From assembly GCA_947462255.1 (NCBI GenBank), contig CANHOA010000002.1, forward strand, positions 1-64,000: a stretch of DNA of 64,000 nucleotides, in the 5' to 3' direction. Position 1 is the first letter of the stretch, and each line of letters opens with the position of its first letter. Positions 1-64,000 of this stretch are shown in pieces. A model generated the notes under the pieces. That model was not told where the DNA came from and did no database searches. It saw nothing but the letters and a program-made list of their open reading frames with translations. Position numbers and translations under genes: made by a program. This DNA comes from Flavobacteriales bacterium. GTDB taxonomy: Bacteria; Bacteroidota; Bacteroidia; Flavobacteriales_D; Crocinitomicaceae.

Positions 1-98
1 AAAAAGGACTTATCCCCATTTGTTCCCTTGGAAATTAATCCATCCTTTTAACCCAAAATAACTGCCCCTTAAGAAACGCTTTCCTCAATTGCGGGGTG

Positions 99-128
99 CA
101 AAGGTAACTACTTTTTTTATTCCTACAA
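99..128 (-). promoter_or_regulatory. Bacteroidota-type promoter (TTG-N19-TACCTTTG) reading leftward out of the window
   Basis: Minus strand: TTG at 128-126, 19-nt spacer, TACCTTTG at 106-99; matches the -33/-7 consensus (TTTG / TAnnTTTG). Confidence 0.5.
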
Positions 129-200
129 TGTTTTATTGGAAAAAATAAAGCTATTATTTTTATTATTTAAGCAAAGAGCCTAACTATTAGTAAGATAAGA

Positions 201-833
201 CTAATTTGATTCTGCTAAAGATTTTTTTATAGCTAGTAAATCTAGATTTTCAATTAACAAGTTATCTGTGTCGCTAAACGATTTTAGCTGGCCAACATAT
301 GATTTCAAGCAAAAATTAACGGTGTCATTTGATAAATAACAAACTGAATCAATGATGCTAGATTCTTTCTCATTTATAACCGTAAATCGAATCAGCTTCT
401 TAATGCCTGCCAAACGATCCATCGACATAAAAACAAGGAATGCTGCAAACCTTGTTGCTTCTTTCTTTGACATTAGCTTAGCTTCATTATTATCAATTAA
501 AGCAATGCTATAATTAGCTAATAAAATTCCTATCCTATCTTTCAGAACCTGAATATCACTTTTAGGCCATAATTTAAGTACCGGAAAAGCCTTCAATAAA
601 TCAAACATGTCATTGGTATTTAACATAATTCGGTCGAGCTTATTATTCCTGTTTTTAGCAACAGTAAACCAAAATCGAATGGCAATTATTAAGAAAACGG
701 TAGAAAGAATACCCGCCACCTTGGCTAAAAGAATGACATTAATGAGGATTCCAAAAGGAACCAGAATAAGCAATAAAAAAAATACCGCTATCCATAATGG
801 AAAACGGTATTTTAAATTTTTTGAATTTGACAT
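201..833 (-). CDS. hypothetical protein with two N-terminal TM segments
   Basis: 210-aa ORF, hydrophobic N-terminus, Bacteroidota-like codon usage. Confidence 0.7.
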   Translation of the reverse strand: MSNSKNLKYRFPLWIAVFFLLLILVPFGILINVILLAKVAGILSTVFLIIAIRFWFTVAKNRNNKLDRIMLNTNDMFDLLKAFPVLKLWPKSDIQVLKDRIGILLANYSIALIDNNEAKLMSKKEATRFAAFLVFMSMDRLAGIKKLIRFTVINEKESSIIDSVCYLSNDTVNFCLKSYVGQLKSFSDTDNLLIENLDLLAIKKSLAESN

Positions 834-851
834 TTTTACGGTTGGTAATAA

Positions 852-1046
852 CTAACTAGCAACCCATTTATCATTCAACATTTCTCCTCGAATAATAACA
901 GTTTTAGTACGTGAGTAATCTTCAGCTGCCATTTGCATCTGTTCTTTTGTATCTCTTCTAATTAAAATTGAACCGGACCCCTGAGATTTGATTTCAATAT
1001 AAAAACCATTTTTGAGTCTTGCCGGCCGTGTAGGTGGTCTTCCCAT
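852..1046 (-). CDS. small hypothetical protein
   Basis: 64-aa ORF just upstream of the 201-833 CDS on the same strand, coding-like composition. Confidence 0.6.
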   Translation of the reverse strand: MGRPPTRPARLKNGFYIEIKSQGSGSILIRRDTKEQMQMAAEDYSRTKTVIIRGEMLNDKWVAS

Positions 1047-1204
1047 TTAGATGTGTATGTTTTTTTTTTTTTTAAAATAAGTAATAGTAAAAATAGGTAT
1101 TTTTTTTGAATTAAGGTGTATAAAAGATCCTAAATTCGCAAAAAGAATTTAAATATTTAATAAGACAACAACTATTATGCCTAAAAGTTTAAATACTTTT
1201 GCAC

Positions 1205-3097
1205 ATGATTAATTTAGAAAAACTAGGGTATTTTTTGCCTCAAGGGTACCTTTTTCAACAAGTAAGTTTACAAATAAACAAGGGGGATAAAGTGGGGCTA
1301 GTTGGGAAAAATGGTGCCGGAAAATCCACCTTATTAAAAATATTGTCTGGGAAAATAAAGCCATCAGAAGGAAATGTTCATCAACCCAAAGGAACAGTGC
1401 TAGGCTATTTAACACAAGATATTGTTATTGACTCTAAACAGAGTGTATTCGAGTACTTAAATTGCTCCAATGAACGAATTGATTTTATTCGTACGCGCTT
1501 GGAAGACATAAATAACGAACTTACCACACGAACCGATTACGAAAGCAATTCCTATTCAGAATTACTAAATGAATTGGCAGAGAAAAATCATGAATTTCAA
1601 GTCATTGAAGGCTTTCAATGGGAAGAAAAAATTATGACTGCTCTTAATGGTCTAGGGTTTAACGATAAAGAAATTCACAAAAGCTTAGATACATTTTCTG
1701 GTGGATGGAAAATGCGTGCAGAATTAGCAAGAATATTAGTGAATCAACCCGATGTATTGCTTTTGGATGAACCAACTAATCACCTTGATATATTATCAAT
1801 TGGATGGCTAGAGACCTACCTGCAGCGATTTGATGGAGTGGTTATTATTATTTCTCACGACCGATTTTTCTTAGATAATGTAACGAAAAGAACACTTGAG
1901 ATAAGCATGAATAAAATCTTCGACTTTCCTTATGGATATAGTAAGTATAAAGTCATGAGAGAAGAGGAAATGGGGCGCTTAGAACAAGCGAAAAAACAAC
2001 AAGATAAGGATATCAAACATACTGAAGAATTGATTAATAAATTCAGGGCAAAGCAATCCAAAGCGGCCTTTGCACAATCGTTGATCAAAAAACTGGATAA
2101 AACGGAGCGAATAGAAATTGAAAAAGAATCGTATAGTGGCATTAGAATTTCATTCCCATTAAGCATTCAACCCGGAAAATGGGTATTGGAAATGGAGAAT
2201 CTGGGTAAATCATATGGCGAAAAAGTACTTTTTAAACAGGTTAACCTAACGATTGGTCGCGGAGAAAAAATTGCCTTGTTGGGTCCAAATGGCGTCGGAA
2301 AATCAACCTTACTGAAAGCCATTATGCGCTCCATTGATTTTGAAGGAAAAGTGACCAACGGCCACAACGTTAACCTAGCTTATTTTGCGCAAGATCAGGC
2401 AGAGAAATTAGATACTAGCCTGACAGTTTATGAAACAGTTGACCATATTGCGAAAGGTGAACTGCGAAAAAATCTCAGGACAATTCTTGGTGCATTTCTT
2501 TTTTCTGGTGAAATTGTAGAAAAAAAAGTGAGCGTTTTGTCTGGTGGGGAACGAACGCGACTTGCCTTGTGCCAATTACTGCTTAGCCCTTCAAATTTTA
2601 TTATTCTAGATGAGCCAACCAACCATTTAGACATGCAGAGTAAAGAAATCTTGAAGTCTGCACTTCTCAACTACGCAGGGACGTTTATTGTAGTATCGCA
2701 CGCTCGTGAATTTGTAGAAGGTCTCACTAATCGGATTTGGGATATTGAGAACGAGGGACTAAAGATTCACCATTTTTCCCTAAATGAATACCTGCTCTAT
2801 AAAAATGAAACTAAACTTAAAATTGAAGGTGAACTTTTAGGACAGTCTGAAAAAGCAAAAGCTCCAAAAATCAGTAAAGAAAAAGTGATTGTTGCTCCAG
2901 TGAATAACGAAATAAAAACAATCGAGAAAAAGATTGAAATAGCAGAAAATGAATTGCTCGAAATGAATGACTTGCTCAGTAAATTAAATTATGGAGACGC
3001 TGAATTTGATTCGACAGCCGAAAGCTACAACTCTAAAAAGGCAATTCTAGCAAAATTAGTTGAAGAATGGGAAACAATTTTGATGAAGCATAATTAA
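1205..3097 (+). CDS. ABC-F family ATPase (two ABC domains)
   Basis: Two Walker A (GKNGAGKST, GPNGVGKST) and two LSGG-type/DEPTNHLD motifs; ATG at 1205 preferred to the TTG at 1199. Confidence 0.95.
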   Translation: MINLEKLGYFLPQGYLFQQVSLQINKGDKVGLVGKNGAGKSTLLKILSGKIKPSEGNVHQPKGTVLGYLTQDIVIDSKQSVFEYLNCSNERIDFIRTRLEDINNELTTRTDYESNSYSELLNELAEKNHEFQVIEGFQWEEKIMTALNGLGFNDKEIHKSLDTFSGGWKMRAELARILVNQPDVLLLDEPTNHLDILSIGWLETYLQRFDGVVIIISHDRFFLDNVTKRTLEISMNKIFDFPYGYSKYKVMREEEMGRLEQAKKQQDKDIKHTEELINKFRAKQSKAAFAQSLIKKLDKTERIEIEKESYSGIRISFPLSIQPGKWVLEMENLGKSYGEKVLFKQVNLTIGRGEKIALLGPNGVGKSTLLKAIMRSIDFEGKVTNGHNVNLAYFAQDQAEKLDTSLTVYETVDHIAKGELRKNLRTILGAFLFSGEIVEKKVSVLSGGERTRLALCQLLLSPSNFIILDEPTNHLDMQSKEILKSALLNYAGTFIVVSHAREFVEGLTNRIWDIENEGLKIHHFSLNEYLLYKNETKLKIEGELLGQSEKAKAPKISKEKVIVAPVNNEIKTIEKKIEIAENELLEMNDLLSKLNYGDAEFDSTAESYNSKKAILAKLVEEWETILMKHN

Positions 3098-3141
3098 CAC
3101 ATCATTTGTATGCGTAGCTTTATTTCTTTAATTTTAATGAA

Positions 3142-3171
3142 TTGTTTATCGATCAGCATGCTATAAATTTG
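3142..3171 (+). promoter_or_regulatory. Bacteroidota-type promoter TTG-N19-TAAATTTG
   Basis: TTG 3142-3144, TAAATTTG 3164-3171, ATG at 3176. Confidence 0.55.
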
Positions 3172-3175
3172 CACC

Positions 3176-3601
3176 ATGAAAATACCTAGCTTGTTTCTTT
3201 TTTTAGTTCTTATTATGGCTTCCTCCTGCCTTAAGAACAACCAAAATCCGGTTCCAAGTATTCCTTTTGATATTACAATCGATATTAATTTACCAAGTTA
3301 TTATCAATTACAAGGGGTTGGTTCATGGACCTACGTCAACGGTGGATCAAGGGGTATTATCGTTTACAGAAGAACAATTGACGAATTTGTTGCATTCGAC
3401 CGACATTCGCCCATGGATCCAAACGGGACATGTTTTCTTCCACTTTTCCCCGAACAAGATAATTTTCTACAATTAAAAGACACCTGCAGTAGCGCACAGT
3501 TTTCATTATATGATGGCGGAGCCATTTCTGGATCTCAATTTGGCTTAAGACAATATGCTACTCAATTTAATGGAAGTAATTTACTACGAATTTATAATTA
3601 A
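3176..3601 (+). CDS. lipoprotein, Rieske-like fold with apparently degenerate cluster ligands
   Basis: Signal peptide with SSC lipobox; FVAFDRHSP...C...CSSAQFSLYDGGAISG...L..Y pattern resembles Rieske-type proteins of Bacteroidota. Confidence 0.6.
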   Translation: MKIPSLFLFLVLIMASSCLKNNQNPVPSIPFDITIDINLPSYYQLQGVGSWTYVNGGSRGIIVYRRTIDEFVAFDRHSPMDPNGTCFLPLFPEQDNFLQLKDTCSSAQFSLYDGGAISGSQFGLRQYATQFNGSNLLRIYN

Positions 3602-3603
3602 TA

Positions 3604-3924
3604 ATGGCTGATATTAACGTAACAATTATTGATCGGGAAGGCAATTCGCATGAATTAATTGGTCCAACCGATATGAGTATGAACATCATGGAGCTTTGCA
3701 AAGCCTATGAATTACCCGTGCTGGGTGAATGTGGGGGCATGGCCATGTGCGCAACTTGTCAATGCTATTTGGAATCTGATACGCCTTTAGACGAGCAAAG
3801 CGATGCCGAACTTGATATGCTCGATCAAGCATTTTTTGTAAAATCAACTAGTCGATTGGGTTGTCAAATACAACTTACGGAAGAAATCGATGGAATCGTA
3901 CTACGATTAGCTCCAGAAGCTTAA
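3604..3924 (+). CDS. 2Fe-2S ferredoxin (adrenodoxin-like)
   Basis: GECGGMAMCATCQCYL cluster-binding motif plus a later Cys. Confidence 0.92.
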   Translation: MADINVTIIDREGNSHELIGPTDMSMNIMELCKAYELPVLGECGGMAMCATCQCYLESDTPLDEQSDAELDMLDQAFFVKSTSRLGCQIQLTEEIDGIVLRLAPEA

Positions 3925-4691
3925 GCCATTAAATCGTTTGGAATGTTACACACCGGTATCGGCAACATTTTATGTTGATTGATTCGATTAAAGGTTGAGT
4001 AAATCTCTAATACTTGCTGCTGTCTATCTGTTAAAGTAGTTTCATCTCCATGAAATTCCATCGCCCACTCTAGCTCAGGATAAGTAGCTCCGATTTGATC
4101 TTCATCACTTCTTCCATCGCCCCACAAACCATCTGTTGGTTTAGCGTTGAGTATCTCAGGGAGAATTCCTAAGTGTTTCCCAACTGCCCAAACCTGCGAT
4201 TTTGTTAGGTCGGCAATTGGACTAAGATCAACACCTCCATCACCATACTTCGTATAAAATCCTATTCCAAAATCTTCTACTTTATTGCCAGTTCCGGCAA
4301 CAAGACAATTATTGGTTTGAGCAACAGCATATAAAGTTGTCATTCTGAGCCGTGAGCGCGAATTCGCCATACTTAAACTATTATTCTTGCAATCTGAAGG
4401 CATCGTTTTTTCAAATTGTGTGAATAAATCACTCAAATTAATCTCCAATTCTTTACTGTTTTTATATTTCGAATTAAGGTAAACTAAGTGTTTGTTAGCC
4501 AGATTATATTCTTGCGCAAATTGACGTATGGGTAAATTAATGGCGATTACTTGTAATCCCGTCATGGCGCATAATTCAGAGGTAACAGCAGAATCTATTC
4601 CACCAGATATTCCGATAACAAATCCGTCCATACGAGCATTTAAGGCATATTCCTTAAGCCAAGTAACAATATAATCAACTAGTTTATCCAA
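3921..4691 (-). CDS. nadE: NH3-dependent NAD(+) synthetase
   Basis: SGGIDSAVT P-loop, GTGNKVEDFGIGFYTKYGDGGVDLSPIADLTKSQVW signature. Confidence 0.95.
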   Translation of the reverse strand: MDKLVDYIVTWLKEYALNARMDGFVIGISGGIDSAVTSELCAMTGLQVIAINLPIRQFAQEYNLANKHLVYLNSKYKNSKELEINLSDLFTQFEKTMPSDCKNNSLSMANSRSRLRMTTLYAVAQTNNCLVAGTGNKVEDFGIGFYTKYGDGGVDLSPIADLTKSQVWAVGKHLGILPEILNAKPTDGLWGDGRSDEDQIGATYPELEWAMEFHGDETTLTDRQQQVLEIYSTFNRINQHKMLPIPVCNIPNDLMA

Positions 4692-4700
4692 AGTATACTA

Positions 4701-5498
4701 TCAGAAGAGTATTGATATTTTTAACATCAACTGATTTTGCTTCGATTTCGTGTAGAAATAAGTGTCTGAACCATCATACAATGAATAATTCTTGTCACTA
4801 AATCGGTAATGCATGGGTGTTAATCCATAGAAGAAGCTAATTTCTGGAACCAAAGTAGTTGTACCTACAAAATTCCATTCCGCTCCGGCAGAAAAGCCAA
4901 TAGACCCTTTGTAAAAAAATGTCTCGCCAAATGATTTCATCGAGGTGTTTTCAATCACTGTAGAACTTCCAACATCAACTCCCGTATCATTGATTTTTTG
5001 AGAAACCATAAAACTATTTCGGATACCAAATTTTCCAAAATACTTAAAGTCACCAATTGGATCGGTCCTAAATAACAACATCAAGGGAATAGAAATATAA
5101 ATGGGTTTGATTTGACGTTCACTTAATTGAAACTCGATACCTCCTACTTTATCTTTTTCATCTTTACCTAATATTTCATTTTCGATGTATTTATAAAATA
5201 CACTATCTGCGCCTGCTTGATACTTCAATGTTTCAAAATCAAATTCTAAACCAGTTGCCAATCCGATATTGTTCGAATTTTTAAAGCTAGTATGGATTAA
5301 CACCCCCACCGATAAATCAGATCCCACACCACCTACATCCATTTTTTTACTTCCCATTTTTTGGAAGTTCAAACCAAAATTACCCGTCATACCTGCTTGC
5401 AGTCTTTTCGTTGCTGTCCCTTGAGCATAAGATAAGTTCACGCCAAATAATACAATTCCTAAGTAACAAATTTTACAAAATGAAGATAGATTTTTCAT
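4701..5498 (-). CDS. outer membrane beta-barrel protein (PorT-like family)
   Basis: Signal peptide ending ...SYAQ, alternating amphipathic strands, aromatic C-terminus. Confidence 0.75.
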   Translation of the reverse strand: MKNLSSFCKICYLGIVLFGVNLSYAQGTATKRLQAGMTGNFGLNFQKMGSKKMDVGGVGSDLSVGVLIHTSFKNSNNIGLATGLEFDFETLKYQAGADSVFYKYIENEILGKDEKDKVGGIEFQLSERQIKPIYISIPLMLLFRTDPIGDFKYFGKFGIRNSFMVSQKINDTGVDVGSSTVIENTSMKSFGETFFYKGSIGFSAGAEWNFVGTTTLVPEISFFYGLTPMHYRFSDKNYSLYDGSDTYFYTKSKQNQLMLKISILF

Positions 5499-5543
5499 GA
5501 GGTCTTTTTTATGATTAAATTTGAACAAAATTAATAATTAATA

Positions 5544-6551
5544 ATGAGACGTGCTGTTGTCTACCTTTTTATTCTATGCTTAGCGTCTCTTTTGTCTTGT
5601 AAAGGAAACGACTACAAGGTAAATATAGAAAATATTAATCTAAATTTAGAATTTATAAATTTAGATTCGATTCTGTATGCATCAAAAGGACAAACTGCCA
5701 TCGTAAGAAAAAATGAATTGCTTAAAAAAGATGCAGATTTATTAAATTACACAGTGGGCTATTGTTATCACATCTCTAGTTCTTCTGACACTGCCTACAT
5801 GAATGGGCTCACTTTATTTTATACGGATCAATACATTCAGCGCTTAGAAAAAGTAATAGCGAATAAATTTTCATCCAAAGAAAGAAAAGAAACGGAAATT
5901 AGTGATGCGTTTAAACGGTTAAAATTTCATTTTCCTATAAATAAATTCCCGAAAAGAATTGCCTATATTAATTCACTTTTTTCAGCCAGTGTTAACTGCT
6001 CAGATAATTTTGTAGCGATCGGTTTAGATCGTTATTTGGGGAAAGATGAAAAGGTAATTAAAGAACTGCCTAGTAATCAGTTTTATCAATGGATTAAAGA
6101 AGGCATGGATAAGCAATACCTAACAAGAGATGTTGTTTTAAGTTGGTTGATGGCTCATTATATCAATGAAACTTCAGAAAATTACTCAAGTGAAATGATA
6201 CGGTGGGGGAAACTACTCTTCATTACGCATGCCTGCCTTCCGGATCTTGAAGATCCTATTATTGTGCGATATTCAAAAAAGGATTATGATTGGGCGATTA
6301 ATAGTGAGGGCTCCTTTTGGAAATATCTGGTGGAGGAAGAATTATTGTTTAATACTATGGAAGAAACTAAACAAAACCTTCTCCATGAAGGGCCTTTTTC
6401 AACTGGTTTACCACAAGAAAGCCCTGATCGAATGGGACAATTTTTGGGGTATCAAATGGTGAAACAATATATGGATGAAGAAAGTATTAGTTTAAAAGAA
6501 TTGGTCAAAGTACCCTACAATACCATTTTGCAATCCTACAAACCCAACTAA
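5544..6551 (+). CDS. gldB: gliding motility lipoprotein GldB
   Basis: Lipobox (LASLLSC), GldB-like sequence, followed directly by gldC. Confidence 0.88.
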   Translation: MRRAVVYLFILCLASLLSCKGNDYKVNIENINLNLEFINLDSILYASKGQTAIVRKNELLKKDADLLNYTVGYCYHISSSSDTAYMNGLTLFYTDQYIQRLEKVIANKFSSKERKETEISDAFKRLKFHFPINKFPKRIAYINSLFSASVNCSDNFVAIGLDRYLGKDEKVIKELPSNQFYQWIKEGMDKQYLTRDVVLSWLMAHYINETSENYSSEMIRWGKLLFITHACLPDLEDPIIVRYSKKDYDWAINSEGSFWKYLVEEELLFNTMEETKQNLLHEGPFSTGLPQESPDRMGQFLGYQMVKQYMDEESISLKELVKVPYNTILQSYKPN

Positions 6552-6557
6552 TTGACT

Positions 6558-6905
6558 ATGAATAAAGAAATCACCAAAACATCCGATATACTCATTAACA
6601 TAGGACTGAACCCTAATAAACTTCCCGTTTCCATTAAGTGGAATGCAGAAGACAATGGCTCAATACCCCAAGAAGCAGAAGCATTTCTATTGTCTATCTG
6701 GGATAAAAAAGATAAAAACACACTCAAAATTGACTTATGGACACCAGACATGTCGGTGGAGGAAATGAAACAATTTTTTCATCAGACCTTACTTTCGATG
6801 TCTGATACTTTTGAAAAAGCGACGGGGGAACATTTAATGGCAGAAGATTTAAGGGATTATTGCTACCATTTTGCCGAGAAAATGAATATCTTACCCAAAG
6901 AATGA
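6558..6905 (+). CDS. gldC: gliding motility protein GldC
   Basis: Small cytoplasmic protein (SDILINIGLNPNKLPVSIKWNA...MKQFFHQTLLSMSD) downstream of gldB. Confidence 0.9.
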   Translation: MNKEITKTSDILINIGLNPNKLPVSIKWNAEDNGSIPQEAEAFLLSIWDKKDKNTLKIDLWTPDMSVEEMKQFFHQTLLSMSDTFEKATGEHLMAEDLRDYCYHFAEKMNILPKE

Positions 6906-7708
6906 AAACTATTTTAGAAAAGCTGCACACTGAGCAAGGAGATGAAGTACGATATTTCATTAAACTGAACGATGAAAAGGTGTGTTTAAATGACTTTATT
7001 GGACAGCAAATTACATTGCAGTACCTGGGGAAAATTATCTGTTCTAGTTGTAGTAAAATTACTGATAAATCATTTGGTCAAGGATTTTGTTACAAGTGCT
7101 TCAACGAAGCGCCTGAGGCAAGCCCCTGCATCATGAATCCGGAATTATGCGAAGCGCATTTAGGCTTAGGGCGCGATATTGAATACGAAGAGCGAAATCA
7201 CAACCAGCCACATTTTGTCTATTTTGCAGCAACCGATAAAGTGAAAATTGGCATTACGCGCAACACACAGATTCCTACTCGTTGGATTGACCAAGGTGCA
7301 CAATCAGCAATCATTTTAGCAGAAACACCCAACAGATATACAGCGGGTGTGATTGAGGTGGCCTTAAAAGAAGCGTATGACGATAAAACAAACTGGCAAA
7401 GCATGCTAAAAGATCTTCGGGATGAATCCATCGATTTAGTAGAAGAAAAATGGCTTGCTCAAGAGCTGTTACCTCATGATCTTGCCGCTTTTTTTACGGA
7501 AGATGAATCTGTTCATTCGATTAATTATCCCGTAAAGGAATATCCCAGCACCCTAGAATCCATGAATTTTGATAAAATGCCACTCATTTCAGGAAAACTT
7601 ACTGGAATTCGTGCGCAATACTTATACATAGATGGAAACAGGGTAATTAATATTCGGCGCCATACTGGCTATGAAGTAGACATAATCTTGGGCGATGGAA
7701 AAGATTAA
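6902..7708 (+). CDS. DUF2797 family protein
   Basis: Cys clusters (CSSCS...CYKC...C), VKIGITR, WIDQGA; start overlaps the gldC stop (ATGA). Confidence 0.82.
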   Translation: MKTILEKLHTEQGDEVRYFIKLNDEKVCLNDFIGQQITLQYLGKIICSSCSKITDKSFGQGFCYKCFNEAPEASPCIMNPELCEAHLGLGRDIEYEERNHNQPHFVYFAATDKVKIGITRNTQIPTRWIDQGAQSAIILAETPNRYTAGVIEVALKEAYDDKTNWQSMLKDLRDESIDLVEEKWLAQELLPHDLAAFFTEDESVHSINYPVKEYPSTLESMNFDKMPLISGKLTGIRAQYLYIDGNRVINIRRHTGYEVDIILGDGKD

Positions 7709-8183
7709 AACCGAATCTGATTATCTTCGTGGCTTTTTGGATATTTTTTATCCAATCGTTAAAAAACTATTCAGTAAAACGACCTACTATTACGCGGTTT
7801 GTGGAGCATCTAATATGGTGCTGAGTTGGCTACTATTCTACCTTTTCTACAACTTTGTTTTTCACCAACAGAAATGGCAGGTCCCTATCCTTAACCTCTA
7901 TATTAATGCCTATACGATTAGTGCTGCTGTATGCTTTATAATTTCATTTATCATTGGTTTTACCTTATTAAAGTATGTCGTTTTTACGGCTAGTGAAATT
8001 AAAGGACGAATTCAATTGTTTCGCTATGGAATAAGCGCTATAATTTCGTTCGTTACCAGTTACGCTATTCTTAGGCTGTTGATAGAAGGTTTTGGAATGT
8101 ATGCCTCAATCTCCAACGTAATTGCTTCGGTTGTTGTGGCTATTATCAGTTACCTTATTCAACGGAATTTTACGTTCAAATAG
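7695..8183 (+). CDS. GtrA-like membrane protein
   Basis: Four hydrophobic segments, terminal SYLIQRNFTFK typical of GtrA. Confidence 0.85.
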   Translation: MEKIKTESDYLRGFLDIFYPIVKKLFSKTTYYYAVCGASNMVLSWLLFYLFYNFVFHQQKWQVPILNLYINAYTISAAVCFIISFIIGFTLLKYVVFTASEIKGRIQLFRYGISAIISFVTSYAILRLLIEGFGMYASISNVIASVVVAIISYLIQRNFTFK

Positions 8184-8188
8184 ATTTA

Positions 8189-9343
8189 TTAGATTAGCCT
8201 TTCATACAACTCATCCAACTGCTTTCCTACAGCAGCATAGCTAAAATGCGTGAGTGCATAGGTTCTGAGTTCCTCAGGATCAAAGGACTTTCCGTTCAAC
8301 ATGGCTTGCATCGCTTCTACTAATTGAGCTTCGTTGCGCGGCTCCACCAAAATACTGTTACAATCATTCGCGAATTCGGGAATCCCATTTACTGTAGTAG
8401 CAATCACGGGAACGCCACACATCCACGCCTCTGGAATTACACAGGGGAAATTTTCGAAATTGCTAAACAGTACCAAGGCTCTACAATTTTTCACAAAATT
8501 GGCAATTTCTATCGTTGACATGGTTGGATAGAAAAATACAAATGAATTTAATATGCCTAATTCACGGGCTAATTGATGCGCTTTTGTCACATCGCCATCA
8601 CTGATAATGTGAAAAGAAAAATTGGAACTTACTTTTGAAAGCTGATGCACAGCTCGTAGCATCCCCAATACGTTTTTGGCGGGCTCAAATGCGGTAGAAA
8701 TATGGACAAATTGATGAGCGGTTTGTGGTGTTTCTGAGGGAAGAAAAATCGCTTCATTCACAACATTCGGAACCACTTGTACAGTGATTGACGGTGCTAG
8801 TTTCTTTAATCGTTCGCCTAAATCTTGGCTAACTGGCATAACACAATCTGAGGACTTAAGGACTTTTTTAGCCAGCGATAGAATGATCCTAGGATAGGCA
8901 TTTGCCCCGGCTTGAAAACCGCTTGCATGCTCACTAATCACCAGGGGAATTCCCAGTTTTGTTTTTAATTTTCGGGCGAAGTAACCCAATGGATAAATTA
9001 CATTTAAATGAATAAGATCAGGCTTGCCGTATCCCTCATAAACTCTCTTCATCCCTAAGGAAAAGGCCTTTTTGTACTGTGCAAATGCCTGCATTGAACC
9101 GAGTAAGGGTAAAGAAGTTTTTTTCTTTGGGTAATAAATTAAAATTTCGTTGAGCGCACCCCGCTTATTTTCCACTATTTCCATAGATGAATTGGTGTCA
9201 TCAGCAATAATTGCTAATACCACTACTTCATTCAAGAGGGAAACTGCCTCTGCATGTTTCTGTACAAAATTACCTAGCGTTGGGTTTTTGCGGTTGGGAT
9301 ACCAAGAACATAAAAAGAGGACTTTTTTACCTTTGTGTGACAT
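8189..9343 (-). CDS. GT4-family glycosyltransferase
   Basis: SWYPNRKNPTLGNFVQKHA N-terminus; FSNFENFPCVIPEAWMCGVPVIAT donor-site motif. Confidence 0.92.
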   Translation of the reverse strand: MSHKGKKVLFLCSWYPNRKNPTLGNFVQKHAEAVSLLNEVVVLAIIADDTNSSMEIVENKRGALNEILIYYPKKKTSLPLLGSMQAFAQYKKAFSLGMKRVYEGYGKPDLIHLNVIYPLGYFARKLKTKLGIPLVISEHASGFQAGANAYPRIILSLAKKVLKSSDCVMPVSQDLGERLKKLAPSITVQVVPNVVNEAIFLPSETPQTAHQFVHISTAFEPAKNVLGMLRAVHQLSKVSSNFSFHIISDGDVTKAHQLARELGILNSFVFFYPTMSTIEIANFVKNCRALVLFSNFENFPCVIPEAWMCGVPVIATTVNGIPEFANDCNSILVEPRNEAQLVEAMQAMLNGKSFDPEELRTYALTHFSYAAVGKQLDELYERLI

Positions 9344-9346
9344 GTG

Positions 9347-10486
9347 CTAAACCAGGATGGTTTGAAATACAATGTTAACCTGTTCTATGGTGTAATCAAT
9401 TTCTTCTTTCGTGGTATAATGGGAAAATGAAAAACGAACATTAGGCCTACTCATATCGGCTTTTATTCCACTTAAAACATGTGATCCAGCAGTGGCGCCA
9501 GATGAACAAGCACTACCACCACTAGCGGCAATCCCTTTTAAATCTAAGGTAAATAATACCATGGACGCTTTTTCTGTTGGTGGAAAACAAACGTTAAGTA
9601 CCGTGTATAGCGCTTTGTCATTGGATATTTCACCATGAAATGAAATGCCCGGTATCGAAGCCTTCAATTGTTCGATCATATAGGCTTTCAATCCCCTAAC
9701 ATGGACTTGGTGTGCAGCTAAATTATCGTACGCTAAATCAAATGCTTTTGCTAAACCTACAATTCCAGCGATGTTTTCTGTTCCGCCTCTTAAACCTCTT
9801 TCTTGCGCTCCCCCATAAATAAAAGGGGCTACTTTGGTCGCTTTATTGACATAAAGAAAACCCACTCCTTTTGGCCCATGAAATTTATGTGCAGCGCAAG
9901 TAATGAAATCGATATCTAGTTCTTTTAAATCAAACGAATAATGTCCCATGGTTTGAACAGTATCCGAATGAAAATAAGCGCCGTTTTCTCTGCAAATTTT
10001 AGCCACTTCTTTGAGGGGAATCAAGGTAGCAATTTCATTATTGGCATGCATCAATGAAACCAAAGTGGGAATTTTATCGGTTAAGTGTTCAGAAAGTTCA
10101 TTCAAATCGATATTGCCAAGACTGTCTACCGATAAATAAGTAATGGTGGTGCCGTATTTTTTATGTATCGCTTCAGCCGTATGACCTACCGCATGATGCT
10201 CAATCTTCGTGGTGATGATTCGTTTAACTCCTAAGTCTTCTACAGCTGTAAGTAGCGCCATGTTATCTGCTTCAGTTCCACCCGAAGTGAAAATAAGTTC
10301 TGAGGAATGGCAATTCAACCAGGCGGCAATGGAGCGCCGAGAAGTTTCTAATAAAGCTTTAGAATTTCGACCATAATAATGCGTGGAAGAGGCATTACCA
10401 AAATTTTCTTGATAAACATCAACCATTGCCGCTATAACTTCTGGCGCCATTGGTGTAGTTGCTGCATTATCTAAATAAACACGCAT
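9347..10486 (-). CDS. cysteine desulfurase (class V aminotransferase)
   Basis: YLDNAATTP, TSGGTEADN, AAHKFHGPKGVGFLY (PLP Lys), GGSACSSGA catalytic Cys loop. Confidence 0.95.
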   Translation of the reverse strand: MRVYLDNAATTPMAPEVIAAMVDVYQENFGNASSTHYYGRNSKALLETSRRSIAAWLNCHSSELIFTSGGTEADNMALLTAVEDLGVKRIITTKIEHHAVGHTAEAIHKKYGTTITYLSVDSLGNIDLNELSEHLTDKIPTLVSLMHANNEIATLIPLKEVAKICRENGAYFHSDTVQTMGHYSFDLKELDIDFITCAAHKFHGPKGVGFLYVNKATKVAPFIYGGAQERGLRGGTENIAGIVGLAKAFDLAYDNLAAHQVHVRGLKAYMIEQLKASIPGISFHGEISNDKALYTVLNVCFPPTEKASMVLFTLDLKGIAASGGSACSSGATAGSHVLSGIKADMSRPNVRFSFSHYTTKEEIDYTIEQVNIVFQTILV

Positions 10487-10516
10487 TTTTATCTTTTAAA
10501 AAGCGAAGATACGCAT

Positions 10517-10550
10517 TTTGTTTCCTATGGTTGAAATTTTAATACCTTTG
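10517..10550 (+). promoter_or_regulatory. Bacteroidota-type promoter TTTG-N22-TACCTTTG
   Basis: TTTG 10517-10520 and TACCTTTG 10543-10550 upstream of ATG 10572. Confidence 0.4.
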
Positions 10551-10571
10551 ATTTGTCGATTCAATTGATGT

Positions 10572-11222
10572 ATGAAAACTGTTTCACTCTTATTTTTAAT
10601 GTTTTTAACAACAGGTGTTCTTGCCCAAAAGCCTGAAAAATCAAGAATAGGAGGCGAGCTTTCATTGGGCCTTCGATCTTCCTTGAGTCTTTTTAACGAA
10701 GAAACCAATGAGATGAGCGGAAAAGGAGTTGGGGGTCAATTCCGTTTACGGTTTGCTGAAGATCTAAACAGCGAGTGGTTTTTCGATTATTTAACGAGCG
10801 ATATTTTAAACTATGCCTTTCGGACCGACTACCACATTGGTTGGAGCGTCATGTATTATCCCCTAGCCTACCAAGCCTATTACAAAAGCAAGGAACACAA
10901 ACTCACCTTAAGGCCTTACATTATCGCTGGACATTGCTTCGACTACACATCCATTCAATCCAAAGCAAACAAGGACATTTTTGCAGATCGCTGGAGCTCA
11001 GCAATACAAGCCGGTATCGGCAATCATTTTGAGCTTGGTCCGCGCTTCGACCTCTCGCTGAGTGGCCAATACATGGTTCATTTGGGAAAACACCTCCATT
11101 CAGACTATAATTTCTCGACTCAAACCTTAGTATTAAGCGAAGAAAAAGGACAAGATTTAGCCGGTCACCTGCTCCTCACCTTGAGTTTAAACTATAAAAT
11201 TGCTCGATTATGGGGAAAATAA
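10572..11222 (+). CDS. outer membrane beta-barrel / acyloxyacyl-hydrolase-like protein
   Basis: Signal peptide, beta-barrel-like pattern; overlaps next CDS. Confidence 0.6.
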   Translation: MKTVSLLFLMFLTTGVLAQKPEKSRIGGELSLGLRSSLSLFNEETNEMSGKGVGGQFRLRFAEDLNSEWFFDYLTSDILNYAFRTDYHIGWSVMYYPLAYQAYYKSKEHKLTLRPYIIAGHCFDYTSIQSKANKDIFADRWSSAIQAGIGNHFELGPRFDLSLSGQYMVHLGKHLHSDYNFSTQTLVLSEEKGQDLAGHLLLTLSLNYKIARLWGK

Positions 11223-11794
11223 TGCTGCTATTGGCCTTGATGACTTCACTTTGTTCATTGAGCCAATCTAGACCCATTCATTACCAATCTGGTTTACTCA
11301 AAGCTAGTGCAACCATCGCACCTACAAATTTTTACAGGGCTTATTCTACCTCAGCAATGCTTAATGGTTACCTTGAATATATCGCAGAGGATAAAATCAG
11401 TATCAGGGGAGATGTTTTTCAATACATCCCTGGTGTTGGCAGATTTGTTTTTAATCACCTCAACATTCCGCAAAACTACACAGCCATTTACGCAGGATTA
11501 GGCTATCAACTCGGAAAGAAAAATTGGAAACACACCTTTCACATTCAACCCGGCATCACCTATACCCAAATCGGAGCTACCATAGCCTATCCAACACCGC
11601 GCTATTCCGTCAATCCTTCAATTAACCTGAAAGCAGGAACTTGTTTGTATGTTTCGCCTTACTTTCATTTTTTTGCAGAAATCAATTGGAATAACTCCTC
11701 TATTCGGAATAATCCAGAAAGCTCCTCTATTTCCACAGCCCAAGTAGGGGTTAGCGCAGGACTTGGATTTAATATTCAAACGCGAAGAAAATAA
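11210..11794 (+). CDS. putative outer membrane protein
   Basis: Signal peptide, beta-rich sequence; translationally coupled to the preceding CDS. Confidence 0.6.
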   Translation: MGKIMLLLALMTSLCSLSQSRPIHYQSGLLKASATIAPTNFYRAYSTSAMLNGYLEYIAEDKISIRGDVFQYIPGVGRFVFNHLNIPQNYTAIYAGLGYQLGKKNWKHTFHIQPGITYTQIGATIAYPTPRYSVNPSINLKAGTCLYVSPYFHFFAEINWNNSSIRNNPESSSISTAQVGVSAGLGFNIQTRRK

Positions 11795-11844
11795 ACTAGA
11801 ATTAGTCTAAGGTGAAGAGTTGCAATTAGTTTTAAAAGCGATAC

Positions 11845-13239
11845 TTAAGATTGAGTTGAGGCGCAAGCGACTGTTACTTTAGGAAGGTTAGTTTTCGCCA
11901 AAGCAGCATAACCGCCAATAACGTCTTTTATTCCTTCGTAGCCACGAGCTTTTAGAATCGAGGCAGCAATCATGCTCCTGTAACCACCGCCACAAAGCAG
12001 GACAAGTTCTTTATCCTTAGGAAATTCGGCCATACGTTCATTGATGAAATCGAGGGGAATACTTGGTACATCTACTAAATGCTCCGATTCGTATTCACCC
12101 GGTTTCCGTACATCAATCAAAAGTTCATTGGCAGTTAATCCTTGTTCAACCTCACTTGCCTCTACCCTACCTATGCTATCAAGGGCTTCATTCCACGCAT
12201 GAATTCCTCCATCCAAATATCCCCTTACATTGTCGTATCCTACCCGAGCCAAACGACGAACCGTTTCTTCTTCCTTTCCATCTGGTGTAACTAAAATAAT
12301 TTCCTGCTTAATATCGGGAATCAAAGCTCCAACCCATGGAGCAAATTGACCTTCCAAGCCAATGAAAATACTTCCCGAAATAAATCCTTGAGCAAATTCG
12401 GTAGCAGGACGTGTATCTAAAATCAATGCTTCAGGCATCAAAGAGGTGAATTGATCCCGACTTAAGGCCTTTAGTCCACGAGCCATTACGACCTGGATAG
12501 AATCATATCCTTTTTTATTCATCGCAACGTTCATTCCAAAATAACTAGGTGGCGGCAATAAACCATTTGTCAATTCTTTAATAAAATCACTTCGGTCCAT
12601 GTCTGACCTCAAGGCATAATTGACCATTTTTTGATTCCCAAGGGTATCAAATGTTTCTTTCGACATATTTTTTCCACAAGCACTGCCAGCTCCATGTGCA
12701 GGATAAACAGTAACTGAATCCGGAAGTGTCATAATTTTTGACCGTAAGGAATCATAAAGTAATCCTGCCAATTCCTCTTGCGTCATTGCGGCTGATTTTT
12801 GTGCTAAATCAGGTCTTCCGACATCACCAATGAATAAGGTATCACCTGAAAACAAGGCGTGTTCTGATCCGTTTTCGTCGATCAAAAGATAACAAGTGGA
12901 TTCCATGGTATGTCCTGGTGTGTGCAAGACACGAACAGAGCAATCTCCGAAAGCCAATAACTCACCATCTTTGGCTGAATGAAACGCAAATTGAGGATCA
13001 GCCATAGGGCCAAAAACGATGGGAGCACCTGTAGCTTTAGCTAAATCCAAATGACCGGAAACGAAATCGGCGTGGAAATGCGTTTCTAAAATATATTTTA
13101 TCGTTACACCATCTGCCTGGGCTCTGCTCATGTAAGGGGTTATTTCCCTTAAGGGATCAATAATAATCGCCTCCGAACCGGAAGTCACATAATAAGCACC
13201 TTGCGCTAAACAGCCTGTGTAAATTTGTTCGATTTTCAT
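11845..13239 (-). CDS. MBL-fold metallo-hydrolase with two rhodanese domains (persulfide dioxygenase-like)
   Basis: THFHADFVSGH metal motif, HTPGHT, GDTLFIGDVGRPDL; C-terminal rhodanese with CGGGYRS loop. Confidence 0.93.
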   Translation of the reverse strand: MKIEQIYTGCLAQGAYYVTSGSEAIIIDPLREITPYMSRAQADGVTIKYILETHFHADFVSGHLDLAKATGAPIVFGPMADPQFAFHSAKDGELLAFGDCSVRVLHTPGHTMESTCYLLIDENGSEHALFSGDTLFIGDVGRPDLAQKSAAMTQEELAGLLYDSLRSKIMTLPDSVTVYPAHGAGSACGKNMSKETFDTLGNQKMVNYALRSDMDRSDFIKELTNGLLPPPSYFGMNVAMNKKGYDSIQVVMARGLKALSRDQFTSLMPEALILDTRPATEFAQGFISGSIFIGLEGQFAPWVGALIPDIKQEIILVTPDGKEEETVRRLARVGYDNVRGYLDGGIHAWNEALDSIGRVEASEVEQGLTANELLIDVRKPGEYESEHLVDVPSIPLDFINERMAEFPKDKELVLLCGGGYRSMIAASILKARGYEGIKDVIGGYAALAKTNLPKVTVACASTQS

Positions 13240-13341
13240 GATCAGTATTTTTATTACAAAGGTAAAAAATTAGTGGGCTTATATTTTAAAAAGGCAGCTA
13301 AATCGGTATTAATTGTGATTATTAGTAAAATTAAATTGAGT

Positions 13342-13440
13342 ATTCGAAATCGAATCAGCAAACTATTTTAATGTTAAAAACCAAGAATTCATCTGAAGTG
13401 AGAACGATTTAGTGACTATTAGCGTCCGTAAAGGCGGAAA
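13342..13440 (+). repeat. dispersed intergenic module X, copy 1
   Basis: Aligns by eye with reverse complements of 43043-43158 and 43583-43698 (TATTTTAATGTTAAA...AATTCATyyGAAGTGAG...CTATTwGCGTCCG...CGGAAA). Confidence 0.6.
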
Positions 13441-13548
13441 TATTCGGCCTTGAATTTAATGGTTTTTGCACCTGAACTGAAACTTTTAATTTTTAAAATT
13501 TCTATAAGAACATTTTTGAAAAATTTCAGTTTCAGAAAGGAGTTAAAA

Positions 13549-13597
13549 TTGTTCGCAACGAATTGTAAGTAGTTTTAGAATAATTATTTGCGAACAA
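13549..13597. repeat. inverted repeat TTGTTCGCAA / TTGCGAACAA
   Basis: Perfect 10-bp arms at 13549-13558 and 13588-13597. Confidence 0.6.
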
Positions 13598-13626
13598 AAT
13601 AGGAATTCATAGCCTTGACTTTTTTG

Positions 13627-13654
13627 TTTCTTTTTTTGTCAAGCAAAAAAGAAA
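13627..13654. repeat. A/T-rich hairpin TTTCTTTTTT...AAAAAAGAAA
   Basis: 10-bp perfect arms around GTCAAGC; similar hairpins in the other gene-poor gaps. Confidence 0.55.
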
Positions 13655-13769
13655 GGCAAATAGAATAATTTTTAAATTAAGATGATTATTCAAATTAGGA
13701 CTTTGATTAGGAACTTGATTGGCGGCACGAAAACTACACTCAAAAACGAAAGAGCCAAACTATTTTTTT

Positions 13770-13930
13770 AGCTCATCTCGACTACGCTCGATGTGCTTTA
13801 AGTGAATCGAGCGGAGTCGAGAGACACGGTGAAGTCGATGAGCTAAAAGTGAATCGAGCGGAGTCGAGAGACACGGTGAAGTCGATGAGCTCTAAGTGAA
13901 TCAAGAGACACGATGAACTCGAGAGTCACT
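13770..13930. repeat. REP-like GAATCGAGCGGAGTCGAGAGACACGGTGAAGTCGATGAGCT direct repeats with an inverted partial copy
   Basis: Two nearly identical ~46-bp units (13799-13844, 13845-13891), a degenerate third (13892-13930), and inverted AGCTCATCTCGACTACGCTCGATGTGC at 13770-13796. Confidence 0.85.
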
Positions 13931-14052
13931 ATTCAAGAGTTTTGTCCCAATTAATGGGATTAGTTGAATTTTGTTGTACTTTTGCACTTTAAATACAGTT
14001 CTTTTGATTAAAAAGTTGTCCCAGGAATTGTAAATCATCTAAAACAATTCTA

Positions 14053-15174
14053 ATGAATTTTGAACAACTCGGGGTTATTCCCACGATTTTAACCGCAATC
14101 GAAAATCAAGGTTACACCAACCCAACGCCCATCCAAGAAAAAGCTATTCCCATCGTTTTAAACGGTAATGATTTAATTGGCTGTGCACAAACAGGAACAG
14201 GAAAAACAGCTGCTTTTTCGATTCCTATTTTACAATTATTATACGCATCACCCGAGCGAAAAAAACACGGTAAAATTCGTTCCTTAATTGTTACTCCTAC
14301 CAGAGAATTAGCCATTCAAATTGGAGAAAGCATCAAACTATACGGACAAGGACTGAATATTCGTCATGCTGTTATTTTTGGTGGCGTATCGCAGCACAAC
14401 CAAGTGAATCAATTAAAATCTCATGTCGATATTCTTATCGCTACACCCGGCCGTTTATTGGATCTCATTCAACAAGGATTTGTAAAGTTGAACGATCTAG
14501 AAATCTTTGTTCTTGATGAAGCGGATAGAATGCTTGACATGGGCTTTATCCACGACATTAAAAAAATAATCAAATTACTTCCGCAGAAAAGACAAAATTT
14601 ATTTTTCTCTGCCACCATGCCTAAAGAAATTATTGGCCTAGCAAATACGATCTTAACGGATCCTAAAATGGTAGAAGTTACTCCAATTGCATCTACTTCA
14701 GATTTAATTGAGCAGCATGTTTATCATGTAGATGCAGATGAAAAGAAAAACTTACTAATTGAATTAGTGAAAGCGCAGGCAGTGGAAGCTAGAGTGTTAG
14801 TATTCACTAGAACCAAACATGGGGCAGATAAAGTGGTGAAATTCCTTCAAAAAGTTCAAATAAAATCTGCAGCAATACATGGCAATAAGTCACAAAATGC
14901 GCGTCAAAACGCATTGAATGATTTCAAAAATAAAAACCTAAAAGTATTGGTTGCCACAGATATCGCAGCTCGCGGCATCGACATCGATGATTTAGAAATG
15001 GTGTTGAATTATGAAATCCCTAATATTCCTGAAACCTATGTACATCGTATCGGAAGAACAGGTCGCGCAGGTGTTAAAGGTGTGGCAATTTCATTCTGTG
15101 ATCAAACGGAGAAAAATTACCTCAAGCTCATCCAGAAACTCACCAAAAAGGAATTAACGGTTAAAAAAGCATAA
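14053..15174 (+). CDS. DEAD-box RNA helicase (RhlE-like)
   Basis: AQTGTGKT, PTRELA, DEAD, SAT, HRIGRTGRAG motifs. Confidence 0.95.
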   Translation: MNFEQLGVIPTILTAIENQGYTNPTPIQEKAIPIVLNGNDLIGCAQTGTGKTAAFSIPILQLLYASPERKKHGKIRSLIVTPTRELAIQIGESIKLYGQGLNIRHAVIFGGVSQHNQVNQLKSHVDILIATPGRLLDLIQQGFVKLNDLEIFVLDEADRMLDMGFIHDIKKIIKLLPQKRQNLFFSATMPKEIIGLANTILTDPKMVEVTPIASTSDLIEQHVYHVDADEKKNLLIELVKAQAVEARVLVFTRTKHGADKVVKFLQKVQIKSAAIHGNKSQNARQNALNDFKNKNLKVLVATDIAARGIDIDDLEMVLNYEIPNIPETYVHRIGRTGRAGVKGVAISFCDQTEKNYLKLIQKLTKKELTVKKA

Positions 15175-15258
15175 GCTAAAAACTATTTAATCTATTTTTT
15201 GTTTATTAAGTTCGTTGTTGATTCATTTGCATGATGGAACAGATTAAACGATTTTAAC

Positions 15259-15602
15259 ATGGACTCAAACTATTGTCATTACAGCGATTTACCTTCCGTT
15301 GAAGCTTACCGAAAAAAAGACATACTGAACGCGTAACGAGCGATGCAGAAACAGATCGCATTATCGAAATGGCTTGGGAAGATCGTACTCCTTTTGATGC
15401 GATTAAAATGCAATTTGGTTTGAATGAACAAGGCGTAAGAAATCTAATGCGCAAGGAATTAAAAGCCAGCAGCTATAATAGATGGAGAAAACGCGTTGAG
15501 GAATGTAAAACAAAGCATGCAAAAAAAAGATTAGACCTCATCAATCGTTTTAAGTCATCATCACAACGCTTGATCACAAAAAATAAAATTTCAAAACGCT
15601 AA
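15259..15602 (+). pseudogene. DUF2805/TIGR03643-like gene split by an apparent frameshift in an A7 run (or slippage-dependent gene)
   Basis: Frame a: MDSNYCHYSDLPSVEAYRKK... (15259-15336). Other frame: RHTERVTSDAETDRIIEMAWEDRTPFDAI...KISKR (to 15602). One added A in the A7 run at 15312-15318 joins them. Confidence 0.6.
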
Positions 15603-15685
15603 TATTTTTTTCAATTCTTTACCATTAGTGTTCGATAAACAAATGAATTGTATAAAAATTAACTCCATTTTCGTTTTTTTCTCCT

Positions 15686-15826
15686 TCTCGATTGGCAAAG
15701 AGAGGATAAAGAAAATTTCGAAGCGTAAGCGATACCGAAAAGCGCTTGTCGTTTGATAAGCTAGCTTATCACTCTTTTCGTGTATCGGTCGATGAGAAAT
15801 TTTCGCCGAACGTCTTCAATCGAGAA
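15686..15826. repeat. ~140-bp imperfect palindrome
   Basis: Arms TTCTCGATTG/CAATCGAGAA, GAAAATTTC/GAAATTTTC, CGATACCGAAAAG/CTTTTCGtGTATCG; apex GATAAGCTAGCTTATC (15755-15770). Confidence 0.75.
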
Positions 15827-15827
15827 T

Positions 15828-15900
15828 TGATTTTTTCGTTCTTTTGTATCAAGACAAAAGGACAAAGAAAATAGAGTCCGATTTTTTATCGGACAATATT
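15828..15900 (+). repeat. A/T-rich hairpin tail module T, copy 1
   Basis: GATTTTTTCGTTCTTTTGTATCAAGACAAAAGGACAAAGAAAATA.GTCCGATTTTT..TCGGACAATA; nearly identical to the reverse complement of ~43172-43240. Confidence 0.75.
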
Positions 15901-15936
15901 GATTATTTCACTCACTTGTCATTAGAATTTAGTAAT

Positions 15937-16656
15937 TCAAGAATTACTAAGGTTTAGTGGCCATTCTATACATTCTCCCCTGTCTAGGTACCTAATCGAT
16001 GGATGAGCAGCAACATACTTCTTTTTGGCAAATACCTCCACAAGTCCGGAGCCTAATTTTTGCTCATCATGGGTGTTTAAAATTAGTTTTGCCTCACAAA
16101 ATTTCGCCACTTCGATTAATTTTTCAGCGCCTAAATTGATGGTCCCACCCAAGAAAAATGGTAACTTAAACAATGTGCTTGTTCCGATAAGAATATCAAC
16201 TTTTGTATCCTTTAGATCTTGCTTGAGGCCGTGAGGCGCATACAACAAATCCGAATTACTTGATTTTATTAAAAATGCGTGGTGCACTGGATCCCAAATT
16301 GATGCTTTTGTAATTCGTGTGATTTCAAAAGGCGCTTCATCCAAGGGAAGTAAATGCTTGAAATGATGCCAAGATTTTATTTTACGAAGGACATTGGGAG
16401 CCGCTATCAAGAGGATGTCAGGCGGTAATTGCAAGAGGGTTTCTTTATTGCAATGATCGGTAAATGGATGCGAAATAAAAATAACATTGTAAGGAGGTAG
16501 GTCCGCGAGTTGCGGCTGATCACGAAAATGCTGCTGCTTGGAAAACCAAGGTGCAAGATCCACTTGATGAGTTGTGAACCAAGGATCAACTAAAACAGAA
16601 AACGAATCAAATTCCCACAACCAAGAGGAGTCATCGTTTAATTTAGTTAATTTCAT
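15937..16656 (-). CDS. MBL-fold metal-dependent hydrolase
   Basis: VLVDPWF, FISHPFTDHCNKE, LNTHDEQ. Confidence 0.75.
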   Translation of the reverse strand: MKLTKLNDDSSWLWEFDSFSVLVDPWFTTHQVDLAPWFSKQQHFRDQPQLADLPPYNVIFISHPFTDHCNKETLLQLPPDILLIAAPNVLRKIKSWHHFKHLLPLDEAPFEITRITKASIWDPVHHAFLIKSSNSDLLYAPHGLKQDLKDTKVDILIGTSTLFKLPFFLGGTINLGAEKLIEVAKFCEAKLILNTHDEQKLGSGLVEVFAKKKYVAAHPSIRYLDRGECIEWPLNLSNS

Positions 16657-17502
16657 TTAATTGCGAAAGAAGCTTAAAGACATTGATAGTTTCGGACGTA
16701 TTTCGGTCCGATCAATAATATAATCAAGAAAACCATGCTCTAACAAGAATTCAGACGTTTGAAAACCATCTGGTAAATCACGCCCAATAGTTTCCTTTAC
16801 CACTCTTGGTCCTGCAAAAGCAATTAAGGCACCTGGCTCAGCGATATTGATATCCCCCAACATAGCGAAAGATGCTGTAACACCGCCAGTTGTAGGATCT
16901 GTTAAATAAGAAATATAAGGCAATCCCGCATCGGCCAACTGACCTAATTTACCGGAAACTTTTGCCATTTGCATTAATGAAAATCCTGCCTCCATCATGC
17001 GCGCACCTCCAGATTTAGAGATAATCATAAAAGGAGCTTTTAATTTAATCGCTTCATCTATTGCCCTAGCGATTTTCTCTCCCATTACACTGCCCATCGA
17101 ACCACCAATAAATGCAAAATCCATTGCGGCAACTACGAAATCGTTACCATCCAATTTGCCTTTTGCTGTTCTAATAGCATCTTTCAATCCAGTTGATTTT
17201 TGGGTTGCTGCTACACGATCTTTATAATTTTTAGTATCTGTAAATCCCAATGGATCAGCGGAAGACAATTTTGCGTCTAATTCGGTGAATTTCCCATTAT
17301 CAAAAATAATACTAAAATAAGCTTCAGCACTCAAGCGCTCATGATGCGAACAACGATCACAGACACCATTATTTTTAGCTAGATCTTGGGCAGTAAAAAG
17401 AGTTTTGCAATTGGTACATTTTACCCAATAGCCCTCTGGGGTCTCTTTTTTATCACTTGTTGAAGTCGTAATTCCTTCTTTCTTTCTGGTAAACCAACTC
17501 AT
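16657..17502 (-). CDS. accD: acetyl-CoA carboxylase carboxyltransferase subunit beta
   Basis: Zinc finger CTNC...CDRC, GGARMMEAGFSLMQMAK, YLTDPTTGGVTASFAMLGDI. Confidence 0.96.
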   Translation of the reverse strand: MSWFTRKKEGITTSTSDKKETPEGYWVKCTNCKTLFTAQDLAKNNGVCDRCSHHERLSAEAYFSIIFDNGKFTELDAKLSSADPLGFTDTKNYKDRVAATQKSTGLKDAIRTAKGKLDGNDFVVAAMDFAFIGGSMGSVMGEKIARAIDEAIKLKAPFMIISKSGGARMMEAGFSLMQMAKVSGKLGQLADAGLPYISYLTDPTTGGVTASFAMLGDINIAEPGALIAFAGPRVVKETIGRDLPDGFQTSEFLLEHGFLDYIIDRTEIRPKLSMSLSFFRN

Positions 17503-17515
17503 TGTTTATTTTTGT

Positions 17516-18589
17516 TTAAAGGGTATTTACGTTATTCAAATCGGAAAATGCTTTTTCAAGTCGCGCAATAAAGGTCAATTCCCCCTCGCGAAGCCATTTT
17601 CTTGGATCATAATATTTTTTATTAGGAAGCTCGCTTCCCTCAGGATTTCCAATTTGAGTTTTGAGGTAAGGTAGGTTTGTCTCAATATAATCTCGCGCAC
17701 CCTCGGTGAAAGCAAATTGTAAGTCGGTATCAATATTCATTTTGATAACGCCATAACCAATTGCTTCTCTAATCTCTTCGATCGTGGATCCAGAACCTCC
17801 ATGAAAAACAAAATCAACGGGATTATGGTCTGTTTGGAATTTTTGCTGCACAAAATCTTGAGAAGACTTTAAAATTTTTGGGGTTAAAAAAACGTTTCCT
17901 GGCTTGTAAACACCGTGCACATTTCCAAAAGCAGCAGCGATTGTAAAGCGCGGAGAAACTTTCAACAGCTCCTCATAGGCGTAGGCAACCTCTTCGGGTT
18001 GAGTATATAATTTCGAATTATCAACATTGCTATTGTCCACTCCATCTTCTTCTCCGCCTGTGATACCTAATTCAATTTCTAAGGTCATTCCTATTTTTGC
18101 CATTCTGGCTAAATATGTTTTACAAATAGCGATATTTTCCTCAATCGGCTCTTCCGACAAATCAATCATGTGTGAGCTGTATAAAGGTTTACCATGTTCA
18201 CGATAAAACTTTTCACCTGCATCTAAAAGTCCATCTAACCAAGGCAATATATTTTTAGCGCAATGATCGGTGTGTAAAATAACAGTTGCACCGTATGCCG
18301 CTGCTACATGATGAACGTGCATTGCGCCACTAATACCGCCCAAAATAGCTGCTTGCTCGTTTGTATTTTTCAATCCTTTTCCAGCATAATATTGAGAGCC
18401 ACCATTCGAAAATTGAATAATTACAGGAGAATTAATTTTTGCTGCAGCTTCAATAACTGCATTTACGGTGGAGGTACTGGTTACATTAACGGCTGGAAGG
18501 GCAAATCCTTTTTGTTTAGCAAGACGAAATATCGCCTGAACTTCATCACCTGTTGCAACACCTGATCCCGGAAGAATAATAGACGACAT
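17516..18589 (-). CDS. fbaA: class II fructose-bisphosphate aldolase
   Basis: LHTDHCAKNILPWLDGLL, FAAAFGNVHGVYKPGNV-like, FHGGSGST, KMNIDTDLQFAF. Confidence 0.95.
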   Translation of the reverse strand: MSSIILPGSGVATGDEVQAIFRLAKQKGFALPAVNVTSTSTVNAVIEAAAKINSPVIIQFSNGGSQYYAGKGLKNTNEQAAILGGISGAMHVHHVAAAYGATVILHTDHCAKNILPWLDGLLDAGEKFYREHGKPLYSSHMIDLSEEPIEENIAICKTYLARMAKIGMTLEIELGITGGEEDGVDNSNVDNSKLYTQPEEVAYAYEELLKVSPRFTIAAAFGNVHGVYKPGNVFLTPKILKSSQDFVQQKFQTDHNPVDFVFHGGSGSTIEEIREAIGYGVIKMNIDTDLQFAFTEGARDYIETNLPYLKTQIGNPEGSELPNKKYYDPRKWLREGELTFIARLEKAFSDLNNVNTL

Positions 18590-18683
18590 ACATTAAAATA
18601 TATTAAACAAAGTTAAAAAAAAAAATGCTTTTTGAAATAAAAATAAAGTTAATTCGTTTCAACTTCAAACCTTTAAATTGCCT

Positions 18684-18833
18684 ATGGTCAAAAAGTACTC
18701 TCAACCCGAAAAATCTGGAAACAAAGCTGAAGAAAGAGTCTCAACTCAGACTTTACTTTTTTTACTTAACTTTAGTAAATCGTTAGATACCAAAAAACTA
18801 AAGAAAAAAACAATTATTCTACACAATAATTAA
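18684..18833 (+). CDS. 49-aa small protein MVKKYSQPEKSGNKAEERVSTQTLLFLLNFSKSLDTKKLKKKTIILHNN
   Basis: ATG...TAA ORF between divergent genes, followed 2 nt later by a rho-independent-type hairpin; below the 60-aa track cutoff. Confidence 0.65.
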   Translation: MVKKYSQPEKSGNKAEERVSTQTLLFLLNFSKSLDTKKLKKKTIILHNN

Positions 18834-18835
18834 TC

Positions 18836-18868
18836 AAACGCCGAAAGGCGTTTTTTTATTTTTATTCC
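18836..18868 (+). terminator. rho-independent terminator AAACGCCGAAAGGCGTTTTTTTATTTTT
   Basis: Perfect GC-rich hairpin (AACGCC/GGCGTT) followed by T-run. Confidence 0.85.
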
Positions 18869-18887
18869 GTTCATTTGTAGAAAAAAG

Positions 18888-21101
18888 ATGAAAGCTATTG
18901 CGATTTCCTTGCTACTGATGTTTCCATTTTCATTTATTGCGCAAGATTGTCCCATCTTACCGCATCCCCTTGTGTATAAAACGATTCCTGGTGAAACTCA
19001 AATGCTTGAATCGCTTTCATTAGATTTTAATAGCCTTCCTTCAAACTTGATTGAGCAATTTAAATCCACCATTGCTTTATATCACGATGTGCCATTAATC
19101 GACGTAAAATCAAAGCCATTATTGATTTTTAAACAAGCAATAAATGTTCCCTTAGATAGCTATTCCATTAATGTCAATGAACAAATCATTATCACATATT
19201 CTTCTTCAAAAGCGTGTTACTATGCTTTTCATTCCTTAATGCAGTTGCTGAAGCAAAATAATGAAGGTTATTTTATTCAAAAATGTTTCATTAACGATTT
19301 TCCAAAATTCCAATGGCGGGGTCTGCATTTAGATGTTTCTCGTCATTTCTTTACCGTTGATGAAGTGAAAAAATACATCGATTTAATGTGCCTCTATAAA
19401 CTCAATATGTTTCATTGGCATCTGACTGATGACCAAGGTTGGCGCATCGAAATTAAGAAATACCCTAAATTAACCGAAATAGGCGCATGGAGAGATAGCA
19501 CGGTGAACGACCATTATACCACAACACCTAGAACCTATACCAAACAGCGTTATGGTGGATTCTATACCCAAGAAGAAATCAAAGAAGTCGTGGCGTACGC
19601 AGCAGAAAAACACATAACAATTGTTCCAGAAATTGAAATGCCGGGACATTCAAGAGCAGCTCTTGCTGCTTATCCGCAATATTCATGTACCGGAGAACAA
19701 CAAAATGTTCCTGGACTTTGGGGGGTTTTTGACGATATATTCTGTGCAAAGGAGGAAAGTATTCTCTTTCTTCAAGATGTTCTTTCAGAAGTAATTCCAT
19801 TATTCCCTGGCACTTATATTCATGTTGGAGGTGACGAAGCGCCGAAAACCCGCTGGAACAAGTGTGAAAAATGCCAATCTGTTATAAAAGAACAAAAACT
19901 TAAAGATGAGCATGAATTGCAAAGTTATTTCATTCAACGAATGGATGCCTATTTAATGAAGCAAGGGAAAAAATTAATTGGTTGGGATGAAATTCTTGAA
20001 GGAGGCCTATCACCAAATGCTGCGGTAATGTCGTGGCGTGGATTCGAAGGAGGAATAGAAGCCGCAAAGCTAGGTCACGATGTTGTAATGTCGCCGGGAT
20101 CACATTGTTATTTCGATCATTATCAAGGGAAAGGAAGTGATGAACCCTTAGCAATAGGTGGATTTACTAATGTAGAAAAAGTATTCGATTTTAATCCCAT
20201 ACACAGCACGATGACAAGAAACGAGGCAGCGTATGTCTTAGGGGGTCAGGCAAATCTTTGGACGGAATACATTCAGGATTTCAATAAATTGATGTACATG
20301 ACGTATCCTCGAGCGATCGCCCTAAGTGAGGCGCTGTGGTGTACAGAAAAAACGACTTACAATGTATTTGAACAAAGCGTCATCAAGTATCATTTCCCTT
20401 TGCTTAAAAAGTTGGGGGTCAATTTCTCACAAACAATTCTCAAACCTAAAATCACCTTCAAACGAACGCCAAAAGGTGTTTCCTTAAAAATCGCATCAAA
20501 CTCGGCAACTGAAGTATTTAAACTAAATCAGGATGATGAATTTATTGGGACTGCCGATTTCAACATTGAACGTGTGAAGAAAACAGTACCCATTAGGTAT
20601 CAATTTGTGTCAAATGAAACCGGAATAGACAGAACAATTTTTGTTACTAAAAACCCCTGCTTGGGAGTACCCATAAATTATATAACTAAACCTAGCGATC
20701 GCTATAACAGCGGAGATTTAACCCTTGTTGATGGCCAGTTTGGCGCAAGACCATGGAAAGGACACGAATGGATCGGATTTGACACCTCCGTTGTAGTCAT
20801 TGAAATAGATTTACTTAAAAAACAAAAAATTGACAGCCTTCAAATCTCATTTCTCAATGATGAGAATTCATGGATTCATCTACCAGTAGCAATAGAATTT
20901 GAGAATTCAAAAACAAACTTAGGCTTTGGGTTTACGCAATACCCCTGTTTCGTGAATGAAAAGCAAGTGGTATTTATTGGAAAAAAAGTTCAAAAATTCA
21001 GAATCACCATTAAAACGATGGATAAAATACCTCTAGGAATGCCAGGCGAAGGAAATCAACCTTGGCTTTTTATCGATGAGATTTCGATTAAAAATAAATA
21101 A
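18888..21101 (+). CDS. beta-N-acetylhexosaminidase (GH20)
   Basis: WRGLHLDVSRHFF, FHWHLTDDQGWRIEIKKYP, PEIEMPGHSRAALAAYP, HVGGDEAPK motifs. Confidence 0.96.
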   Translation: MKAIAISLLLMFPFSFIAQDCPILPHPLVYKTIPGETQMLESLSLDFNSLPSNLIEQFKSTIALYHDVPLIDVKSKPLLIFKQAINVPLDSYSINVNEQIIITYSSSKACYYAFHSLMQLLKQNNEGYFIQKCFINDFPKFQWRGLHLDVSRHFFTVDEVKKYIDLMCLYKLNMFHWHLTDDQGWRIEIKKYPKLTEIGAWRDSTVNDHYTTTPRTYTKQRYGGFYTQEEIKEVVAYAAEKHITIVPEIEMPGHSRAALAAYPQYSCTGEQQNVPGLWGVFDDIFCAKEESILFLQDVLSEVIPLFPGTYIHVGGDEAPKTRWNKCEKCQSVIKEQKLKDEHELQSYFIQRMDAYLMKQGKKLIGWDEILEGGLSPNAAVMSWRGFEGGIEAAKLGHDVVMSPGSHCYFDHYQGKGSDEPLAIGGFTNVEKVFDFNPIHSTMTRNEAAYVLGGQANLWTEYIQDFNKLMYMTYPRAIALSEALWCTEKTTYNVFEQSVIKYHFPLLKKLGVNFSQTILKPKITFKRTPKGVSLKIASNSATEVFKLNQDDEFIGTADFNIERVKKTVPIRYQFVSNETGIDRTIFVTKNPCLGVPINYITKPSDRYNSGDLTLVDGQFGARPWKGHEWIGFDTSVVVIEIDLLKKQKIDSLQISFLNDENSWIHLPVAIEFENSKTNLGFGFTQYPCFVNEKQVVFIGKKVQKFRITIKTMDKIPLGMPGEGNQPWLFIDEISIKNK

Positions 21102-21194
21102 TGTGAAAGGAGAACCCTTCAAAAATTAAAAAGAGGTCAATTCGCGTGTTTTGAGAAATTAATTTAACTTTGATTAAAGCTTAAATCTTTTATT

Positions 21195-21443
21195 ATGAAA
21201 AAATTAATTATTTCATTTTTTGCATTGGCTTTGTTAACAGCTTCTTGCGCTAAAGATTACTCTTGTAAATGTGTTGAAACATTTACCGTTGGTGGCGTAG
21301 TTGTTAATACAGACACTATCAACGGTCCAACCTACCAAAAAGTGACCAAGAAGTGGATGAAGAACACTGCTGGATGCGTTAGCAGTACCCAAACAGTTGG
21401 TGATGAAACATTTACTTCAACTTGCGAAATCGAGAAGCAATAA
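21195..21443 (+). CDS. small Cys-rich lipoprotein
   Basis: MKKLIISFFALALLTASC lipobox, 82 aa, promoter-like TAACTTTG at 21165-21172. Confidence 0.75.
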   Translation: MKKLIISFFALALLTASCAKDYSCKCVETFTVGGVVVNTDTINGPTYQKVTKKWMKNTAGCVSSTQTVGDETFTSTCEIEKQ

Positions 21444-21489
21444 AAGCGTAAAGTATCTTATTGGGATGATTTCTATCTTCCCCACGGAA

Positions 21490-21541
21490 AAAAAGAGGTG
21501 ACTTAATCTGCCGTTTAGCAGTTCAAGTTCACCTCTTTTTT
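21490..21541 (+). terminator. rho-independent-type terminator
   Basis: AAAAAGAGGTGACTT...AAGTTCACCTCTTTTTT long hairpin with T-run. Confidence 0.8.
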
Positions 21542-21699
21542 AGTTTCAATATGCTAATAATGATTGAAATTCGTCATAGCCTCAATAATGTAAAGTCGCA
21601 TTGAAAGTAGTAAACCATTTTATAAACTCATCTTCCAGCATTCCTTGAAATTTTAGTAGACTTCACGCTTTCTTATTACCTTTGCGTAAATTTTAGTCT

Positions 21700-22515
21700 A
21701 TGCGAAATTGGGTCTCCTTAAAAACTTTTACAGATATTAAATTTGAGTTTTTTGAAGGTATTGCAAAAATAACCATCAACCGTCCGCAAGTTTACAATGC
21801 ATTCCGACCGGAAACGAATATGGAAATGTTAGAAGCCATGCATATTTGTAGAGAAAGAAACGATATTAATGTGGTCGTACTCACAGGCGCTGGAGACAAA
21901 GCATTCTGCTCTGGGGGTGATCAAAATGTGAAAGGAATTGGTGGTTACATTTCAGAAAATGGGGTTCCAAGACTGAATGTCCTCGATCTTCATAAAACCA
22001 TTCGCTCCCTTCCTAAACCGGTAATTGCAATGGTAAATGGATACGCAATTGGCGGTGGACATGTATTACACGTGGTGTGCGACCTAACAATTGCATCTGA
22101 TAATGCTATTTTCGGACAAACAGGACCGAAAGTGGGTAGTTTCGATGGTGGATTTGGATCCTCCTTTCTTGCAAGACATGTTGGGCAGAAAAAAGCACGA
22201 GAAATTTGGTTTCTATGCAATCAATATACCGCTGATGAAGCAGAAAAAATGGGCATGGTCAATAAAGTCGTTCCTCTTGAACAATTAGAAAATACGGTTG
22301 TTGAATGGTGTAATATCATTATGAAAAGAAGTCCACTAGCAATCCGTATGATCAAGCGTTCCATGAATGCCGAATTAGATGGACAACATGGTTTAATGGA
22401 ATTGGCTGGCGACGCCACCCTACTCTATTACTTAACCCAAGAAGCTCAAGAAGGAAAAAATGCCTTTTTAGAAAAAAGAGATCCTGATTTTCAACAATTT
22501 CCAAAATTCCCTTAA
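21700..22515 (+). CDS. menB: 1,4-dihydroxy-2-naphthoyl-CoA synthase
   Basis: Crotonase fold: [61 protein letters not shown]. Confidence 0.96.
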
Positions 22516-22517
22516 AC

Positions 22518-23978
22518 ATGAATAAATTATCACATCTTGAGCCTATGGCTCTATGGAAGTATTTCGAACAACTAAACGCTGTGCCACGCCCCTCGAAAAA
22601 AGAAGAAAGGGTTAGGCAATTTATGGTGGATTTCGGGAATAAGCACGGACTAGAAACAATAGTAGATGCCATCGGAAATGTTATCATAAAAAAAGGAGCC
22701 AGTTCGGGTATGGAGAAAGCAAAAACTGTGATTCTTCAATCTCATTTAGACATGGTTCATCAAAAAAATAATGCGACCGTTTTTGATTTCGATCAACAAG
22801 GAATTGATATGATCGTTGAAGGCGATTGGATTCGAGCAAATGGCACTACGCTAGGAGCTGATAACGGTATTGGAGTGGCCGCAATAATGGCAGTATTGGC
22901 TTCAGATAACATTAAACATCCAGCACTTGAAGCACTTTTTACCATCGATGAAGAAACTGGAATGACGGGTGCTAAAGAATTAGATGGTAGTTTATTCAGC
23001 GGAGAAATATTACTGAATCTTGATACTGAAGATGATGATGAGTTATCGGTAGGTTGCGCGGGAGGAATTGATACAAATACTTCATACGCTTACCAAGAAA
23101 TCCCTGTTAATAGTGGGTCACAGATCCTTGAAATTACAATAAACGGTTTACTCGGAGGACACTCAGGAATGGATATCGATAAAGGCAGAGGAAATGCCAA
23201 TAAGTTGATGGCTAGATTAATCTGGAAAATAGCGAAACAAGCACCGCTGCAATTGATTTCGTTTGATGGTGGAAGTCTTAGAAATGCGATACCTAGAGAA
23301 GCAGTGGCAGTAATTGCTATAGCTGAAGGACAAGAAACGATCGCAAAAGAGGCAATTAATAAAGAGGCAGCCATATTTTTAGAGGAATATAAAGCCATTG
23401 AAAGCTTTTTTAAAATTAGCGTAAATTCAATAAAAAATGATGAGAAAGCTATGTCAGATAGTGATTTCAATAATGTCATTAATTGTCTATGTTCTATTCA
23501 AAATGGTGTTTTCAGAATGAGTCCAGACATCATTGGATTAGTGGAAGCATCGTCTAGTCTTGCACGCGTAATTATAAAAAATGGGTCATTTACTACCCAA
23601 TCATTACAGCGAAGTAGCGTAGAAAGTACAAAAGATGAAGTTGCTATGAGTATCCGTGCGAATTTTGAGCTTATTGGAGCCACGGTTACACAAGGCGGAG
23701 ATTACCCTGGATGGAAACCAAATACCAATTCAAAAATACTTCAGGTAATGCGAGAAATATACCTTGAATTATTCCAAGAAGAACCCAAAGTTAAAGCCTG
23801 TCATGCAGGATTGGAATGTGGGATTTTAGGTTTACATTTACCAGCGGTCGATATGATTTCATTCGGTCCAAATATTCGGGCAGCACACTCGCCTGACGAA
23901 AAAGTTCAACTATCTTCTGTACAAAAATTTTGGGGCTTTTATCTAAAAACATTAGCTCAAATACCAGAAAAAGCATAA
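22518..23978 (+). CDS. pepD: aminoacyl-histidine dipeptidase (M20 family)
   Basis: [48 protein letters not shown]. Confidence 0.95.
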
Positions 23979-23979
23979 T

Positions 23980-25194
23980 ATGAATATTCAACTGAATAGT
24001 ATCGAAGAGGCAATCGCAGCAATTATAAATGGAGAAGTAATAATTGTTGTAGATGATGAAGATAGAGAGAATGAAGGTGATTTTTTGACCGCAGCTAGAA
24101 ATGCTACGCCTGAATTAATCAATTTTATGGCTACCCACGGACGAGGATTGATCTGTGCACCAATAAGCGAGGAACGTTGCAATAAACTCGGTTTAGAAAT
24201 GATGGTGACTAATAATTCTGCTGCGTATGAAACACCCTTCACCGTAAGCATCGACCTAATTGGTCATGGTTGTACGACAGGGATTTCTGCCAGCGATCGT
24301 TCAAAAACAATCCAAGCAATGATTAACCCCACAATTCGACCAGAAGAATTGGGGAAACCTGGGCATATTTTTCCGCTTAGAGCTAGAAAAGGTGGTGTAT
24401 TGAGAAGGGCTGGCCATACCGAAGCAGCAGTCGATTTATCGAGGATGGCTGGCTTCGAAGAGGCAGGTATTATCGTGGAAATTCTCAATGAAGATGGTAG
24501 CATGGCACGACTTCCAGAATTAATTTTAATCGCAAAAAAGTTCGATCTTAAAATAATTTCAATAGAGGAATTGATTAAATATAGAATTGCACATGAATCG
24601 TTGGTAGAAAAAGTAGTCGACGTTCATATGCCAACCGAATGGGGCGATTTTCAATTACATGCTTTTAAAGATAAAAGTAATGACATGGATCATCTAGCAT
24701 TGGTGAAAGGAACTTGGGAAAAGGACGAAGCTATATTAGTTAGAGTACATTCCTCTTGTTTAACAGGAGATATCTTCGGTTCGTGTCGCTGTGATTGTGG
24801 ATCACAATTACATAGCGCGATGGAACAAATTGAAAAAGAAGGAAAAGGTGTAATCGTTTATATGAATCAGGAAGGAAGAGGAATTGGATTAGTAAACAAA
24901 CTAAAAGCATACAAACTTCAAGAAGGTGGCATGGATACGATGGAGGCAAATATTGAATTAGGTTTCAAGGCCGACGGAAGAGATTATGGTATTGGCGCAC
25001 AAATTTTAAGGGAATTGGGTGTTAGTAAAATGAGATTAATGTCGAATAACCCAAAAAAACGAACCGGCTTAATCGGATACGGATTAGAAATCATAGAAAA
25101 TGTTTCCCTTGAAATTCCGAGTAATGTTCATAATAAAGATTACCTTCAGACGAAAAGAGATAAAATGGGACACAATCTAAAAGTTGATAAATAA
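23980..25194 (+). CDS. ribBA: bifunctional 3,4-dihydroxy-2-butanone-4-phosphate synthase / GTP cyclohydrolase II
   Basis: [46 protein letters not shown]. Confidence 0.96.
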
Positions 25195-25844
25195 TGTTAG
25201 TCGCAGAAGGAATTTATAAAAATTATGGGGAATTAAAAATACTCCAAGGTGTCGATATTAGTGTCAAGGAAGGCGAAATTGTATCGATTGTGGGTTCATC
25301 TGGTGCTGGAAAAACGACCTTGCTTCAAATTTTAGGAACCTTAGATAAACCAGATCAAGGAAAGATTAGCATTAATGGAACCGATTTACTTTCCCTTTCT
25401 GGAAACAAAATGGCTGCCTTCAGAAATAGTCAAATTGGATTTATTTTTCAATTCCACCAACTTTTACCAGAATTTAACGCCTACGAAAATGTTATGCTGC
25501 CTGCATTGATACTAGGACTTAGTAAAAAAGAAGCCAGCGAGCAAGCCAAAAATCTATTATCTAAAATTGGACTTGAATCGCGATTCAATCACCGCCCATC
25601 AGAATTATCGGGTGGAGAACAACAACGAATTGCAGTATGTAGATCCTTAATTAATAAACCTAAGGTGATTTTTGCAGATGAGCCCTCTGGGAATTTAGAT
25701 ACTAAAAATGCGAGGGAATTACACGAACTCTTTTTTAATTTAAGAGATGAATTTAAACAAACGTTTGTAATTGTTACCCATAATGAAGAATTGGCAAAAA
25801 TGGCTGACCGCTCTTTGTCGATGCGCGATGGGAAATTTATTTAG
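25194..25844 (+). CDS. lolD: ABC transporter ATP-binding protein (LolD-like)
   Basis: GSSGAGKTTLLQILGTLD, LSGGEQQRIAVCRSL, FADEPSGNLD. Confidence 0.92.
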   Translation: MLVAEGIYKNYGELKILQGVDISVKEGEIVSIVGSSGAGKTTLLQILGTLDKPDQGKISINGTDLLSLSGNKMAAFRNSQIGFIFQFHQLLPEFNAYENVMLPALILGLSKKEASEQAKNLLSKIGLESRFNHRPSELSGGEQQRIAVCRSLINKPKVIFADEPSGNLDTKNARELHELFFNLRDEFKQTFVIVTHNEELAKMADRSLSMRDGKFI

Positions 25845-25847
25845 CCA

Positions 25848-26282
25848 CTACGATAATTTATTTGCATGGCGATGCAATAATAGCCACTTGCCCCTCTTCT
25901 TTACGTAAATTTCAGAATACATTAATGGTATTTCTATTTTTTGATCCTCAAGTATCACTGAAAAGAGCCCTTTTCCGCTAACAATAGCAACATGATTCGT
26001 GTGATTTACTTTTGTCTCACTTACCGTAACTTTCTCGTACACTAACTTATCACTTTTTAAATTAGCAAGTAAGTCCTCTTTCGATTCCACCCAACCGTTC
26101 GAATGAATGTACTTAAGGTCAGCATCTAATATCAATGACAGTGAATCAAACTGCTTCGAAATCATGAAATCGATTTTTTTTTGATGTAAAGCAATGATGT
26201 GATCGGCTATTTTATCTTTCTTCGTTTGAGAAAAAAACGGCAGGGAAAGTAAAAGGAATAAAACTAAAAGATTTTTTTTCAT
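25848..26282 (-). CDS. secreted NTF2-like/DUF4440 protein
   Basis: Signal peptide, LDADLKYIHSNGWVESKEDLLANLKS..., YVKKRGKWLLLHRHANKL. Confidence 0.8.
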   Translation of the reverse strand: MKKNLLVLFLLLSLPFFSQTKKDKIADHIIALHQKKIDFMISKQFDSLSLILDADLKYIHSNGWVESKEDLLANLKSDKLVYEKVTVSETKVNHTNHVAIVSGKGLFSVILEDQKIEIPLMYSEIYVKKRGKWLLLHRHANKLS

Positions 26283-26318
26283 TGTAATAGTAAGAAGCAA
26301 GCTAAACAAAGTTAAAAT

Positions 26319-27506
26319 TTAATGATGACTAATTTTCTCTATGGTCACTAATTCTCGATTAAGGTGGATTTTAAACGGATCACCTGGATTTCCTTCAATC
26401 GTATAAAAATTAGCTAATCTACTTCCCACTGCTGATCTAAATTTAGCACGTATTCTTGACAGCACTTGATTGATGTTGCCTTCAGTTGGGTCTAATAATA
26501 AATTAATTGCCTGAGCAATTTGAGCCGTTTCAAAGCTATTTGTGAACGTTTCATAAAAGTGGGATATTTCAGTCTTATGGTCAATTAAATCAACAATTCT
26601 TACTCCTTCAGGATGATTTAGGAAAAATAAGTAGATTGTTTTTTCTTTCGGATTTAAATGAATTTCTAAATCCCCTAAATCTTTTAAAAAAATATGCTTC
26701 ATAAACCCTCTGATTTCCATCTTACTAGGACTGTTTAAGAACTCTGAGCGCTCCCTGAACATCATGTGTTGACGAATGCCATCCATTGAATCAAGAACTT
26801 GCCTCGCGAAAGGTCTATCAACCTCTCTATTTTGAATTACCTTCAAGCAATCGTTACAGATATCTGCAGTTCGCATCTTTAAAACAATATCTTTTTTGTT
26901 TTCGCAGAAATCCATCATGCAACCAGTAGATCCTTTATGAACACAATCCATAATTTCTTGCCTGTTTTGAAACATTTGACTGCGCAACAACCAAACTACA
27001 ATTTCATAGGCAATAGGAAAACGCGAATCAATAGAATTTCCAAGAAAGTGATGCCAATTTGATGTTTGTATGAAGTAATTTTTCATCGTTGAATCAATAC
27101 CAGCAAACCAATTTTTATCATTGGAAAAATCTGTTAATAGTATGACAAGATCTTTTTCCGGAATCTGATGCTTCATACGATAATCAATGCAAGCAGCAAA
27201 AAACGTATCCCATGAAAGTGATGGCACCTCAACAGGAAAGACAATGCTTTTCTTAGGTGTTGATTCAAACATAGAATAAGTTGGACTAATCTGTTCTCGG
27301 TTAGCAGAAAATTGTGGGGGATTTTTCTTTTCAAACTCCAATTTTGTCATCCATGAAAGTACTGGAGGAGCAGATTGTAAATATTTTGTTTCCGCTGAGA
27401 TAAATTCAATCGGACCATTAAATTGCTTTAATAAATTAACTACTTGAGAGAAATCTTCCTCTTTGAATTCGTCTGAGCGAATTAAATGAACCTTGGAATC
27501 AAACAT
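26319..27506 (-). CDS. uncharacterised protein with Cys/His cluster and winged-helix-like C-terminus
   Basis: HKGSTGCMMDFCENKKDIVLKMRTADICNDC; C-terminal LSRIRAKFRSAVGSRLANFYTIEGNPGDPFKIHL. Confidence 0.75.
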   Translation of the reverse strand: MFDSKVHLIRSDEFKEEDFSQVVNLLKQFNGPIEFISAETKYLQSAPPVLSWMTKLEFEKKNPPQFSANREQISPTYSMFESTPKKSIVFPVEVPSLSWDTFFAACIDYRMKHQIPEKDLVILLTDFSNDKNWFAGIDSTMKNYFIQTSNWHHFLGNSIDSRFPIAYEIVVWLLRSQMFQNRQEIMDCVHKGSTGCMMDFCENKKDIVLKMRTADICNDCLKVIQNREVDRPFARQVLDSMDGIRQHMMFRERSEFLNSPSKMEIRGFMKHIFLKDLGDLEIHLNPKEKTIYLFFLNHPEGVRIVDLIDHKTEISHFYETFTNSFETAQIAQAINLLLDPTEGNINQVLSRIRAKFRSAVGSRLANFYTIEGNPGDPFKIHLNRELVTIEKISHH

Positions 27507-27643
27507 GCTTTTTCTATAAAAATTGGGGTTAAAAATGATTAGTTGAAATTACTTAAAAAATTCAATAGTCTTCGATAAAAATATAGCTTTTAAGATAGAG
27601 CAATAGCTTTAAATAAAAACAATAACTGTCCCATAATTATCAT

Positions 27644-27805
27644 TTGTCGCCTATTATGATGATAAAGGGTAGCGAATTGAAATTAGGGCTCCGTGAAGTA
27701 GCTCGTAGAGATCGCTGAAACGGTCTTATTTCAAGAGTAGAGTGAATTGAAGAATAATCAGCGACTTGATTTTTTGCTCCTTTTTCATCAAGGAAAAAGT
27801 AGAAG
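27644..27805 (+). repeat. palindromic element P + A/T hairpin tail, copy Z3
   Basis: TTGTCGCCTATTAT...CCGTGAAGTAGCTCGTAGAGATCGCTGAAACGGTCTTATTTCAAGAGT...GAAGAATAATCAGCGACTTGATTTTTT; homologous to the reverse complement of 43173-43362. Confidence 0.8.
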
Positions 27806-27942
27806 AAAAGAGACAGAAGATCACGTGAACATCAATCTTTATTAAACTCGAATCATTTTTACCAGACACTAATCTGAAAAATTCAAAAAAAGCATGGATA
27901 AGTAGCAACTTATCCATACTCATTTTAAAAGTTAGAAATCCC

Positions 27943-28608
27943 TTAAGACTCCTTATTTCTTATGTCTTTATTTTTAAAAATATCAAAAATATCTTTTTTT
28001 GTAGTTCCTTCTGCCTTGGTTTTAGAATATTCTCTCATAGATTCATTAACATTGTTCATCATCCCAGCATAATTTTCTTTACTGAATGACATCACGTTTT
28101 CATTTCTAATGTTAAGCATTTTTGAGGTATGAATCGCGTCTAAGTCAGCGCCTAAAAAACTAAAGGTCCATCTTTCTGTCGCATCTAATTCTTTAATCAT
28201 GCGCGCAATATCATGATAAGTATAGAAGCGCGAAGCATTTTCATGGCCATCGGTAATGATTATTAATACCACAGATGCTAAATCCTGCTCGATTTCTGGT
28301 CCGTAAATAGATTTTATATCGTAAATAGATTTTCCAATTGCATCCAACAAGGCAGTGCTACCACTCGGAATGTATGAGATTGGGCTCAAAAAGTTAACGG
28401 ATGACGCTTTTGAATTTTGAATAATCGGTGATACCTGATCATTAAAAAAAGTTAAATAAACCGCGTATTCCTGTTCCTTAAATTCGATTTCAAGATCTTG
28501 AACCGTTTTTAAATTCGTGTTGAAACCTGCAATTGTTTGCGTTTCACTCCCGTGCATAGAACCACTCTTATCAATGATAAAGTGATAAATTGTTTTTTTG
28601 TTTTTCAT
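27943..28608 (-). CDS. cytoplasmic VWA-domain protein
   Basis: FIIDKSGSMHG MIDAS, SGSTALLDAIGK, ITDGHENAS; no signal peptide. Confidence 0.88.
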   Translation of the reverse strand: MKNKKTIYHFIIDKSGSMHGSETQTIAGFNTNLKTVQDLEIEFKEQEYAVYLTFFNDQVSPIIQNSKASSVNFLSPISYIPSGSTALLDAIGKSIYDIKSIYGPEIEQDLASVVLIIITDGHENASRFYTYHDIARMIKELDATERWTFSFLGADLDAIHTSKMLNIRNENVMSFSKENYAGMMNNVNESMREYSKTKAEGTTKKDIFDIFKNKDIRNKES

Positions 28609-28861
28609 AGCTTTTAAGTTTTAAAGTTGATACAAAATTAGCTCCCGAATGCTCCTTAATATATTCCTTGCAAGGTTGCAAAGCTCAAGTCCAAATTCAA
28701 ATCTTCCGTCATAGAGAAGAAACCAATTTATCCATATGAAAAACAAAAAAACAATGACTATGAAACTAAAAGAGTGCATAAGAAGCAACTGTGTAACAGT
28801 CAATCAAGAAAATTTATGGTAGCAAAAACGCATAATTATAAACAATAACTAAAATCCAACT

Positions 28862-29827
28862 ATGATAAGAAACAAAAAAATTTACACCTTTTACACACCA
28901 AAACAAGTATGCATAAATAAAATTAAGGACTTGTCTTTCTCACAATCGCCCTTAAAACCAAAATTGTTAATGGAGCGAATTAACTCCTTAGGTTTTTCTG
29001 AAATGCTCGATCAAAAAAGCGATTTTAAACCCTTAGAGAAAGAGAGTTTTTTTCTTGCACATTCAAAAGAATATGTTGAAAATGTATTCAATAAAACGGG
29101 AAATTACAAATCCAACAACCTACCATGGTCAAAAAATTTGGTGAATAGTCTTGGCTACACAAATGCATCATTATATCATGCAAAACGACATGCGATCTTG
29201 CATCCTGAAAGTGTAACCTTTGCACCTATATCAGGAATGCACCACGCAAGACCAACTAGCGGATCTGGATTTTGCACATTTTCAGGGCAAGTTATTTCTG
29301 CGATTAAAATATATGAGGAATTCGGTCTCTCTGGTGCTTATTTCGATTTAGATGGGCATTATGGAAACAGTATAGAAGATACGAGAGAATTTAATCCCTT
29401 GTTAAATAAAGCGATCCCTCAAGGCTGCAATGTAAACCCATTTGGAAATAACGAAGAATACACGGCTGATTTCGCAAGAAAATTAGTCTTGATTGGCAAT
29501 CAAATTAAATTAGGAAAAATACATTATGTTGTATTTGCACATGGTGCTGACAGCCACATGGATGACGATCTAGGATGGAATTGTGATACCTATCACTGGG
29601 TGAAATGTGCAGAAATGTTTGCAAACTGGGTGAACGAAATCTCTAATGAAATTGGGAAGCCCTTGCCTGTTACACTGGCTTTGTTCGGAGGATACCGGAA
29701 AAACAATTACACCGCAGTGCTAGATTTACACATTAAATCGATACTAAAAATTAGTAATATCGTTTGTGGAACAAGTTTCAAGGATAACTTAGAGATCCCT
29801 GAAAAATATCCAAGTCTAACAAAGTAA
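28862..29827 (+). CDS. histone deacetylase/acetoin-utilisation-like hydrolase
   Basis: GMHHARPTSGSGFCTFSG, YFDLDGHYGNS, HGADSHMDDDLG, FGGY. Confidence 0.82.
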   Translation: MIRNKKIYTFYTPKQVCINKIKDLSFSQSPLKPKLLMERINSLGFSEMLDQKSDFKPLEKESFFLAHSKEYVENVFNKTGNYKSNNLPWSKNLVNSLGYTNASLYHAKRHAILHPESVTFAPISGMHHARPTSGSGFCTFSGQVISAIKIYEEFGLSGAYFDLDGHYGNSIEDTREFNPLLNKAIPQGCNVNPFGNNEEYTADFARKLVLIGNQIKLGKIHYVVFAHGADSHMDDDLGWNCDTYHWVKCAEMFANWVNEISNEIGKPLPVTLALFGGYRKNNYTAVLDLHIKSILKISNIVCGTSFKDNLEIPEKYPSLTK

Positions 29828-29881
29828 AAAAATTCTTCGGTTTAAGAGATCCGCTCATGCACATTGTTCTATTTTTACCAC

Positions 29882-30634
29882 ATGGAATTAAATGAACTAA
29901 AGGAATTTCTTGATTTTAAAGCAGAGCAATATGAGAATCCTTCATTTTTGGAACACGATCCAATTCAACTTCCGCATAAATTTTCGCGAAAGGAAGACAT
30001 TGAAATCATAGGTTTTTTAATGGCTACAATCGCCTGGGGGAATCGAAAAAGCATCATCAATAGTGGGAATAAACTAATGGAGATAATGGGAAATTCACCC
30101 CATGACTTTATCATGGAATATACTAAAAAGAAGCCCTTTCATTTTGTGCATAGGACATTTAACACCGATGATTTAGATTTCTTTTTTCGTTCCCTACACC
30201 ATATGTATAAATCGAGTAATTTGGAATATGCTTTTTGTGGAGGAGATCAAAACAAGGACGTAAAAACTGCTATAAATCAATTTCGAACGGAATTTCTTTC
30301 AATTGAGCATCTTTCGCGGTCAGACAAACACGTATCGAATCCTCAAACCCAATCTGCCTGTAAGCGACTAATTATGTACTTACGTTGGATGATCCGAGAT
30401 TCGAAAAAAGGTGTCGATTTTGGAATTTGGAAAGGAATGCCCCCCTCCGAACTTTATATTCCACTAGATGTCCACACGGGAAACATCGCAAGAAAATTAG
30501 GAATGCTAAAACGAAAACAAAACGATTGGGCTACAAATGAAGAATTAATAGAAATATTAAGGGATTTCGATCCCATAGATCCCGCTAAATACGATTTCGC
30601 ACTGTTTGGATTAGGCGCTTTCGAAAAGTTTTAA
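29882..30634 (+). CDS. TIGR02757/DUF2400 family protein
   Basis: CKRLIMYLRWMIRDSKKGVDFGIWKGMPPSELYIPLDVHTGNIARKLGML signature. Confidence 0.9.
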   Translation: MELNELKEFLDFKAEQYENPSFLEHDPIQLPHKFSRKEDIEIIGFLMATIAWGNRKSIINSGNKLMEIMGNSPHDFIMEYTKKKPFHFVHRTFNTDDLDFFFRSLHHMYKSSNLEYAFCGGDQNKDVKTAINQFRTEFLSIEHLSRSDKHVSNPQTQSACKRLIMYLRWMIRDSKKGVDFGIWKGMPPSELYIPLDVHTGNIARKLGMLKRKQNDWATNEELIEILRDFDPIDPAKYDFALFGLGAFEKF

Positions 30635-30644
30635 TCTATAAAAA

Positions 30645-31334
30645 TTATTGTATGATTAAGGATTTTTCAGTTAGATAACCCAGCACTACTTTAGAAACAG
30701 AATCCACTTTTTCAGCTTTTACTTTTTGGTCATTTATCTCCTCACATTTCACATAATTATACCTGCCTTTATCCCACGAAAATAAACAATGATAAAAATA
30801 TTTCTGCTTGTCATAACGTTCGAAAAAGCGGATAACAATATCATCATACTCAGTTTTAGATTTTCTTCGCTCAATTATATAGCCATTAAAAGCATTAACC
30901 TGTTGTAATTTATTGTTTTTCCTTTCAAAAATCATAAATAAACGAGTTGGAAAAGCATGCACACCCGATCGAACCAATAGCATAAAACCATTCTGAAAAT
31001 CACTGTTGTTTTTCAATGGAAAAAATCGAAAAAAGCGCGGACTACATGCTGGCTCATCTAGATTGTTATTTTTTATGGTCAAGGTATCACAAATACCTAT
31101 TTCGTGAAGTAATCTTGGCTCATTACCTTGGGTAAAAGCATTCAAATTAAAATCAGTTGATATTTCTTTGCCCGGCAAACTAATTTTAGGTTTGACAGGA
31201 ATTGGTTTCTTTAATTTCCCAGGAACTAAATAATATAAAAGTCCAACACCAATTATACTTACCAATAAGATGATTCCTCTTCGATAAAATAGCTTTGATG
31301 ACTTTACTTTTCCGATTTCTTTATTTTGTGTCAT
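30645..31334 (-). CDS. hypothetical membrane-anchored protein
   Basis: One N-terminal TM segment, no recognised domain. Confidence 0.65.
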   Translation of the reverse strand: MTQNKEIGKVKSSKLFYRRGIILLVSIIGVGLLYYLVPGKLKKPIPVKPKISLPGKEISTDFNLNAFTQGNEPRLLHEIGICDTLTIKNNNLDEPACSPRFFRFFPLKNNSDFQNGFMLLVRSGVHAFPTRLFMIFERKNNKLQQVNAFNGYIIERRKSKTEYDDIVIRFFERYDKQKYFYHCLFSWDKGRYNYVKCEEINDQKVKAEKVDSVSKVVLGYLTEKSLIIQ

Positions 31335-31346
31335 AGAATAATCGTA

Positions 31347-32210
31347 TTAATTTATCTCAAATAATCGCCTTGCTTCTGCTTCTGCCAATGAGAATGCATG
31401 TTTATCAAGTGTATTATCTATATTATTTAGTGCCATCCAAAGCAGTAATTCTTCCGTGCCTAAGTTCCCAGTTAAGTCATCTTTGGCCATTGGACAGCCT
31501 CCCATTCCCTTAAGAGCAACATCAAATCTTCTACAACCCGCTCCAAATGCAGCATCTAACAACGAATAAGAATGATTAGGTTTCACATGGAAATGAGCAC
31601 CTAATTCTGTGGAAGGTAATTCTTTACTGAAAAGCTCAAATAAACCACGAACATTTTCAGCACTTGCACAACCTATCGTGTCGGAAAGTGCCAAAGTAGT
31701 TATTCCTAACTTATTTACAAGTTTTTCAGCCCAAGCAAGTGCCAAAATCGGACTCCATTCTTCTCCATATGGATTTCCAAAACCCATTGATAAATAGATA
31801 ATTAACTCTTTTCCCTTATTAGCGCTTAGCGCTTGAATTCGTTCAACAGTATCAAATGCATCTGCAATTGAGCTATTGGTATTCCGTTGTTGAAACTGTT
31901 CAGAGATAGAAAATGGAAAGCCTATACAATTAATTTCATCAAATTCTAATGCCTCTTTTGCCCCTCTTTCGTTGGCAATAATCGCTAATAATTTAGTCGT
32001 ATTATTTAGCTCCAAACCCTTTAAAACTGCTGCTGTATCTCGCAGTTGAGGTATTGCCTTTGGCGAGACAAAACTTCCAAAATCAATGGTGTCAAAACCA
32101 CATTTAAGTAAGCTATTAATGTACGTGATTTTATCCGCGGTCGGAATAAATTCAACAATCCCTTGCATAGCATCACGTGGACATTCAACAATTTTTATGC
32201 TACTGCTCAT
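31347..32210 (-). CDS. hydroxymethylglutaryl-CoA lyase-like
   Basis: [57 protein letters not shown]. Confidence 0.93.
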
Positions 32211-33255
32211 TGATCTTCTTGGTTAAAATAGCTTTATTTATTCGTTTGTTCAAGAAAGGTCCTTCATAAATAAATCCCGTATAAAGTTGTAATAAACTCG
32301 CTCCAGCATTCAACTTTTCTATTGCATCAGCAGCAGAATGAATCCCGCCAACACCAATAATTGGAAAAGCACCTTTAGATTTATCGTGAATATAGCGAAT
32401 AACTTCGGTTGATCTTTTTTCCAGAGGCTTTCCTGATAAACCACCCGCTCCAATATTTTCAACCATTGCTGAGCTAGCCTTCAAGTCAGAACGATCGGTT
32501 GTGGTATTCGTAGCAACTAAACCATCTAACTTAATACTGAGCATTATTTCAATGATATCATCCAATTGCTCATTAGATAAATCCGGAGCTATTTTTAACA
32601 ATAGTGGCTTTTGTACAGGAAAGGTCGCGTTGACTTCCTGCAAGGCAACTAATAATTTATTTAAGGGTTCCTTTTCTTGTAAAGCTCGTAAATCCTTAGT
32701 ATTTGGAGAGGAAACGTTTACTACAAAATAATCAACATGATCAAATAATACCTTGAAGGAAGCAATATAATCAGATGTTGCATCTTCGTTTAAGGTGGCT
32801 TTATTTTTACCAATATTACCTCCAATAATGAGTTTTGAATTTGGGGATTTCTTTTTCAAATTTTCTACCGCAGCATGCATTCCATTGTTATTGAAACCCA
32901 TTCGATTAATAATCGCTTCATCTTTTTTCAATCGAAATAATCGTGGCTGATCATTACCCGGCTGAGCCAAAGGAGTTACCGTTCCAATTTCGACGAATCC
33001 GAAACCACAATATTCCATTTCGCGATAACAAGAGGCATTTTTATCAAATCCTGCAGCCAATCCAACAGGATTCGGGAAGTCAATGCCAAAAACTTTACGC
33101 ACTAACAATGGCGATTCGACACAAAAAAGACGTTTAAAGATATACTTAGAAAAAGGTAATTTTAAGGTGCCTTTTAGAAGCAATACAGTAAAGGAATGGG
33201 CTTTTTCGGCAGGAAGTAAAAAGAGAAGAGACCTAAAAAGGTTATATAAAACCAT
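32200..33255 (-). CDS. pyrD: quinone-dependent dihydroorotate dehydrogenase
   Basis: [47 protein letters not shown]. Confidence 0.96.
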
Positions 33256-33287
33256 ATAACTTTTACAACGAATAAAAAATTAAACTT

Positions 33288-34244
33288 TTAAACCTTGTAT
33301 TTACCTGACGATTTGGAAAGAGATTTAGATCGCTGACGACCATAATCTTTATAAGTAATGTTTCGGGTAATTACGAAGTTAAGCTGGTAAAAAGCATCCT
33401 TTTGTTTTGAATCACCGCGCTGATATGAAGCACCAAACCAGTCAAAAACAATAGGATTGCCCGGAGTGCTCTGAGTTACACTGTAGTCAGATGGATTTGC
33501 CACAAGAGCATGTTCAGGAGTAAATAATGAGGGATCTGCATAAACAGTGGAAACGTCATCTATATAATCTGAGAATGTTTTAACATATGATGCCTCAATA
33601 CCAAATCTCCAAGAAGTACCAAGCCCAAAACGAACACCAACTCCCATAGGGATGGTCAAGGTAATTGGGGAATACGGTTTGGATTGACCTTCCGTTTTTA
33701 TATCCCGAAGATTATACACTTTTCCGTTATATTCTCCTTTAGGATTAAAATAAGCAGCACCAAGTCCTGTAAATAAATAATATTGCTGATTTTTATTTTT
33801 TCCTTTTGCTTTACCAGGAAGTGAATACGTTGGAGAAAATTTTTCAACGGAAAAAGCGATCCATTCAATGCGTTGCTGAAGTTCAAATACACCTGTCTTG
33901 AAATTTAAATTTCGAGCATTTCGGATGGATTCCTCAGATAATTTATCATCGCCTTTCAAGGTAAAATAACTAAGCTTAGTAGTGGTTGCAAAAGAAGGGT
34001 GAAAACGATAACGAAATCCTATCATACCATTTATTCCTGTTGATGGCCAATCGATATCTTTCATACTGTAATCAATACCGGCCGTAGCACCACCGCCCAA
34101 ATCGCCATTAAATTGAGTAGCGCCAAATCCAAAAATAATTTCTTTTTTATTTAAAGACCAATTTTTTTGAGAATTAAAATTAATGTGCTGAGCACTCAAA
34201 AAAGTTAGGGAGAAAATCGAAAATAGAATGAATACAAATTTCAT
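33288..34244 (-). CDS. outer membrane beta-barrel protein (DUF6089-like)
   Basis: Signal peptide, EIIFGFGATQFNGDLGGG, beta-barrel pattern. Confidence 0.78.
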   Translation of the reverse strand: MKFVFILFSIFSLTFLSAQHINFNSQKNWSLNKKEIIFGFGATQFNGDLGGGATAGIDYSMKDIDWPSTGINGMIGFRYRFHPSFATTTKLSYFTLKGDDKLSEESIRNARNLNFKTGVFELQQRIEWIAFSVEKFSPTYSLPGKAKGKNKNQQYYLFTGLGAAYFNPKGEYNGKVYNLRDIKTEGQSKPYSPITLTIPMGVGVRFGLGTSWRFGIEASYVKTFSDYIDDVSTVYADPSLFTPEHALVANPSDYSVTQSTPGNPIVFDWFGASYQRGDSKQKDAFYQLNFVITRNITYKDYGRQRSKSLSKSSGKYKV

Positions 34245-34346
34245 TTTAATAAATTATGGTTCAAATATAACAAAAAAAACCAATCTACCGCAAAACTACA
34301 AAGTAGTATTGAGATAAACTGGTTAAATCTAAAAAATAATTCCGAA

Positions 34347-34529
34347 TTATATCAACAACATATACAAAGAAATTCCTCCTATTATTGAAGATAAACCTAC
34401 GGCTCCATAAAACCATGGATTTATCCATTTTTTCTTTGTGGGTAAACTCGATAAGATTTTATTAAAATCTTGTCTTGAATTGATTTCAGCTGATGTTACC
34501 TCTTTTTTGTCGATATAAATTTTTACCAT
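34347..34529 (-). CDS. small single-TM protein
   Basis: 60-aa ORF immediately downstream of the sigma factor gene, C-terminal TM. Confidence 0.55.
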   Translation of the reverse strand: MVKIYIDKKEVTSAEINSRQDFNKILSSLPTKKKWINPWFYGAVGLSSIIGGISLYMLLI

Positions 34530-34536
34530 AATTACA

Positions 34537-35109
34537 TTATTTAGTCTTATTAAAAAGTTCTTTTAATTTAAGTATTGCTCTAAACGTTTTCACTTTCGCA
34601 TTATTTTCTGTTAATCCTATAATTTCACCTATTTCTTTAAATGATCTCTTCTCGAAAAAGCGCATTTCAATTAATTGTAATTGATTTTCTTTCAGTAAAG
34701 GCAAACATTTTAATAATTTGGCTTTATTCACTTCAGAGTAGTCTTCGATAAATTCCTCGATTACTTGAGCTATTTGTACGGAGTCAATTTTAACTGTTCT
34801 CTGTGCTTGCTTATCACGAAAAGATTGATACAATTCACTTTTAGCAATTCGAAACAACCAAGAAGAAAAAGGAACGCCACGAAATTCATATCGGCTTAGA
34901 TTCGTTAAAGCTTTTACAAAAACACAAGATGTGATGTCGTAAGCTACCTCTTCTTCGTCTACTCTTTTGTTAATATACCGGAATATTGATTCGTAGTATT
35001 TTTTGTACAAAGGAGCAAAATGAGAAGGGTTTAACTTGGCCTTTTCGATAAGTTGGTTTTCCTCTTCAAGACGTAAAGTATCTTGGTAATACATCATGTT
35101 AATAGCCAT
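34537..35109 (-). CDS. RNA polymerase sigma-70 family (ECF-like) factor
   Basis: Region 2 (YKKYYESIFRYI...VFVKALTN...WLFRIAKSELYQSFRDK) and region 4 (EMRFFEKRSFKEIGEIIGLTENNAKVKTFRAI). Confidence 0.9.
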   Translation of the reverse strand: MAINMMYYQDTLRLEEENQLIEKAKLNPSHFAPLYKKYYESIFRYINKRVDEEEVAYDITSCVFVKALTNLSRYEFRGVPFSSWLFRIAKSELYQSFRDKQAQRTVKIDSVQIAQVIEEFIEDYSEVNKAKLLKCLPLLKENQLQLIEMRFFEKRSFKEIGEIIGLTENNAKVKTFRAILKLKELFNKTK

Positions 35110-35220
35110 AGTACTTAGTTTTAATTTATTTTTTTTTTAACCTGGAGAAAGTAAAGCTTGCAGTCTTTACAAATCGATAACGCAACTTGTAAAATAAAGT
35201 AACAAAAAAAATAAAAAAAA

Positions 35221-37317
35221 TTAAAGGGAAATTCTCAACTGTACAATTAAGTCAGTCTTACGACTGCCTATAATGCCCTCTGCTCCTGAGCTAATTGATG
35301 TTCTGTTGTTATATAAAAATACGCCATAACGTACCCACAAATCACAATGTCGAAGAAATGAATAGCGAATTAAAACATAAGCCCTACTCCCCTGATAATA
35401 ATATGCCGGAACAGCAAAAGCATACAGGGCATTATTCTCGAAAGAATATAATCTTGTATCATAATCATCCGTATCAAATAAAGCATAGCGTAAGGAAAAA
35501 TCCAATGGAAAACTTTTAGGCTTGTACAAAAGATCCTGAGTTATAAGCATTCCTCTTTTCTGACCTGTACTGTTTCGATGAACGGTAACAAATTCAATTC
35601 GAGATTTAAACGTAAACGATTCATTGATAACATAGGAAAGGTTTATTCGATAATTTCGCTGCAATACATCCTCTAGAGGCGTTACATTTCCTAAATAATC
35701 TCGGCTATTTTTTTCTTTCAATTGTTGCCTAAATCTTACGTAAATTTCAAAAATTTTATTCGGCTTATAACTAGGTTGAAGTAAAAACTCATGCCCTCTT
35801 GATGGAGCGTCAACACCATATTTCATCCATGGAAATTGAAAAACATCTACATAACCATTTAATGACCATGCAGAGGCAAGCTTTAGTTTTATTCCTGTGT
35901 ATAAACCCTTTTCATTTTGTGTATTGCTTCCCTCGGAAAACCCTGCATTGTAAAATGTTTGATAGTCTTTTTGATAGTCTCGGTATAAAATACCAATACT
36001 AGCTCTAGGATCAAGGGCGATCATAGCGCCATGCACCATTGCCCACCCAGATTTAAATTGATTAAGATCGGTATTCCATACTTTTGATACCTCTCCAAAG
36101 ATGTTTATGTTTTTAATGTTGTAAGAGTAGTCACCACTAAAAGAAAAATTTTGCTTGCCGCGAAAATCAAATTGATTATAAAGCTGAATAGATTTTTCGT
36201 AGGGTTTGTCATACCCTTGATACACACCTGCTAATCCTAATTTTAATCCTGATTTAGCGTATTTTAAATTTAATCCAGCTATATTTTCTCGCAATGAATT
36301 CATCTTATCAATTTCCCTATTTGTACGATGTAAACCAGATAAATCAATGGTTGAGATAAACTCAAGATCTTCATAAGTAGAATCAGCTATGGATGATGCA
36401 TCCACCATTTTTGACGAAGCGAAGGCTAACAAGGAGAAACTCTTTACACCAAAATCGAAAGCAATACCTCGAAGAAATCTAGCTTCGTCGACGGAGGTAT
36501 AAGGTCGTAAAGGAATCGCCGATCGTTTCATAGTAGCAATATCCGATGTTTTACCAAAGGCATAGCTCGACCATACATTCAACCCTTGTCCAACTTGTAC
36601 TTGATAATCACCAATTACAGCAGACCGAAGGTATTTTCCACCTTTAAAAAAGGCATGGGCAGAATAAAAATCAAACCCATTTTTTTGTGCTCCCGCAAAA
36701 AATTGCTCTCCTGCGTCTTTTTCAGCCGTTACTCCAACACTAATGTTGGTTTTATAGGTATATCGAAATCGAGTGTAGTAACGATCACCATTGCCTTTAT
36801 AATAATTATTAGAATTAGCCATGATAGAATCCGAAACCTTAACATATCCTCCTTTTTCCTCCACCATGGGCTGATAACGCAAAAACATCTCGTATTTTCC
36901 TCCTTTCAGTGCTTCTTTCAAAGTGATGTGAAGATTATCAAATTTATCGTCAATTTGAATAAAAGGTAATACTAATTGAATAGTAGTCAATTCCCAATAT
37001 TTTAAGCCTTGCAATTCATATATCGAAATGAATTTTCCAAATAACTTACGGTGCAGAATTAAATCATTTATTTGGACACTCGTTAATAAACCTAATTCTT
37101 CTAAATCTTCACCGGTAGTGGCATTCAAATTTATAGGATGATCATAGAAATAATTTAGTTGCTCAATGTAATTAGTTAAATCGATATCTTCAGATTGCAA
37201 TTGCTCCGAAATAAATTCAATTCGCTGTTGAATCACTTCACTTTTTACTTGTGCAATCGATTGGTATGAGGCGCAAAGAAATAATAAAAAGAAGCAGCAT
37301 TTTTTTACCATAATCAC
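35221..37317 (-). CDS. helix-hairpin-helix domain fused to predicted outer-membrane beta-barrel
   Basis: Signal peptide; LNATTGEDLEELGLLTSVQINDLILHRKLFGKFISIYELQGL (HhH); long barrel-like remainder ending in aromatic strands. Confidence 0.8.
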   Translation of the reverse strand: MIMVKKCCFFLLFLCASYQSIAQVKSEVIQQRIEFISEQLQSEDIDLTNYIEQLNYFYDHPINLNATTGEDLEELGLLTSVQINDLILHRKLFGKFISIYELQGLKYWELTTIQLVLPFIQIDDKFDNLHITLKEALKGGKYEMFLRYQPMVEEKGGYVKVSDSIMANSNNYYKGNGDRYYTRFRYTYKTNISVGVTAEKDAGEQFFAGAQKNGFDFYSAHAFFKGGKYLRSAVIGDYQVQVGQGLNVWSSYAFGKTSDIATMKRSAIPLRPYTSVDEARFLRGIAFDFGVKSFSLLAFASSKMVDASSIADSTYEDLEFISTIDLSGLHRTNREIDKMNSLRENIAGLNLKYAKSGLKLGLAGVYQGYDKPYEKSIQLYNQFDFRGKQNFSFSGDYSYNIKNINIFGEVSKVWNTDLNQFKSGWAMVHGAMIALDPRASIGILYRDYQKDYQTFYNAGFSEGSNTQNEKGLYTGIKLKLASAWSLNGYVDVFQFPWMKYGVDAPSRGHEFLLQPSYKPNKIFEIYVRFRQQLKEKNSRDYLGNVTPLEDVLQRNYRINLSYVINESFTFKSRIEFVTVHRNSTGQKRGMLITQDLLYKPKSFPLDFSLRYALFDTDDYDTRLYSFENNALYAFAVPAYYYQGSRAYVLIRYSFLRHCDLWVRYGVFLYNNRTSISSGAEGIIGSRKTDLIVQLRISL

Positions 37318-38162
37318 TTCATTAGATAAGTGAAGGAGAAATTAGGTGACCAACCTAAAATCTGATGGTATGCGCTCCCTAAATCGAGTTGAAACTGTTC
37401 TTTGAATCGATAGCCTAAGCCAGCGCTTAATTCAATCGGTTGAGTTGCAAAGCCACCTCGCAAGAAAAGTTTCCTAATCGGACTATATTCGATACCCGTT
37501 TTGAAACGAACTGGAAATTCGATGTTTTTTTCAAGCTCAGCTACTAGCATTACTTTTTCAGAAAAAGTATACTGTGTACCTAAGCGCATTAAAGTGCTTA
37601 GCCTATCCTCGCCAAATTCGGATATTTTTGTTCGAGTTAAATTAAAAACACTAAAGGCCACTTTCCAGTTATCCGTAATGTTGGCTCTAAGGCCAAGCTC
37701 AGCTGTCAAAGCATCTTTTCTGCCATAAGCATCAGTCAATCTTACCTGATGATAATTAAGTTGTACACCACAAGATAAAAATTCTGCTAATTTCATGCTG
37801 TAGCCTAGACCTAATCGATTCGTTCGGAAGTTCTTAAATCCAAAACTTTGGAGACCAAAGGATATAACACCGACCTTTAGAGGCAAAGCCACTACGAAAC
37901 CCTGAGATTGTAGCTCCTTGAGTAAAAATCGATTTTCGTAAGATAAGCCAAGACCCAATTTCTTTACAGAAACTAAATTGGCTGGATTATGATGATAGGC
38001 CCAAATATCGTCAATGGCTACACTTGCGTTTCCTAGTGCATGTGAACGACTCCCCATTGGCAACCAACCTTGACCAAACGAAAATTGAAGGGAGAAAATA
38101 AAAATGGTCATCAAAAAAATCCGATCTCTAATATTAATCATTCGAGACAAAGTGAAATGCAT
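37314..38162 (-). CDS. PorV/PorQ-like outer membrane protein
   Basis: MGSRSHALGNASVAIDDIWAYHHNPANL (FadL/PorV-like N-terminus), 4-bp overlap with downstream CDS. Confidence 0.75.
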   Translation of the reverse strand: MHFTLSRMINIRDRIFLMTIFIFSLQFSFGQGWLPMGSRSHALGNASVAIDDIWAYHHNPANLVSVKKLGLGLSYENRFLLKELQSQGFVVALPLKVGVISFGLQSFGFKNFRTNRLGLGYSMKLAEFLSCGVQLNYHQVRLTDAYGRKDALTAELGLRANITDNWKVAFSVFNLTRTKISEFGEDRLSTLMRLGTQYTFSEKVMLVAELEKNIEFPVRFKTGIEYSPIRKLFLRGGFATQPIELSAGLGYRFKEQFQLDLGSAYHQILGWSPNFSFTYLMK

Positions 38163-38359
38163 TAATTCTATTTAAGTTGTTTAACAAAGGCCTAAAATTA
38201 CGTTTTATATCCTAAAAAAAGTACATTTGAGTTAATGATAGTAAAAAATAATCAAGCGTTGATTTAACCTTAAAAATAACCTCGATATCTATTCACAAAT
38301 TAAACTCGAGCAACTAAGATTTCCTCAACTGTTGTATATTTGAAAAATAATTAATTATC

Positions 38360-39637
38360 ATGTCAAGCCCCACAGCAAAAAATACTTCTGATCGTGAATT
38401 TGATTGGAAAGAAAAAGTTCTTGGTGAATTGAATAAAGGCGATGTCACCCATAATTTTCATAATAAAATTGAAGATGTATTTATTACGATCGAAGATGGC
38501 CTGTCGCATTCTTCTGTCGAAGTAAATAGTTGGAATACCGCTGCCTCTAATGATTGGAAAATAAGTGCTGAATTCGATATTTTAGATGAAAAAAAGAGCA
38601 ATCAAACTATATTAGAAACATTACTTAATGGGGCAGATACAATTTATTTTTCAACAAGTAAATCTTCACTAGATTGGGATGTTTTATTTAAAGAAATTGA
38701 ATTCCAATACATTCAAATTTTTATATCTATCGCTGATCAAAAGCTATTTGCATCCTTTAAGAGCTGGTATAAGCATCAAGAAAATATAACTGTACTCGTC
38801 AACTTTATGAGTGTTAATGATCCTACGGAATTTATACACACTATTGCGTCAAGTCAGGTTCCCATTAAAATAGTAGCGGATGGATTTTCACTCCAACAAT
38901 GCGGTGCCAATGCAAAACAAGAACTTGCTTTTATTATAAACAACCTACACGAATCCATTTTATTACTTGGTGAGCATAAAAACATTGGCTTTCAATTCCA
39001 TGTTGGTATTGGTTCAAATTTCATGATAGAAATTGCGAAATTCCGAGCACTAAAGAGCCTAGCGAATACTGTCTTACATGCCTATGATGTACCAACCAAT
39101 TCCTTTGAAATAGTTGGTATTATTGGATGGACTAACAAATCGCTAAAAGATTCAACTACCAATCAACTTAGGCAAACTACAGAAGCATTATCGGCGGTAA
39201 TAGGAGGTGTTGATTACCTTCAAATTCATCCATTCGATGGTCAAAGTAATAATGGGACAACTATCTTTTCTCAACGAATGGCACTCAATATATCGTCCAT
39301 TTTAAAAGAAGAAAGTTATCTAAAATTAGTGAAAGATACCTATAGAGGAAGTCATTATGTTGAAAATCTGACTGAAAAAATAGGTGATGATGCCTGGGAT
39401 ATCTTTAAACAGTTAGCCTCTTTTAATGAATTTATATCTTCAGAAAAAATAGATTTCATCGCTGGAATGGTGCGTAAAACGACAAAGCAACGTTGCGAAG
39501 AATTCATTCAAAAAGAAAGGAAAATGATCGGCATGAACGTTTTTCAAGATTTAGATCTAAATGCCAACAAATGGAAAGAAGAGAAAACATTTCTTGGATT
39601 AGAAACATTCCGTTATGATAAAATTGAGATGCTATGA
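38360..39637 (+). CDS. mutA: methylmalonyl-CoA mutase small subunit
   Basis: Mutase-like sequence without B12 domain, overlapping start of mutB (ATGA). Confidence 0.9.
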
Positions 39638-41754
39638 AAAGAGTGAATTTTAATAGCGTAAATTGGAAAGAAGTCATAGATAATTTTCAACCGATTGAAA
39701 AAATATCCACTGAAATATGTGATGGAATAAGTGTGCCTAATTATTTTGAAAAAGAAAACGCTAAAGAAGCAGAATTTTCAGGTGTCATTCCTTTCAAAAG
39801 AGGACCGTACGCTTCGATGTATTTATCAAAACCATGGACAATAAGGCAATATGCAGGATTTTCTACTGCGGAAGATTCCAATTCATTTTATAAAAAAAAT
39901 CTAAAAGAAGGTCAAAAAGGCTTGTCAGTAGCCTTTGATTTAGCGACCCATCGTGGCTATGATTCAGACCATCCTCGTGTACTTGGAGACGTTGGAAAAG
40001 CAGGAGTGGCAATAGATACGATTGAAGACATGAAAATTTTATTCAAGGATATTCCCTTAGATGAAATGTCAGTTTCCATGACGATGAATGGAGCCGTTTT
40101 ACCCATATTAGCTTTTTACATAGGCGCGGCTCTTGAGCAAGGTGTTGAAATAAATAAATTATCTGGAACAATACAGAATGATATTTTGAAAGAATTCATG
40201 GTGCGCAATACCTATATCTATCCGCCAAAATCCTCCATGAAAATTATTGCTGATATTTTTGACTATTCGTCGCGCAACATGCCGAAATTTAATTCCATTT
40301 CAATTTCGGGATATCACATGCACGAAGCTGGAGCAACTGCGGCAATCGAACTTGCATATACCTTAGCAGACGGGTTAGAATACATTAGAACAGGATTAAA
40401 AGCGGGCTTAAAAATAGATGAATTTGCACCAAGACTAAGTTTTTTCTGGGCAATCGGGATGAATTTTCAAGTTGAAGTTGCAAAACTAAGAGCGGGTCGT
40501 AAACTTTGGGCAAAGCTCTTGGAACAATTTGAACCCAATAATCCAAAATCATCGATACTTAGAGCACATTGTCAAACATCTGGATGGTCATTAACCGAAC
40601 AAGACCCCTATAACAACGTCACCCGAACATGTATCGAAGCATTAGCCGCAGTTTTAGGAGGAACACAATCGCTGCATACCAATGCACTAGATGAAGCCAT
40701 TGCCCTTCCCACTGATTTCTCAGCACGAATCGCTCGAAATACGCAATTGTTTTTACAGCATGAAATCGGCATCAGGGAATTTATCGATCCCCTTGGTGGA
40801 AGCTATTATATTGAATACTTAAGTGAAGAACTGATTTCAAAAGCTGAATTATTAATTAAAGAAGTTGAAGAACTTGGTGGAATGGCAGCAGCCATAGAAA
40901 CAGGAATTCCAAAAATGAGAATCGAAGAGGCCGCTGCAAATAAACAAGCGAAAATAGATGCCGGATTAGATGTTATCGTTGGAGTGAATCGGTTTACTAA
41001 TTATGAAAATACCGATCTCGAATTACGGGAAGTAGATAATGCTAATGTACTGATGCAACAACTAAATAAATTAGTAGAAATTAAAGAAAATCGAGATAAT
41101 AAAGAAGTGGCCAAATTACTCAAGCAGCTAGAAAAAGCAGCGAAAGATGGCAAAGAAAATTTACTCGATCTAGCCATAAAATGTTCAATAGCTAGGTGCA
41201 CTTTAGGAGAAATATCAGATGCACTTGAAAATGTATTCGGACGATATAAAGCCAAAATAAATACCATAAGTGGGGTTTATGAAAAATCAATTATGAAAAA
41301 TGAACATTTTATTAAAGCAAAAGAGCTTTGTCTCCAATTTGCCGAATTGGAAGGTAGAAGACCACGGATATTAATCGCTAAAATGGGTCAAGATGGACAC
41401 GATCGAGGCGCTAAAATAATAGCAACCGCTTTTGCAGACATCGGATTTGATGTTGATATGGGACCATTATTTCAAACACCCGAAGAAGTAGCAAAGCAAG
41501 CAATTGAAAACGACGTGCATATCGTTGGCGTTTCTTCTCTAGCTGCAGGCCATAAAACATTAGTCCCGGCTTTAATTTCTTGCTTGAAATTAGAAGGAAG
41601 AAGCGATATTCTAGTGGTGGTTGGAGGGGTCATTCCGAAGCAAGATTATGCTTTTCTAAGCGAACAAGGAGTTTTTGGAATCTATGGCCCAGGGACGGTT
41701 TTGGCAACAGCTGCGCAAGAAATATTATTACTCTTAATATCAAGTCACAATTAA
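39634..41754 (+). CDS. mutB: methylmalonyl-CoA mutase large subunit
   Basis: [35 protein letters not shown]12 motif DGHDRGAK. Confidence 0.97.
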
Positions 41755-41802
41755 ATTGTAAATTCGGCATAGAAATTGAAATAATTGCCCAAATATTTAA
41801 CT

Positions 41803-42924
41803 ATGAAAAGATTATTTTTAACCACAATTTTGTCCCTTTGTAGCCTATTTTCTATTTACGCTCAAACGATTGAAATTACAGCAGCAAATAGACTTGTTGA
41901 GCCAGTATTTGAAAGATCAGTGAAGCCTGAAAACATAGTTGAAATTAAGAGCTCCTTAAAAAATACTAAAGGCAAAGCTTCGTATTTGTGGGCGATCAGC
42001 GGTAGTAAAGGAAAAGATTGGGATTTTGAATCAGGGACAAGTGAGTCGAGCACCTCCATTAAAGTTTCTTTCAATCGTCTTGGAAATTACACAGTTACAT
42101 TAACTGTAACTTTTGATAAAAACTCTGATAATGAAACGGAACTTGAAACAGAAATTGAGGATTATATTACCGTTCGAAGTGTATTTCCTGAATTAGCTGC
42201 TTTATATGCCCAAAAACCAAAACCGAACTATGAAAAGTTAGTAATAAGAGCTTCCGACTTTACCTTGAAGCCAAAATACTCAACTGATCCTACGCCCTAT
42301 TTATTTTTAGCAAAAGGGCTTTATGGTTTGGTGAAAGAAGGGAATGCAGACCCCAAATTTGAAGATGCTCTTGAAGAGTCTATATCAAGTTTGCAATCGG
42401 CTGTGGAACTCGATTTAAATGGCATTTTAAAAGACGTAGAGCATCAAAATTTTATTAACGAACTCGAGTCTCATCTGCTAAGAGAATACCTCGAAGTACA
42501 ATTAGATGGCAAACCAATTGATTTGGGAGAAGCTATCGACCTATACAAGCAAACCACCTTAAATCCAATTGCAATAAATTTCCTTGATGCCTACTGTAAA
42601 TATAAATCTAAGAATGTAAAAGGCGCCAATCTAATTTGGACCAGTGAAATCCCGAAAATTTTAAAATATGAGCGACTAGAAGTTGATGGGAATTACTCGA
42701 ATACTTTTATAAATGAACTCGGAAAAACGATACAGATGACAGAGAGTGATATTACCGTTTTGAAATATGGGATAATGTACTCGGCAAGTATACTTAACGA
42801 ACGTGATAAAGACCCTAAAACAGCGTGTCAAATTCTGCGTAAAGTAGACCCATGGTTCCAATTTGAGAAAGATTTTAGAGATGTATTTGAAGGAGAGCCT
42901 TTTTCAAGCTGCATAAAAAAATAA
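41803..42924 (+). CDS. secreted protein with N-terminal PKD/Ig-like domain
   Basis: Signal peptide (MKRLFLTTILSLCSLFSIYAQ), ASYLWAISGSKG...GNYTVTLTVTFD. Confidence 0.75.
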   Translation: MKRLFLTTILSLCSLFSIYAQTIEITAANRLVEPVFERSVKPENIVEIKSSLKNTKGKASYLWAISGSKGKDWDFESGTSESSTSIKVSFNRLGNYTVTLTVTFDKNSDNETELETEIEDYITVRSVFPELAALYAQKPKPNYEKLVIRASDFTLKPKYSTDPTPYLFLAKGLYGLVKEGNADPKFEDALEESISSLQSAVELDLNGILKDVEHQNFINELESHLLREYLEVQLDGKPIDLGEAIDLYKQTTLNPIAINFLDAYCKYKSKNVKGANLIWTSEIPKILKYERLEVDGNYSNTFINELGKTIQMTESDITVLKYGIMYSASILNERDKDPKTACQILRKVDPWFQFEKDFRDVFEGEPFSSCIKK

Positions 42925-43042
42925 TTGAGTTTACACTTTTGTACCACAAATCAAAATCCTCATCAAATCATAACGTGAACAAGAATCTCAATCTAAACGA
43001 TTTTTGTACTTGGCTTTCTTTTTTCTTGACAAAAAAAGTCAC

Positions 43043-43158
43043 GACTCTGAATTTCTCTTTTTCCGCCGTAGCGGACGCAAATAATCAATAGATAGTGCTC
43101 ACTTCGAATGAATTCTTAATTTTTAATAGTAACATATTTTACTGGTACGAATACTCAC
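43043..43158 (-). repeat. dispersed intergenic module X, copy 2
   Basis: ACTCTGAATTTCTnTTTTTCCGnCGTAGCGGACGCAAATAATCAATAGnTAGTGCTCACTTCGAATGAATTnTTAAT shared with 43583-43698. Confidence 0.9.
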
Positions 43159-43172
43159 TATTTTTTCACTAT

Positions 43173-43362
43173 TGTCCGATAAAAATCGGACCTTATTTTC
43201 TTTGTCCTTTTGTCTTGATACAAAAGAACGAAAAAATCAAGTCGCTGATTATTCTTCAATACACTCCACTCTTGAAATAAGACCGTTTCAGCGATCTCTG
43301 CGAGCTGCATTACGGTACCATTATTTAAATTCGCTTTACTTTATCAGAATAATAGGCGACAA
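43173..43362 (-). repeat. palindromic element P + A/T hairpin tail, copy Z4C
   Basis: Reverse complement aligns with 27644-27770 over most of its length; its tail aligns with 15828-15900. Confidence 0.85.
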
Positions 43363-43386
43363 GAGAAAAAAAATGAACTTATTTTT

Positions 43387-43560
43387 TAATAATGAAAGCT
43401 TGCAAAAGAGAATGATTGTATTGAACTAAGACTTGGGTACCGTGAGGTAGTTCGGTAGAAATCACCGAAAGGGTCAAGTCTTAGAATTGGAGAGAATGAA
43501 CGCATGCCACTTTCGAGTTTTTTTGCTACTTTTTTTGCGGAAAAAAAAGTAGGGTAAGTA
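43387..43560 (+). repeat. palindromic element P, diverged copy Z4D, with hairpin CTACTTTTTTTGCGGAAAAAAAAGTAG
   Basis: CTAAGACTTG/CAAGTCTTAG (43426-43435/43475-43484) and TTCGGT/ACCGAA arms; shares GGTACCGTGAGGTAG...GTAGAAATC core with Z3/Z4C. Confidence 0.75.
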
Positions 43561-43582
43561 GCAGCGAAACTTAAAAAGTCAA

Positions 43583-43698
43583 TACTCTGAATTTCTGTTT
43601 TTCCGACGTAGCGGACGCAAATAATCAATAGTTAGTGCTCACTTCGAATGAATTATTAATCTTTAACATTAAAATATTTTACTCTTACGATTGCGAAC
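43583..43698 (-). repeat. dispersed intergenic module X, copy 3
   Basis: Direct repeat of 43043-43158. Confidence 0.9.
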
Positions 43699-43780
43699 AT
43701 TCAGAAAAATAAACACCCAATACTTAATAACTTTCTTTTTTCTTTATTCTAGATAAAATTCATTGACATACCTTTGGTAT

Positions 43781-44065
43781 ATGAATAGAATCCCTAGATT
43801 TCTAAAGAATAAGTATATAATTACAATCATTATATTTTTCATCTACAGTATGTTTTTGGATGATACTGATGTTTTTTTATTGGTTCATAACTTAAAAAAA
43901 CGAAGTGAATTAAAAGCCCAAAATGTTTTAATGCATGACCAGCTAGTGGAAGCTCAACGAACGCAAAGACAACTATACAACTTAAACAACCTAGAATCTT
44001 ATGCTAGGTCTAAAAAATTCTTCAAAAAAGAAAACGAAGAAATATTTGTAATCACTTACAAGTAG
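43781..44065 (+). CDS. septum formation initiator / FtsB-DivIC-like
   Basis: One TM then coiled coil (LKKRSELKAQNVLMHDQLVEAQRTQRQL) ending LESYARSKKFFKKENEEIFVITYK. Confidence 0.88.
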   Translation: MNRIPRFLKNKYIITIIIFFIYSMFLDDTDVFLLVHNLKKRSELKAQNVLMHDQLVEAQRTQRQLYNLNNLESYARSKKFFKKENEEIFVITYK

Positions 44066-44066
44066 T

Positions 44067-45194
44067 TTACTTTACGATGTAATCAGGGAAATAATACCCT
44101 ATAATTTGATCATACGAATAACCAATACGCGCCATTTTCATTGCACCTTCTTGACACAAACCAACACCGTGTCCAAATCCACGCCCATTAATCACCATAA
44201 ATTCTCCTTCTTTCTTCGCATTGAAATAAGTTGATTTTAATTTAAATTTCTCGCGTAAATCACGCAACGGAATTCCATAACCAGGATGAATATAAAAAGC
44301 TTGACGATCTTCCTGCTCAAAGTTGTAGAGTAGTTGTAAACTTAAACTATCATCAATAGGAAAACGATACGTACTTACAACAAAACTTACCCAATCTGAT
44401 ATTGGAATTGATTTATGCCATGTTGCTTGCTTTGTATAGATGCAAAAAGTATCTTGAAACGAATGTAAACCTTCAATATATTCATTCCAAACTTGAGAAG
44501 GTGTACACGTTTGCCCACCACAATTTGCAGAAAAAAAAGTGGGTGCCAAGGTTCCATTTTCAAAACTAAGCACCTTGTTTTTGGTGCTGCAAACAGCTGA
44601 ATCAATAACAGACGTATTTAGGCGTTTATGATGGTATACTTGACAATGGACTTTGTCGCATAATTGATAACCATCAGCGCTATGCTTGTTTTTGTTAATT
44701 TGAGCATATGTCCTACTTATAATCGATTGGACTTTATAGTATTCAAGTTTTTGAGCATCACCAGCTTCACACTCCACAACTCCCTCAAGGTATGTTTCAA
44801 TATCAATGGAATTAATAATCCGAATAGCCGATTTAGTTGCCATTAACTCAAAATCTCCTTCGTACAGCCTTCCATTCGCTGTAGGATTTATCCCTGTTAA
44901 TTGAATGCATTGTTCTTCAAATAAAGATAGAATAGATATCTTCTTAAGGGAAGTATATTTATTCCCTTTAAAATTCATTACTAATTTACCGGATGATAGA
45001 AAATTTATTTCAATAATATCATTTGAACTAGCCAATCCCAAATAATTAGAATCTGCTATGACGTGATAATTTCCAATTGCATTATTAAACTTAATTTTTT
45101 TTAATTGATAATCGGTTAATATACCAATGCGCATTTGCTGCGAAAATCCGCATGCCGTCATAAAAAAGAAAAATAATACTAAAAAGGATTTCAA
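44067..45194 (-). CDS. SpoIID/LytB domain-containing protein
   Basis: INSIDIETYLEGVVECEAG, SFENGTLAPTFFSANCGGQT, GRGFGHGVGLCQEGAMKMA. Confidence 0.93.
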   Translation of the reverse strand: MKSFLVLFFFFMTACGFSQQMRIGILTDYQLKKIKFNNAIGNYHVIADSNYLGLASSNDIIEINFLSSGKLVMNFKGNKYTSLKKISILSLFEEQCIQLTGINPTANGRLYEGDFELMATKSAIRIINSIDIETYLEGVVECEAGDAQKLEYYKVQSIISRTYAQINKNKHSADGYQLCDKVHCQVYHHKRLNTSVIDSAVCSTKNKVLSFENGTLAPTFFSANCGGQTCTPSQVWNEYIEGLHSFQDTFCIYTKQATWHKSIPISDWVSFVVSTYRFPIDDSLSLQLLYNFEQEDRQAFYIHPGYGIPLRDLREKFKLKSTYFNAKKEGEFMVINGRGFGHGVGLCQEGAMKMARIGYSYDQIIGYYFPDYIVK

Positions 45195-45214
45195 TTAATT
45201 AATAATTCAATAAG

Positions 45215-46339
45215 TTATTTAGTACCACTATTTGTGAAAAAAGTTTCAAGTATATCGACCGCTACTCGTTTGCTAGCACCATTCTCTCCCAATAAAACAG
45301 ATAATTTTTGATAATTATCTAAAATTTCTAAGCGCTTGGGTTGATTTAATTCAATTAAACGCAATTGACTAATCATATTTTTAACCGTGCAATTTGCTTG
45401 AATTAATTCTGTCACGACTTCTTTATTCATGATCAGATTGACCAATGAAATGTATTTTATTTTTACCAATAGTTTGGCAATAGCAAACGATAGTGGTGAA
45501 CTTTTATAGCAAACTACTTGAGGAACATGAAATAATGCAGTTTCTAATGTTGCTGTTCCAGAGGTCACCAAAGCGATAGTTGATTGATTTAAAATATTAT
45601 ATGTATCCCCAAAAACTAATTGGATGGTATCATCAGTATACTGACGATAAAATGCTTCATCAAGATTAATTGAGCACGCAACAACCACCTGATAGTGAGG
45701 AAATGACTTTGATGCTTCGATCATGAGCGGTAGTTTTCTTTTAACTTCTTGTAACCTACTACCTGGCAACAAGGCTAGGACAGGCTTAGAAAAGACATTT
45801 TTATTTGAAAATTCACGCCGCTTGTACTCCGTAATTTCATCCAATAATGGGTGACCCAAATAACTTACCTCAACATTAAATTTCGCGTAGAATTGTTGCT
45901 CGAAAGGTAGAATGCAGTACATTTTTGACACATCGCGACGTATGGCTTTTATTCGAGACTCTTTCCATGCCCAAATTTGTGGTGAAATATAATAAATCAC
46001 AGGTATATTGTGCTTTTTAGCCCACTTTGCTATGCGCAAATTAAATCCAGGAAAATCGATTAAAATTAAAGCCGCAGGCTGAGAAGCAATAATTTGACTT
46101 TTACAATCTTTTATATTTCGTATGATGGTTTTAATATTTAACAAAACCTCTAAAAACCCCATAAAAGATAAGGTTTTGACATGCTTTAAAATAGTCATTC
46201 CTTCCTTCTCCATTCGATTACCTCCCCAACCAATAAATGCTACATTTGGAGTTAAAGCATTAATTTCTTTAATCAAATTTGCCCCATGTAAATCACCTGA
46301 CACCTCACCGGCAACAATAAAGATTTTAGTATTTTGCAT
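45215..46339 (-). CDS. lpxB: lipid-A-disaccharide synthase
   Basis: VAGEVSGDLHGANLI, DFPGFNLRIAKWAK, YYISPQIWAWK, LPGSRLQEV. Confidence 0.96.
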   Translation of the reverse strand: MQNTKIFIVAGEVSGDLHGANLIKEINALTPNVAFIGWGGNRMEKEGMTILKHVKTLSFMGFLEVLLNIKTIIRNIKDCKSQIIASQPAALILIDFPGFNLRIAKWAKKHNIPVIYYISPQIWAWKESRIKAIRRDVSKMYCILPFEQQFYAKFNVEVSYLGHPLLDEITEYKRREFSNKNVFSKPVLALLPGSRLQEVKRKLPLMIEASKSFPHYQVVVACSINLDEAFYRQYTDDTIQLVFGDTYNILNQSTIALVTSGTATLETALFHVPQVVCYKSSPLSFAIAKLLVKIKYISLVNLIMNKEVVTELIQANCTVKNMISQLRLIELNQPKRLEILDNYQKLSVLLGENGASKRVAVDILETFFTNSGTK

Positions 46340-46641
46340 TAAAACAAATTAACATAAATCATATAAGGAATAAAACATAGCATGGAGAATATTATCCCTC
46401 TTGCCACATCATAATACTCGCGGTTTAAGAACAAATAAAACCAAAGTAAATTTGATATCAAAGCCAAAGAAGTATACTTGCTTGTATATTCAGGAAATGT
46501 TATAAACTGCTCCCAAATATTGCCATACGAAACTGAGGTGACTGAGGCTAATATGAATAAAACAATCGGTATAAAAAGGAGGGGGGAAAGAATGCCTATT
46601 CCAAAACCGACAAAATGATTTTTCTTTAACTTTATTTTCAT
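46339..46641 (-). CDS. small membrane protein
   Basis: 100 aa, three hydrophobic segments, packed between lpxB and surE. Confidence 0.75.
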   Translation of the reverse strand: MKIKLKKNHFVGFGIGILSPLLFIPIVLFILASVTSVSYGNIWEQFITFPEYTSKYTSLALISNLLWFYLFLNREYYDVARGIIFSMLCFIPYMIYVNLF

Positions 46642-47402
46642 ATGACCCAGTCTTCTAATGTTTTTATTGCTTGATAATTAGTTAAATCAAAATGCGTAGG
46701 AACAATGCTCACATACCCATTTTTTAATGCTTCTAAGTCTGTATTTTCTTTCGGATTGACTTCGGCAAAATCTCCCGTTAACCAAAAATAAGGGTTCCCA
46801 AATTGATCCAAACGCTTGTCAAAACGATCTGCCCAAAACGCATGAGCCTGACTACAAATTCGGATACCTTTAATCTTATCGATACTGAGATTTGGGAAAT
46901 TTACATTTAAACAAGTATTGGCTGCTAAACCGCTATCCAACGTTTTGATGATAATTTTTTCAATAAAGGGTTGACATGCAGAAAAATCAGCATCGCTTGC
47001 ATAATCTGCCAATGAAAATCCAATAGAGTGAATTCCTTCCATTGCCCCTTCAATAGCTGCCGACATGGTGCCTGAATACAATACATTCGTTGATGTGTTT
47101 TCACCATGATTTATACCGGAAAGTAATAAATCAGGTTTGCATTTAAGCACTTCGTATATTGCTAATTTTACGCAATCAACAGGCGTTCCTGAACAGGAAT
47201 AGGATTCTACACCATCGAATAAATCAACTCGGTTTAATCGTAATGGATGATTGATTGTTATGGCGTGTCCCATACCCGATTGAGCTTTATCAGGGGCAAC
47301 TACCACTACTCTACCGAATTGTTTTGCCGTTTGTATTAATGAACGAATCCCTTTAGCGTTAACACTATCATCATTCGTAATTAAAATTAATTTTTCTGAC
47401 AT
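46638..47402 (-). CDS. surE: 5'/3'-nucleotidase SurE
   Basis: ILITNDDSVNAKGI, VVAPDKAQSGMGHAIT, GTPVDCVKLA, SGINHGENTSTNVLYSGTMSAA. Confidence 0.96.
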   Translation of the reverse strand: MSEKLILITNDDSVNAKGIRSLIQTAKQFGRVVVVAPDKAQSGMGHAITINHPLRLNRVDLFDGVESYSCSGTPVDCVKLAIYEVLKCKPDLLLSGINHGENTSTNVLYSGTMSAAIEGAMEGIHSIGFSLADYASDADFSACQPFIEKIIIKTLDSGLAANTCLNVNFPNLSIDKIKGIRICSQAHAFWADRFDKRLDQFGNPYFWLTGDFAEVNPKENTDLEALKNGYVSIVPTHFDLTNYQAIKTLEDWVI

Positions 47403-47473
47403 AAAAAAAGCTATTCTACAAATTTACTCAATATTAAAAGACTTTGTTTATATTTGGTTACCACAATTAATAA

Positions 47474-48235
47474 ATGAAATTTCAAGTCCTCGATCAAAAA
47501 CATGCCTTTTGTTTGGTAAGCGTTAGTCCCTTAAGAAAGGAACCAAAAGATAGTGCTGAAATGATAAGCCAGTTGCTGTTTGGCGAAATTATTAAAATAC
47601 ATTCAGTTTCAGGACCTTGGGTTGAAGTGACAACCTTATTAGATGATTACAATGGATTTGTTGATAGCAAACATTTACTTCCTCTGTCTGATGAAGATAC
47701 ACTAAATTGGCAAGGAATTTACACGATTCAGCATAATATCAATAAACAAATCTCCACACCTTGGGGGAAGCAAATTATCAGTTGCGGAAGTTTTATTGGT
47801 CCAACTCCATCATTTAAAATTGGCGATTACTCATTTGAATGTGAAGCTGATACGCAAGAATTAAATCGTGATATTGTTTTAGCAAATTTAATCAACACCC
47901 CTTATTTGTGGGGAGGAAAGTCATCTTTCGGCATAGACTGTTCAGGATTATCACAATTATTTTTTAGGCTCAGCGGAATAAATCTACCTAGGGATGCCTA
48001 CCAACAAGCCGAAATTGGTAAGACAATAGCGTTTGGAAATAATCAAAAAAATAATCTTGCCTTTTTTGAAAATAAAGACGGAAAAATTATTCACGTAGGC
48101 ATCATTCAAGAAAATAATAACATCATTCATGCATCAGGAAGAGTGAGAATAGATCGATTGGATGAAACAGGTATTTTTAATAAGGAAATGAACCAATACA
48201 CGCATTTTTTGTCTTCTATTCAGGAAATTAACTGA
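47474..48235 (+). CDS. NlpC/P60 (C40) peptidase with SH3-like domains
   Basis: PYLWGGKSSFGIDCSGLSQ...IIHVGIIQENNNIIHAS. Confidence 0.93.
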   Translation: MKFQVLDQKHAFCLVSVSPLRKEPKDSAEMISQLLFGEIIKIHSVSGPWVEVTTLLDDYNGFVDSKHLLPLSDEDTLNWQGIYTIQHNINKQISTPWGKQIISCGSFIGPTPSFKIGDYSFECEADTQELNRDIVLANLINTPYLWGGKSSFGIDCSGLSQLFFRLSGINLPRDAYQQAEIGKTIAFGNNQKNNLAFFENKDGKIIHVGIIQENNNIIHASGRVRIDRLDETGIFNKEMNQYTHFLSSIQEIN

Positions 48236-48302
48236 AACCTAATTCACAACTTATTTGATGTCAATTTTTATTAAGATATTTGCAAATAATAAATAATTTC
48301 CA

Positions 48303-49247
48303 ATGAAAATTTTGGTGACAGGTGGGGCAGGATTTATCGGGAGTAACCTAGTGAAAAGATTACTTGAAAAAGGACATGAAATAAATGTGCTTGATAACCT
48401 TTTACGCGGCAATAAGCTTGATAAAGAATCCTTTAAAAATATTACCTTCTTCAAAGGAGATGTAAGGGATGCTGATTTAGTGTTAGTTGCATCGAAAGGA
48501 TGTGATGCAATTTACCACTTTGCTGCTGTTTTGGGTGTTGATATTGTTGCAGATCAACCTATAGAAACAATGGATGTAGAAGTAATTGGGACAAGAAATG
48601 TTGTAGAAGCCGCATCTATTAATAACATTAAATATTTGCTTTATGCCTCAACAAGTGGCATTTACAGTCATAGTGCCATTTTAAAAAGCGCACTTTCGGA
48701 AGATGTATTAGTTGACCCAAGAACTTCATACGCAATGGCTAAGCGCTATAATGAAATATACCTTGCGGCTCATCATGATGAGCGAGGATTAAATGTGATT
48801 TCACTTCGATTTTTTAATGTATACGGGCACAACCAAGATAATAGAATGGTAGTTCCTCGTTTTTTTGAACAAGCAATTAATAATGAACCGATTACAGTAT
48901 ATGGAAATGGAGCGCAAACAAGGGATTTTACCTACATTGATGACACCATAGATGCATGCGTAAGCTTATTGGGAATTAATGGCTCACATATTATAAATAT
49001 AGCCAATGAAGAAGAATGGTCAATCAAAGATTTAGCAGAAAATATTAAAAAAATAACCGATTCAACATCTCCTATAAATTACATTGATGCCCCAAAAAAG
49101 AGATACGACTACGAGGTAGAAAGAAGAGTTGGGAGTTCGTCTACATTAATGAAAATAGTAGGTTACAAACCAGATGTAAATTTACTAGAAGGCTTACATA
49201 AAATATATCACATAAATCATTCATCGCACGTATTAAATAAACTATGA
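48303..49247 (+). CDS. NAD-dependent epimerase/dehydratase (extended SDR)
   Basis: [35 protein letters not shown]. Confidence 0.93.
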
Positions 49248-50515
49248 AAGACAAAATAATATTCGACTTAATTAATGAAGAAAATAAACGTCAACTCAAT
49301 GGTATTGAACTAATTGCATCAGAAAACTTTGTGAGTAATCAAGTAATGCAAGCCATGGGAAGTGTACTCACGAACAAATACGCAGAAGGGCTACCTGGGA
49401 AGCGTTATTATGGTGGTTGTGAAGTAGTCGATAAAGTAGAGCAACTCGCTATTGATCGTCTTTGTGAATTATTTGGCGCTACATGGGCGAATGTACAACC
49501 ACACTCTGGAGCACAAGCAAATGCTGCTGTATTTCTTGCATGCCTTAATCCAGGCGATAAGATTTTAGGATTTGATTTATCACATGGTGGACATCTAACA
49601 CATGGATCTCCTGTTAATTTTTCGGGTAAACTATATCAACCACACTTTTACGGTGTATCAAAAGAAACTGGGCTTATTGATTATGACGCCCTAGAAGAAA
49701 CCGCGTTTCGCGTTAAACCGAAAATGATTATTTGTGGGGCCTCAGCCTATTCAAGAGATTGGGATTATGCCAAAATACGAAAAGTAGCAGACGAAGTCGG
49801 CGCACTTGTTTTAGCTGATATTTCCCATCCTGCAGGATTAATTGCGGCAAAATTATTAAATGATCCATTAAGTCATTGTCATATTGTGACCAGCACTACC
49901 CATAAAACATTACGCGGTCCAAGAGGTGGCATCATCATGATGCGAACTAATTTTGATAATCCTTTTGGATTAAAATGGAATAATGGCAATCCAAAATCGA
50001 TGGCGGCTTTACTAGATGCTGCGGTTTTTCCTGGTATTCAAGGTGGCCCGCTAGAACACGTGATTGCTGCAAAAGCAGTTGCTTTTGGCGAAGCTTTGGC
50101 ACCTGAATTTACCACCTACATGAAGCAAGTCCAACTCAATGCGAGTGTAATGGCAAATTCATTTATTCAAAAAGGATATACCATTATTTCCGGAGGTACC
50201 GATAACCACAGTATGCTCATTGATTTACGCAGCAAAGGCATTAACGGTAAAGATGCTGAGAATAGCTTGGTGAAAGCAGATATCACAGTAAATAAAAACA
50301 TGGTGCCTTTCGATACAGAATCGCCGTTTATTACCTCTGGAATTCGACTAGGTACTGCAGCGCTTACGTCAAGAGGCGTTAATGAAACTGAAATTGAAAA
50401 AATGGTTCAGTTAATCGACGAAGCATTAATCCATAGGAATGATGATGCCCAATTGATAAGAATTAAAGGAGCTGTTAATCTATTGATGCAAGATAGACCA
50501 TTATTTGCTTGGTGA
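49244..50515 (+). CDS. glyA: serine hydroxymethyltransferase
   Basis: [42 protein letters not shown]. Confidence 0.97.
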
Positions 50516-50940
50516 CACGGTATTCATCAAAAGTAGGTTGGCTATATAAAGCTAGCTTAATACTTATTGCTTCATTAGATCTACTAATTTCGTTAAAAAC
50601 ATTTTATCAAGAAGGCATATTTGCTACTCTCGTTCTTTCAAGTATTTTGACCTTGACATTAGCCTATTTGATATCCTTGTACTACACAACAAGTTACCAT
50701 CTTCACCAAGATTATTTGCGATGTTCAAGTGGGTGGATAGTAAAAAAAATAACCTACCAAGCTATTAAAAAAATTGAAAAAAATAAAGGATTGTATATTG
50801 GTTGGAAATTAAGTTTAGCACTTGATGGGCTTATCATATATTACCATGACGGGAATGAATTGTTTATTTCACCAGAGAATCTCGATCAATTTATTGACGA
50901 TCTTGAACAAAGGATTTCAACATCGAATGATCATTCATAA
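50509..50940 (+). CDS. PH-like membrane protein
   Basis: Two TM segments then [24 protein letters not shown]; overlaps glyA stop. Confidence 0.75.
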
Positions 50941-52052
50941 CCAATTAAAGCAAATACGGAAAAAGTAGAAAGCCAGTGATCAATATCATAGTTTCCTTTA
51001 CCGATACTTTCCTGAGCATAATCCCACATTCCATTCATTGCGCTAACCCATTCTAATTTTGCTTCCTTGCTTAAAGCACCCGCTGGAAGGGTTTTAAGAA
51101 TTCCATTTAAACACCAAATACGATTTAAATGAAACCCATCCCAATGCGATTCATAACCATCGTGTTTATCTACTCGATCTAACTTGAGTGGAATATTAAC
51201 TTTTCCTGCAATAAATAATTCCGGCGAAAAGCTATTTAACCAACTAACATACTCTTTCGGAGCTAGGACCTTTCGCATCAAATCTGTTACCAATAAACCA
51301 GCAGACATAAAATCATAGTCGAATGGCTCCTCATTTAACGGAGCATTAGCGATATCACCATAAAAACGAATAGCTGCCTGTGAAATGACTCCCTTTAATT
51401 TTTTATTCTTTGAACTTACAGCATAATCGTAGGCAAAAGAAAGTCCCATTGCAGGACTGTCATGACTTCCAGATAGATTAACACTTTTTAGAGGAGGCCA
51501 AACATTAAGGTGTACAGAAACGATATATTCAGTAAGTGGCTTCAGATTATTCAACCAACGTTTTGCCCTAGGATCATCCCACTTAATTAATTCATCTGCC
51601 ACTTTTAATAACCAAGATTGACCGTAAGGAAATTCAAAAAAACCATCTTCGTGGGATATAAGATATGCTAATTCTTCCTTGATATTTTCTGCATTAAAAC
51701 TTAATTCTAACTTATCATTTAAGGCATTAGCCTCAGGAATGGTAGGATAAAGCTTCAGTAATTTTACCATTGCCCAATGATTGTGAACGGCTGAATGCCA
51801 ATCATAGCAACCATAGAAAGATGGCCAATAATCCTTTGGACCTTTTTGCTCACCTGGTAAACGCAAAGCCCTGTAAAAGTAATGAGGAGATGGTTTATTC
51901 GTACACTCTAAAGATAACTTAGCAAAATAAGAAGCTCCATCATTGGAAAGCATGTAGCGTCCATCTTCGAGCGAAACAACTAAAGAAGCTTCTGATTGAG
52001 CCGAAACCATAAAGATAAATGAGGAAGCAATTAGCGAATATAGTATTTTCAT
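50931..52052 (-). CDS. secreted DUF2891 family protein
   Basis: YWPSFYGCYDWHSAVHNHWAMVKLL, HDGFFEFPYGQSWLLKVADEL. Confidence 0.85.
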   Translation of the reverse strand: MKILYSLIASSFIFMVSAQSEASLVVSLEDGRYMLSNDGASYFAKLSLECTNKPSPHYFYRALRLPGEQKGPKDYWPSFYGCYDWHSAVHNHWAMVKLLKLYPTIPEANALNDKLELSFNAENIKEELAYLISHEDGFFEFPYGQSWLLKVADELIKWDDPRAKRWLNNLKPLTEYIVSVHLNVWPPLKSVNLSGSHDSPAMGLSFAYDYAVSSKNKKLKGVISQAAIRFYGDIANAPLNEEPFDYDFMSAGLLVTDLMRKVLAPKEYVSWLNSFSPELFIAGKVNIPLKLDRVDKHDGYESHWDGFHLNRIWCLNGILKTLPAGALSKEAKLEWVSAMNGMWDYAQESIGKGNYDIDHWLSTFSVFALIGYE

Positions 52053-53320
52053 TTTTTAGTGAGTTCAGGTGATTTCTTGAAACCGTTTTTGGCAATAGAA
52101 ACTGTTTCTTTTCCTATCCCAACAATAGAAACCATGTTCAAGGGAAATTCTAATAGAACATGTGTGAAACTAAGGAAGAATAAAAAACTTAAACCCATCG
52201 CATAGTTATATGCGTATAAAACACAAGCAAAAAGCCATAGAATTATAATAATAATCAATCGTACTTTTGGAACCTTATGCCAACGAATCACCTCCGTTTT
52301 ACTAAACCAATTTAAGTAATGATACAAATATGCAAAAGCGATGAAACGCATGAGCATAGTGCCAAATGTGGAGAAAAACACGCTAGACCAATAATATTCT
52401 TTGGTATTAATCGGAATGGCCATCTTCATAGGAATTGGTTTCATATAGTATTCATTATCTGGATTTGGCACAATAAAATTCTCGTTTAACTTATTCTTCA
52501 AAGAGTCCGTTATTCTAAGCTTTTCAGCAGCGGGGAATTGATTATTGGCGGATTTCTTATTTACAATAGAATCCAAGTATTGCTTATTGGTAAGATATGG
52601 GTCGTTTATCAATTTAAAATGATCCATAATACTAACATTGGTATAAAAGAACCCCTCCCCACCTGCATAATAGGAATCTTTTCCATACTTGGTAATTTGA
52701 TTTTTTCCAGCATTAACTGGAAGAAAAAACACCAATATAATTGGAATGACAACAACCGCCAAAACAGAAATCAAGCCACTTTTACTCCTAGATTTTAAGG
52801 CCCCATATAGCATAAACAATCCGGTAAATACATATACATGAATAAGAGTTGGCACCAATGAAGTTAATGCGAAAACAAACGTACTACTCTGATTTGCTTC
52901 TTTATTATCATCAGAAAACCAACCAGAAATAAAGATAAAAAGGAATAATATACTGAATATCTTTACGGGTAGGTTTTTAACAAATGCAAATAAAAGAGAA
53001 CTAAAAAGTGCTAATACAAGCAATTTATCGAATAAGCCTAATTCAACAAACGTCTCGTAAAAATCCATATCGAAACCTGCGTCCTTAGCGAATGCGGCAT
53101 AAGATAGTGCAATACCGATGAGTAAAAGAGGAATGAAATCATACTTTCCCTTGGTGAAATATTGACGATCATGCAACCAGCTGATTTCGGTAAGGTAATG
53201 TAATGGACCAAGAAAGGCATAGGCCAATAAAAAAGTTTCAAAAGGAAAAAAATAGGCCGAAATCATAGCGACGAACATTAATCCAATGTTTTGGTAATTT
53301 ATTTTATCATCTTTTAGCAT
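52049..53320 (-). CDS. polytopic membrane protein, possibly Brp/Blh-related
   Basis: Many TM segments; LAYAFLGPLHYLTEISWLHDRQYF and FLSFTHVLLEFPLN. Confidence 0.65.
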   Translation of the reverse strand: MLKDDKINYQNIGLMFVAMISAYFFPFETFLLAYAFLGPLHYLTEISWLHDRQYFTKGKYDFIPLLLIGIALSYAAFAKDAGFDMDFYETFVELGLFDKLLVLALFSSLLFAFVKNLPVKIFSILFLFIFISGWFSDDNKEANQSSTFVFALTSLVPTLIHVYVFTGLFMLYGALKSRSKSGLISVLAVVVIPIILVFFLPVNAGKNQITKYGKDSYYAGGEGFFYTNVSIMDHFKLINDPYLTNKQYLDSIVNKKSANNQFPAAEKLRITDSLKNKLNENFIVPNPDNEYYMKPIPMKMAIPINTKEYYWSSVFFSTFGTMLMRFIAFAYLYHYLNWFSKTEVIRWHKVPKVRLIIIIILWLFACVLYAYNYAMGLSFLFFLSFTHVLLEFPLNMVSIVGIGKETVSIAKNGFKKSPELTKK

Positions 53321-53388
53321 TCGACAAATTTTGAAACAAAGTTATCAAAAAAACATTCCTTATTCATTATAGTTCACAGAATAATGAC

Positions 53389-54492
53389 TTATTCGAATCC
53401 TTTTTCTTTGCCTTTTTCTTTGATGCTTTTACTCATGGCTGAACCGAAATCATCTTTTGTACCAGATTCGATTAATTTAGCTTTCTCTTTCGAAATAAAA
53501 TCGTCCCTAAGTAATGCTAATTGTACAATTTCTGCTTGAATAGTGCTTCTTTCAATTGTTTTATCAGCAATATATTTTTTAATATCGTCATCAGATTTAC
53601 CTATTAATTCAGCTGGCAATGCCTCTTCTTCCAAGTCTAAGATACTTGTAGAGTCTGCTCTATAAGCATCCACGATATCCCATGAAGCATTGTTGTAACT
53701 GCCTTTAGATTTTACAATCGCCCTTTCAGAAGCGACACTAATATTTTGATTAAAGGCATTATTATCCTCTCTTAATTGGCTTTCCTTTTTGAGATTACCA
53801 GAAAAACCATAACTTATATAGGTGCCATTTAGTGATTGGTTCAAGCGAAAAATTTGATCATCATAAGGTGTCGCGATGGAAGTGATTTTATCATTTGAAT
53901 TAATATTAAAATATGCTCCATTTAAACATGATGCGCCATCTTTCCAAAATTCATTAATCCCCTGTTGATAATCACCGCAATAAATAGTATTGACAATTAC
54001 GTCTTTTTTAAGAATTTCAGTACATACTTCTTTATAACTAATAGGACCTTGATTGAAGGGTTCATTTCCTGCAATATAAATCAGCTTTAAGTCCTTAGGA
54101 TCATTTGACCAATTCAATTGTTGCAAAGATTTTTGAATAGCCGCGCCGCAATATTCTTCACCACCATTGGTTCTAATGCCAAAAAGTTTAGCTGAAATAA
54201 GGTCTAAATCTGTCGTGAAATTAGTTTGCATACGAACATAATGATCGACTGATGAAATGCCAGAATTTCCATAATCATACATGGCAATCTCAAGTACTGG
54301 GGTTGTTCCTTGGTATCGTAAGCCACCTGCATCATTCACGATGGCCCATATTTTTGATTTAGCTTGATCTAACAAACCATCCATGCTATTTGAAGCATCA
54401 AAAAGAATAACTAATTGAATTTTTCTATTTTGCTGAGCTTGTGCAAGAAAAGAAAAGGAAATTAATCCGATAAAAAGGGCTAGATTTTTCAT
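53389..54492 (-). CDS. secreted VWA-domain protein
   Basis: Signal peptide; LVILFDASNSMDGLLDQAKSKIW, GGEEYCGAAI. Confidence 0.9.
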   Translation of the reverse strand: MKNLALFIGLISFSFLAQAQQNRKIQLVILFDASNSMDGLLDQAKSKIWAIVNDAGGLRYQGTTPVLEIAMYDYGNSGISSVDHYVRMQTNFTTDLDLISAKLFGIRTNGGEEYCGAAIQKSLQQLNWSNDPKDLKLIYIAGNEPFNQGPISYKEVCTEILKKDVIVNTIYCGDYQQGINEFWKDGASCLNGAYFNINSNDKITSIATPYDDQIFRLNQSLNGTYISYGFSGNLKKESQLREDNNAFNQNISVASERAIVKSKGSYNNASWDIVDAYRADSTSILDLEEEALPAELIGKSDDDIKKYIADKTIERSTIQAEIVQLALLRDDFISKEKAKLIESGTKDDFGSAMSKSIKEKGKEKGFE

Positions 54493-54559
54493 AAACGAAC
54501 GATTAAAGGTTTTGCTTCCTTACAGGTAAGCCCTAAAAAAGTTCAATCGCTAAAAATAC

Positions 54560-54964
54560 TTATTGAAAATACGACAAGGCCATTTCGTAGCCTTTTAATC
54601 CAAAGCCGAAAACACAGCCCACACAAACGGGTGTTAGAAGCGAATTATGCCGAAAGGATTCTCTACTAGAAATGTCGGAAATATGAACCTCAACCACAGG
54701 AATTCCTATTGCAGCAATGCAATCACGAATAGCAATACTTGTATGCGTATAGGCGCCAGCATTGAGAATTACTCCATCGACACGCGCTTCTTGGAGAAAA
54801 TTTATTAACTCACCCTCAACATTTGATTGCAAGTAGTGTAACTCATGATCAGATGTTGATTTTAAGGAAAGAAAATAATCATCAAATGATTGATTTCCAT
54901 AGATGGATGTTTCACGCGTGCCAATTAAATTTAAATTTGGACCATTAATAATTAAAATCTTCAT
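54560..54964 (-). CDS. aroQ: type II 3-dehydroquinate dehydratase
   Basis: MKILIINGPNLNLIGTRE, NAGAYTHTSIAIRDC, EVHISDISSRESFRHNS. Confidence 0.96.
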   Translation of the reverse strand: MKILIINGPNLNLIGTRETSIYGNQSFDDYFLSLKSTSDHELHYLQSNVEGELINFLQEARVDGVILNAGAYTHTSIAIRDCIAAIGIPVVEVHISDISSRESFRHNSLLTPVCVGCVFGFGLKGYEMALSYFQ

Positions 54965-54966
54965 CC

Positions 54967-55872
54967 TTGTCAAGTTGGAATCGCTACATTAAAGAATTTG
55001 TATCATACTTAAAAATCGAAAAAGGATTAGCAGAAAATTCGATTTTCGCCTACCAAAACGATGTGGCTAAATTACATGATTTTAGTGTTCCAATAGATAA
55101 AAATGCCGAACAAATTTCCTACAACGATTTAAAATTATTCATTGCTGCACTTTATGATTTGGGATTGAGTGCGCGTACACAAGCACGAATTATTTCAGGA
55201 ATCAAGCAATTTTATGGCTATCTGCTCTTAGAAAACTACATCACCGTTGACCCAAGCGAATTATTAGACCAACCAAAAATTGGAAGAAAACTTCCTGAGG
55301 TACTCACTATTGAAGAGATTGATCGACTAATTGATGCCCTAGACATGAGTAAAAACGAATCCCATCGCAACAAGGCAATTATTGAAACCTTGTATAGTTG
55401 CGGACTACGTGTTTCAGAATTAGTGAACCTTCGCTTTTCCGATCTATTCTTTGAAGAAGGATTCATTCGTGTAATTGGTAAAGGAAATAAAGAACGATTA
55501 GTACCTGTTTCAGCAAGTGTTGAAAAAGAAATATCAATTTACAATGACCATATTCGTCGGCATCAAAACATTAAAAAAGGGGATGAAAATGTCGTTTTTC
55601 TAAATCGGAGAGGGGGAAAACTGACCCGTGTTATGATTTTTACCATCATCAAAGATTTAGCTGAACGAATTAGTCTTCAAAAGACAATATCTCCACATAC
55701 CTTTAGACATTCCTTTGCTACCCATTTATTAGAAGGAGGAGCTAATCTTAGAGCAATACAAGAAATGCTTGGCCACGAATCGATTACAACCACTGAAATT
55801 TACACCCACTTAGATCAACGCTATTTAAAAGAAGCGATACTTTCTTTTCATCCAAGAAATGCAGTAAATTAA
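54967..55872 (+). CDS. xerD: tyrosine recombinase XerD
   Basis: ETLYSCGLRVSELVNLRFSDL, HTFRHSFATHLLEGGANLRAIQEMLGHESITTTEIYTH; TTG start. Confidence 0.95.
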   Translation: MSSWNRYIKEFVSYLKIEKGLAENSIFAYQNDVAKLHDFSVPIDKNAEQISYNDLKLFIAALYDLGLSARTQARIISGIKQFYGYLLLENYITVDPSELLDQPKIGRKLPEVLTIEEIDRLIDALDMSKNESHRNKAIIETLYSCGLRVSELVNLRFSDLFFEEGFIRVIGKGNKERLVPVSASVEKEISIYNDHIRRHQNIKKGDENVVFLNRRGGKLTRVMIFTIIKDLAERISLQKTISPHTFRHSFATHLLEGGANLRAIQEMLGHESITTTEIYTHLDQRYLKEAILSFHPRNAVN

Positions 55873-57860
55873 TACGCCAAAATAGCTTCAATCGCTTTAA
55901 GAAAACGTTCTTGAGGCAAGAATTGCTTTTCGAGATCTGCCGCAAATGGAACTGGTGTATCCATAGAACCAACTCTACTGACAGGCGCATCTAAAAACTC
56001 GAAACAATTTTCCATAATCAGCGCTGAAATTTCGCCTCCAATTCCACCCATCAAGCAATCCTCGTGTAAAACGATCACCCTACCCGTTTTCTTGGCTGCC
56101 TTATAAATAGTTTCAGTATCCAAGGGTAACAAAGTTCTTAAATCAACAATTTCAGCCGACTTTCCCGGAAAAGATTCCATGGCCTCTAGCGCCCAATTAA
56201 CTCCTGCACCGTAGCTTATTATCGTTACATCCTTCCCTTCATTCACCACATTTGCCTTTCCGATTTCTAGTGTATAATAATCCGTTGGAACATTTCCTTT
56301 TACGCTTCGATAGAGCATTTTATGTTCAAAAAACAAGACAGGATTTGGATCTTCAATCGCGGCATTTAATAATCCTTTTGCATCAAAGGGATTAGATGGA
56401 TAAACAATTTTTAATCCAGGAGTATGAAAAAACCACGCTTCGTTGCTTTGAGAATGAAAAGGACCTGCAGCTGCCCCTGCTCCAGTTGGCATTCGAACCA
56501 CAACATCAGCATTTTGTCCCCACCTCCAATGAATCTTTGCTAGATTATTAATGATTTGATTGAATCCACAAGTTACGAAATCAGCAAATTGCATTTCAAC
56601 AACAGCTTTCATTCCAGCGATTGACAAACCAAGTCCAGCTCCTAAAATAGCTGATTCGCACAAGGGTGTATTTCGAATTCGTTCCTTTCCAAATTCATCT
56701 ACAAAACCCTCCGTAACTTTAAAGGCACCACCATATTCAGCAATGTCTTGCCCCATAATAATTAATGAGGGAAAACGCTCTAAGGATTGCCTTAGACCAT
56801 TTTGTATTGCATCAATAAACCTAATTTCTTCTGTCGTTTCGTTGGCATTCGTTGGTGTAAAAAGATGTGGGGCATATACATCCGTTAACTCGTTAGCGAC
56901 ATTAGGGATAATATCGCTCTGATCATTTGCATGGTCGAAAGCGACTTGAATATCATTTTTAATTTGACTTTTCAATGATTCATCATGCTCATCCGTCAAA
57001 ATTCCTTTTGATTTCAGAAATACTTCAAAATTAACAACCGGGTCACGTTTTTCCCATTCGTCTTGAAGTCCATCGGGATAATACTTTGTTCCAGATGCTT
57101 CTTCATGTCCACGCATTCTAAACGTCATTAATTCCAATAGAACCGGTTTCGGGTCTACCCTGATTTCCTCATTAATCGAACGGACAGCGCGGATAACATC
57201 CAATATATTATTTCCATCGACTTGAATAGATTTCATTCCATAGCCAATGCCTTTATCGATAAATTGCTTGCATCTAAATTGCTCACTAGAGGGAGTAGAT
57301 AAACCCCAGGCATTGTTTTCTACACAGAAAATAACAGGGAGATCCCAAACAGAAGCGACATTCAAGGCCTCATGAAAATCTCCTTCCGATGCACCACCAT
57401 CGCCAGTAAAAACCAAGGTCGATTTCTTTTCTCCTCGAATTTTATGTGCGAGTGCTATCCCATCTGCGATGCCTAATTGAGGTCCTAAATGAGAAATCAT
57501 TCCAACAATCTTGTATTCTTGAGTTCCAAAATGAAAAGATCGATCTCTTCCCTTAGTGAATCCGTCAGCCTTTCCTTGAAATTGAGCAAATAATCGTGTG
57601 AGAGGAATATCTCGTGTTGTGAAAACGCCCAAATTTCTATGCATGGGAAGAATATACTCGTCCGTATCCATCGCATAAGACGTACCAACAGAAATTCCTT
57701 CTTGCCCCCAACCAGAAAACCATTTTGAAATCTTCCCTTGACGAAGAAGAATTAGCATTTTTTCTTCAATCAATCTGGGAGTAATTAGTTTTTGATAAAT
57801 CGCTAGAAGCTCAGCGTTATCGAATCCAACGGCATCAAATTCTATGGTATATTCTTTCAA
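55869..57860 (-). CDS. 2-oxo acid dehydrogenase E1 component, alpha and beta fused
   Basis: TPP motif GDGGASEGDFHEALNVASVWDLPVIFCVENN; beta half MGQDIAEYGGAFKVTEGF..., LHEDCLMGGIGGEISA. Confidence 0.94.
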   Translation of the reverse strand: MKEYTIEFDAVGFDNAELLAIYQKLITPRLIEEKMLILLRQGKISKWFSGWGQEGISVGTSYAMDTDEYILPMHRNLGVFTTRDIPLTRLFAQFQGKADGFTKGRDRSFHFGTQEYKIVGMISHLGPQLGIADGIALAHKIRGEKKSTLVFTGDGGASEGDFHEALNVASVWDLPVIFCVENNAWGLSTPSSEQFRCKQFIDKGIGYGMKSIQVDGNNILDVIRAVRSINEEIRVDPKPVLLELMTFRMRGHEEASGTKYYPDGLQDEWEKRDPVVNFEVFLKSKGILTDEHDESLKSQIKNDIQVAFDHANDQSDIIPNVANELTDVYAPHLFTPTNANETTEEIRFIDAIQNGLRQSLERFPSLIIMGQDIAEYGGAFKVTEGFVDEFGKERIRNTPLCESAILGAGLGLSIAGMKAVVEMQFADFVTCGFNQIINNLAKIHWRWGQNADVVVRMPTGAGAAAGPFHSQSNEAWFFHTPGLKIVYPSNPFDAKGLLNAAIEDPNPVLFFEHKMLYRSVKGNVPTDYYTLEIGKANVVNEGKDVTIISYGAGVNWALEAMESFPGKSAEIVDLRTLLPLDTETIYKAAKKTGRVIVLHEDCLMGGIGGEISALIMENCFEFLDAPVSRVGSMDTPVPFAADLEKQFLPQERFLKAIEAILAY

Positions 57861-57952
57861 GTTTTATCAAGATTAATCTAGCGCAAAATTATCGAAAATA
57901 GTGCAATAAATTGATGGTATTGCCATAAATTTATTGATGAAAAAAGATGGGT

Positions 57953-57980
57953 AAAAAAAAAGCCCAATTACTTGGGCTTT
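57953..57980 (-). terminator. terminator of gdhA (minus strand)
   Basis: AAAGCCCAA-GTA-A-TTGGGCTTT hairpin followed by T-run on the minus strand. Confidence 0.85.
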
Positions 57981-58001
57981 AGAATAATAAAACGAATATG
58001 A

Positions 58002-59357
58002 TTAAACCAAGCCTTGATCAATCATTGAATCAGCCACTTTCACAAAACCAGCGATATTAGCTCCCTTCACGTAATCAACAAAACCATCTGATTCCTTACC
58101 ATACTTTACACAAGCCTCGTGAATAGAAACCATGATGCCATGTAATTTTTGATCCACTTCTTCAGCAGTCCAAGACATACGCAAAGAATTTTGAGACATT
58201 TCCAACCCTGAAGTAGCTACTCCGCCAGCATTCGATGCCTTTCCTGGTGCAAAAAGAACCCTTGCTTTTAAAAATGCAGTTACTGCCTCAGGTGTTGTTG
58301 GCATATTAGCCCCTTCAGCAACACAAATAACACCATTGGCTATTAACTGAGCAGCTTCATCCGCATTCAATTCATTTTGAGTAGCACATGGTAATGCGAT
58401 ATCTGTTTTCACAGACCAAGGTCTTTTTCCCGCAGTGAATTTAGCAGACGGATAAGTTGATGCGTATTCAGAAATACGTCCACGCTTTACATTTTTCAAC
58501 TCCATAACATACGCTAATTTTTCAGCATCAATTCCATCTGCATCGTAAATAAAACCCTCTGAATCAGAGAGAGTTACTACTTTAGCGCCTAATTGGGTTG
58601 CTTTTTCGCATGCGTATTGAGCAACGTTACCCGAACCTGAAATGGAAACTACTTTTCCATTGAAAGAATCATTTTTTGTAGTAAGCATTTCTTTGGCAAA
58701 ATATACAGTACCGTAGCCGGTCGCTTCTGGTCGAATTAAAGATCCACCCCAATTTCTTGCTTTTCCGGTTAAAACGCCAGTAAACTCATTTCTAATTCTT
58801 TTATATTGACCGAACATATAACCAATTTCACGTCCTCCAACACCTATATCACCCGCTGGAACGTCTGTGTCAGGACCAATATGGCGAGACAATTCAGTCA
58901 TAAAAGACTGACAAAATTTCATTACCTCATTATCCGATTTTCCTTTAGGATCAAAATCAGAACCTCCTTTACCTCCACCCATCGGAAGAGTAGTAAGTGA
59001 ATTTTTGAAAATTTGTTCAAATCCTAAAAACTTTAATATGGATAGGTTTACGGATGGATGAAATCTTAATCCCCCTTTGTAAGGACCAATAGCTGAATTA
59101 AATTCAACTCGATAACCTCTATTTACCTGAACTTGGCCTGCATCATCCAACCATGTTACTCTAAATATAATGGTTCGTTCCGGTTCAACTATTCGCTCCA
59201 AAATTTTAAATATCTTATATTTTGGATGATTTTCAGCAAAAGGAATTACAGCTTCTGCCACCTCTTGAACCGCTTGCAGAAACTCTGCTTCATTGCCGTT
59301 TTTGGCTTTAACAGCCTCCATAAATGCATTGATTTCATTGTGATAATTGCTAGACAT
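58002..59357 (-). CDS. gdhA: NADP-specific glutamate dehydrogenase
   Basis: PYKGGLRFHPSVNLSILKFLGFEQIFKNSLTTLPMGGGKGGSDFDPKGKSD. Confidence 0.97.
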   Translation of the reverse strand: MSSNYHNEINAFMEAVKAKNGNEAEFLQAVQEVAEAVIPFAENHPKYKIFKILERIVEPERTIIFRVTWLDDAGQVQVNRGYRVEFNSAIGPYKGGLRFHPSVNLSILKFLGFEQIFKNSLTTLPMGGGKGGSDFDPKGKSDNEVMKFCQSFMTELSRHIGPDTDVPAGDIGVGGREIGYMFGQYKRIRNEFTGVLTGKARNWGGSLIRPEATGYGTVYFAKEMLTTKNDSFNGKVVSISGSGNVAQYACEKATQLGAKVVTLSDSEGFIYDADGIDAEKLAYVMELKNVKRGRISEYASTYPSAKFTAGKRPWSVKTDIALPCATQNELNADEAAQLIANGVICVAEGANMPTTPEAVTAFLKARVLFAPGKASNAGGVATSGLEMSQNSLRMSWTAEEVDQKLHGIMVSIHEACVKYGKESDGFVDYVKGANIAGFVKVADSMIDQGLV

Positions 59358-59577
59358 AAAGGATTATTTTTTAGTTTAAGCCGTAAATGTAGATAAGATT
59401 TTTTGTTTAAAAAGTATTTTTTATTCTTTTTAAATAGTGTCACAATTACACTAAGCGTAAATTTCTAAAAATATAATGATAACAAAAAGGAAACATACTA
59501 AAAAACAACCATTCGAAATATTAATTCGTATATTTACCTTGTTACTAGTTGTTTAATTCAGAATTGTAATCTATACC

Positions 59578-62421
59578 ATGATTCTTAAACCTATATTTTA
59601 TTTTGCCTTAATTGTTTTCTTTGGAACTTTTAGCTTCTGGTCACAGACTAATGTTGGTTGCCCCAATGCGAATTTCAGCATGGGCAACTTTTCGAATTGG
59701 GTCGGTTATACCGGTAGCTATAGCAATCCTGCCGCTTCGGTAGGCATAGTTGGAGGTAGACACACTATTATTTCTGCACCAGGAGTTGATCCCTTCTCTT
59801 GTGGAGGACTTCAAATGATTCCTCCCGGCAGTACTTCCTCAGCTAGACTTGGCAATTCCAATACAGGTGCCGAAGCTGAAAAACTTACCTATAATTTATT
59901 AGTGAGTCCGCAGAATGCGCTCTTCATATACAAATACGCAACTGTATTGGAAGACCCTGGTCACCCACCCAATGCCCAACCAGTTTTTGAGATGAGACTA
60001 CTCGATGCCGCTGGAAATCAAATCGGGGGGAATTGTGGCATATACACTGTTTACGCAGGGCAGGCAGGTCAAAACTTTCAAACGTGTGGTGGCGTTAAGT
60101 GGCTACCTTGGACTGTTGTAGGAATTAATTTGAGTGCTTTTATTGGGACCAATGTAACTATTGAGTTTACTACAAAGGACTGCGATTATTCTGGTCATTT
60201 TGGTTATGCTTATGTTGTAGCAGATTGTATGCCCTTAATTTTAGATTTGGATTATTGTTTTGGCGCGAATCAAATAAATATCTCTGGTCCGTCAGGATTT
60301 CAGAGTTATTCATGGAGTAACGGTCCAACTACCCAAAGCATTACCGTTCCTGCGGCCACTGCATTACCCAACTATACAGTTACCATGCAATCCTTTTCGA
60401 ATCAAGGAAATTGCACTGTATCCTTAACTGCAGCAGCGATACCGACTACTGTTCAAAATAACTTTACATATACTTCAGCTTGCCCATGGTCCCCTACTCA
60501 ATTTAACAGTACACCAACCATATTACCTACAAGCATCAACGGGATTGTTTTAGCTAACGGAGGCGCTGCCTCCTGGTTTTGGAATTTTGGAGACGGTTCC
60601 ACCCTGTCTGGCAACAACCCAGCAATTCATATGAATCCAACGCACCTTTACCAAAATCCTGGTACTTATGTTGTTACTCACATTGTATTTACACAAGCAG
60701 GATGTAGCGATACGATTTCTGACACATTAACTGTTCTGCCACCGCCTGTAATTAATTTTACATTTACTGATGAATGCGTATTTGACACCGTTCAATTTAC
60801 CAATCAAACCCAAGATGCCAATTTATCACAAGTTACCTACCAATGGATATTTGGAGATGGCTCCCTAAATGATAGCACCCTAAATACCCAGCACGATTAC
60901 CTTACCCCAGGTAACTATAATGTTTCGTTAATCGCTACCAACATAGGCGGCTGTTTAGATACTTTGATCCAATCCATTACCATATTTCCGCTACCCAATG
61001 TGTTCGCGGGCAATGACACCACCATTTGTCCCAATTTTAACATTCCTCTGAATGCAACTGGTGCACTTAGCTATGTTTGGGAAACTGGTACAAGTAACGG
61101 TTCGAACTATGTACCGCAGACTACTCAAACCATCACTGTACTTGGCACAGATGCCAACGGATGTAAGAACAGCGATTCGCTAATTGTGACCTTACACCCC
61201 GCTGCTATTGTTGACGCGGGACCTGACATCAGTGAATGCAATGGAACAGCTGTAACTATTTCTGGCAGCGGAGTCTCAAGTTATACTTGGAACAATGGTT
61301 TAGTGGACGGGCAAGCCTTCACTCCATCTACTGGGGTGGTGACCTACACGGTTACAGGAACCGATATCAACGGTTGCATAGATACTGATCAAATGATTCT
61401 AACCACGTGGGCAAATCCCATTGTGACTGCTGGATCGGATCAAAGTATTTGCGAAGGCTCACCCACAACGGTTAGCGGATCGGGGGCTGTAACCTATGCG
61501 TGGACACCTTTGGTACAAAATGCAACACCCTTTACCCCTATCACTAACGGTTTATATTCCGTTATTGGAACAGATCAAAATGGATGTATTGGCGCAGACG
61601 ACCTCAACTTAAGCATCGAGCCCGCAGCATACCCTTCTTTTTCGGCGCCGATTTTAGAGGGTTGTAATCCATTCACAGTTAACCTTACAAACACATCAAC
61701 AGGGACCCCTTACGCAAGCGCTATTTGGAACATGGGGAATGGTTCAATCATTAATTCATCAGGACCACTAACCTATACATACAACTCAGCAGGTTGCTTT
61801 GATGTTGAATTGACCCTGACCACAGCCTTAGGCTGTATTTGGGACACAACGATGATTAACTACTTTTGTGACTGGCCATTGCCGATCGCAGATTTTTACG
61901 CACTTCCTTCGACCTTAACTGATTTAGATAATACAAGTACTATGATTAATCAAAGTATTGGGGCTTCTAGCTACCTATGGGAATTTGGTGATGACTCAGG
62001 TATCTTTACAGAGGAGGAGCCTGTTCACGCCTTTCCGACCACCAATTCTGCTAATTACGTGGTGACCTTGATAGCTGTGACAGACTATGGTTGCACCGAT
62101 ACCACCACACGTATAGTAGTCCTTAACGAGACTCAAATTATATATGTCCCAAATGCTTTTACTCCCGATGGAAATGAATATAATCAAAATTGGCTACCTA
62201 TTATAACAGCCGATTTTGACCCTTATGAATATGATTGCTACATCTTTGATAGATGGGGTGAACTCATTTGGGAGAACCACAATCACCTTGCTGGCTGGGA
62301 TGGAAGACGTCTAAATGGACAAGCAATTGAGGACGGCGTTTATATTTGGAGAATTATATTAAAATCGCCTTATAAAGACGATAGAAAAGCGTACACAGGT
62401 CATGTAACATTATTGAGGTAA
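59578..62421 (+). CDS. PKD-repeat surface protein with gliding-motility-associated/T9SS type B C-terminal domain
   Basis: Signal peptide; FWNFGDGSTLSG, YQWIFGDGS, YLWEFGDDSG PKD motifs; IYVPNAFTPDGNEYNQNW...YDCYIFDRWGELIWEN...GWDGRRLNGQAIEDGVYIWRI. Confidence 0.93.
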   Translation: MILKPIFYFALIVFFGTFSFWSQTNVGCPNANFSMGNFSNWVGYTGSYSNPAASVGIVGGRHTIISAPGVDPFSCGGLQMIPPGSTSSARLGNSNTGAEAEKLTYNLLVSPQNALFIYKYATVLEDPGHPPNAQPVFEMRLLDAAGNQIGGNCGIYTVYAGQAGQNFQTCGGVKWLPWTVVGINLSAFIGTNVTIEFTTKDCDYSGHFGYAYVVADCMPLILDLDYCFGANQINISGPSGFQSYSWSNGPTTQSITVPAATALPNYTVTMQSFSNQGNCTVSLTAAAIPTTVQNNFTYTSACPWSPTQFNSTPTILPTSINGIVLANGGAASWFWNFGDGSTLSGNNPAIHMNPTHLYQNPGTYVVTHIVFTQAGCSDTISDTLTVLPPPVINFTFTDECVFDTVQFTNQTQDANLSQVTYQWIFGDGSLNDSTLNTQHDYLTPGNYNVSLIATNIGGCLDTLIQSITIFPLPNVFAGNDTTICPNFNIPLNATGALSYVWETGTSNGSNYVPQTTQTITVLGTDANGCKNSDSLIVTLHPAAIVDAGPDISECNGTAVTISGSGVSSYTWNNGLVDGQAFTPSTGVVTYTVTGTDINGCIDTDQMILTTWANPIVTAGSDQSICEGSPTTVSGSGAVTYAWTPLVQNATPFTPITNGLYSVIGTDQNGCIGADDLNLSIEPAAYPSFSAPILEGCNPFTVNLTNTSTGTPYASAIWNMGNGSIINSSGPLTYTYNSAGCFDVELTLTTALGCIWDTTMINYFCDWPLPIADFYALPSTLTDLDNTSTMINQSIGASSYLWEFGDDSGIFTEEEPVHAFPTTNSANYVVTLIAVTDYGCTDTTTRIVVLNETQIIYVPNAFTPDGNEYNQNWLPIITADFDPYEYDCYIFDRWGELIWENHNHLAGWDGRRLNGQAIEDGVYIWRIILKSPYKDDRKAYTGHVTLLR
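61000..61610 (+). repeat. three tandem ~70-aa Ig-like repeats inside the surface protein
   Basis: VFAGNDTTIC...GTDANGC, VDAGPDISEC...GTDINGC, VTAGSDQSIC...GTDQNGC. Confidence 0.85.
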
Positions 62422-62508
62422 GAATAATTTATTTTTATTTAACTTCTTCAGAAAATAAGGCAACCTTAGTGTTAGAAAATCGTTAAATTTGTACTAAATA
62501 AGTAATCA

Positions 62509-64000
62509 ATGTACAAGATTTTATCAATAATATTATTTGTAAGCGTTCATTTTGCATCATTCGATGTTTATGGACAAGTACAATTATGCTTGGGCCAAGA
62601 CGCCAACGTTTGTCCAGGCCAAAGTGTAACCATCACCAACTGTAATAACGGAAATGTAGGAGCTACAGGCCCCTATCTTAATTCTCCTAGTCAAGTCAGT
62701 TTATCTGATGATTCTTGGTCTGGTGCTGTTAATATAGGTTTTCCATTTAGTTTTTACGGGCAAAACTACACCCAATGCGTAATTGGCTCTAATGGTCTTA
62801 TTTCTTTCAACTTAGCCAATGCAAATGGTTATTGCCCATGGAGTTTAGGTGGTGTTCCTCCTCTACCCAACGGAACCCTTACATCTGCTAGAAATTCAAT
62901 CATGTTAGCATACCAAGACCTTAATCCACCTTTAGGAGGTCAAATTCAGTATCAAACAATTGGTACTGCTCCGAATCGTCGCTTTGTGGTTTTATATAAA
63001 AATATTTTCATGTTTAGTTGTACGTCACAATGTAATTACATGGCCATCATTTTATACGAAACGACTAATATTGTTGAATTACATATTGGTAATAAGCCCA
63101 TTTGTAACGGATGGAATGGCGGCCTAGCCATTCAGGGATCTGAAAACAATCCAATGACATTGGCACACATAACCCCGGGAAGAAATGTCAGCATATGGGG
63201 CGCGAATCAAGACGGTAGACGTTTCACCCCTACTGCACCAAACAATACCGCAACCTATACTATGGCACAAATTCCATACGTAATGGTTTCGAGCCCAGGA
63301 ACTAATTTTATTTGGAACAATACCTTGGGACAAACTTTTCCCTACAACAATGGCGTTTTAAACGTGAATCCCGTTCCAAGTGGAACGACAGGATATTTCC
63401 TATCGGCATCAGCTTGTAATACTAGTATTGGATCCATTACCAATGATACCACTTGGCTATCAACTGGTGGAGGTTCGGTCAATGTCACGGTAACCAATGA
63501 TATTTGTTCTCAAGGAGTTGGAACAGCAACAGCCAATCCAGGCGCAGGTTCCCCTCCATATACATTCACATGGACACCCAATGTTGGAAATACGCAAACC
63601 ATAAGTGGTTTATCAGCCGGAACCTACAATGTTACCATGCAAGATGCCAACGGATGCCCTTATACAGGTAGTGCAGTCATTGGGGATAATCCAGCTGCTT
63701 ACAGTTCCTCGTCTACTTTAGTTTCTTGCCCTGGAGGAAATGATGGCACAGCGACTGCCGTCATGACACCCTCTGCAGCAGGTATTACCTATTCTTGGAG
63801 CAATGGTCAAACAACAGCCACTGCGACAGGTCTGACAGCTGGAACTTACACTTGTTTGATGAGTTCTCCATCTGGTTGCTCAGGTACCGTCAATGTAACT
63901 ATAACTGAAATTCCAGGCATGATTGTAACAGCAACAAACATCATTGATGCTAATTGTAATAGCATACCAAACGGAAGTGCTACCATTAATGTCATTCAAG
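62509..64000 (+). CDS. partial large adhesin-like secreted protein with SprB-type repeats, truncated by window end
   Basis: ATG at 62509, open frame to 64000: MYKILSIILFVSVHFASFDVYGQVQLCLGQDANVCPGQ...; YTFTWTPNVGNTQTISGLSAGTYNVTMQDANGCPY and ITYSWSNGQTTATATGLTAGTYTCLMSSPSGC repeats. Confidence 0.88.
   Translation, partial: MYKILSIILFVSVHFASFDVYGQVQLCLGQDANVCPGQSVTITNCNNGNVGATGPYLNSPSQVSLSDDSWSGAVNIGFPFSFYGQNYTQCVIGSNGLISFNLANANGYCPWSLGGVPPLPNGTLTSARNSIMLAYQDLNPPLGGQIQYQTIGTAPNRRFVVLYKNIFMFSCTSQCNYMAIILYETTNIVELHIGNKPICNGWNGGLAIQGSENNPMTLAHITPGRNVSIWGANQDGRRFTPTAPNNTATYTMAQIPYVMVSSPGTNFIWNNTLGQTFPYNNGVLNVNPVPSGTTGYFLSASACNTSIGSITNDTTWLSTGGGSVNVTVTNDICSQGVGTATANPGAGSPPYTFTWTPNVGNTQTISGLSAGTYNVTMQDANGCPYTGSAVIGDNPAAYSSSSTLVSCPGGNDGTATAVMTPSAAGITYSWSNGQTTATATGLTAGTYTCLMSSPSGCSGTVNVTITEIPGMIVTATNIIDANCNSIPNGSATINVIQ

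Follow-up and report, generated by a model that had tools for sequence, protein, structure and literature searches.

A dispersed, gene-less intergenic element of about 165 nt, with a conserved core of ~120 nt, recurs in genomes of one family of Flavobacteriales, where it is most plausibly a non-autonomous mobile element that acts as one folded strand. We would give this reading a probability of about 0.65. Judging from aligned copies, the fold is kept across eight genera by compensatory changes on one specific strand while the letters vary. The element looks undescribed within the scope of Rfam 15 and a limited search of the open-access literature. The window, meaning the whole 64-kb stretch of DNA that was analyzed, is the start of contig C2 in a draft genome of 2.67 Mb and 42 contigs.

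Positions 27637-27809 and 43197-43369 of the window form an inverted repeat (I1) of 173 nt whose arms lie 15.4 kb apart and are 83% identical in reverse complement, a match that chance cannot account for (within-genome BLAST E about 1e-46). The initial annotation had described a repeat shared in opposite orientation by two distant gene-free sites lacking a neighboring transposase, and this description holds on each point since both sites are intergenic and transposases are absent nearby. Each arm of I1 contains a structured core of type A. Copy 1 occupies 27646-27765 on the forward strand (cmsearch 124 bits, with support from covariation) and copy 2 occupies 43241-43360 on the reverse strand (124.4 bits), both scoring E about 1e-32 with the covariance model. 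A full-model scan of the window finds three cores only, the third being an addition to the original pair of sites: a diverged type B copy at 43394-43514 on the forward strand (96.5 bits, E about 1e-24) that stands back-to-back with copy 2 across a 33-bp spacer (43361-43393). Following the cores are a T-tract and an A/T-rich hairpin at 27766-27802 (forward strand), 43197-43240 (reverse) and 43515-43552 (forward) for copies 1, 2 and 3, respectively; a hairpin of this kind had been noted after the arms and is present. Copies 2 and 3 share an intergenic block (42925-43798) in which they are flanked by D1, a direct repeat of 118 nt with a left copy at 43033-43150 and a right copy at 43573-43690 that is 90% identical to it.

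Other repeats populate the same window. Module X, at 13445-13625 on the forward strand, is a second dispersed repeat with many copies in the genus, consisting of GGCCTTGAATTT...AGCC and then a TTGACTTTTTTG hairpin. It resembles the core in its 3' T-tract, hairpin and P2-like stem, and the two may be distantly related; its match to the model is a non-significant 11.7 bits, and three copies were usable. Positions 15826-15893 (forward strand) hold a solitary A/T hairpin plus GTCCGATTTTTTATCGGAC without a core, and other families of the order have lone hairpins like it. A tandem repeat of 47 nt, TCGATGTGCTTTAAGTGAATCGAGCGGAGTCGAGAGACACGGTGAAG, lies at 13777-13925, with two copies at 94% identity and a third that has decayed.

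The core is organized into the helices P1a, P1b, P2, P3, P3b and P4. In copy 1, P1a pairs GTCGC (27646-27650) with GCGAC (27761-27765) and is followed inward by P1b, P2 (27677-27686/27725-27734), P3 (27690-27694/27720-27724), P3b (27697-27699/27714-27716) and P4 (27702-27704/27708-27710). All of the arms listed in the initial annotation are present, comprising ATTAT/ATAAT, TTGAAAT/ATTTCAA, CCGT/ACGG and AGT or AGC/GCT in addition to the P1a pair. Its term "palindromic" needs to be qualified: the arms do pair, but rather than a simple palindrome they make an interrupted stem of five or six helices with conserved internal loops.

The evidence for this structure is comparative. Single-copy folding energies are weak evidence, with an unremarkable z of -0.9 for copy 1 and a z of -2.2 for copy 2, and they carry no weight in this account. 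Nineteen copies, taken from the window genome, from congeneric species and from named lake assemblies, were aligned with MAFFT (alignment A1), from which RNAalifold predicted 25 pairs, 17 of them with compensatory changes. The final structure of 27 pairs was set by hand, with two predicted P1-P2 pairs removed and a third P3b pair and P4 added by eye. Against this structure, 93% of the cells of A1 pair and double changes are found at 20 of the 27 pairs, with a covariation score of 0.444 compared to 0.152 for shuffled alignments, a null that ignores the relatedness of the copies here and in the comparisons below, and at most 0.114 when the structure is slid. Further copies were gathered with a covariance model, R1. 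Within the genus and its relatives from lakes, 86 distinct copies score 0.472 (0.164 shuffled), and 49 copies from seven other genera score 0.734 (0.187 shuffled, at most 0.101 slid) with double changes at all 27 pairs; these two alignments were fitted to the model and are hence biased towards it, while A1 is free of such fitting. The compensatory base changes by which a structured RNA gene is recognized are therefore found here, and the conserved fold that had been proposed is borne out by very strong covariation.

The helices vary in their letters. P1a is found as GUCGC/GCGAC, GGUGC/GCACC or GAAAG/CUUUC depending on the subfamily, and the 10-bp P2, for example, as UUGAAAUAAG/CUUAUUUCAA, CUGAAAACUG/CAGUUUUCAG or CUAAGACUUG/CAAGUCUUAG. 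The variants of P3 are ACCGU/ACGGU, ACCAU/AUGGU and ACCCU/AGGGU; those of P3b are AGC/GCU and GGU/ACC, and those of P4 are CUC/GAG, UUC/GAA and CC/GG. The purine-rich internal loops are near-constant in sequence, reading AGCGAA / GAGUGGAG and GA-AG / AUC-GAA (AGCGAA / GAGTGGAG and ATC-GAA in DNA form), and apparent tandem G-A pairs are seen between P3 and P3b. Since G-T/T-G cells number 74 and A-C/C-A cells number 25, the fold serves the strand on which the core reads GUCGCC...GCGAC. Short REP-like palindromes are nested within the element at nine loci (L073, L075, L078, L079, L084, L085, L137, L145 and L029). They consist of TTCGCCGCGGCGAA, TGCGCCTAGGCGCA, GCTGACCGAGG..CGAGCGTCAG and CATCTCGACTACGCTCGATG.., lie for the most part inside P4 or in the stretch from P2 to P3, and leave the fold largely intact.

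The check for further copies that had been suggested was positive, as the window genome carries 14 copies by covariance model, and eight substantial ones by BLAST. Nearly all of the genomes compared are draft assemblies, and among those of the genus the element is patchy, with 1 to 14 matches in each of 23 carriers out of 86. At the level of the order, 31 of 299 genomes are positive, all from the window's own family and spanning eight genera. Only one genome out of 396 across the phylum gives a match and it is the window genome itself, indicating that the specificity of the model is high. Named records carrying a C-type core come from Flavobacteriales assemblies, of which several originate in lakes or ponds and some are labeled Cryomorphaceae or Lishizhenia; because Lishizhenia belongs to the Crocinitomicaceae, the carrier family is probably the latter. 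Plasmids and phages gave zero matches, and viral contigs gave one exact C-type pattern only. Back-to-back pairs with a spacer of 31-33 bp are common (G282:C13, G233:C12, G319:C35 and G000:C36). Other copies are single, or stand in tandem at distances of 325 and 391 bp in G250 and G004 and of about 460 bp at C6. In the window genome, the unit of about 460 bp that contains an E-type copy stands twice in tandem at G000:C6:68323-68900, where G282 (C37) has one core match (L029, L139). Some C-type copies (L092 at 3390-3507, L099 and L121) adjoin a tRNA-Asn gene, and the 3' half of the tRNA repeats downstream.

Mobility, which the initial annotation had also proposed, can be followed at five loci where the orthologous site of another genome is empty, as would be expected of a MITE. 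At the copy 1 site, a segment of about 316 bp (27558-27876, forward strand) is missing from G282, a sister genome that is 94% identical, and the moved DNA is thus larger than the repeat. The insertion is flanked by a 10-bp direct repeat, AAAAATTCAA, at about 27555-27564 and 27877-27886, and the empty site of G282 has one copy of a AAAAATTCAA-like sequence. Since the outgroup genomes G003 and G099 have a short spacer between the same genes, insertion rather than deletion is the simpler account. The block near 43 kb spans 874 bp in the window genome as opposed to about 86 bp in G282 and G099; it is present in G233, while G282, G099 and G319 agree exactly in the spacing of its flanks (986 bp). 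Three more insertions complete the set. Four genomes lack the one of about 600 bp at C21, G319 lacks the 425 bp inserted at C12, and both G282 and G099 have an empty site at C6:96186. Inserted segments range from about 316 to 790 bp, and shared ends were not seen among them. An exact duplication of 10 bp flanks the insertion in the window, and imperfect ones of about 10 and about 33 bp flank those at C12 and C21, respectively. Because the insertions differ in size and content, either the unit of movement may not be fixed or several events may be superposed, and this variation counts against the preferred reading.

As a folded strand, the element could move in the following manner. Once a strand becomes single, whether as lagging-strand or excised DNA or as a transcript, it would fold into the P1-P4 shape. 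A protein supplied in trans would contact the purine-rich internal loops, cut or copy the element, and paste it into A/T-rich intergenic DNA, often as a back-to-back pair. The role for a trans-acting protein is inferred from a fold that is conserved in an element that carries no gene. An all-against-all comparison of ORFs at some 115 copy loci returned, by way of companion proteins, only translated repeats and small groups of neighbors, mostly at orthologous loci, and the failure to find a mobilizing protein counts against this explanation. An autonomous composite, with a gene between two cores, was considered and set aside, as no pair of cores lies 0.5-6 kb apart among the listed copies. A cis-regulatory or 3'-UTR role was likewise rejected on the mixed orientation of neighboring genes, the copies showing no preference for context or orientation.

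The foremost alternative is a mobile structured RNA, a possible though not a favored explanation. The core would be transcribed by read-through or from a hidden promoter, and would then fold and act as a ribozyme, as a component of an RNP or as an RNA-borne element, with the T-tract and hairpin serving as a terminator or 3' end. The complexity of the fold, its conserved purine-rich internal loops, the apparent tandem G-A pairs and the strand-specific wobble pattern would all be in keeping with an RNA, as would the polarity of the 3' module. In the 18 nt that directly follow P1, 105 of 116 copies have a run of four or more T, compared to 21 of 116 on the 5' side. Over the next 65 nt, 78 of 116 have a stem spanning 9 bp or more, compared to 6 upstream and 2 in shuffles, and this polarity is constant over genera. 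Upstream of the core, however, no promoter signal is apparent: TAnnTTTG is found in 3 of 100 copies where 3.2 are expected, and Bacteroidetes and sigma-70-like patterns are not enriched. A CGAAG motif is found ahead of the core in 22 of 100 copies, where 2.4 are expected. The mixed orientation relative to neighboring genes also argues against an RNA, as do the back-to-back pairs, which leave about 31 bp for two promoters, and the rarity of wobble pairs, at ~2.5% of cells. Such a proportion would be low for an RNA, and would fit DNA somewhat better. On these four grounds, a folded DNA strand is slightly preferred over RNA as the form in which the element acts, even though the conserved purine-rich loops and the 3' T-tract would suit an RNA equally.

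It is unlikely, though worth weighing, that the element is an unusual REP system and owes its movement to a RAYT/TnpA-REP type of Y1 (HUH) transposase, the gene of which has lost the repeat. The back-to-back pairs resemble REPINs, and the copy at C21 adjoins a truncated Y1 gene of the MGQSL type. Within the genus, full-length Y1 genes are found in 14 of 23 carriers compared to 8 of 63 non-carriers (P = 2e-5), and the MGQSL and MSWVRVY subtypes in 12 of 23 compared to none of 63 (P = 9e-9), although both associations are uncorrected for descent, which weakens them. Y1 genes of subclass 2.6 in Bacteroidetes have been reported with atypical flanking structures (PMC6006769) that are akin to the element in phylum and in having copies elsewhere in the genome. 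The members of this subclass in the genus, assigned by the motifs NHIH and YIHNNP, are instead flanked by short GCAGGATTGCAAATCCTGC-type palindromes and have no core match. Overall, three subtypes of Y1 gene are each flanked by short palindromes of their own. When the covariance model was run on 43 Y1 loci of the genus, no core was found within about 1-2 kb of an intact Y1 gene, the sole match (L005) being at a truncated fragment. Moreover, G233 holds 14 copies yet has no Y1 match, and G250, G077 and G003 are further carriers for which the same is true. A Y1/RAYT parent, a candidate suggested by the C21 fragment and the co-occurrence, was rejected on the ground that intact Y1 genes of the three subtypes come with their own short repeats and without the core. 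One such intact gene, of 148 aa, lies at G000:C2:95695-96039 (L013) amid its own CAACCCTTTCAGGGTTG and AAGCCCTTCAGGCTT palindromes and looks like a REPtron of the window genome.

Far less probable is that the copies are passive debris, functionless remnants of the ends of an extinct transposon that recombination between islands of intergenic repeats has multiplied. They do form mosaics in which D1, module X and hairpins also take part, some are truncated (L012) and those of the window genome are 79-85% identical to the window copy. Across genera, however, each of the 27 pairs shows compensatory changes, which demonstrates long-continued selection on the fold and already leaves this reading disfavored, and near-identical tandem copies in G250 suggest recent copying.

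The preferred reading of a mobile element acting as a folded strand can also be placed against known systems. Of the classes offered at the outset, namely a REP/MITE-like mobile palindrome or a structured RNA, mobility and a covarying structure new to Rfam both stand, while REP membership does not, and a MITE in the strict sense finds no support in terminal inverted repeats or a partner transposase. Similar to REPs, REPINs and BIMEs with their RAYTs, the element is dispersed, intergenic, palindromic and non-coding, occurs as single and back-to-back copies in mosaics with other repeats, and conserves a single-strand fold. REP membership nonetheless fails because the element is several-fold too large, has a multi-helix fold with conserved loops and does not flank intact RAYT/Y1 genes: a REP is a hairpin of 20-40 nt, and here there is a 120-nt fold, at most 14 copies per genome and a position beside none of the intact Y1 genes examined. 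A constant tetranucleotide was looked for at the 5' foot of the core and not found, with GTAG and CGTC both absent. Like MITEs, the element is short, gene-less, mobile and found in A/T-rich intergenic DNA with possible target duplication. It differs in that no terminal inverted repeats were found at the ends of the 316-bp insertion, no parent transposon was found, and the fold is conserved over genera far beyond the needs of a MITE. Integron attC sites, which are imperfect palindromes of comparable size that act as a folded single strand, offer another comparison; in this case, no integrase or cassette array was seen beside the element, and its copies are dispersed in both orientations. Among structured RNA motifs, the suggested Flavo-1 (RF01705) shares with the element only that it is a structured non-coding sequence of Bacteroidetes, and it is excluded, giving no match at its gathering threshold. 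Indeed, the whole of Rfam 15 gave zero matches at gathering thresholds and no credible sub-threshold match in the window at E up to 10. None of the three results that had been named as grounds for abandoning the original proposal was seen: copies were found, covariation is strong and Rfam gave no match.

Most small dispersed repeats in bacteria are simple hairpins moved by a known transposase. A more speculative and rather doubtful proposal is that the element represents a novel class among the mobile elements of bacteria, with a large conserved nucleic-acid fold as its defining feature rather than a gene or terminal repeats. It would be moved in trans either as folded single-stranded DNA by an enzyme or as RNA, possibly with ribozyme activity. 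If true, the RNA version would be a bacterial counterpart of SINEs or retrozymes. With about 140 listed copies and a covariance model, the element is open to direct tests, and annotation can give a name to a feature that is absent from Rfam. For the family that carries it, the finding means that selection has kept a complex fold, with its conserved internal loops, through eight genera while a gene-less element kept moving. Either a known class of transposase recognizes a structure far larger than any so far reported for it, or some protein or RNA of an unknown kind is active here.

Follow-up and report, generated by a model that had tools for sequence, protein, structure and literature searches.

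A family of intergenic palindromic repeats in Crocinitomicaceae with a nested fold that appears to be kept while its stem letters change

The repeat block at 43 kb and the plan of the unit

The window, the whole 64,000-nucleotide stretch of DNA that was analyzed, contains at 43 kb an intergenic block of repeats between two syntenic genes (Table 1). The gap between these genes measures 839 bp in the window, as against ~60-75 bp for the same gene pair in seven relatives (L211, L292-L298); in a further relative, G076, it is ~920 bp. Judged from these gap sizes, the block is an insertion between the two genes. It holds a minus-strand A unit and a plus-strand B unit, which form a head-to-head heterodimer with their 5′ ends facing one another ~30 nt apart. 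A(-)/B(+) pairs recur at several places in the window's own genome and in its relatives, and the dimer at the orthologous site of G076 differs in the apical hairpin and the tail loop. On either side of the dimer lies a 118-nt direct repeat (90% identical; 43033-43150 and 43573-43690), related copies of which are found elsewhere in the genome. Two covariance models were used, R1 being the first model, of the core, and R2 the full-length model.

Table 1. Positions of the repeat block, the repeat units and the parts of the B unit in the window
Feature	Position	Strand	Basis and remarks
Single A unit, the comparison copy of the sequence-only reading	27638..27802	+	R2 match 27638-27775, 130.9 bits
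Intergenic repeat block between two syntenic genes	42925..43762	.	Gap sizes in relatives
A unit, partner of the B unit	43196..43368	-	R2 match 43231-43368, 135.9 bits; tail hairpin to ~43,200
B unit, whole element (outer helix to tail hairpin)	43386..43552	+	R2 match 43386-43524, 105.4 bits, E 4e-20; tail read from sequence
B unit, P0a 5′ arm GAAAG	43394..43398	+	Pairs with CTTTC 43510-43514; from sequence
B unit, P1 5′ arm CTAAGACTTG	43426..43435	+	Partner CAAGTCTTAG 43475-43484; from sequence
B unit, P2 5′ arm ACCGT	43439..43443	+	Faces AGGGT 43470-43474; from alignments
B unit, apical part, P2b GGT/ACC and P3 TTC/GAA	43446..43466	+	Alignment and pair counts
B unit, tail hairpin CTACTTTTTTTGCGGAAAAAAAAGTAG	43526..43552	+	3′ end of unit; similarity of a 99%-identical G037 pair (L172) stops there

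The unit is ~165 nt long and comprises 29 consensus pairs and a tail hairpin. Its layers follow in the order P0a, P0b, an internal loop, P1, a GGN bulge, P2, a GA/GAA loop, P2b, an AG/ATC loop, and P3. P0a reads GTCGC/GCGAC in A and C copies, GAAAG/CTTTC in B, and GGTGC/GCACC or GCGC/GCGC in others. The loop between P0b and P1, which sets AAGCGA opposite AGTGGA, is conserved, and P1 consists of 10 bp of variable letters. P2 is mostly ACCRT/AYGGT, and the 3-bp P2b is either AGC/GCT or GGT/ACC. P3 takes the forms CTC/GAG, TTC/GAA, CC/GG, TCCGTC/GACGGA, and longer ones, and 3′ of it come a T-rich linker and a small hairpin with T-rich and A-rich arms. The GGN, AAGCGA/AGTGGA, GA/GAA, and AG/ATC loops are conserved and unpaired across genera. 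The borders of the unit are sharp, one immediately 5′ of P0a and the other where the tail hairpin ends, as seen in two 99%-identical copies in G037 with unrelated flanks. Many cores contain the tetranucleotide GTAG, and many tails have it at their 3′ end; in other genera the tails end in AGTAA and the cores have GGAAG.

A sequence-only reading of the B copy had described perfect 10-bp outer arms, a shared core GGTACCGTGAGGTAGTTCGGTAGAAATCACCGAAAGGGTC between them (43436-43475), and CTACTTTTTTTGCGGAAAAAAAAGTAG following the palindrome, and all three are present in the sequence. Within the window, the core pattern of that reading is matched exactly once and, with three mismatches, again at 27,687. 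The 10-bp helix, P1, is real but forms only the middle layer of the nesting, the unit having in addition an outer helix and the tail hairpin. P2 of the B unit contains a G.G mismatch, where L116, L122, L123, and L124 instead have ACCGT/ACGGT. The apical arms TTCGGT (43451-43456) and ACCGAA (43464-43469) are complementary, as had been proposed, but they had been set against an AGC/GCT stem that is not their homologue. The AGC/GCT of A copies corresponds to P2b GGT/ACC of B, so the apical comparison was right in kind and in the wrong register. The central 65-nt hairpin of B has a z-score of -4.8 folded as DNA and -3.3 as RNA relative to 200 dinucleotide shuffles, none of which folds equally well as either molecule.

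Other repeats are associated with the units. In many B copies a second palindrome family (CATCTCGACTCCGCTCGATGCCC...ATCGAGCGGAGTCGAG) lies within the apical hairpin, with GGTACCGTG and CACTTATATAGAAATCACC on its two sides, giving nested palindrome-in-palindrome copies (L005, L007, L009, L011, L107, L108, and L117). A palindrome of this same family, TCGACTNCGCTCGAT, lies at 13778-13881 of the window together with two 47-nt tandem copies (94% identical). GC-rich palindromes either lengthen P3 or lie as interruptions within A copies. At 15824-15886 the A tail region (CTTTGTCCTTTTGTCTTGATACAAAAG) also occurs as a stand-alone copy (95% similar), where its loop ATCAAG is able to pair with an upstream CTTGAT, and many more such coreless A tails are found in the genome.

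Distribution, mobility, and gene context

The palindrome belongs to a previously undescribed family of intergenic repeats in aquatic Crocinitomicaceae. In the window's own genome, R1 located the family at 13 places, and DNA searches found A-type and B-type copies on several contigs; relatives of the same genus carry both types. The core was detected with R1 in 37 of 299 relatives. R2 detected the repeat in 59 of 399 sampled genomes of Flavobacteriales; these fall into nine genera, all within Crocinitomicaceae, the family of the window itself. The nearest named genomes are metagenome assemblies of Crocinitomicaceae and Flavobacteriales, and G076 (98% complete) has at least 11 copies. Rfam 15 yielded no credible match on the element at gathering or relaxed thresholds, only chance matches, and the phage and plasmid records searched contained no match to it. 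None of 12 pattern matches in viral contigs was confirmed by the full R2 model. One metagenome assembly labelled Chitinophaga pinensis (L213, CAMAZP010000008.1) has the synteny of the window and carries the element, and so looks like a mislabelled Crocinitomicaceae genome.

Insertion was recent at some sites. G083 and G045 lack the 27.6-kb A unit at the orthologous position, whose flanks are ~92-95% identical, and the near-identical G037 copies (99%) lie in unrelated flanks. The insert that holds the 27.6-kb copy is ~316 bp (27560-27890), larger than the unit, with AAAAATTCAA at both borders and inverted ends that are weakly similar to one another. The unit may here be hosted by a larger MITE that has a target duplication of 10 bp. 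No clean target duplication was seen for the 165-nt unit itself, whose terminal inverted repeat consists of the 5-bp outer helix only. By simple ORF calls, 1 of 102 copies overlaps a long ORF, and 52 of the 77 copies for which both neighboring genes were called sit 3′ of a same-strand gene, a count in which some copies are orthologous. Codirectional sites show no strand bias (24 versus 15).

No transposase or other mobilizing enzyme linked to the copies was found, and neither a recurrent transposase ORF nor a related autonomous insertion sequence was present near the copies examined. The proteins that do recur near copies were rejected as mobilizers, being orthologous housekeeping genes or translated repeats. 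The genome's single intact Y1 transposase (L061, G000:C2:95695-96039) was also rejected because it carries other repeats, its own short AAGCCTGAAGGGCTT and AACAACCCTGACAGGGGTT, in its flanks. The Y1 genes of relatives were set aside because no element copies lie there: 16 loci drawn from Y1 searches contained no A, B, or C match, and several intact Y1 genes carry other repeats in their flanks. The A-B block at L018 adjoins a truncated Y1 transposase ORF. In G076, no Y1 transposase match was found.

Pairing across copies and the origin of double changes

In an alignment of 32 diverse copies, 91.0% of the cells of the 29-pair nested fold are paired, and both sides have changed at 21 of the 29 pairs, including 8 of the 10 pairs of P1 (helix 3). 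Sliding the partners by 1-3 columns lowered pairing to at most 46% and the covariation score from 0.49 to at most 0.12, and 0 of 500 shuffles reached the observed score. Among 102 copies, in an alignment that was fitted to the covariance model and hence leans towards it, 92.4% of cells are paired, with changes on both sides at 28 of 29 pairs; the helix homologous to P0a is paired in 95% of cells. The sequence-only reading had named unpaired arms, varying independently of each other, as the observation that would contradict it. Such a pattern was not found over the 32 and 102 copies, and the proposal that structure is kept rather than sequence is supported by both sets of pair counts. The alignments thus support a folded shape that is kept while the stem letters change, which makes it probable that the element moves, or acts, as a folded single strand. 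Conservation of element relative to flank at orthologous sites is mixed, with 94-97% identity at several sites and flanks that are non-homologous at some.

Two measurements bear on which molecule folds. GT outnumbers CA at paired columns (61 versus 32), which favors the plus strand, and the mean RNA folding energy is -38.9 kcal/mol for the plus strand versus -34.4 kcal/mol for the minus strand; as alignment cells are not independent, these figures are supportive rather than decisive. GT pairs form in single-stranded DNA as well. The stability of the plus strand as RNA and the GT excess fit RNA equally well, and a transcribed RNA is a serious rival reading, if in our estimate an unlikely one. 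The plus strand would be transcribed from neighboring promoters, act as a small RNA or 3′ UTR element, and have spread by duplication or retro-mobility. Conserved unpaired letters within a complex fold, the preference of copies for positions 3′ of genes, and the identity held at several orthologous sites are all consistent with such an RNA. The unit begins at the outer helix, however, and therefore carries no conserved upstream promoter; the lack of an Rfam match and of strand bias at codirectional sites argues in the same direction, as do the patchy occurrence and the multiplicity of copies within genomes, which resemble a mobile repeat. A variant that we consider improbable is a novel class of structured, mobile RNA in Crocinitomicaceae, a 165-nt RNA with a riboswitch-like fold and conserved loops that would itself be the mobility unit, for example by being reverse-transcribed or by guiding its own insertion.

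The double changes arise in part by subfamily turnover, the core of B being common to many copies elsewhere. The B copy and the 27.6-kb copy belong to different subfamilies, and so their difference alone is not a string of compensatory mutations. Derivation of B in place from an A copy such as that at 27.6 kb was rejected because the B subfamily has many copies in relatives. In-place compensation is seen at the orthologous pair L327/L329, with five double changes, and at the orthologues L191/L200, where one P1 pair has gone from G-C to T-A. The orthologues L202 and L203 share the ATCAAG loop of the tail hairpin unchanged, with wholly different arms on both sides of it, which looks like whole-arm replacement; in L202 a GCGCCTAGGCGC palindrome also replaces the start of P1.

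Template switching at hairpins is a documented mechanism (PMC8794818) and may add to the double-change pattern, as in the tail-arm swap between L202 and L203. As an account in which one arm of a quasipalindrome is copied onto the other, so that compensation is mutational and the fold is not selected, it would also fit the GC-rich palindromes that extend P3 or interrupt A copies. Such copying should, however, make internal loops paired. The asymmetric GGN, AAGCGA/AGTGGA, GA/GAA, and AG/ATC loops instead keep their letters and their unpaired state from genus to genus, which makes this account very improbable.

Relation to known repeats and interpretation

Like REP and REPIN sequences and their RAYT systems (PMC3733652, PMC3116915, PMC2817692), the element is intergenic, multicopy, and hairpin-forming, often in inverted dimers and often downstream of genes, and other palindromes are nested with both. 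A REP is a palindrome of 20-40 bp, whereas the element has ~165 nt, a multi-layer fold, and conserved internal loops. GTAG/CGTC REPs end on one side in an unpaired tag, GTAG or CGTC, whereas a 3′ GTAG is present in only part of the copies here; their inverted dimers are shared by the element as the A(-)/B(+) pairs of several genomes. Their cognate RAYT gene is flanked by the same repeat, and no such gene was found for the element among the Y1 loci examined. Its size, non-universal GTAG, and lack of a cognate RAYT mean that the element lacks the defining features of a REP, though working like a REP/MITE palindrome. Least likely of all is that a RAYT transposase spreads the element as a classical GTAG REP/REPIN. 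The head-to-head dimers, the GTAG of many cores and tail ends, and the intergenic positions speak for this reading; against it are a unit about four times REP length, the AGTAA tails and GGAAG cores of other genera, inspected Y1 genes that are never flanked by the element (several have other repeats), and a G076 genome without Y1.

In Bacteroidetes, subclass 2.6 TnpA_Y1 genes are flanked by atypical secondary structures (PMC6006769). Compared by description only, these structures resemble the element in phylum, in their non-canonical hairpins, and in having copies elsewhere in the genome, but they adjoin Y1 genes, where no copy of the element was found. ERIC/RU-1 repeats are long imperfect palindromes. 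In Enterobacteriaceae they measure 127 bp and have been described as small mobile intergenic sequences likened to MITEs (PMC2759123). Their length is similar to that of the element, a likeness by description between unrelated hosts; for the element, covariation and conserved internal loops are shown. MITEs (PMC10969869) are, like the element, short, non-coding, and mobile without an enzyme of their own. The element is also dispersed and recently inserted (empty sites; no recurrent transposase ORF nearby), but its outer arms are only ~5 bp, no clean target duplication was seen, and no parent insertion sequence was found near the copies examined.

This family has defined borders, multiple copies in a genome, recent insertions, and changes that preserve pairing, and is probably a new non-autonomous mobile palindromic repeat of the REP/MITE type, ~165 nt long, selected as a folded strand and so far seen only in Crocinitomicaceae. 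One strand would fold into the nested hairpin P0a-P3 plus the small A/T hairpin tail. A trans-acting mobilizer would recognize this folded single strand, most likely as single-stranded DNA exposed in replication or excision. An HUH/Y1 enzyme is the natural model because the hairpins of REP and IS200/IS605 elements work in this way (PMC6006769). Helix letters would drift with compensation, and the unpaired loop letters that are contacted would stay fixed. In this reading the 43.4-kb copy came in between two genes as the B member of a head-to-head A-B dimer. The lack of a linked enzyme, of Y1 in G076, and of a clean target duplication are points against a mobile DNA.

The family represents a deep natural covariation experiment, spanning nine genera and more than 100 copies, in which a multi-layer fold with fixed unpaired letters persists. 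Small mobile palindromes are usually described by their sequence, whereas here the fold is what persists. The complexity of the fold is unusual for a REP-like repeat, although the general kind is already known. The family makes it testable whether single-stranded DNA or RNA is the selected molecule of a non-autonomous element, and what share selection, as opposed to template switching, has in the compensatory change of hairpins.
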